Below are positions 1-33,412 of a stretch of 33,412 nucleotides of DNA, piece after piece. Each line of letters starts with the position of its first letter. Positions within the stretch are counted from its first letter, which is position 1. This stretch comes from Sulfurimonas sp. (GTDB lineage: Bacteria; Campylobacterota; Campylobacteria; Campylobacterales; Sulfurimonadaceae), in contig JALUWT010000175.1 in the NCBI GenBank assembly GCA_027019325.1, positions 1 through 33,412 on the forward strand, read 5' to 3'. Below the pieces are notes generated by a model. It saw nothing but the letters and a program-made list of their open reading frames with translations. It searched no databases and was not told the DNA's origin. The translations under genes and the position numbers were made by a program.

Positions 1-146
1 ACAGTATATTTACGAATTTTTGTTGGTAAAGGTATTGGACCACGGATTACCGCGCCAGTACGCTTAACAGCCTCTACGATTGATGCTACTGATCTATCAA
101 GTACACGATGATCGTAAGCTTTCAATTTTAAACGAATTTTTTCCAT
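1..146 (-). CDS. rpsJ: 30S ribosomal protein S10, N-terminal part (runs off the window start)
   Basis: Reverse complement from 146 reads [49 protein letters not shown], typical S10. Confidence 0.95.
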
Positions 147-201
147 AATTTTCCTTCTAAAGAACTCGTTGGATCCTAGCCCAACTATTTAAGGGAGCGG
201 A

Positions 202-207
202 ATTATA
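202..207 (-). promoter_or_regulatory. Putative sigma70 -10 box for rpsJ / S10 operon
   Basis: TATAAT on the minus strand, about 55 bp upstream of the rpsJ start. Confidence 0.45.
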
Positions 208-322
208 CTCAATCTCTCTGCAATATTCAAGGTTTTAGGGGGTAAAAATGGAAATTCTTTAAAATTTATTTCCTTTTAATAAGGAAATGATAAAATACAC
301 TATACAAAAAAATGGATAAAAA

Positions 323-1387
323 ATGGAAATTTTACTTGAAGAGTTTTATAAAACAGAGCTGCAGCTAGAAAAATTTCATCAGAGAAAAGCTTCTATTGAT
401 GAAAAATCATACCAGATAAACGGTATCACACAGAGCGGAAAAACAAAACTGATAAAGAACTATCTGCTTTCACTCAAAAAAAACTCCTACCTCTACATTA
501 ACTGCAGTGACATCCGTATAGATGTAGAGGCACTGAATGCAATCCTGCCCTCCTTTTGCAATAAAAACAAGATTGATGTGCTTGCTTTGGACAACTATAA
601 AGAGGGCTTTGCCTTTGCTAATGTCACGCAGCTGCTTGTTGCATCAGAGATTCATTATGACCTGCCCTTTCTTGAGACAATTCAGCTCTATCCACTTGAT
701 TATGAAGAATTTTTAGCCTATGAGCATAAATTTGACTCTTCCGCACTCAACCATTTTGTACAGCTCGGCGGATTTGCTGTCATGCAAACAATAAGTGTTG
801 ATGAGCGCATCATCTTCTTACAAAAAATTCTACAGGCAAGTTTAAATGATGTAGAGTTTGACATCATCAAACTCTGTGCGAAATTCATGTCACAGAAACT
901 CTCTGCTTTTACACTCTATGAAAGACTCAAACAGAGTCGTAAGATATCTAAAGACAAACTTTACAGATCTTTTGAGGCCCTGCGTGAGAAGAACTATATT
1001 CATCTACTTGAAAAATATGCACATGCAAAAGCGACCAAAAAAGTCTATCTTTGCGACAGTTCCCTCAAGTCTGCACTGAGTATAGAGAAGAACTTTGTCC
1101 GTCTGTTTGAAAACATGGTCTTTTTGGAACTCTTAAAATCAAAAACTGTATGCTACTACGAAGATGGCATAGATTTTTATCTGCCTCACAGTGATGAGAT
1201 TCTTCTTTGCAAGCCTTTTATAGATGAACGCCGTTTATTTAAGAAGTTAGAGAGCATCGAAGCCTTTCTTTTTAGTTACGGTGTAAGAAAAATAACCGTT
1301 ATCACCATGAATAAAGAGGGAACGATTTCACATCCGCTCTCAAAGGTAGCTATAATACCTTTTGATATTTGGGCATTAGGAGATTAA
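323..1387 (+). CDS. P-loop ATP-binding protein
   Basis: 354 aa ORF with Walker A GITQSGKT; directly abuts rnhB. Confidence 0.8.
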   Translation: MEILLEEFYKTELQLEKFHQRKASIDEKSYQINGITQSGKTKLIKNYLLSLKKNSYLYINCSDIRIDVEALNAILPSFCNKNKIDVLALDNYKEGFAFANVTQLLVASEIHYDLPFLETIQLYPLDYEEFLAYEHKFDSSALNHFVQLGGFAVMQTISVDERIIFLQKILQASLNDVEFDIIKLCAKFMSQKLSAFTLYERLKQSRKISKDKLYRSFEALREKNYIHLLEKYAHAKATKKVYLCDSSLKSALSIEKNFVRLFENMVFLELLKSKTVCYYEDGIDFYLPHSDEILLCKPFIDERRLFKKLESIEAFLFSYGVRKITVITMNKEGTISHPLSKVAIIPFDIWALGD

Positions 1388-1939
1388 ATGGGAACACTAT
1401 GTGGCATAGATGAAGCAGGGCGCGGACCACTTGCAGGCGACCTTGTAATGGCAGGATGTATCTTGCTAAAAAAGGTAGAAGGGCTCAATGACTCTAAAAA
1501 ACTCAGCGAGAAAAGAAGAGAGAGCCTCTATGCACAAATCACTCCTCACGCAGAGTACCATATAGTAAAGTTCTCAGCACAACAGATAGATGCTCAAGGC
1601 ATATCGCAGTGTCTCACGCAGGGACTTCAAGAGATAATGCAAAACCTCAACGCCGATGAGTACCTCTTTGACGGTAATTCCACCTACGGAGTCAAAGGTC
1701 TGCAGACGATGATAAAAGCCGATGGAAAAATCCCGGAGGTCAGTGCTGCTTCTATTTTAGCGAAGGTGACACATGACAGGGATATTTTAGAGATGGCAAA
1801 AAAATACCCTGAGTATCAGTTTGAGAAGCACAAAGGTTATGGGACGAAACTACACATAGAAATGATTCAAAAATATGGTTACTGCGACATTCACCGAAGA
1901 ACTTACAAAATTAAAGCGCTTGAGCCTAGACTTTTTTAA
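1388..1939 (+). CDS. rnhB: Ribonuclease HII
   Basis: GIDEAGRGPLAG motif, NDSKKLSEKRRE, SAASILAKVTHDR. Confidence 0.96.
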   Translation: MGTLCGIDEAGRGPLAGDLVMAGCILLKKVEGLNDSKKLSEKRRESLYAQITPHAEYHIVKFSAQQIDAQGISQCLTQGLQEIMQNLNADEYLFDGNSTYGVKGLQTMIKADGKIPEVSAASILAKVTHDRDILEMAKKYPEYQFEKHKGYGTKLHIEMIQKYGYCDIHRRTYKIKALEPRLF

Positions 1940-1976
1940 TTTATTTCATTACAATATGTGAAATTTAACTAAAGGG

Positions 1977-2522
1977 GTGCTTGTGGAAGCAACACAAACA
2001 ACGCAAGAGGTCGCAGAACAGCAGGCAACAACGACAAGAGAAATGTCAGAACAGGAGTATGAGAATGCTATGATAGAGGCATTTATAAACAAGCCGGAAA
2101 AAACTCTATGGTATCAGTTGGCATTTTCCAAGTTTAATATCAATGGCATAGATTCCATGAAATGGGTCTGGAGCTGGTGGGCTTTCTTTGGAACATGGGC
2201 ATTTTTACTCTACAGAAAACAGTATATTCCTGCAGTAGTACTTTTTTTCATTGGACTTTTTGCAGGTGTTATTCCTTTTATTGGAGGACTGCTCGTTACA
2301 GTACTGGCCGGTGGATTTTCTACCTACTTTATTTATAAAGGCTATAAGCACAAAAAGGCAGAAATCGAAGCAAACATTGACGATATAGATACAAGAATCG
2401 AGACAATGCGCCAAGTTGGTGGTTATAATCAATGGGTTATTTGGGTCTATGTTATTTTTGTCGGACTTATACTTTTTTATATCTTTGCTATGATGCTCTC
2501 TACAATAGCTTCAATGAACTAA
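1977..2522 (+). CDS. DUF2628-like membrane protein
   Basis: GTG start after AAAGGGG; several hydrophobic segments; WVWSWWAFFGTWAFLLYRKQY style typical of DUF2628. Confidence 0.65.
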   Translation: MLVEATQTTQEVAEQQATTTREMSEQEYENAMIEAFINKPEKTLWYQLAFSKFNINGIDSMKWVWSWWAFFGTWAFLLYRKQYIPAVVLFFIGLFAGVIPFIGGLLVTVLAGGFSTYFIYKGYKHKKAEIEANIDDIDTRIETMRQVGGYNQWVIWVYVIFVGLILFYIFAMMLSTIASMN

Positions 2523-2541
2523 ATATAGGAACAATTTGTGC

Positions 2542-2547
2542 TATAAT
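2542..2547 (+). promoter_or_regulatory. Putative extended -10 promoter of the pel operon
   Basis: TGCTATAAT located 28 bp before the likely pelC ATG (2575). Confidence 0.5.
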
Positions 2548-2574
2548 ATTCTCCAAAACGAGGATATTATAGCC

Positions 2575-3063
2575 ATGAAAACATTTTTAACAATTATCAC
2601 TTCAATCATACTGCTCACAGCTTGTTCAACAACTGCTCTTGTAAATACAAAAAATAACCTTCCAGACAGCAATCAAACAGCTCAGATATCTCTCTTTGAG
2701 TTAAACAACTATACAGACACTCCAAGAGCCGGTATGCGTGCTACAAATATAGTAGAAGGTGTTTTACTTGCACAGGGCTATCATCTTAAAACACATCTCA
2801 ATCAAAAGATAGATTCACTTGAAGATGCGCAGGACTCAGCACAAGAAGACCATTCAACATATTTTTTTATCGGTGGCATCAGTGAATGGAGATACAAAAC
2901 AGGTATTGACGGGGAACCTGCCGTAAGTCTGCAGCTTAGTCTTTACAATACACAGAGTGCAAAACTTATTTGGAGTGCAACAGGATCAGATAGCGACTGG
3001 GGTAATGGTTCCATTGGAAGTACTGCTCAAAATCTCATTGAGCAGATGACAAACAATCATTAA
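2575..3063 (+). CDS. pelC: Outer-membrane lipoprotein, PelC-like
   Basis: Start at 2575 gives MKTFLTIITSIILLTACSTT with lipobox LTAC; size and position fit PelC. The supplied ORF starts upstream at 2536. Confidence 0.75.
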   Translation: MKTFLTIITSIILLTACSTTALVNTKNNLPDSNQTAQISLFELNNYTDTPRAGMRATNIVEGVLLAQGYHLKTHLNQKIDSLEDAQDSAQEDHSTYFFIGGISEWRYKTGIDGEPAVSLQLSLYNTQSAKLIWSATGSDSDWGNGSIGSTAQNLIEQMTNNH

Positions 3064-3081
3064 TAAGAGAAATACTTTTTA

Positions 3082-4440
3082 ATGAAACCAATCACAAAAA
3101 GAATTAAAAAACTCTCACGACTAGAATATATAGTTCAAAAGATTCAAAAATACTCTTATGCAGAGACATTTACTCTCGTTAGCGCCTTTTTGCTCATCGG
3201 TTATCTGGTCAGCCCACACGACATGTGTCTCACGCAGGAGAAAGTTCCCTATCTTCTAATCATCTTAGCGATTCTTACTCTTTTTCACGGCTTTGAAAGT
3301 GGTTTTGTCGCGATGAGTTTAATCTCTCTGAGCATGTGGAAGTTTTATGATGAATTCCCCTACGTTAATTTTTTGGTTGACTTAATGATGGTGCTTATTT
3401 TTAGTGAGTTTCATTACTACTGGACAAAAAAAATACGGGAACTTAAAATTGATGATGATTACAAAGCCTCCAAACTGGATGAACTCTCAAAAGCATTCTA
3501 TACTTTAAAAATCTCTCATGATCAGCTGGAAAAAAATTATGTTCTCAAACCTATGAGTATCCGCAGTGCCATTGAAGAGATTCTTCTCAAGAAAAAACAA
3601 CAAAACAAGCAGGATGAAGTAGCACAAAGCAGTGAACAGTACCAAGAGTTCTTACTGCTTTTGGAAAAATCTTTTAATCTTCAAAGCGGTCTAATTATTC
3701 ATAAAGTTACACATCGCGTAAACAAAACATTGACACCCCAAAATGCTTCCATAACCTACAGTCATGCCTATGAAAAAAGAGATGAAGCGGCTCTATACAG
3801 TGATTACATGATACAGCATGCCCTTGAGCGAAAAAAACCTATTTTTGTCAGTGATGCAGCAAAAAATCCAACTTTACAACAGACAGAAACTGCAAAATTT
3901 TTAGCCGTTATCCCTACCGTTTATAATGATGAAGTCGTCACTCTTCTGGCCATAGAAAAAATGCCCTTTATGTCTTTTAACAAAGAAAACCTCATCTCTA
4001 TAGCTATTTTATTGGAGTATCTCTCTATACAAATTTACCAAAAAGAGACCTGGAAGCAATCAGAAAAAATGCAAACTCTTTTTGCAGAAAAGAGCTTTAA
4101 ATATGAGTGTTGCAGATTGAAATACCTGCATGATAAATACAAAATCGATTCCACACTGCTGATAATCAAGATTGATAATGAGTTACAGACACGCAGAGTG
4201 TTAGAAAAGACACAACGACTCCTGCGTTCACTCGATATTGTTACACAGACAAAATATAAAGAGACATTTTATCTTGTTGTACTTTTTCCACTCAATGACC
4301 AGGCTGTTGCCTTAGGGTTTTTAAACAGACTTCTTTATAATCTACAAAATAAAAAAGACAAAGCTTTTGAGTATATGACTTTTGGCATCAAACAAGAAGA
4401 TCTGATATTTCAATACATAACAGATGATTATCATGGATAA
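3082..4440 (+). CDS. pelD: PelD-like inner-membrane c-di-GMP receptor (TM + GAF + degenerate GGDEF)
   Basis: N-terminal TM segments, GAF-like centre, C-terminal LLRSLDIVTQTKYKETFYLVVLFPL resembling a GGDEF domain with RxxD I-site and lost GGDEF signature. Confidence 0.85.
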   Translation: MKPITKRIKKLSRLEYIVQKIQKYSYAETFTLVSAFLLIGYLVSPHDMCLTQEKVPYLLIILAILTLFHGFESGFVAMSLISLSMWKFYDEFPYVNFLVDLMMVLIFSEFHYYWTKKIRELKIDDDYKASKLDELSKAFYTLKISHDQLEKNYVLKPMSIRSAIEEILLKKKQQNKQDEVAQSSEQYQEFLLLLEKSFNLQSGLIIHKVTHRVNKTLTPQNASITYSHAYEKRDEAALYSDYMIQHALERKKPIFVSDAAKNPTLQQTETAKFLAVIPTVYNDEVVTLLAIEKMPFMSFNKENLISIAILLEYLSIQIYQKETWKQSEKMQTLFAEKSFKYECCRLKYLHDKYKIDSTLLIIKIDNELQTRRVLEKTQRLLRSLDIVTQTKYKETFYLVVLFPLNDQAVALGFLNRLLYNLQNKKDKAFEYMTFGIKQEDLIFQYITDDYHG

Positions 4441-5584
4441 TATTTTTGCTTTTTATTCAACCCATTTCTATCCTTTACTCGCTCTGCATATCTGTATCAT
4501 ACTCTTGTTGGCATTTGGTATCTCAAAATATGCACTGAAAAGATTTACAACAGTTTGCAAAGAAGATAAGTATCGACTCCAAGCCGTACAGGATAGAAGC
4601 CTCTTCTATAAATTTCTTTTCAGTGCCTCTTTGCATAAAAATAATCCTACTACAATATTTTTCTTTGTCCTTGCCTTTAATCTGGCTATCCCTTATGTTG
4701 GATATTTTTTCACACTGTGGCTTTTTTGGTATATGACACACATCGAGTATGCTCAGAAGGTCGTTAATACCGATATGCTCAATCTCGATGAATTTGAGAC
4801 TTCTTTTTTAAAAATTGAACGAACCTTCGGTGAAGGTTCCATGATTAATCTCATCGAAAACATCTATGTTCCAAAATCAAAAAAAATTAAAGCGCTCTCC
4901 ATTTTGGCAGAGGACCCTTCGCCAATCAGTCTCAGTATCATCAAACAGACATTGACTAGTGAAGATGATGAGATACGCCTTTTTGGATATGCCATACTCA
5001 ACAAAACAGAAAAAACCCTCAATGACAGAATAAATAGATATCTTGAAATAATTCGCAAAGAGTCTACAAAAGGAGATGCTACAGATGAACAAAAAGTAGC
5101 CTTTGCTTCTAAAGAGTTGGCATTTTTATATTGGGAAATGGTCTATACAGAACTCTCACATGAGAGTCTGAAAAAAAACTTTTTAAACTCTGCACTTTTG
5201 TATCTTGAGCTCTCACAAGAATTTTACATGGAAAAACTCAGTCATCTCCTAAAACAGTTCAATACTCTCAAAGAAAAAACCCAAAGATCCAAATCATTAA
5301 ACGCACTCCTTGAAGATACCTATTTGACCTGTTCTAGTATTTTTACGCTCAAAGGAAGAATATTTACCGTTAAAGAAAAATATGAAAATGCGCAAGAGTA
5401 TTTTACACTTGCAGAAGAGTTGCTGAGTGAAAAATCAACGAGCATCCTTCCCTATCTTGCTGAAGTCTATTTTATCACGCAGAGATACTCCATAGTCAAG
5501 TCTATTTTAAATCATTCTCAAGATCTAGCATACAATCCAAAACTCTACCCAATCATCAAACAGTGGGAAATCAGCCATGAGTAA
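4424..5584 (+). CDS. pelE: PelE-like inner-membrane TPR protein
   Basis: Two N-terminal hydrophobic segments then helical repeats; overlaps pelD and pelF. Confidence 0.8.
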   Translation: MIIMDNIFAFYSTHFYPLLALHICIILLLAFGISKYALKRFTTVCKEDKYRLQAVQDRSLFYKFLFSASLHKNNPTTIFFFVLAFNLAIPYVGYFFTLWLFWYMTHIEYAQKVVNTDMLNLDEFETSFLKIERTFGEGSMINLIENIYVPKSKKIKALSILAEDPSPISLSIIKQTLTSEDDEIRLFGYAILNKTEKTLNDRINRYLEIIRKESTKGDATDEQKVAFASKELAFLYWEMVYTELSHESLKKNFLNSALLYLELSQEFYMEKLSHLLKQFNTLKEKTQRSKSLNALLEDTYLTCSSIFTLKGRIFTVKEKYENAQEYFTLAEELLSEKSTSILPYLAEVYFITQRYSIVKSILNHSQDLAYNPKLYPIIKQWEISHE

Positions 5585-7292
5585 ACATTTTCCTAAAAGC
5601 AGCCATGTGGACATCATGCTTTTTTCTGAAGGAACATACCCTTATATAAAAGGTGGAGTTTCAAGCTGGATTTTACAACTGATGCAGGGACTTCCAGAGT
5701 TTACTTTTGGAGTCTGTTTCATCGGAGCAACACCCTACTTAAATGGTAAGAAAATGGAAGTTTGTTATGAATTTCCTCCTAATCTTAAACATCTTGAGGT
5801 CCATTATCTTTTTGAAAAATCCCAAGAGAGCAAAATTCCTAAAAAACTTAAAGGGAATAAAACAGGGTTCCAAGCCATTAGAAAACTATACAAATCGCTA
5901 ACAATGCAAAGGGGAAATCTACCTGAAATGCTGCAAAATATTGATTTTTATTTCAAAGATGTTAGCTTTGAAGATTTTTTATACTCAGAAGAAGCTTGGG
6001 AATTCATCAATGAGCTCTATATGAAAAATGCTCCCGATATTCCTTTTATCGACTATTTTTGGACCGTCAGAAATATTCATAAACCCATCTGGATCTTGGC
6101 ACAGATCGTTAAAAATCTACCGCAGACAAATATTTACCATGCTCCCTCAACAGGTTATGCCGGTTTTCTCGGTACGCTCGCATCCTACACAACACAACGC
6201 CCCTTTGTTTTGACAGAACACGGCATCTATACAAGAGAGAGAAAAATAGATATGCTCTCAGCTGATTGGATTGAGTACAAAAAACCTGCACTTTTACAGC
6301 AGCCTGAAGAGTATAATTACATTAAAAAAATGTGGGTTGATTTTTTTGATAAAATAGGGCTTTTTTGTTACTACCGTGCCAATCACATTCTCTCCCTTTA
6401 TAAAGGGGCCCAGCAGATTCAAATAGCACTTGGTGCACCCGAATCACGCTCTGACATTATTCCAAACGGTGTTGATGTAGATAAGTTGATGCAGACTATA
6501 CAGCTGCGGAAAGATCCTCCAAAACCCATTATCACGCTCATAGGAAGAGTTGTGCCCATCAAAGATATTAAAACCTTTATTCGTGCCATTAAGATTGTAA
6601 GCCAAAAGATTCCAAACATTGAAGGCTGGATAGTCGGTTCTGTTGATGAAGATATAGAGTATGTACGTGAATGCCAACAGATGGCTATTTCACTTGATTT
6701 AAAATTTAATCTACAAACCTTTGCAAATAACAAAGCGACACAATCCTTTGAACAGCTCCAAGAAAATCCTGACAAAATCAAATTTTTTGGACACAGCGAC
6801 ATTACACAAGTGCTCCCAATCTCAGCACTACAGACACTCACCTCCATCAGTGAAGGCATGCCTTTAGTTATTTTGGAAGGGTTTGCAGCAGGTGTTCCCT
6901 GCGTTGCAACGGATGTCGGAAGTTGTCGCGATCTCATCGAAGGCGGACTCAATGAAGAAGATAAAAAAATTGGTCTTGCAGGTGCTGTAACAGGCATCGC
7001 AAATCCTGAGGCTTTGGCACAAGAGTATATAAAATTTTTAACTTTTGAAAATGGAGTTTGGGAACAGGCTCAAAAAAATGCACTCACAAGAGTACAGAAA
7101 TATTACAAAGAAGATATGTTTTTACAGGAGTATAGAGATATTTACAATGAAGCCCTGCATCTCAACTGGGCAGAACTCCAAAAAAAAGTTTTTGCGTATT
7201 ATGCAGTAAACAGAATTCCTTATCCAGAACTAAAGATAAAAAGATTTACAATACGCAAGTATACAAAAACTCCAAAAGCAGGTAAGGCGTAA
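5577..7292 (+). CDS. pelF: PelF family glycosyltransferase (GT4)
   Basis: MLFSEGTYPYIKGGVSSWI, TEHGIYTRERK, EGMPLVILEGFAAGVPCVATDVG (E-x7-E). Confidence 0.95.
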   Translation: MSKHFPKSSHVDIMLFSEGTYPYIKGGVSSWILQLMQGLPEFTFGVCFIGATPYLNGKKMEVCYEFPPNLKHLEVHYLFEKSQESKIPKKLKGNKTGFQAIRKLYKSLTMQRGNLPEMLQNIDFYFKDVSFEDFLYSEEAWEFINELYMKNAPDIPFIDYFWTVRNIHKPIWILAQIVKNLPQTNIYHAPSTGYAGFLGTLASYTTQRPFVLTEHGIYTRERKIDMLSADWIEYKKPALLQQPEEYNYIKKMWVDFFDKIGLFCYYRANHILSLYKGAQQIQIALGAPESRSDIIPNGVDVDKLMQTIQLRKDPPKPIITLIGRVVPIKDIKTFIRAIKIVSQKIPNIEGWIVGSVDEDIEYVRECQQMAISLDLKFNLQTFANNKATQSFEQLQENPDKIKFFGHSDITQVLPISALQTLTSISEGMPLVILEGFAAGVPCVATDVGSCRDLIEGGLNEEDKKIGLAGAVTGIANPEALAQEYIKFLTFENGVWEQAQKNALTRVQKYYKEDMFLQEYRDIYNEALHLNWAELQKKVFAYYAVNRIPYPELKIKRFTIRKYTKTPKAGKA

Positions 7293-8665
7293 TGGCAGGC
7301 ATAGGGTTTGAGCTTCGAAAAATACTCAAAGAGGACCGTCTTCTCTCTTTGGCCAAAGTATACGGCTACTCTGCAATACTCAGCTCCGGCCCGTGGGTTA
7401 TCTCTATTATTGCCATTTTACTTGTAGGTTTTGTCAGTCTTGCGAGTTATGGAGCCAACAGTGATGTATACCGTTTTCAAGTTGTCATTACCTATGCCAT
7501 TGCCCTTGCTTCAAGTTTAATCATCACCGGTCTGGTACAGCTTCCTTTTACCCGTTACATCGCAGATTTGATTTTCAATCACCGTGAAGATGAAATTCTC
7601 CCCTCATTTTTTGGCGCAATTTTTCTCTCATGGATACTTGGACTTCCTTTCATCATACCTTTTTACCTCTGGATGTTTGAAGGGCAAAGCCTCGTTTTTA
7701 TTGTCGGAACAGTTGCCACATTTCTTGTCTTATGTGCTGTGTGGATTGCAAGTATTTTGGCAGCAAGTTTGAAGTACTACAAAGGTGTTGTCTGGTCCTA
7801 CTTTCTCTCCTATACTTTAATCGTCATCGCTTCAATTTTTTTAGGTGACAGTATTGAAAAACTCATCTATATCTTTTTTATCGGAAATGCCCTGCTGCTT
7901 GTTGCTTTAATGACCCTTATCATTAAAAGCTACAATGCTACAATATTTCTTAAAATCGATTTTTTTCTGGCAAAAAACTTCTACTGGTCTTTAGCCTTTG
8001 CCGGACTTTTTTATAATCTTGGCGCCTGGGTAGACAAGTTTATCTTTTGGTATAATCCTGCAACTGGCTACGCTGTGCTGGGAAGACTACATGCATCCAT
8101 TGTCTATGATATGCCAATATTTTTAGCGTATCTCTCGATTTTACCCGGTATGGCAATATTTTTCTTTCGTCTTGAAGCCGATTTTGCCGAGAAGTATGAG
8201 CTCTACTATGATGCAGTCAGAAATGGTGGAACACTCAAGATGATTCGTACCTACAGAGATGAGATGGTAAATATTATCCGCCATGCTATGCATGAGATTA
8301 TTATTATACAGGGAATTGTAGATATTATGCTTTTTCTCTCCGCTCCACAGATTTTTGCAGCACTCAAGATTCCACAACTCTACCTTGGACTCTTTTATGT
8401 TCTGACAATCGGTGCGATGCTGCAGCTTGCCTTTATGTCCGTTCTTGCAATACTTTATTATCTTGACAGAAAAATGGTTGCTATGTGGCTGAGTCTCGCA
8501 TTTTTTATTTTAAATGCCGTGCTGACGCTACTCTCCATAGATATGGGGCCGGCAATGTTTGGTTATGGCTATGCCGTATCACTGCTTATCGTCTTTACAG
8601 CAAGTATCTTGGTACTTAGAAATGAAATGAACAGGTTGAATTATGAAACATTTATGCTCCAGTAA
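7292..8665 (+). CDS. pelG: PelG family polytopic membrane protein (Wzx-like)
   Basis: MAGIGFELRKIL start typical of PelG; many TM helices; downstream of pelF. Confidence 0.93.
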   Translation: MAGIGFELRKILKEDRLLSLAKVYGYSAILSSGPWVISIIAILLVGFVSLASYGANSDVYRFQVVITYAIALASSLIITGLVQLPFTRYIADLIFNHREDEILPSFFGAIFLSWILGLPFIIPFYLWMFEGQSLVFIVGTVATFLVLCAVWIASILAASLKYYKGVVWSYFLSYTLIVIASIFLGDSIEKLIYIFFIGNALLLVALMTLIIKSYNATIFLKIDFFLAKNFYWSLAFAGLFYNLGAWVDKFIFWYNPATGYAVLGRLHASIVYDMPIFLAYLSILPGMAIFFFRLEADFAEKYELYYDAVRNGGTLKMIRTYRDEMVNIIRHAMHEIIIIQGIVDIMLFLSAPQIFAALKIPQLYLGLFYVLTIGAMLQLAFMSVLAILYYLDRKMVAMWLSLAFFILNAVLTLLSIDMGPAMFGYGYAVSLLIVFTASILVLRNEMNRLNYETFMLQ

Positions 8666-11399
8666 ACTTTTTACACTTTTGCTTCTCATGGCTACAACTC
8701 TTTTTGCAGGAGTAACAGATAAAAGTGCTCTGCTTTACTATGGTGATAAAATCTCTTACCCTATGGCCGGCATCCATGACTATATCATCGTCCAGCCTTC
8801 CAATACAAATGTTTATACCCATGGTTTTAAAATTTACAAAAAGAAGATGTATGCCTATGTAAGCATTGGCGAGATGGACAGAGACAGTGAGCTTTACAAT
8901 GATATCAACAAAAGTTGGATAGTGGGTGAGAACAAAACATGGAAGAGTGATGTTTTAGATCTTACAAATCCGGAGTATCAGCAGTTTCTTTTTCGTAAAA
9001 TAATAGAACCACAAATAAAACGCGGTTTTAAAAACTTTTTCTTTGACACCCTCGACTCGTATGAACTTGTCGCAAAAACACCGGCGCAAAGACAAAAGAG
9101 CCAAAAAGCACTGATTCATATCATTAACACCTTTCACACACGCTACCCCAATGCCAAACTTATCATCAACAGAGGCTTTGAAATAATAGACGCTGTTCAC
9201 AACGCAGTAACAGCAGTTTTATTTGAATCGTACTATAAAGGTGTACATGGCAAAAAAACGAGTTACTATGCTGTAGAGAATAAAGACAGAGTATGGTTGG
9301 ATGCAAAACTGCAAAAAATTCGAAAATATAATCTTGATATCATTGCAGTTGATTATCTGCCATTTCAAGAGATAAATACAAAAAAAGCCAATCAGCTTGT
9401 AGACTCTTTACAAGCTAAAGGTTTTATTCCTTATGTCAGCACACAGGATTTGACGATTTATGGAAAATCTTCCAAAAATCCTATTAAGCGTGAGATTCTT
9501 ACTCTTGCTGATACCAGCCAGCACGATAAGATGGAAACCGGCGCCCACCTTTACGGAGCATTACCACTTGAGTATTTGGGTTACATTCAAAAACTTTACG
9601 ATATTCATCAGACATTACCAAGAATAGAGCAGATGCAGCAATATGCCGGTGTTGTTGTCTGGCTTCCACGGAGTTATCCAAATGCTGAAAAACTTGTTGC
9701 TTGGCTCACGCAGGTCAAAAATTCCGGTATCAAAATCGTTTTTGCAGGAAATTTTGGCATAGATAATATCAAACTGCTGCATGATTTTCGCATAAGTACG
9801 AAAGAGTATCCTCAAGCGGCCAACAATACAAATAAGGTACTCATATCAAGCAGTATTATGGGATTTGAAATGAAGCCCCCACTTGCTTATAACGGCTACT
9901 ATATAGATATTTCCAAAGGAGATCCACTCTATAAGATCACAGATTCTAATCATCACACAGCAGTGCTTGCCGCTGTAATGCCATGGGGAGGCTTTGCCAT
10001 TGGCAATGCTTTTATGACCACGATTAATGATGACAATATCTGGACCATTAATCCTTTTGAGTTTTTTAAAGAAGCACTCCAACTCAAGAGCATTCCTGTC
10101 CCTGATACAACAACAGAGAATGGAAAACGCATCTTTTTTAGCCATATAGATGGTGATGCAATTATGAATAGAGTTGAGTGGAATCCAAAACTCTTTTGTG
10201 GAGAGATTATTTTAAATGATATCCTTAAAAAATATCACACTCCTATTTCTGCCTCTATAGTCGGTGCAGAAGTCGATAGTAACGGTCTCTATCCAAAGCT
10301 CTCACCACAACTACAACAATTAGTCAAAAATATTTATAAACTCCCAAATGTGGAGGGAGCAACACATACCTTTTCGCATCCGTTTTTCTGGGAAAAAATC
10401 AAAAATGGAAACCTTGCTCCACAATACAGACTTGATCCAAAAGGGTATACATTTTCTCTTCCTTATGAGATAGAAGGCATGTTGCAGCAAATCAATGAAC
10501 AATATTATCCAAAAGATAAAATGCCAAAAGCACATACCCTATTTTGGAGTGGTGATTGTATGCCACAGCTCAACGCACTTAGTTTCGTCTATAAACACAA
10601 AATTTTAAACATCAATGGAGGGGACACCTATGCCACCAATCTACACCCATGGCTCTCATATATAGCCCCCTATGGTATTGAACGTGGAGAGTATTATCAA
10701 ATATATACAGGGCAACAGGATGAAAATGTCTATACAAATGACTGGAAAGGGCCCTATTGGGGATTTAGAAATGTCATACAAACATTTAAGCTCACAGATT
10801 CTCCAAGACGTTTTAAACCGATTGACATCTATTATCATTACTATTCAGGTTCCAAAAGAGCCTCTTTCAACGCCTTAAAATATGTCTATGACTGGGTAAT
10901 GAAACGAGACACAAACCCAATGTTTACCTCAGAATATATTCCTAAAGCCATGGATTACTATACACTCTCCATGGCACAAGAGGGAGATAGATTTTTATTT
11001 GCCGGTCTGCATGATCTTAAAACTGTTCGTATAGAGAAAAAAGATGCAACTATAAATTTAAAAAAATCACTCAATATTGCCGGTTACAAACATTTTCAAA
11101 ACCATACGTATCTCCATATTGGTACAGATACCAAGGCCCTCATTGATACGCATCCAACAGAAGTCAAACAGCCTTATCTAGTCAGTGCCAATGGAAAGAT
11201 CACAGAATTAACGCAAGACGCGAAACATTTTCATATCAAACTTAGTGCACATGTACCTCTTAAATTAGAGCTTTTTATGCCAAAAGAGTGCCGCTATAAA
11301 CTTTCCCCGGGCTATAAAAAAGAGTTAGAACAAGAGAATATAATCTCCTTTAGCTATAAAAGCAGAACAGAAGTTGTTGTCGATGCGATTTGCAAATAA
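8643..11399 (+). CDS. pelA: PelA-like bifunctional hydrolase/deacetylase
   Basis: Signal peptide; GH114-like N-terminus (YVSIGEMDRDSELY, FFFDTLDSYE); deacetylase motifs FFSHIDGD and THTFSH. Confidence 0.88.
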   Translation: MKHLCSSKLFTLLLLMATTLFAGVTDKSALLYYGDKISYPMAGIHDYIIVQPSNTNVYTHGFKIYKKKMYAYVSIGEMDRDSELYNDINKSWIVGENKTWKSDVLDLTNPEYQQFLFRKIIEPQIKRGFKNFFFDTLDSYELVAKTPAQRQKSQKALIHIINTFHTRYPNAKLIINRGFEIIDAVHNAVTAVLFESYYKGVHGKKTSYYAVENKDRVWLDAKLQKIRKYNLDIIAVDYLPFQEINTKKANQLVDSLQAKGFIPYVSTQDLTIYGKSSKNPIKREILTLADTSQHDKMETGAHLYGALPLEYLGYIQKLYDIHQTLPRIEQMQQYAGVVVWLPRSYPNAEKLVAWLTQVKNSGIKIVFAGNFGIDNIKLLHDFRISTKEYPQAANNTNKVLISSSIMGFEMKPPLAYNGYYIDISKGDPLYKITDSNHHTAVLAAVMPWGGFAIGNAFMTTINDDNIWTINPFEFFKEALQLKSIPVPDTTTENGKRIFFSHIDGDAIMNRVEWNPKLFCGEIILNDILKKYHTPISASIVGAEVDSNGLYPKLSPQLQQLVKNIYKLPNVEGATHTFSHPFFWEKIKNGNLAPQYRLDPKGYTFSLPYEIEGMLQQINEQYYPKDKMPKAHTLFWSGDCMPQLNALSFVYKHKILNINGGDTYATNLHPWLSYIAPYGIERGEYYQIYTGQQDENVYTNDWKGPYWGFRNVIQTFKLTDSPRRFKPIDIYYHYYSGSKRASFNALKYVYDWVMKRDTNPMFTSEYIPKAMDYYTLSMAQEGDRFLFAGLHDLKTVRIEKKDATINLKKSLNIAGYKHFQNHTYLHIGTDTKALIDTHPTEVKQPYLVSANGKITELTQDAKHFHIKLSAHVPLKLELFMPKECRYKLSPGYKKELEQENIISFSYKSRTEVVVDAICK

Positions 11400-12441
11400 A
11401 GAGAAAGTTTATGTAGCAAGCTACAAAGAGGTCATTATCGGTTTTATCACCTTTGCTTTGATTCTCTTTGTGCTTTATCCAAAAGACCTCATACTCCAAC
11501 AGATTTTAAAGGAAAAATCAAACTATGACTTAAGTGTGCTCTATCTCAAAAATATGCTTCGAAATGATCCTAAAAATGAAAAACTCATTTTGACACTTGC
11601 GCAAAAAAGCATCAAAAGTCAAAATCGAGATTTAGCACTCCGTCTTTTAGAACTACTAAAAAAATCTTCACACAAAGAAGTACAAAAGAAAGCCTACCTT
11701 CTGAGTTATAAACTTTTAAAACAGAACTATTTTTTCTTGCAAAACAAAAAAGACAAAGCTGGAATGCAAAAGCTGCGAAAAGAGCTTGCAACAGTTTTTC
11801 TTACTATTTTGAACAGACATTTTTACAATGATGAAGATCTCAAAATGCTCTATAAAGAAGCGATGTTTTTAAAAAGTGAAGAAGTGCAGTATTTATTGCT
11901 TACAAAGATGATTCAAAAAAATCCGGACAATATTAAACAACTCAAAGATGCCCTTTACCTTGCTTCGAAACTAAAAAAGTACAATGAAGCATTTCACTAT
12001 CTTGATAAACTTGCAAAACTAGACAAAAAACATATGCTAAAATACAATAATACCTACTTTTATCTTCTCACGCAGGTCTACAACTATAAAGAGCTCGAAA
12101 ATCATCTTCTTACAGTTGCAAAAAATTCCAAATATTGGCAAGATAAAGTTATAGAGTTTTATCTCGCACATAAAAAGTATAAAAAAGCAGCTGCGTATTA
12201 TATGCATCTTTTTTATCAAACAAAAGATTATCATAAAAGAAGAGATTTGTGGCTCAAAGCACTTATAACACTGCAATCTGGAAATTTACTCAAAGATGCA
12301 GTACAATTAGGAAGTAAGTATGAAGAGTACTTCATCAAAAGCAAAGAAGCCAGAGTGACGCTTTTAAAACTCTATCTCTCTGCAAATGATGTGCAAAAAG
12401 CAAAAGAACTCTCGGCAAAAATATTAAAGGTTTTCAAATGA
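11383..12441 (+). CDS. PelB N-terminal-like protein: membrane-anchored TPR protein
   Basis: Likely ATG at 11383 (ORF track 11374). One TM helix (VIIGFITFALILFVLYPKD) followed by helical repeats; between pelA and the TPR/beta-barrel ORF. Confidence 0.72.
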   Translation: MRFANKEKVYVASYKEVIIGFITFALILFVLYPKDLILQQILKEKSNYDLSVLYLKNMLRNDPKNEKLILTLAQKSIKSQNRDLALRLLELLKKSSHKEVQKKAYLLSYKLLKQNYFFLQNKKDKAGMQKLRKELATVFLTILNRHFYNDEDLKMLYKEAMFLKSEEVQYLLLTKMIQKNPDNIKQLKDALYLASKLKKYNEAFHYLDKLAKLDKKHMLKYNNTYFYLLTQVYNYKELENHLLTVAKNSKYWQDKVIEFYLAHKKYKKAAAYYMHLFYQTKDYHKRRDLWLKALITLQSGNLLKDAVQLGSKYEEYFIKSKEARVTLLKLYLSANDVQKAKELSAKILKVFK

Positions 12442-15203
12442 TACGTATTATTTTTTTAGTATCACTACTCCTCTTCTTCTCATTTGAAGCCAACGCAAAG
12501 GTTTCTCTCAGTGATACAGAAATAAAGCTGATGTTTCAATCTTTTGTCTACTCAAATGATTTAGAAAATGCTTATAAAACTGCAAAAATCGCCTACAATA
12601 GAGATCCAAACTCCTACTACTGGAACCAAAAAATGGCGGAGATTTGCAGATGGAGCGGCCGAGGAGCAGAGGCGATGAAGTATCTGCGTTTTTTATATGA
12701 CAAAAAGCACAGTTCCAAACTTGCCAAAGATATCATCGATTACGGGCTCAGTGCCTATCAATATGAAGCGATTAAAGATTTAGTCACGCAAGAAGCACTA
12801 CAAAAACCGACTGAAAAAAATATCCAAAGAATGGTCTATATTTATACGCAGACAGGAGAGCCTCAAAAGGCAGCAAAAATCTTGCATAAACTTTATCTTC
12901 GCACGCATAAAAGTAATTTTTTAACAAAAGAGTTACAGATATATATGAATATGGGCGACATTGAGGCAGCAAAAAGAATCGTCACACACATAGAAAAAAA
13001 TAACCTTTACAACTATGACAACATCCAGCTGCTCTCCTACTATTACTATCTCTCACGCAATATACAAAAAGCATACAGTATCTTAAATAAGGTCAATATT
13101 TCAAAAAAATATAATGAAAAACTCTACCAGACAATGAGTGATTTGGGATGGTATTTGCAGCATTACACAAAAGCATCAAGCATTTCTCAGACAATCTTGC
13201 AACACAAAGATGGCCGTCTGGTTGATTATGAGAGAGTCATTTATGCCAACAGAGATGCTAACCCCTCTCTGGCTATGGAAACTGCTTTAAAAGCATATGA
13301 GAAGTATCATCACAGCTATCTTTTTTATACCTTTGCCAACAATGCGCTTAAAACAAAAAAATTCCAACTCCTCTCTACTACAATCCTTACAATCGACAAG
13401 GAAAAAACTGCTCTCACGCAAGAGGCAAATTACTGGCTCATTAAAGCACAGCTAGCTGCACATTTTAAAGAGCGAAAAAAAGCACATTATGCTCTGTTGC
13501 AAGCTTTACGATTAGATAAACATAACCTGCAGATTCAATTTACTGCCATAGACCTCTTTTTGCAATATGGTTTTTATGCAGATGCCAAAGTAACACTGCA
13601 AGATATTGTTGAGGAGAAAACAGTTCCTGTATCACTCTATTTTCCTGTTGCTTCACTCTATTACAGTTTGCATGACATCAATTTGGCTGCTTTTTATGCA
13701 GACAAACTCCAGCAGATGCAATCACCCCTCACGCAAACACTTGCATTTCATTTTTTGCGTTTAAATATTTACAGAGCGCAGTTGAATCATCCGGCTGTGG
13801 CACATGAGATAAGAGAGCTTGAGGGCTTATTGCAAAGAGAAAGAAAAAACAATCCCAAGAGCATAAAAAGTGATAAATATCTTTATGATTATTTACGTCT
13901 TTCTCTCTACACTTTGGGAGCAGATAAGTTTGAAAAAGAGCTTGCAGATGCTAAAAAATATCTCTCAACAGCGCACTATAATGACATGCAATACGCCTGG
14001 GCTGTTCAAAACAATGCTGATGAAAAAGCACATGCAATCTACCTGCAGACCAGTACAAGAGAGGTTTGGCTTGAGTTTTCCAATGCTCTTATGCAACAAG
14101 AGCACAGTAAAATTGAAGACCTTCTTTTTGCCTATTTAAGAACGCTGCCACTGAATGATGCTGCCTATGGCGCACAAAATGACGGGCAAACTGCCCTTTC
14201 CCAATCACTCACATACAGTTCACTCAATACAAACCAAAGAGATCAAAATGCTTATATCTCTTGGCTTAACTTGACAAAAAAACGTTCTGATCTGTTTGAT
14301 TCGAAACTCTCATACTATAATCGTAATCCGCTTCTTCGAAAATATGTAAAAATAAAAAATGATACTTACATTAATGATGGTATTTTCCTCTTGAGTCATC
14401 TTGAATACTACAAAAATTCTACGCTTGATGACACACTTCTACTCTATACGCCAAAGAGCTCTCTTGGAGTAGATTTTGGAGTGAGAAAACTTTTTAACAA
14501 AGCAAAAGTAGAACTCAAAGGCGGTTATGCGGACAGTATGGACTCTTACTATCGTTTTTCCCTCTACGGAGAGTATATTTTGAACAGCTATTTTACACTC
14601 AAAGCCAAAGCAGCCAAGAACATCACAGCTGATGAGTCTACGCAACTTCTTCTCGGTGGTAAAAAAGATATGCTCTCCCTGGGTATTCTCTACAACATCC
14701 TCAACTCTACATCACTTGAGATGAGATATGACAGAAATAGCTACACTTCTCAAGATAATATAAAAATTGGACGTGGAAATTACTTTAGTGCAAATCTCGG
14801 TTATCAAATCAGAAATGGGTATCCGGATTTACATATCGGTATCTTTAGCGATGCCGGAGTTTATCAGGAAAATGCAGGTTCAAAAGGTGTTATGGACAGA
14901 CTACAGGATGAAAACTTCAAAGTGCTTCCAAAAGATTTTTACAATCTTGGTGTCAACTTCTCCTATGGTATGCAAAATAGTGAAATCTACACAAGAGTCT
15001 GGAGACCATACTTTGAGGGTTCAAGCTATTATAACAGTGAACTGGGTGATTTTACGTATGGATTTAGTGCCGGCTATGGTGGCAAAGTCTACTCTCAAGA
15101 TCACCTTGTCATTGGTACGGAGTATACAAACTCCGTCAGTGGCGTCGGTGGCAATATATTGGAAATATTTTTACGTTATGAATTTTTATACACGCATCGC
15201 TAA
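12438..15203 (+). CDS. pelB: PelB C-terminal-like protein: TPR repeats plus outer-membrane beta-barrel
   Basis: Own signal peptide (MIRIIFLVSLLLFFSFEANA), long TPR region, C-terminal alternating strands ending in an aromatic/charged pattern (LEIFLRYEFLYTHR). Confidence 0.78.
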   Translation: MIRIIFLVSLLLFFSFEANAKVSLSDTEIKLMFQSFVYSNDLENAYKTAKIAYNRDPNSYYWNQKMAEICRWSGRGAEAMKYLRFLYDKKHSSKLAKDIIDYGLSAYQYEAIKDLVTQEALQKPTEKNIQRMVYIYTQTGEPQKAAKILHKLYLRTHKSNFLTKELQIYMNMGDIEAAKRIVTHIEKNNLYNYDNIQLLSYYYYLSRNIQKAYSILNKVNISKKYNEKLYQTMSDLGWYLQHYTKASSISQTILQHKDGRLVDYERVIYANRDANPSLAMETALKAYEKYHHSYLFYTFANNALKTKKFQLLSTTILTIDKEKTALTQEANYWLIKAQLAAHFKERKKAHYALLQALRLDKHNLQIQFTAIDLFLQYGFYADAKVTLQDIVEEKTVPVSLYFPVASLYYSLHDINLAAFYADKLQQMQSPLTQTLAFHFLRLNIYRAQLNHPAVAHEIRELEGLLQRERKNNPKSIKSDKYLYDYLRLSLYTLGADKFEKELADAKKYLSTAHYNDMQYAWAVQNNADEKAHAIYLQTSTREVWLEFSNALMQQEHSKIEDLLFAYLRTLPLNDAAYGAQNDGQTALSQSLTYSSLNTNQRDQNAYISWLNLTKKRSDLFDSKLSYYNRNPLLRKYVKIKNDTYINDGIFLLSHLEYYKNSTLDDTLLLYTPKSSLGVDFGVRKLFNKAKVELKGGYADSMDSYYRFSLYGEYILNSYFTLKAKAAKNITADESTQLLLGGKKDMLSLGILYNILNSTSLEMRYDRNSYTSQDNIKIGRGNYFSANLGYQIRNGYPDLHIGIFSDAGVYQENAGSKGVMDRLQDENFKVLPKDFYNLGVNFSYGMQNSEIYTRVWRPYFEGSSYYNSELGDFTYGFSAGYGGKVYSQDHLVIGTEYTNSVSGVGGNILEIFLRYEFLYTHR

Positions 15204-15206
15204 GAT

Positions 15207-16214
15207 TTACTTGTAACCATTCGGGTTCATTGACTGCCAGCGCCATGCATCCTCACACATGTCATTGACATCTTTTTTTGCATACCAGCCAAGAACTTCT
15301 TGTGCATACGACGGGTCTGCATAACATTTTGCAATGTCACCGGCACGTCTTGGAGCAAAATTGTAAGCTATTTTTTTGCCCGAAGCCTTCTCAAAAGCAT
15401 GCAGCATATCTAAAACAGAGTAGCCTTTTCCCGTTCCAAGATTTACTGTAAGAACTTTATTTAAAGCATTAATCTTCTCTAGTGCCTTTACGTGCCCCTG
15501 CGCTAAATCAACTACATGGATGTAATCTCTCACGCCGGTACCATCGGGAGTATCATAATCATTTCCGAAAATTTGCAGGGCTTCTCTTTTACCGACTGCT
15601 ACCTGTGCGATGTAAGGCATAAGATTGTTCGGTATACCGTTTGGATCTTCTCCGATGAGTCCTGAAGGGTGTGCTCCAACAGGATTGAAATAGCGCAAAA
15701 GTATGATTTTCCAAGTTGCGTCTGAGACAAAAACATCTCTAAGTATCTCTTCTATGAAAAGCTTACTGCGTCCATATGGGTTTGTGGCACTAAGAGGAAA
15801 ATCTTCTTTTATTGGTGTTGCGTGAGGATCGCCGTAAACGGTGGCGGAGGAGCTAAAGACTATCTTTTTGCAGTTATTTTTTTGCATCACTTCACACAGA
15901 GCAACTGTCCCGTAGACATTGTTGTCGTAATACTCCAAGGGCATTGCAACAGACTCACCGACAGCTTTTAGCCCTGCAAAGTGAATGACAGAATCTATTG
16001 CATATGCATCAAAAACTTTTTGTAAGGCTGCTTTGTCACGAATATCACCCTCAACAAATTTTACAGCTTTGCCTGTAATCTTCTCTACGCGGGAGAGTGC
16101 TGCTATTGAAGCATTTGAAAGATTGTCATAGACAACAAAATCATAGCCTACCTCAAAGAGCTCAACACAGGTATGTGTTCCTATATAGCCCGCTCCACCT
16201 GTAATTAAAACCAT
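15207..16214 (-). CDS. galE: UDP-glucose/UDP-GlcNAc 4-epimerase
   Basis: MVLITGGAGYIGTHTCVELF, SSSATVYGD, NPYGRSKLFIEEI, RYFNPVGAHPSG. Start 16214 avoids overlap with the upstream gene (ORF track 16229). Confidence 0.95.
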   Translation of the reverse strand: MVLITGGAGYIGTHTCVELFEVGYDFVVYDNLSNASIAALSRVEKITGKAVKFVEGDIRDKAALQKVFDAYAIDSVIHFAGLKAVGESVAMPLEYYDNNVYGTVALCEVMQKNNCKKIVFSSSATVYGDPHATPIKEDFPLSATNPYGRSKLFIEEILRDVFVSDATWKIILLRYFNPVGAHPSGLIGEDPNGIPNNLMPYIAQVAVGKREALQIFGNDYDTPDGTGVRDYIHVVDLAQGHVKALEKINALNKVLTVNLGTGKGYSVLDMLHAFEKASGKKIAYNFAPRRAGDIAKCYADPSYAQEVLGWYAKKDVNDMCEDAWRWQSMNPNGYK

Positions 16215-16215
16215 A

Positions 16216-16761
16216 TTATCCGGCTGCATTCATCGCGAGTTGTGCCATCTTCTGCATATACGCATCGACACTCTCACCTGCATCTAAAACTTTTTTCAGT
16301 TCATTGATGAAGTACTCTTTTGTTCGCTCATCTGCTATGTTAAAAGTATAAAATACCCACTCAGCATTGAGTGCAATCCTTTCACCGTTTTTTTCAACCT
16401 CAAATTTTCTGTAAAGATTGATATCCGTCGCAGCCAAAAGCTCTAAAACTGTTGTATAAAAAGTATTGAGCTCATAATTGAGCAGTGAGGAGAGCTCCTC
16501 TTTTGAAATTTTGGCATCATTATCGTCAAAATCAAATCTTCCAAGAATTAAGGCATCCCCAAGAATGAGCTGTTCGCCAAGGAAATATGCCGGCTTTTTT
16601 GCACTCAAAGCATTAGCATCAGCGTAAATGACATGTTCATTAACAGATTCCAGTTCATCAATGAGGATAGAGCTAAAAAATGTGTAGACACTGTTGGCTT
16701 TCATCTCAATGTCGAGCTCTACGACTTCTTGCGTGAGGGGATTAACAGAGAGTGCTTTCAT
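16216..16761 (-). CDS. Conserved hypothetical protein
   Basis: 181 aa ORF packed between moeA and galE; no motif recognised. Confidence 0.75.
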   Translation of the reverse strand: MKALSVNPLTQEVVELDIEMKANSVYTFFSSILIDELESVNEHVIYADANALSAKKPAYFLGEQLILGDALILGRFDFDDNDAKISKEELSSLLNYELNTFYTTVLELLAATDINLYRKFEVEKNGERIALNAEWVFYTFNIADERTKEYFINELKKVLDAGESVDAYMQKMAQLAMNAAG

Positions 16762-17987
16762 TAAAACTCTCCCAAAAGGATGACAGAGACATAAGTACCT
16801 GCTTCTAAAAACTTGTCATCTTCTCCGGCTATCATCAATGCAGAGTTATCAAGCATATTTGTAAGTATCGCAGAACTTCCCACTTTTTTACCCTCAAAGT
16901 TGACAAAGTACTCGCCATCCTCTACAATGACATTACATGCAGTAAACTCTGTAAACCTGCTTCGTTTTTTAAAGTCTTCTTGTAGTTTTGCAGCAACTCT
17001 CTTATAAGGTGCGCTTTTACCCAACATTTTCGCAATCAGCGGCAGAGCATATAAAATAGCCGTTACCGTAGAGGAGTAGGCAAATCCAGGCAATGCTAAA
17101 GTAAATTTGTGACCGCGCTGTGCCACAAGAATATGACGACCCGGTTTTATGCCCACACCTCTATAGACGACTTCTGCACCAAGACGGGGAATAATGTCTT
17201 TTACAAAGTCATAATCGCCAACACTCACGCCACCCGTGCTCACTAAAATATCTGCAGACTCTAAAGCATTCTCAAATGTTTTCATGATGGCATCTTTGTC
17301 ATCAGGAGCCGTTCCAAGCTGAATGACTTCTGCACCGGCCTGTTCAAAAAGAGCTGCCAAAGTGTAGTTGTTTGAACTTCTAATTTGTGCAGGATTATCA
17401 GAGTTTTCACCCAAATCCAAAATTTCACTTCCCGTTGCAATGACGGCTACACGAGGGCGCAGTGCTACTTTTACCATGACCTGATTCAGCCCTGCCATCA
17501 CACCAATCTCAGCAAAACCTATCTTGGTGCCTTTTTTGATGAGGACATCCTCTGCTGCATATCCCTCTCCAACCGGTCGAACGGCATTGCCAACTGCAAC
17601 CTCTTCGTTAATAATAATCTTACCCTCTTTAAAAGTAACATTCTCTATCTGAATTAAAGTATCACTCCCGGAGGGCATCATCGAACCTGTAAAAGTTTTG
17701 ATGGACTCCCCTTCTGCTAAAACACGTGTCTCATCATGCCCGGCAGGGTTGTCTCCAAGAACAATCAATTCGCCTTTTTGCAAATCTTCATGACGGATAG
17801 CATAGCCATCCATCGAAGCTGTCGGGAACTGCGGGTCATTAAATTCAGCCGCTATATCTTGTGCCAAAACTCTGCCCAAGGCATCGCTCAAAGGGACTCT
17901 CTCGTAGCGGTGATCATTTACCTGCAGGAGATCCAACATATTTTGACTTGTCTCAAAAGAGATAAAATCAATTCCTGTTATACTCAT
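16761..17987 (-). CDS. moeA: Molybdopterin molybdenumtransferase
   Basis: DPQFPTASMDGYAIR, GSMMPSGSDTLIQIE, STGGVSVGDYDFVKDI, ALPGFAYSS. Confidence 0.95.
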   Translation of the reverse strand: MSITGIDFISFETSQNMLDLLQVNDHRYERVPLSDALGRVLAQDIAAEFNDPQFPTASMDGYAIRHEDLQKGELIVLGDNPAGHDETRVLAEGESIKTFTGSMMPSGSDTLIQIENVTFKEGKIIINEEVAVGNAVRPVGEGYAAEDVLIKKGTKIGFAEIGVMAGLNQVMVKVALRPRVAVIATGSEILDLGENSDNPAQIRSSNNYTLAALFEQAGAEVIQLGTAPDDKDAIMKTFENALESADILVSTGGVSVGDYDFVKDIIPRLGAEVVYRGVGIKPGRHILVAQRGHKFTLALPGFAYSSTVTAILYALPLIAKMLGKSAPYKRVAAKLQEDFKKRSRFTEFTACNVIVEDGEYFVNFEGKKVGSSAILTNMLDNSALMIAGEDDKFLEAGTYVSVILLGEF

Positions 17988-18430
17988 TTTTTTGCTCCTA
18001 AAATACCGCTGCCTTCAATTGCAGTCGAACGGTCTTTCGCATAAATGCGTTCTTTATTCTTTAAATCATATTTCCAGATAGGTGCGCTTGCTTTAAAATC
18101 TTCTACAAATTCATCTATAAATTCTAGTGCCACTCTGCGTTTTGGAGAGAAAACTGCTGCAATGTAAGAGGATTCATGCAGCATGACATTACCCCGTGAG
18201 TGTGCCATTTTTATAATGGCACCTTTTTCTTTTGCTTTCTCCTGCCACGCTGCATACCAAGACTCTAAAATAGGCTCATAGATGTCAAAACTGAGCCCCT
18301 CTATGCCATCTTCACTGCGTACAGTTCCAACAAAAGGAATGTATGCTCCATAGTTACTTGTCGCTTCTTCTTCATACCAATCTTTGAGTATTTTTGGCAC
18401 ATCCAAAGCGCCGTCATATAAGCTTAGCAA
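17984..18430 (-). CDS. moaE: Molybdopterin synthase catalytic subunit
   Basis: GAYIPFVGTVRSEDG, AHSRGNVMLHESSYIAAVFSPKR, IWKYDLKNKERI. Confidence 0.92.
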   Translation of the reverse strand: MLSLYDGALDVPKILKDWYEEEATSNYGAYIPFVGTVRSEDGIEGLSFDIYEPILESWYAAWQEKAKEKGAIIKMAHSRGNVMLHESSYIAAVFSPKRRVALEFIDEFVEDFKASAPIWKYDLKNKERIYAKDRSTAIEGSGILGAKK

Positions 18431-18433
18431 GGC

Positions 18434-18655
18434 TCACCCTCCACAAACTGGTGGAAGCAGTGAGATTTTATCTCCATCTTTGAGCGCTGCTTCAAGTGAA
18501 GATACAAGCGTATCATTCACTGCCACTGCAGAGTTCTCTAGCCACTCTGAAAGCTCTTTGTCCTCTTGGAGTATTACTGCCAACTCATTTAAGTTTGTAA
18601 TCTCTAACTCCAAAGCATCTTTTTGTATCGGTCCTAAAAATTCTACTCTTACCAT
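18434..18655 (-). CDS. moaD: Molybdopterin synthase sulfur carrier subunit
   Basis: 73 aa ubiquitin-like ORF ending in ISLLPPVCGG (C-terminal GG). Confidence 0.92.
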   Translation of the reverse strand: MVRVEFLGPIQKDALELEITNLNELAVILQEDKELSEWLENSAVAVNDTLVSSLEAALKDGDKISLLPPVCGG

Positions 18656-18699
18656 TTTTATAATACCTCATAATTTTCTTATTTGAATTATATCTAAGA

Positions 18700-18968
18700 T
18701 AAGTAACAGGCAACAAATAGTTTCATAGGCAACAACATTTAAAAGGTTTAGATGCAAGGCAAACTTTACTTTGCGATACTGGTATCGTGAAGCAAAGTTT
18801 AACGCAGTCAAATGAGCCTTTTAAATGTTGCCCTACGGGTGATAATTTAAGCTACAATCTGCTTCGTTGAAAACACTTGAAGCTACTAGTAGTTCCTGCG
18901 TGCTTTCGCCTCGTATCTCATAGCTTATATTATCATTGACTATGAAACTATTTATTGCCTGTTACTTA
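18700..18968. repeat. Three-arm inverted-repeat element (MITE-like or structured RNA candidate)
   Basis: Outer arms 18701-18728 / 18940-18967 (28 bp, 1 mismatch); arm 1 at 18733-18746 / 18817-18830 (14 bp perfect) with inner hairpin 18761-18779 / 18782-18800; arm 2 at 18841-18854 / 18921-18934 (1 mismatch) with palindrome CTACTAGTAG at 18883-18892. Confidence 0.85.
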
Positions 18969-18992
18969 AGTTAAGTCATGTATAATTGCAGA

Positions 18993-19643
18993 ATGATTTT
19001 TGGAAAAATAGAATACCTCAACCTTCTCCCATTTCATCTTTTTATGAAGCGTTTTAGCAGAAGTTCTCAAGAGCATGCTAGTATGAATTATAAAAAAAAT
19101 GTTCCTGCAAAAATTAATTATGAATTCACAAACAGAAGAGTAGATGCCGCTTTCATTTCAAGTATCGCAGCAAAAAAGTACAAGCATGTCAATCTTGGAA
19201 TCATCGCAAAAAAAGAGGTACAGAGTGTTTTAGTCATTCCCTCACGCAAGAACAAAAGAGATAAAGAGTCAGCTTCTTCCAATGTTTTGGCACAAATTCT
19301 GCAGCAAAATGGAGAAGTTCTCATAGGTGACAAAGCCCTGAAATATGCTCTTAAAAATGATGACTATATTGATCTGGCACAGCTCTGGCATGAGAAGCAT
19401 CAACTCCCTTTTGTCTTTGCGCTTCTTTGCTACCATAAAGATAAAAAACTCTATAAAAAGATAGAAAAAACATTTTTAAAAAAAGAGCAGAAGATTCCTC
19501 ACTATATGCTACAGATTGCATCCAAAAGAACAGGAGTAAGCCCAAAAGATATTTTAGAGTATCTTACTCTTATCTCTTACAGACTTGACAACAGAGCCAA
19601 ACAAGGGTTAAAAAAGTTTTATATGGAAGCAAAGAAGCGCTAA
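18993..19643 (+). CDS. mqnA: MqnA-like chorismate dehydratase (futalosine menaquinone pathway)
   Basis: MIFGKIEYLNLLPFHLF start and RRVDAAFISSIAA typical of MqnA; ATG at 18993 preferred over 18978. Confidence 0.78.
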   Translation: MIFGKIEYLNLLPFHLFMKRFSRSSQEHASMNYKKNVPAKINYEFTNRRVDAAFISSIAAKKYKHVNLGIIAKKEVQSVLVIPSRKNKRDKESASSNVLAQILQQNGEVLIGDKALKYALKNDDYIDLAQLWHEKHQLPFVFALLCYHKDKKLYKKIEKTFLKKEQKIPHYMLQIASKRTGVSPKDILEYLTLISYRLDNRAKQGLKKFYMEAKKR

Positions 19644-19659
19644 GGCTCCTTTGTTAAAT

Positions 19660-20964
19660 TTAGATTTTACCGTCTAAGTGATCAGCTAATCTTTGTAGTT
19701 TTGCTTTATACGCATCTAAATCAAAATCTTTCACACGTGCAACACCATCTTCAATGGCAGCCTGCGCAACTGCAGAAGCCACATAAACAAGAACGCGTCT
19801 GTCAAATGGTGAAGGGATGATATACTCAGTTCCAAACTCCATATCTGTACGATTGTGTGCTTTTTTTACATTCTCAGGTACCGGTTCTTTTGCTAAAGAA
19901 GCAAGTGCACGAGATGCAGCCATTTTCATGTTTTCTGTAATTTTTGTCGCACGCACATCTAAAGCGCCACGGAAAATTTGAGGAAAACCAAGAACATTGT
20001 TTACTTGATTTGCATAATCACTACGACCTGTTCCAATAATAATATCTGGACGGGCCTCTTTTGCGAGCGGTGGTTTAATTTCCGGATTTGGATTTGCACA
20101 AGCAAAAATAATAGGGTTTTTATCACTCATAGTTGTGACCCATTCAGGTTTAATTAAATCAGGTTGAGAAAGGCCAAGAACCATATCTGCGCCCTTCATC
20201 GCTTCTTCAAGTGTTCTATCTGGTGTATCAAAGGCAAATTTTTGTTTTTGTGCATTCAAATCATCTCTACCACTATGAATTACACCCTTAGAGTCAAGCA
20301 TCGTAATGTTTTTTACACCAAGCTCTTTATACATGCTTGCGCAGGCAATTCCCGATGCACCCGCACCAATAACTACAACTTTTAAATCTTCAGCTTTTTT
20401 TCCTGTCATATCAAGAACATTAATAAGCCCTGCTGTTGTAATTACCGCTGTTCCATGCTGGTCATCATGAAATACAGGAACGTTACAAATCTCTTTTAAA
20501 CGCTCTTCAATCTCAAAACAGCGAGGTGCAGAGATATCTTCAAGATTGATACCACCAAAACTGTCTGCCATTGCAGCAACAATCTTAATAATCTCCTCAG
20601 TATCTTTTGTATTGAGTTCAATATCTACTGCATCTACATTTGCAAATGATTTAAAAAGAACACCTTTTCCTTCCATAACCGGTTTTCCAGCCAAATGCCC
20701 AATGTCACCAAGTCCAAGAACGGCTGTTCCATCACTTACTACTGCAACAAGATTCCCTTTGTTTGTGTATTCGTACGCTAGATTTTCATCTTTTTGTATC
20801 TCTAAACAAGGGTACGCAACACCTGGACTGTACGCCATAGACAGTTCATCTTCCGTATTACACGGTTTTGTTAAAAGTGTGCCTGTTTTTCCGTTTGTAT
20901 CAAACTCACCTTTTGCTCTATGATAATCAAGAGAAGCCTCTTCAAATGATAAATTTTTTGACAT
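19660..20964 (-). CDS. Malic enzyme (NAD(P)-dependent)
   Basis: YSPGVAYPCLEI, VVSDGTAVLGLGDIG, PVFHDDQHGTAVIT, VVIGAGASGIA, PFDRRVL. Confidence 0.95.
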   Translation of the reverse strand: MSKNLSFEEASLDYHRAKGEFDTNGKTGTLLTKPCNTEDELSMAYSPGVAYPCLEIQKDENLAYEYTNKGNLVAVVSDGTAVLGLGDIGHLAGKPVMEGKGVLFKSFANVDAVDIELNTKDTEEIIKIVAAMADSFGGINLEDISAPRCFEIEERLKEICNVPVFHDDQHGTAVITTAGLINVLDMTGKKAEDLKVVVIGAGASGIACASMYKELGVKNITMLDSKGVIHSGRDDLNAQKQKFAFDTPDRTLEEAMKGADMVLGLSQPDLIKPEWVTTMSDKNPIIFACANPNPEIKPPLAKEARPDIIIGTGRSDYANQVNNVLGFPQIFRGALDVRATKITENMKMAASRALASLAKEPVPENVKKAHNRTDMEFGTEYIIPSPFDRRVLVYVASAVAQAAIEDGVARVKDFDLDAYKAKLQRLADHLDGKI

Positions 20965-21016
20965 TATGAATCCTTATTATTTTATCATAAAATTATATAA
21001 CAAAAAAAATAAATAT

Positions 21017-22276
21017 TTATACTTTATTGAGAAATAAAACACAATTCCCTTGAGAGTTGTAATATATACCCATTGAATTCTTCCGTGAGACAAAAACTCC
21101 CCGTCCATTGAACTTTTGTGAATTACGAAATATCTGACTCAATATCTGCGTATCAAAACCATCTCCTTCATCACATATCTTTGTAATGATGTATTCAGAG
21201 TTTGCTGCTTTTTGTCTGTAGACCTCAACAAAAATTTTCTTTTTACAATTTTCTTCGAGCTCATTGAGTTTCTCAAAGTAAATGTCTTTTTCAAGGTACT
21301 GGTGTTTCTCTTTTGAATTCAAACCAAGATTTCCATGCTCATAGGCATTCATAAACAACTCTGCAAGAACCAGTCCAGCTTTATAAGCCACTTTTGCATC
21401 TACATTAAGCTCTCCCCAGAGTGCATCATACCACTCTGTCGCTTTGTCAACATCCTCTAGTGATGTTTTAAAAAGCTGCTTGCTTATCAAGGTCTCTTCT
21501 CTCATATCTAAGCTATTTATAAAGATGAGTGTTAAATCATCTTCTTGTTCTTCTATGGCATTAAAAAATTTCTTTTTAAACTCCTCTTTCGTAAAAGAGT
21601 CTCGAAAATCCTCTTCAATAAAGGCCGCGTAAGGAACTCCTTCTGCATCTGTGGCATTTTCAACAACACCATCACTGTAAAAAAGAAACTTTTCTATATT
21701 ACTTATGTTATATCTGTCAAGTTTATACTCTGTTTGCCACTTGCTTAGCGGAGAATTATTTGATTTTATTTTTATAATATTATCTTGTTTATCATGCAGT
21801 AAAAAAGGCGGCATTGCAAACTTTGCATACTCTAAAACTTCAAAATAACTGTCAAAACAGATGTAGTCAATCGCAAGTACTTCATCATCTAACAGTATCG
21901 GTTGAATAAATTCCATTGATTCATGTATAAGAATGTCAAGACTAAAACTATCATACTCAATCATCTTGTCAATAATATGGTTAATAAAAGTAGTGATGAT
22001 GACTGTAGTAAAAGAGGCGGAAATACCCTTCCCCATACCATCTACAAGAAGATAAAAAGTTTGATTTTCATTAATTCTTCGAACACTGTAGGCATCACCG
22101 CTGAGTACATCAAGCGGTCGATATAAAAAATCAATTAAAGAGATAGTTTTCGAATCTATCATTTGGTAGTAAAAGTCATTGCGCAAAATATGCAACTCTT
22201 TTTCAAATGCCAAATCGGTTTGATAAGAGGCATATGCCTCACTTTTTTCTAACTGGGCTAAGCGTTCTTTTGACAT
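21017..22276 (-). CDS. PP2C/SpoIIE-type phosphatase fused to GHKL/HATPase domain
   Basis: SGDAY, DGMGKG, FYSDG and EDDLTL phosphatase motifs; C-terminal ELFMNAYEHGN and CDEGDGF ATPase motifs. Confidence 0.88.
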   Translation of the reverse strand: MSKERLAQLEKSEAYASYQTDLAFEKELHILRNDFYYQMIDSKTISLIDFLYRPLDVLSGDAYSVRRINENQTFYLLVDGMGKGISASFTTVIITTFINHIIDKMIEYDSFSLDILIHESMEFIQPILLDDEVLAIDYICFDSYFEVLEYAKFAMPPFLLHDKQDNIIKIKSNNSPLSKWQTEYKLDRYNISNIEKFLFYSDGVVENATDAEGVPYAAFIEEDFRDSFTKEEFKKKFFNAIEEQEDDLTLIFINSLDMREETLISKQLFKTSLEDVDKATEWYDALWGELNVDAKVAYKAGLVLAELFMNAYEHGNLGLNSKEKHQYLEKDIYFEKLNELEENCKKKIFVEVYRQKAANSEYIITKICDEGDGFDTQILSQIFRNSQKFNGRGVFVSRKNSMGIYYNSQGNCVLFLNKV

Positions 22277-24252
22277 TAAATTTTAAACTTGCTCAGCTCT
22301 GACTGTAATTTTTTTGCATCATGTGTCAATGTTCCTACTGCTGTTTCCACCGTAGTTCTTAATTCACTGTTTTGAGAAGCCACTTCGACTATCTCATCCA
22401 TGGTAGACATGAGTGTTTTTGTTTTTGTCGCGATGAAAACACTTTGATGCATCACATCAGTTGATTTATTTTTTGTCATCATCAGTGTATCTTTTGTCTC
22501 ATTTGATGATGTAATGAGTTCTTGTGCTGACCCTGCTATGATATGCATACTTTGTGATGTTCTGTCTGTCTCTTCTGAAATCTCAACAACATTTTGTGTG
22601 ATGAGATTGACGTTCGCAGAAATTTCTGAAAGTGATTTTTGTGTGCGTTCTGCCAGTTTTCTCACCTCATCAGCAACAACGGCAAAACCACGTCCATGCT
22701 CGCCTGCACGAGCTGCTTCGATGGCAGCATTCAATGCGAGCAGGTTTGTCTGGTCTGCGATATCAGAGATAATAGCAAGCACATCTTTAATGTTTTTTGC
22801 CTGTTCTGTCAAAGACGCCACTTTATTAACGAGCTCTTGCTGCTGCTCATTACCATTTTCAATAGAAATAACTACAGATTCAAGCTTATCAATGAAACTA
22901 TCAAGAACATTAAATGTAGAATCCAAATCTTCCGTCACTGCAATCGTAGACTCTTCAACAAGGTCAAGTTTTTCACCGATTTCAAAGATGAGACCATTGA
23001 CTTCTGTAATTTTACTCTCCTGTTTTTGACTATTTTCTGCCAAAGTATCTACAACCTCATTCAGGCGGCTACTCTCTCTTGTCGTAGCCGTTGCAACATC
23101 CTGTGCACTGTAAACACTCTCTTTAAATGCAATAACCATTACGTGAAGTGCTTTTGAAATTTGTGATATTTCATCATTTCCTTCAACAACTACATTACAT
23201 GTCAAGTCCAAATCACTCGATACACAACTTATTTTATTAAGCGAGCTCTCAACACTTCTGTTGACCCCTCTGGAAATTATTAAAATAATAATAAACACCG
23301 CAATTGCAAATATACTGTATCCAAGAAGTGTAATAATAATATCTCTTTTGTATGCCTCTTCAATTTTATTAAGAAGTTTGTCATTGTTTTTTGCTAAATT
23401 ATCATCAACTTTTTTAAGCAGGTTGATCTTTTTCGTAATTGTTTTGAACCAGACAACACCATCAACTCCAAAATCACCGACATTGGCTTTTTTAAGAGCA
23501 ATAGCTCTCATTTTATTTACTTCTGTAACAACCGGAGAGTCCATTGTATTTTTATACATTGTGACCGAATCTTTTGGTGCAATACTTAAAAATGCATCCA
23601 TGTAGGCATTTTGTTGTGCCATAAGTGTAATAAATTTTGCAAACATACCCTTGCCAAATTTATCAGCTGAGAATGTCGCACTCATAACAGCCCGTTCTAT
23701 TCCTGCCCGCTCTTTTGATTTTAAAAAGTTAGTATATGCACTTAAAGCTTTTACAAGTTCCGGGGTATCTGCAAGTTTTGCAGTAAGTGAAACCACATTC
23801 AAGATGTCTCTGTTGACACTAGAGTAGTATTTCACCTCTTCTTTAACAGAAATCGCAAAACTATCAACACGCGAACGTATGCTCTCTATATTGCCCATTC
23901 CATTCATAACTGCCTGAATATTCTTACGTAAACTCGTTTGATAATTTGCCAAATCCAAACTTTTCACATACGACTGCAGTTCTTTATAACGATGATCTGT
24001 CTGTACTCTTTGCTTTGTAAGAATCGTGCCGAATTTTTTTCCTTTAGAGCCTAAGAAACCAGCACTTGCCCCTCTCTCTTTTTGTGTCTCATGAATGAGC
24101 AGCGAAAGTTTTTGAGAAAGAACATTTAGATCTTTTGCCTCTGTAATAACTGTACGTTTTTCCAAAGCTCCAGAGATAGTTAAAGCGATGATAACCAAAG
24201 CAAAAGAGACAACAATGACCGTTATAAGTTTAAGCTTATTTTTGATAGTCAT
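22276..24252 (-). CDS. Methyl-accepting chemotaxis protein with NIT-like sensor domain
   Basis: [37 protein letters not shown] signalling tip; N-terminal [17 protein letters not shown] resembles the nitrate/nitrite-sensing (NIT) domain. Confidence 0.92.
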
Positions 24253-24255
24253 AAT

Positions 24256-24543
24256 TTATCTCTTTCTCACTTTAAAGAGTGTTACAAGATTGAGATCATC
24301 AAAAAGTTCCATTAAACTCGCATCACCCACTTTGAGGCTCACGTCAATACCCTCTTTTTGAACTAACTTCGTAAAATACCCAATAACAGAAGAGGTAATA
24401 GAGATAGAATCTTGAATGTTAATAATGATAGTTTTATTTGAAGCAATGAGAGAATCAATACTCTCTTTAATTTTTTGATAATCATGCACAGATTTAATAT
24501 TTCCAGTAATTGTAACGATGTTTGATGCTTTAGAAATGTTCAT
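24256..24543 (-). CDS. STAS-domain protein (anti-anti-sigma-like)
   Basis: 95 aa; NKTIIINIQDSISITSSVIGYFTKLVQ resembles STAS strand/helix with phosphorylatable Ser. Confidence 0.72.
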   Translation of the reverse strand: MNISKASNIVTITGNIKSVHDYQKIKESIDSLIASNKTIIINIQDSISITSSVIGYFTKLVQKEGIDVSLKVGDASLMELFDDLNLVTLFKVRKR

Positions 24544-24590
24544 TTTTGCCCTTTTATATTTATTAAGACACTATGATATCTAATTTATAC

Positions 24591-25766
24591 TTATTTAAAT
24601 AATAACTCCAGCCACTCTTTCATCTTTTTTTCATACCCAATCTCTTTAAGGTCAACAAATTTCAACTCTTTTGAAAGGTATTCCTGTTTTACATAACCCC
24701 CAAAATCGTGTGGATAAAGATAATCTTCATTTTGCTGTGTGATATTTTTTGGAATTTCTGAAATTTCACCCTCTCTCACAGCTTTGAGTGCTCTGTTTAT
24801 GGCAAGGTATGCAGAATTTGACTTTGGAGAGGCACAGAGGTAGATAACAGCCTGTGCCAAAATAATTCTCGCTTCAGGGTAACCTATCTGCTTCACACTT
24901 GTAAGTGTCGATGTAGTCAGCGTAAGCGCCTGTGGATTGGCATTACCAATATCTTCACTCGCAAGTATCACCAAGCGGCGCGCGATAAAATCAGCACTCT
25001 CCCCTCCTTTAATGAGCCGTGCAAGATAGTAAATCGCAGCATCTGCATCACTCCCTCGAATGGACTTAATGAGAGCAGAGGCTAAATCATAATGCACACC
25101 AGATTCACTGCTTCCCGCTTGCAAGGCATTTGGGCGTAAAGACTTCAGCAGTTCCAGGGTGATAGTCTCATTGACATTGGAGGCAAACTCCAAAAGTTTC
25201 AACATTGCCCGGGCATCACCGCCGCTGGAAGCCACCAAATACTCTCTGGCTTTGTCATCTATCTGCAGCTCTGCTTTGCTCACAGCTTTTTCAAGAAGCG
25301 CTTTCAGGGCTGCAGAGGAAATTGGCTGGAGTTCAAAAAGCATTGAGCGTGAACGCATCGCAGAGGTAAGAGAAAAGAATGGGTTTTCTGTTGAAGCGCC
25401 TATGATGAGTACCGAGTTATTTTCCATAACCGGCAGCAGTACCTCCTGCTGATTTTTGGAGAGTCGGTGCACCTCATCTATAAATATCAAAGGTTTTTGC
25501 AGGGCATTTTTATACTGCGCAAAAACTTTTCGAAGCTCTTCAACTTTGAGTGAAGTGGCATTAAACTCATAAAAAGGCAGATCCATAGTAGCCGCGATAA
25601 TGCGGGCGAGTGTGGTTTTTCCAACACCGGCAGGGCCATAAAAAAAGCTGTGCCCCAAAGCATTTTTTTCACACAGAGTTCTTAGCGCAACGCCTGCTTG
25701 CGTGAGATGTTCCTGCCCGAGTATTGCATCAAAGTCTGAGGGACGAAGAAGATATGTAAAGTCCAA
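24591..25766 (-). CDS. rarA: Replication-associated recombination protein A
   Basis: RPSDFDAILGQEHL, FYGPAGVGKTTLARI, FIDEVHRLSKNQQ, SGGDARAMLKLLE, ASEDIGNANPQAL. Confidence 0.95.
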   Translation of the reverse strand: MDFTYLLRPSDFDAILGQEHLTQAGVALRTLCEKNALGHSFFYGPAGVGKTTLARIIAATMDLPFYEFNATSLKVEELRKVFAQYKNALQKPLIFIDEVHRLSKNQQEVLLPVMENNSVLIIGASTENPFFSLTSAMRSRSMLFELQPISSAALKALLEKAVSKAELQIDDKAREYLVASSGGDARAMLKLLEFASNVNETITLELLKSLRPNALQAGSSESGVHYDLASALIKSIRGSDADAAIYYLARLIKGGESADFIARRLVILASEDIGNANPQALTLTTSTLTSVKQIGYPEARIILAQAVIYLCASPKSNSAYLAINRALKAVREGEISEIPKNITQQNEDYLYPHDFGGYVKQEYLSKELKFVDLKEIGYEKKMKEWLELLFK

Positions 25767-25769
25767 AAT

Positions 25770-26570
25770 CTACTCTTTATCTTTGTTTCTTTGTGCCTCT
25801 CTGGCTCTTTTTTTCTCTTCTTTTAAAAATTTATACAGAGCAGAATATTCGCTCCGTGTTAAATACCTTGTTTTTCCGGTCGGCAGATTGTTGAGCTCAA
25901 CTTCAGCAAAACTCAAGCGTTTTAAATCTGCCACTTCTGCACCAAAGTGGGCAAAAAAACGGCGAAGTTCTCTGTTTTGTCCCTCTTTAAGCGCTACTTT
26001 GAGAATGGAGTAATTAGACTGATTTTTCTGCACTTTAAAACCTATAAAAGGCTTAATCTCCATCGAAGTAATCTTGGAGTGAGAGTGCGCACCGGCTCTT
26101 GCATCGTCAAGATAGATACCATTTAACATGGCATCCTCCATATCCGGAGTTACTACACCCTTGATTTTTATCTTATAGATTCTCTCCAAATCCGACTCCA
26201 TCAGTACTGTTGCAACATGCGAAGCATCTGTTAAGAGCAGCAAGCCTTCTGAAGCAAAATCCAAACGACCGACCGGAATAAAGTGACGGAACTCTTTAGA
26301 GAGCCCGTCATAGATAGTCCGGCGTCCTTTTGGGTCATTTTTTGTTACAAGTTCACCTTTTGGCTTGTTGTAGACAATAACTGTGTATTTTTCTTGCGGA
26401 CTGACCTGTTTTCCACTAATGTAGACAATGTCTCTGCCCTCTTCAACCTGTGTTGCAGGATTCTCTTCTATTTCACCATTTACACGTACATAGCCATCTT
26501 GAATGGCACGGTCTGCCTCTCTGCGTGAGTATGTTGAGTAGTGTGCTATATATTTATTTAATCGCATCAT
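25770..26570 (-). CDS. rluB: 23S rRNA pseudouridine synthase (RluB/RsuA family)
   Basis: S4-like N-terminus, YNKPKGELVT, PVGRLDFASEGLLLLT, EGQNRELRRFF. Confidence 0.9.
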   Translation of the reverse strand: MMRLNKYIAHYSTYSRREADRAIQDGYVRVNGEIEENPATQVEEGRDIVYISGKQVSPQEKYTVIVYNKPKGELVTKNDPKGRRTIYDGLSKEFRHFIPVGRLDFASEGLLLLTDASHVATVLMESDLERIYKIKIKGVVTPDMEDAMLNGIYLDDARAGAHSHSKITSMEIKPFIGFKVQKNQSNYSILKVALKEGQNRELRRFFAHFGAEVADLKRLSFAEVELNNLPTGKTRYLTRSEYSALYKFLKEEKKRAREAQRNKDKE

Positions 26571-26574
26571 TATT

Positions 26575-27537
26575 TTATGATATTCCTTTTTCTATCAGCG
26601 TATGTATGTGTAGTACGCCTTTTATCTTTTTATTTTTGTCGGTTACGACCAAAAGCTGAATTTTGTTGGCTTCTATCAAAACAAGTGCATCAGAAGCCAG
26701 CATCTCCTCATCATCAATGCTCAGCGGCTCTTTTGTCGCATATTTTAAAACATTGTCATTAAGTGAAAAGTTATCACTCAGCAGTGCACGGCGGACATCA
26801 CCATCACTCATGAGTGCAATCAATTTTCCGGCATCATCTGTAATGAGTGCTGTACCAAGACGCCCCTCACTGATGGTAAGAATAGCATCTTTGACTTGTG
26901 CATCCTGCGTAATAATTGGCAGAGAATCACTTCGCATCAGATTTTTTACTTTTACAAAAAGCTGTTTTCCAAGTGCTCCGCCGGGATGAAAAGAGGCAAA
27001 ATCAGACTTTTTAAAGTCACGTGCTTTCATCAAACAGACTGCCAGCGCATCTCCAAGCGCCAAGGTCAGTGTTGTTGAGCTTGTCGGTGCAATATTGAGC
27101 GGACATGCCTCTTTCTCAACTTCAACTTTTATGAGCAAATCACTATACTTGCCGAGTGTGGAGTTTTCATCACGTGTCATGCCGATTAACGGCGTTGTAA
27201 AACGCTTGATGTGCGGCAAAATCGAGCTGAGCTCTTCACTCTCTCCGCTATAACTGATTGCCAAAACAACATCATCTTTGCCTATCATTCCCAAATCGCC
27301 ATGCAGTGCTTCTGTTGGATGCAGGAAAAAGCTTGGTGTCCCTGTGGAAGCAAAGGTTGCTGCCATTTTTGCACCAATGAGTCCACTTTTACCAACACCG
27401 CTTATAACAAGTTTGCCTTTGCAGCCCAAAATCATCTCGACTGCTTTGTCAAATTCATTCCCGATTTTTTTTGAAGCTTTTAACAAAGTATCTGCTTCGA
27501 TATTTAAAGTTTCTTGTGCAATTATTTTATAATTCAT
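26575..27537 (-). CDS. kdsD: D-arabinose 5-phosphate isomerase (KpsF/GutQ family; SIS + CBS)
   Basis: GVGKSGLIGAKMAATFASTGTPSFFLHPTEALHGDLGMI; C-terminal CBS pair. Confidence 0.93.
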   Translation of the reverse strand: MNYKIIAQETLNIEADTLLKASKKIGNEFDKAVEMILGCKGKLVISGVGKSGLIGAKMAATFASTGTPSFFLHPTEALHGDLGMIGKDDVVLAISYSGESEELSSILPHIKRFTTPLIGMTRDENSTLGKYSDLLIKVEVEKEACPLNIAPTSSTTLTLALGDALAVCLMKARDFKKSDFASFHPGGALGKQLFVKVKNLMRSDSLPIITQDAQVKDAILTISEGRLGTALITDDAGKLIALMSDGDVRRALLSDNFSLNDNVLKYATKEPLSIDDEEMLASDALVLIEANKIQLLVVTDKNKKIKGVLHIHTLIEKGIS

Positions 27538-27543
27538 AGTGCA

Positions 27544-27576
27544 ATTATATCTTTTTTAACTTGATAAGATATAATA
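27544..27576. promoter_or_regulatory. Divergent promoter region with symmetrical -10 boxes
   Basis: 10 bp perfect inverted repeat ATTATATCTT (27544-27553) / AAGATATAAT (27567-27576); each arm supplies a TATAAT facing its own gene. Confidence 0.45.
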
Positions 27577-27610
27577 AGCAAAATATAAGTTCTATAAAAG
27601 AGGAAAAAAT

Positions 27611-28345
27611 ATGAGAGATACTATTGGAAAATACCTTGACACCATTGATGCACTAAAACTTGAAGAGAGAATGCTCTGTCACAACACCCTCATCTTAGGA
27701 GAGCAGGGATCAGGGAAAACAAACCTTGCATGTAAAATTAGAAATTATGTCATTGACAACAATGTTCCGACACTCTACATGGACTTTGCCAACTCACATG
27801 AAGATGACGTAGAACTACGTTACAAAGATGAACACTTCAACTACATCAGATTTGAAGAGAGTGAAGCTTTTGATGTGGCATTTGCCAAACTTGTTACAGA
27901 GAAAAAACACATCTATATGGCAGTTGACCCCCACTTTTTTGCCAAAAAAAGAGATGAACGCAGTAAACTTTCAAAAATTATCTCTCAAAAAGAGCTTTTA
28001 GATAACTATTACTTCTTCTTTCACGACATTGAAAACCTCAATGGTTTTTATACGCAGTTTGAAGATTTTCTGCTCTATATGCTCTCTTTTGCAAACATAC
28101 AAAAGTATGGATTTACTTTTCTTACACAGCCGCATGAAACATTTGAAAATCCACACCTCAAGCTCCTCTTCTCTTTTTTATTTTTAGGGAAATGTTCCAA
28201 TGCAAACTACTACAACACGGCACTTTTAAGAACACTCAAGAAAAATAAATTTCTTTATCAATGCAGAACGGCTTACCCTACACTTCTGTTTAATGAGATT
28301 GTCAGTTCTATGATAAAAATAGACGAGTACATACCAGAGCTTTAA
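27611..28345 (+). CDS. P-loop ATP-binding protein
   Basis: LILGEQGSGKTNLACKIRNYV Walker A; 244 aa. Confidence 0.8.
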   Translation: MRDTIGKYLDTIDALKLEERMLCHNTLILGEQGSGKTNLACKIRNYVIDNNVPTLYMDFANSHEDDVELRYKDEHFNYIRFEESEAFDVAFAKLVTEKKHIYMAVDPHFFAKKRDERSKLSKIISQKELLDNYYFFFHDIENLNGFYTQFEDFLLYMLSFANIQKYGFTFLTQPHETFENPHLKLLFSFLFLGKCSNANYYNTALLRTLKKNKFLYQCRTAYPTLLFNEIVSSMIKIDEYIPEL

Positions 28346-28346
28346 G

Positions 28347-29717
28347 ATGCAAAAACTCTTTGATGAAGTCGGTAGCTTAGATGCGAGATGTTATGAGGAA
28401 TTCTTCCTGAGTGAAGATACTCTGATGGAACACGCTGCCAATGGCATGGCTTCATTCATAAGAGAAAAGTTTCAAAAAAAATCTACTGTCATCATTGTTA
28501 CAGGCAGTGGAAACAACGGTGCTGATGGTATTGCACTTGCACGCTTACTCTATGGGGATTATACCGTCTCTCTTCTTCACGCTAAAGCAGCCAAATCACC
28601 TATGGCGCAGTTGCAAAAAAAACGTGCAGATGCTTTAGGTGTTCCTACTCTCACGCAGCTTCAAAGCTGTGATGTTTTAGTAGAGGCGATTGTCGGTACC
28701 GGATTTAATGGCAGCTTTGATGCAAAAATCTCTCAACTCATACAAGATATGAACAACTCCAATAGCTATAAAATAGCCTGTGATATGCCGAGCCCGAGAT
28801 TTTATGCTGACACCACACTCACAATGGGAGCACTTAAAAAAGCCCTCTTTTTAGATGCACAAAAGGAGTATGTCGGCAACATCAAAGTCCTTGATTTAGG
28901 TATCTCACGCGCACTCTATGAACGTGAATCAAATTGGCATCTGTTAGATGAAACAGACTTACAACTGCCCCACAGAACAAAAACAAACTCGCACAAAGGC
29001 ACATATGGGCATTTGGCGCTACTCAGCGGTGAGAAGCTAGGGGCAAGTGTTATGGCAGCTTCGGCAGCACTTCGTTTTGGTTCAGGACTTGTGACACTTG
29101 TAGGCTATGAAAAAGAGCAGCTTTTAAACATTCCTGCAGAGTTGATGTATGCACATGCACTTCCAAAGACGACATCGGCTGTTGCACTTGGTATGGGGCT
29201 CGGTTCAGAGTTGAGTGAAAAGGAGATTTTACAGTTTCTAGCAAATAATCTGCCGCTCATCATAGATGCTGACCTCTTTTACATGAAAATAATTGTAAAG
29301 ATTTTAGAGAAAAAAAACATTCTTCTCACGCCACACCCTAAAGAGTTTGTTTCTCTTTTAAAATTGACAAATATTGCTGACATAACCGTTACTGAGCTGC
29401 AAAATGAACGCTTCAAATATGTAGAATTATTTTGTGAAAAATATCCTCACGTAACACTTCTGCTTAAAGGTGCCAATGTCATTATAGGGCAAGGTGAAAC
29501 ATTTTACATCAACCCCCATGGGAGTGCGAAGCTGGCAAAAGGCGGCAGCGGTGATGTTCTCAGTGGATTGATTGGAGCACTCTTAGCACAAGGGCACACT
29601 GCGCTTCACGCAGCCATCCATGCTTCTCTTGCCCACACCAAAGTGGCAAAAAATTACACAGGTGCTGATTTTTCTCTTACGCCAATGGATTTAATAGAAG
29701 GTATCACAAAACTATAA
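28347..29717 (+). CDS. nnrD: Bifunctional NAD(P)H-hydrate epimerase / dehydratase
   Basis: N-terminal GSGNNGADGIALARLL and C-terminal LTPHPKEF, LLKGANVII, KGGSGDVLSGLIGALLAQG. Confidence 0.93.
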   Translation: MQKLFDEVGSLDARCYEEFFLSEDTLMEHAANGMASFIREKFQKKSTVIIVTGSGNNGADGIALARLLYGDYTVSLLHAKAAKSPMAQLQKKRADALGVPTLTQLQSCDVLVEAIVGTGFNGSFDAKISQLIQDMNNSNSYKIACDMPSPRFYADTTLTMGALKKALFLDAQKEYVGNIKVLDLGISRALYERESNWHLLDETDLQLPHRTKTNSHKGTYGHLALLSGEKLGASVMAASAALRFGSGLVTLVGYEKEQLLNIPAELMYAHALPKTTSAVALGMGLGSELSEKEILQFLANNLPLIIDADLFYMKIIVKILEKKNILLTPHPKEFVSLLKLTNIADITVTELQNERFKYVELFCEKYPHVTLLLKGANVIIGQGETFYINPHGSAKLAKGGSGDVLSGLIGALLAQGHTALHAAIHASLAHTKVAKNYTGADFSLTPMDLIEGITKL

Positions 29718-29766
29718 GATATCTTATGCTATAAATCAATAATTAATATAATATAGGAAAACTATA

Positions 29767-30546
29767 ATGGATAACAAACTAAAAATCGGAAAATATGAAC
29801 TCGGCTCACGCCTTATCGTTGGGAGCGGAAAATATGACTCTTTTGATATGACAAAAGAGGCAACTTTAGCATCTGGAAGTGAGCTCATTACTGTTGCAGT
29901 TCGCCGTCTAAACATTACCGACCCGGATAAAGAGAATCTGCGTGATACTTTTGCAGGAACAAATGTAAACTTCTTACCAAACTCAGCAGGCTGTGTCACC
30001 GCGGAAGAGGCCATCACAACATTTCGTTTGACACGTGAGGCTACGGGAATTGACCTGATCAAGCTAGAAGTTATCGGTGATACGCAAAAAACACTTTACC
30101 CTGATGTGCTTGAAACGATTAAAGCATGTGAAGTACTGCATAAAGATGGCTTTACCATTATGGCATACACTTCAGATGACCCAATCATGGCAAAACGCCT
30201 TGAAGATGCCGGAGCTCACGCAGTTATGCCACTTGCTGCGCCTATTGGAAGTGGTCTTGGCATACAAAACCCTTACAATGTTGTATTCGTTCGTGAAGCG
30301 GTAAATGTTCCTGTTATTGTAGATGCGGGAATCGGCTGTGCAAGTGATGCCGCTTATGCAATGGAACTAGGTGCTGAGGGTGTTCTTACAAATACTGCTA
30401 TCGCACAGTCATCTAACCCTATTGCAATGGCAGAGGCTATGAAACATGCGGTCATTGCAGGACGCATGAGTTACCTTGCAGGACGTATTCCTAAAAAGCC
30501 GTATGCAACTGCATCAAGCCCTGTTGACGGACTTATTCAGTTCTAG
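29767..30546 (+). CDS. thiG: Thiazole synthase
   Basis: [82 protein letters not shown]. Confidence 0.95.
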
Positions 30547-30818
30547 TCAAGATCAAACTTCTTAGAGAGGTGGGTCATCAGCAGAAGCTGACCCATCCCC
30601 TCAAAAAACTTCTCTATCCCCATCTCTTTAGCATCAAGTGACTTTTGTAAAGCAGCGTAAAAAACCAACTGTGACTCATTGGAAGCCTGCATATAGGTGT
30701 CGATGATATAATCAATCGTCAAGCTCATTACTTCACCGTTCACCTCAAAATCTATACTTGATTGTGAATTAATTCCCTCTTGCGTGAGAATATCTCTACA
30801 CTCTTTTGCGATATTCAT
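30543..30818 (-). CDS. Conserved hypothetical protein
   Basis: 91 aa ORF abutting the downstream transporter gene; no motif recognised. Confidence 0.65.
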
Positions 30819-32156
30819 CTAGATAATTCCCATTAGTGAGAGCATAACAACAAACATAGCAAGTGGCGTAATGTAACGAAGTGAAAAGTACCACGGTCCA
30901 TAAGCCCATTTAAGCTGTGGTTTCATCACTTTTTTTATCTCTGACTCAGGAATAATAAATCCGACAAAAACTGCCATGATAAGCCCGCCTAAAGGCAGCA
31001 TAATAGCAGCCGTTACATAATCCACCCAATCAAAGAAATTTTTACCACCCCAAGTCAAAAATTCTTTTGCTCCGTCAATATTTGAAAGAATCGCGAAGAT
31101 ACCAAAAAACCAGAAGAAAAAGCCCATTGAAAGAGAAGATTTTAAACGACTCCAGCCAAATCTGTCGATGAAGTACTGTACCATCGGTTCAACAAGTGAG
31201 ACCGAAGAGGTAAGCCCTGCAAATGCTAATGCAATAAAAAAGAGTACTGCAAAAACATTTCCCATTATTCCCATCTCATAAAATGCTGCGGGCAGAGAGA
31301 TAAAAACAAGTCCTGGACCTTTTGCAGGACCTGAACCATACTGATACAAAAAGGTAAAGAGCATCAAACCTGCGACAATTGCGATGGTCGTATCTAAAAA
31401 GACAACCCAAAAGGCACTCTTAACAAGATTTGCCCCTTTTTCTAATGAAGCTGCATAGGTCATAATAGCCCCCATACCAAGTGAAAGGGTGAAAAACGCA
31501 TGCCCAACTGCCACGACAAAAGCTTCAGAAGTCACTTTTGACCAGTCTGGCAAAAACATAAATTCTACCGCTTTAGAAAAAGCTCCAAGTGTCGTTGCAT
31601 AAATAAACATTCCACCCAAGATTACCATAAGTGCCGGCATGAGGTAAAAGTTAAGCTTTTCTATACCGCCTTTAATCCCTTTGTGTATAACATAAATAAT
31701 AACAGCAAAGGAGAGTGTATGATAAAAAAACTGTGTCCAAAAATCAGCATGTAGCATCGTAGTAAACGTGGTCTCAGCCTCTTTGACACTCGAAGGAAGA
31801 TACGTTAAAGAGGTGATAATGTAGTTAAATATCCAGCCGATGACGACCGAATAAAAAATCATAATAAAAAGACCGGCTAAAGCTTGAAAACCACCAAATT
31901 TCCACAGGCTTTTATGTTTTGGTGCCAACTCTTCAAAAGAGGTAACCGTGTCACGACGACCAAGATACCCTATAAGCATCTCTGCAATCATAATAGAAAA
32001 GCCGATTAGCAGTACAGTTATGAGATAGATAAGCACAAAAGCGCCGCCTCCATATTCTCCTGTTATATATGGAAATTTCCAAATATTTCCAAGCCCTACT
32101 GCGGAGCCTGCTGCTGCTAAAATAAAACCTATCCGACTAAATCTTGCTATCTTCAT
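30819..32156 (-). CDS. Sodium-dependent transporter, SNF (neurotransmitter:sodium symporter) family
   Basis: FSRIGFILAAAGSAVGLGNIWKFPYITGEYGGGAFVLIYL is the NSS TM1 signature; true start likely MKIARFS at 32156 (ORF track 32201). Confidence 0.95.
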   Translation of the reverse strand: MKIARFSRIGFILAAAGSAVGLGNIWKFPYITGEYGGGAFVLIYLITVLLIGFSIMIAEMLIGYLGRRDTVTSFEELAPKHKSLWKFGGFQALAGLFIMIFYSVVIGWIFNYIITSLTYLPSSVKEAETTFTTMLHADFWTQFFYHTLSFAVIIYVIHKGIKGGIEKLNFYLMPALMVILGGMFIYATTLGAFSKAVEFMFLPDWSKVTSEAFVVAVGHAFFTLSLGMGAIMTYAASLEKGANLVKSAFWVVFLDTTIAIVAGLMLFTFLYQYGSGPAKGPGLVFISLPAAFYEMGIMGNVFAVLFFIALAFAGLTSSVSLVEPMVQYFIDRFGWSRLKSSLSMGFFFWFFGIFAILSNIDGAKEFLTWGGKNFFDWVDYVTAAIMLPLGGLIMAVFVGFIIPESEIKKVMKPQLKWAYGPWYFSLRYITPLAMFVVMLSLMGII

Positions 32157-32301
32157 ATGCCACTTTCCCTTTTTATTGGAGTAATTATACTTAAAAACCA
32201 CTCTTTTTTAAAGAAATTGAGAAATACTATTGACATTTTGCAAGTTATTGACTATAATTTCGCCTCATTAATCAGCGTAATAGCTTGTTTAATGTGTAGG
32301 T

Positions 32302-32379
32302 CGGGGTGTAGCTCAGTATGGTTAGAGTACCTGGTTTGGGACCAGGGGGCCGAAGGTTCGAGTCCTTTCACCCCGACCA
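32302..32379 (+). tRNA. tRNA-Pro (anticodon TGG)
   Basis: CGGGGTG/CACCCCG acceptor, anticodon loop TTTGGGA, GGTTCGAGTCC T-arm, encoded CCA. Confidence 0.95.
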
Positions 32380-32416
32380 CTTTTAAAATTTTAATTTTAT
32401 ATTTTTACTAAAACAT

Positions 32417-32494
32417 GGTGGGATTAGCTCAGCTGGTTAGAGCACTGGTTTGTGGTGCCGGGGGTCGCGGGTTCGAATCCCGTATCCCACCCCA
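32417..32494 (+). tRNA. tRNA-His (anticodon GTG)
   Basis: GTGGGAT/ATCCCAC acceptor, extra 5' G opposite C discriminator, loop TTGTGGT, encoded CCA. Confidence 0.95.
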
Positions 32495-32536
32495 TTTAAA
32501 ATATATAAAACAACCAATAATATAACAAATATAGTA

Positions 32537-32613
32537 GCGTCCGTGGCTCAACTGGATAGAGTTTCGGATTTCGGCTCCGAGGGTTATAGGTTCGAATCCT
32601 ATCGGGCGTACCA
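32537..32613 (+). tRNA. tRNA-Arg (anticodon TCG)
   Basis: Acceptor GCGTCCG/CGGGCGT, anticodon loop TTTCGGC, GGTTCGAATCC, encoded CCA. Confidence 0.93.
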
Positions 32614-32625
32614 TATTTTTCTGAC

Positions 32626-32702
<77 letters not shown>

Positions 32703-32752
32703 CTACATTTCTTATGTTATTTTGTCAGAAGTGACGTTAAAAACTTATCCAC

Positions 32753-32837
32753 GCGGATGTGGTGAAATTGGTAGACACGCCAGACTTAGGATCTGGTGCC
32801 GCAAGGTGTGAAGGTTCAAGTCCTTTCATCCGCACCA
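32753..32837 (+). tRNA. tRNA-Leu (anticodon TAG)
   Basis: GCGGATG/CATCCGC acceptor, anticodon loop CTTAGGA, long variable arm, encoded CCA. Confidence 0.95.
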
Positions 32838-33099
32838 TCCCTTAATTGCGGAACTTCAAGAGATTTAACTCTCACTTTAAGAAAACTTCAAAATCAACTT
32901 TTTACTACATTTTAACTACAACTACTCAAACTTAATTTTAAATTCTTTTTACAACTAATTCTAAAATTTCAATTACAAAAATTTTGACTAAAAAATATGA
33001 AATCTTTTACAAACTTATGCAATGATTTGATAATTACTGCAATAGTTTTTTATCTATTTTGCTCTTTATGGACATCTATCAATTTTCACTATATCATTG

Positions 33100-33220
33100 C
33101 CCCGTAAGAAATTATTCAACGGGGTACCAAGTGTTTCACTCCCAAAGTGAAGGAAGTTTTCTTTGGCTTCCCGTTGAGTAATTCAATATAGGAACACTTG
33201 GTACCTGTTTCTCACTCAAC
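33100..33220. repeat. Cluster of overlapping, mutually exclusive inverted repeats (unknown structured element)
   Basis: GGTACCAAGTGTT (33123-33135) / AACACTTGGTACC (33193-33205) 13 bp perfect; 33110-33123 / 33170-33183 (14 bp, one G-T); CCCCGT 33100-33105 / ACGGGG 33119-33124; GTTGAGT 33173-33179 / ACTCAAC 33214-33220; hairpin TTCACT-CCCAA-AGTGAA 33135-33151. Confidence 0.8.
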
Positions 33221-33412
33221 TACTTATCATTGTTAAAATAAAAAAAGATAGGCGTATTATCAAACGTCTGGTGAAGTAAATATAGCATTTATGAGTAATA
33301 TGGTTCCTTCTAAAAAAGTGTGGGTAAACCACCATCTAAATCTCCCTAAATTTACTATTAACCATAGAAAAGTCTAATTTCCCTGTCAGCAAATATACGA
33401 TAATCTTATAAT

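Follow-up and report, generated by a model that had tools for sequence, protein, structure and literature searches.

A probable TA-inserted MITE with a conserved two-armed core between moaD and mqnA in a Sulfurimonas genome

The usual view of MITEs is that of ISs in decay, in which the ends are conserved and the interior varies. In Streptococcus pneumoniae, RUP is a MITE mobilised by IS630-Spn1 (PMC2229807), and the Correia/NEMIS repeats of Neisseria, like other bacterial MITEs with TA flanks, carry terminal repeats with TA at the termini (Table 1, PMC2229807). For the IS630 family itself, the purified transposase of ISY100 is the sole protein required, it inserts into TA and duplicates it, and its minimal end requirement has been established (PMC2170065). 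Here, we analysed a three-arm inverted-repeat element located in a window of 33,412 nucleotides, the whole stretch of Sulfurimonas DNA under study (contig JALUWT010000175.1), from a genome assembled into 218 contigs and 94% complete. Elsewhere, this window carries a Pel exopolysaccharide operon (3082-15203; PelD GGDEF, DUF3492/glycosyltransferase (PelF-like), GH114 (PelA-like) and the PelB C-terminal barrel) and five clustered tRNA genes (32302-32834).

The element had been described from the sequence in an earlier note as spanning 18700-18968, coordinates that proved exact once the duplicated TA is counted; the mobile element proper covers 18702-18966, or 265 bp. It is flanked by, and does not include, moaD (18434..18655, minus strand; ThiS/MoaD family, PF02597) and mqnA (18978..19643, plus strand; menaquinone biosynthesis, PF02621). 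All its parts are given on the plus strand, except for the two TA copies (18700..18701 on the left, 18967..18968 on the right), to which no strand is assigned. The left terminal inverted repeat, or outer arm (18702..18732), reads AGTAACAGGCAACAAATAGTTTCATAG followed by CAA, which pairs with TTG at 18936-18938 in the right terminal inverted repeat (18936..18966). These repeats, of the AGTAACAGGCAACA type in the window copy, are nearly perfect over ~28 bp, with one mismatch; with TA included, the long outer arms of the earlier description run over 29 nt (18700-18728 / 18940-18968) with that single mismatch. In sister copies, the counterpart of the left outer arm is an IS630 terminal inverted repeat.

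Between the outer arms, arm 1 (18733..18830) comprises the 14 bp perfect stem already recognised in the earlier note (14/14, 18733-18746 / 18817-18830) plus an inner, imperfectly paired hairpin whose internal loop carries the motif AAGGC...AACGCAG. It is followed by a small central hairpin, CCC-TAC-GGG (18831..18839), which was missing from that description and is kept in nearly all copies, some of them reading TCC..GGA with the pairing retained. Arm 2 (18840..18935) is closed by the stem TGATAATTTAAGCTA (18840-18854) / TAGCTTATATTATCA (18921-18935) and contains, as had been noticed, a central palindrome, CTACTAGTAG; its tip TTGAAGCTACTAGTAGTTCCTGC (18877..18899) is one base off a 23-mer present at >100 Campylobacterota places. 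Arm 2 is arm 1 inverted and diverged: the element aligns with its own reverse complement, and the motif pair AAGGC ... AACGnAG surrounds the inner hairpin in both arms. The three-arm fold is far more stable than expected by chance, with a folding energy of -104.7 kcal/mol against -59.1 +/- 4.7 in 200 shuffles (z = -9.7, 0/200). No ORF of at least 70 aa lies inside the element, in agreement with the initial impression that it holds no convincing reading frame.

Comparison with relatives having the same moaD/mqnA arrangement, a check that the earlier note had proposed, revealed the empty site in four of them (L013, L015, L026 and L040). Their junction reads GATA|AG(T/C)TAA, with TA counted once (GATA|AGTTAAG being one form of this clean empty site), and the window reads GATA-element-TAAGTTAAG at the same place. 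A 2-bp target-site duplication is thus present where none had been recognised, an oversight explained by its length of only 2 bp. In these relatives, the moaD-mqnA gap is compact and conserved, with an intact presumed promoter region containing GATAAGTTAAG and what look like back-to-back -10-like boxes. From this arrangement, the insertion appears to have split a compact promoter region shared by moaD and mqnA, moving both promoters apart; a promoter scan returned nothing strong. Such a location invites the idea that the element is a regulatory cruciform belonging to the divergent promoter, since it fills the intergenic gap between two presumed promoters. We consider this extremely unlikely, because relatives with the same gene arrangement keep a compact promoter region intact without the element, and because copies occur at many unrelated loci. 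The empty sites and the dispersed copies likewise refute an ancestral origin as part of the moaD/mqnA locus, while co-option by moaD/mqnA after insertion is possible. The closest mqnA relative (97%; L012, G026:C316) lies downstream of an apparent malic enzyme gene and not beside moaD, and so the gene order around mqnA varies within the genus.

The host genome contains about a dozen relatives of the element, on contigs C43, C77, C7 (two), C99, C190, C139, C70 (three), C21 and C216. The complete copies measured there are 265-267 bp long despite identities down to ~60%, and most show a TA on each side, with C7a and C70c showing it on one side only. Joining the flanks of the C43 copy reproduces an exact empty site in G012, with TA counted once; clean TA empty sites were also found in other genomes for C7a and C70a, and for C7b, C21 and C70b the corresponding loci of other genomes are insert-free, with the junction blurred by small differences. 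Insertions of the family avoid genes: 2/60 junctions fall in a long open frame, compared with 608/870 random positions.

Beyond the host, 110 stretches of a species-level genome collection contain an exact match to the arm-2 tip 23-mer TTGAAGCTACTAGTAGCTCCTGC, and more than a hundred places in Campylobacterota carry the family. Among the matches listed (80 of the 110), all 80 bear a Campylobacterota label; most are Sulfurimonas, among them Sulfurimonas indica NW8N, and the other labels, which are those of the submitters, are Campylobacteraceae, Helicobacteraceae, Sulfurospirillum, Nitratifractor and Arcobacter. When 60 whole genomes were searched, the family was present in 18, all of the host's genus, and was not found in the other genera sampled. 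Distant blastn searches of plasmid and phage records gave no match to the element, nor did viral contigs searched with the tip 23-mer. A search of viral contigs with the gapped arm motif gave one match, in an apparently ordinary region with a fold unlike that of the element, and it was dropped. In the open-licence literature searched, no MITE family of Sulfurimonas is described, and we came across no earlier account of this family with its three-arm core.

The ends of the elements fall into groups that include A2, B, C, D, E and F, several of which have counterparts in resident ISs. A2 ends read TA|AGTACCTATCCA..., and the complete genome G116 harbours an IS630-family IS in three TA-flanked copies of 1126 bp, TA included (L399-L401), whose end AGTACCTATCCAAAAATAAAACCAATTAA is identical to the arm of a MITE in the same genome, the match extending over ~29 bp. 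This IS encodes its transposase in two different frames, as orfA (112 aa) and orfB (252 aa), which score 154 bits with NF033545 (cut-off 100) and 107 bits with DDE_3. In one of the copies (L399, G116:C1:227900-229400), the right end of the IS is tandemly duplicated over 56 bp, giving two possible ends. Group B ends (TA|AGGGCACCTCTAAAAAC) and group F ends (TA|ATTGAACCCTCTGAACAA) both equal those of IS5-family ISs, which are ~1.25 kb long, score 263 and 260 bits with NF033581 and occur in several genomes; representatives in the genus are L208, L261 and L265, with TA flanks in several copies. No partner IS was identified for groups C, D and E. These shared ends and TA flanks suggest that DDE transposases mobilise the family at TA sites, in the sister groups at least.

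The window's own end, AGTAACAGGCAACA, shares its core clade with AGTGCC and AGTAAG ends. When 100 genomes of the genus were searched for exact 14-mers taken from related ends, no IS with ends of this clade was located, the matches being only MITEs or chance matches in genes; several unpaired matches to the terminal-repeat pattern were likewise chance matches within genes. End sharing with an IS5-family IS was seen for B and F and not for the window copy. In the host genome, at 94% completeness, neither a DDE_3 nor a DDE_Tnp_1 transposase domain was detected. An IS located just downstream of mqnA in another genome (L016, G010:C1; ends CATAAGTATCTACACAACT, 430-aa transposase-like ORF) was rejected as a partner because its ends do not match those of the element. 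A transposase with matching ends, a search for which the earlier note had suggested, exists for the sister groups A2 (IS630) and B/F (IS5), but none was found for the window's own ends. Since no IS with the ends of this clade and no host DDE_3 or DDE_Tnp_1 domain were found, the assignment of the window copy relies on its sister group and on the TA duplication, which make an IS630-type transposase its most likely mobiliser.

As another possible mover, a Y1 (RAYT) transposase would act on a REP/BIME-like element, with the paired inverted hairpins as its REPs. The two inverted, imperfect hairpins do resemble a BIME, and the host genome has two Y1_Tnp-like genes. However, around the stronger of these (L051) lies another repeat, ACCGACTGAAGTCGGTGTTAC, that bears no likeness to the element, and neither the TA duplication nor the long terminal repeats shared with DDE-type ISs fit Y1 transposition, leaving this reading hardly credible. 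In its own right, L051 (G000:C91), a Y1 gene amid ACCGACTGAAGTCGGTGTTAC / GTAACACCGGTTTCAACCGGTAT repeats, constitutes a RAYT-REP-like system unrelated to the element.

All stems of the element covary strongly. Among ten copies of the host genome, 49 pairs are changed on both sides, compared with 27.5 after shuffling (0/500), so that the element is neither the single-copy sequence nor the one lacking compensatory changes that the earlier note had allowed for. Among 68 non-redundant copies, 95.8% of the cells in the outer 26 pairs are Watson-Crick, and 25 of these 26 pairs are seen as all four Watson-Crick types. By itself, covariation is no proof of RNA, and it is the comparison of G.U with A.C that tells DNA from RNA pairing: a selected transcript should tolerate G.U and reject A.C. 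The non-Watson-Crick cells of the outer arms, again in the 68 copies, comprise 20 G.T, 33 A.C and 22 others. In the inner stems, G.T and A.C number 13 and 4 in the arm-1 stem, 9 and 8 in the arm-2 stem, and 3 and 36 in the arm-2 inner stem, the arm-1 stem being the only one leaning to G.T. Stems were picked without preferring G.T over A.C, apart from a slight bonus for G.T at the boundary step. Because covariation is strong and yet G.T is no commoner than A.C, we conclude that the pairing of the stems is kept at the DNA level and not as RNA, as the earlier note had leaned to assume.

These counts also bear on the alternative that the element is a structured non-coding or cis-regulatory RNA, with fold and covariation selected on the transcript. 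The stability of the fold (z = -9.7) and the massive compensatory change would suit such an RNA, and folding is known for transcripts of bacterial MITEs (PMC10969869). Nevertheless, the G.U excess is lacking (20 G.T against 33 A.C in the outer arms, 3 against 36 in the arm-2 inner stem), Rfam scans of the element at gathering and permissive thresholds gave no credible match, and close relatives differ in whether a given site carries the element. The structured-RNA option offered in the earlier note is thus very unlikely. The 68 non-redundant copies constitute a natural data set on how DNA stems stay perfect without RNA, with template switching between arms, end replacement and selection as candidate ways.

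The relationship between core and ends is unusual for a MITE. Where the cores of group-A copies are ~90% identical, their outer arms differ from copy to copy by 25%, although within a copy only 4% of pairs are mismatched; the ends have thus changed more than the core, which is not expected from slow independent decay. Template switching in replication is known to fix hairpins and to maintain them (PMC8794818), and switching between the arms, or replacement of both ends by IS-derived ones, would keep the arms complementary. For the most part, cores group according to their ends: those of B and F, both with IS5 ends, are sisters with 73% identity, and A cores form two clades, of which A-II mixes end subtypes. 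The main clades are 49-64% identical to each other. A common origin of the cores is supported by the arrangement in two arms, by the central hairpin and the motif pairs, and by a length that hardly varies. Conservation of the arm-2 tip is partly built in, the tip having served as the search key for most copies compared; among full-length copies collected by their ends alone, 16/25 have a tip of the arm-2 kind. Shorter forms share their ends with full elements: one-arm forms, which have group B ends and measure about 160 bp (L409, G115:C22:62065-62228; L410, G026:C158), and zero-arm forms of about 45-57 bp with the terminal repeats almost back to back (L408, G118:C76:3522-3576; L270, G012:C85:6204-6261; L280, G033:C162). 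Since such forms occur, the core is not essential for the persistence of the element.

An interior that is conserved while the ends vary, even to the point of coming from two transposase families, raises the question of whether the core is an independent, selected cassette that repeatedly gained ends of unrelated families (IS630, IS5), and not the remnant of a decayed IS. This proposal, which extends the MITE explanation and is no alternative to MITE status, we put at somewhat under an even chance. It is favoured by the occurrence of one two-armed core design, at ~265 bp, with ends of the IS630 kind in A2 and of the IS5 kind in B and F, by outer arms diverging more than the core, and by the mixed end types inside the A-II clade. 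Conversely, cores mostly cluster by end type, so that exchange between superfamilies would be at most old and rare; core identity between clades is just 49-64%, with a conserved tip that is partly the search key; and one- and zero-arm forms persist without the full core. Tentatively, then, the two-armed core may have worn complete IS630 and IS5 ends over the history of Sulfurimonas, the core being the lasting identity and having a selected function; if so, end synapsis or the recruitment of a host protein could be that function.

Taken together, the element is very probably a MITE, that is, a 265-bp non-autonomous DNA transposon that inserted at TA and duplicated it, with IS630 as the likeliest mobiliser. 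It is short and non-coding, has terminal inverted repeats, is multi-copy, dispersed and mostly intergenic, and displays TA duplication and empty sites; along with the sister subfamilies that share the ends of resident ISs, these features bear out the non-autonomous, MITE-like reading of the earlier note. A DDE transposase acting in trans would recognise the terminal repeats and move the element, by IS630 (Tc1/mariner-type) cut-and-paste, from excision as double-stranded DNA to insertion into TA. In the host genome, the element would now be immobile, given the lack of DDE_3 and DDE_Tnp_1 domains in the 94%-complete assembly. Its perfect arms would be maintained by inter-arm template switching and by the capture of both ends from an IS, and not by an RNA function. 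The two-armed core probably serves the element's own life cycle, for instance by joining the ends or by binding host or transposition proteins. The conserved 23-bp core motif exceeds the needs of a plain MITE, and the element may therefore do more than hitchhike.

The family is thus ordinary in kind, and its conserved core with exchanged ends is what sets it apart. With the IS630-family IS of G116, it shares the outer ~29 bp of the A2 subgroup and the TA flanks, although that IS encodes an orfA/orfB transposase and has ends unlike those of the window copy. The ends of the IS5-family ISs equal those of subgroups B and F, but their transposase belongs to a family other than IS630 and has no direct link to the window copy. 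The Caulobacter CIR repeats resemble the element in having two arms formed from inverted repeats, but in CIR a linker joins the arms and the 5' and 3' ends do not pair as they do in other bacterial repeats (PMC2229807), and the repeats belong to an unrelated organism. Correia elements, compared by description, share terminal repeats and terminal TA with the element but are ~107 or ~155 bp long and do not have its three-arm fold. RUP is also alike, being intergenic and non-autonomous, with a TA target and IS630-like ends (PMC2229807). By contrast, RUP is 107 bp long, whereas the Sulfurimonas element has 265 bp with two inner arms, a central hairpin and a conserved core motif, and belongs to a family with sister groups that carry IS5 ends.
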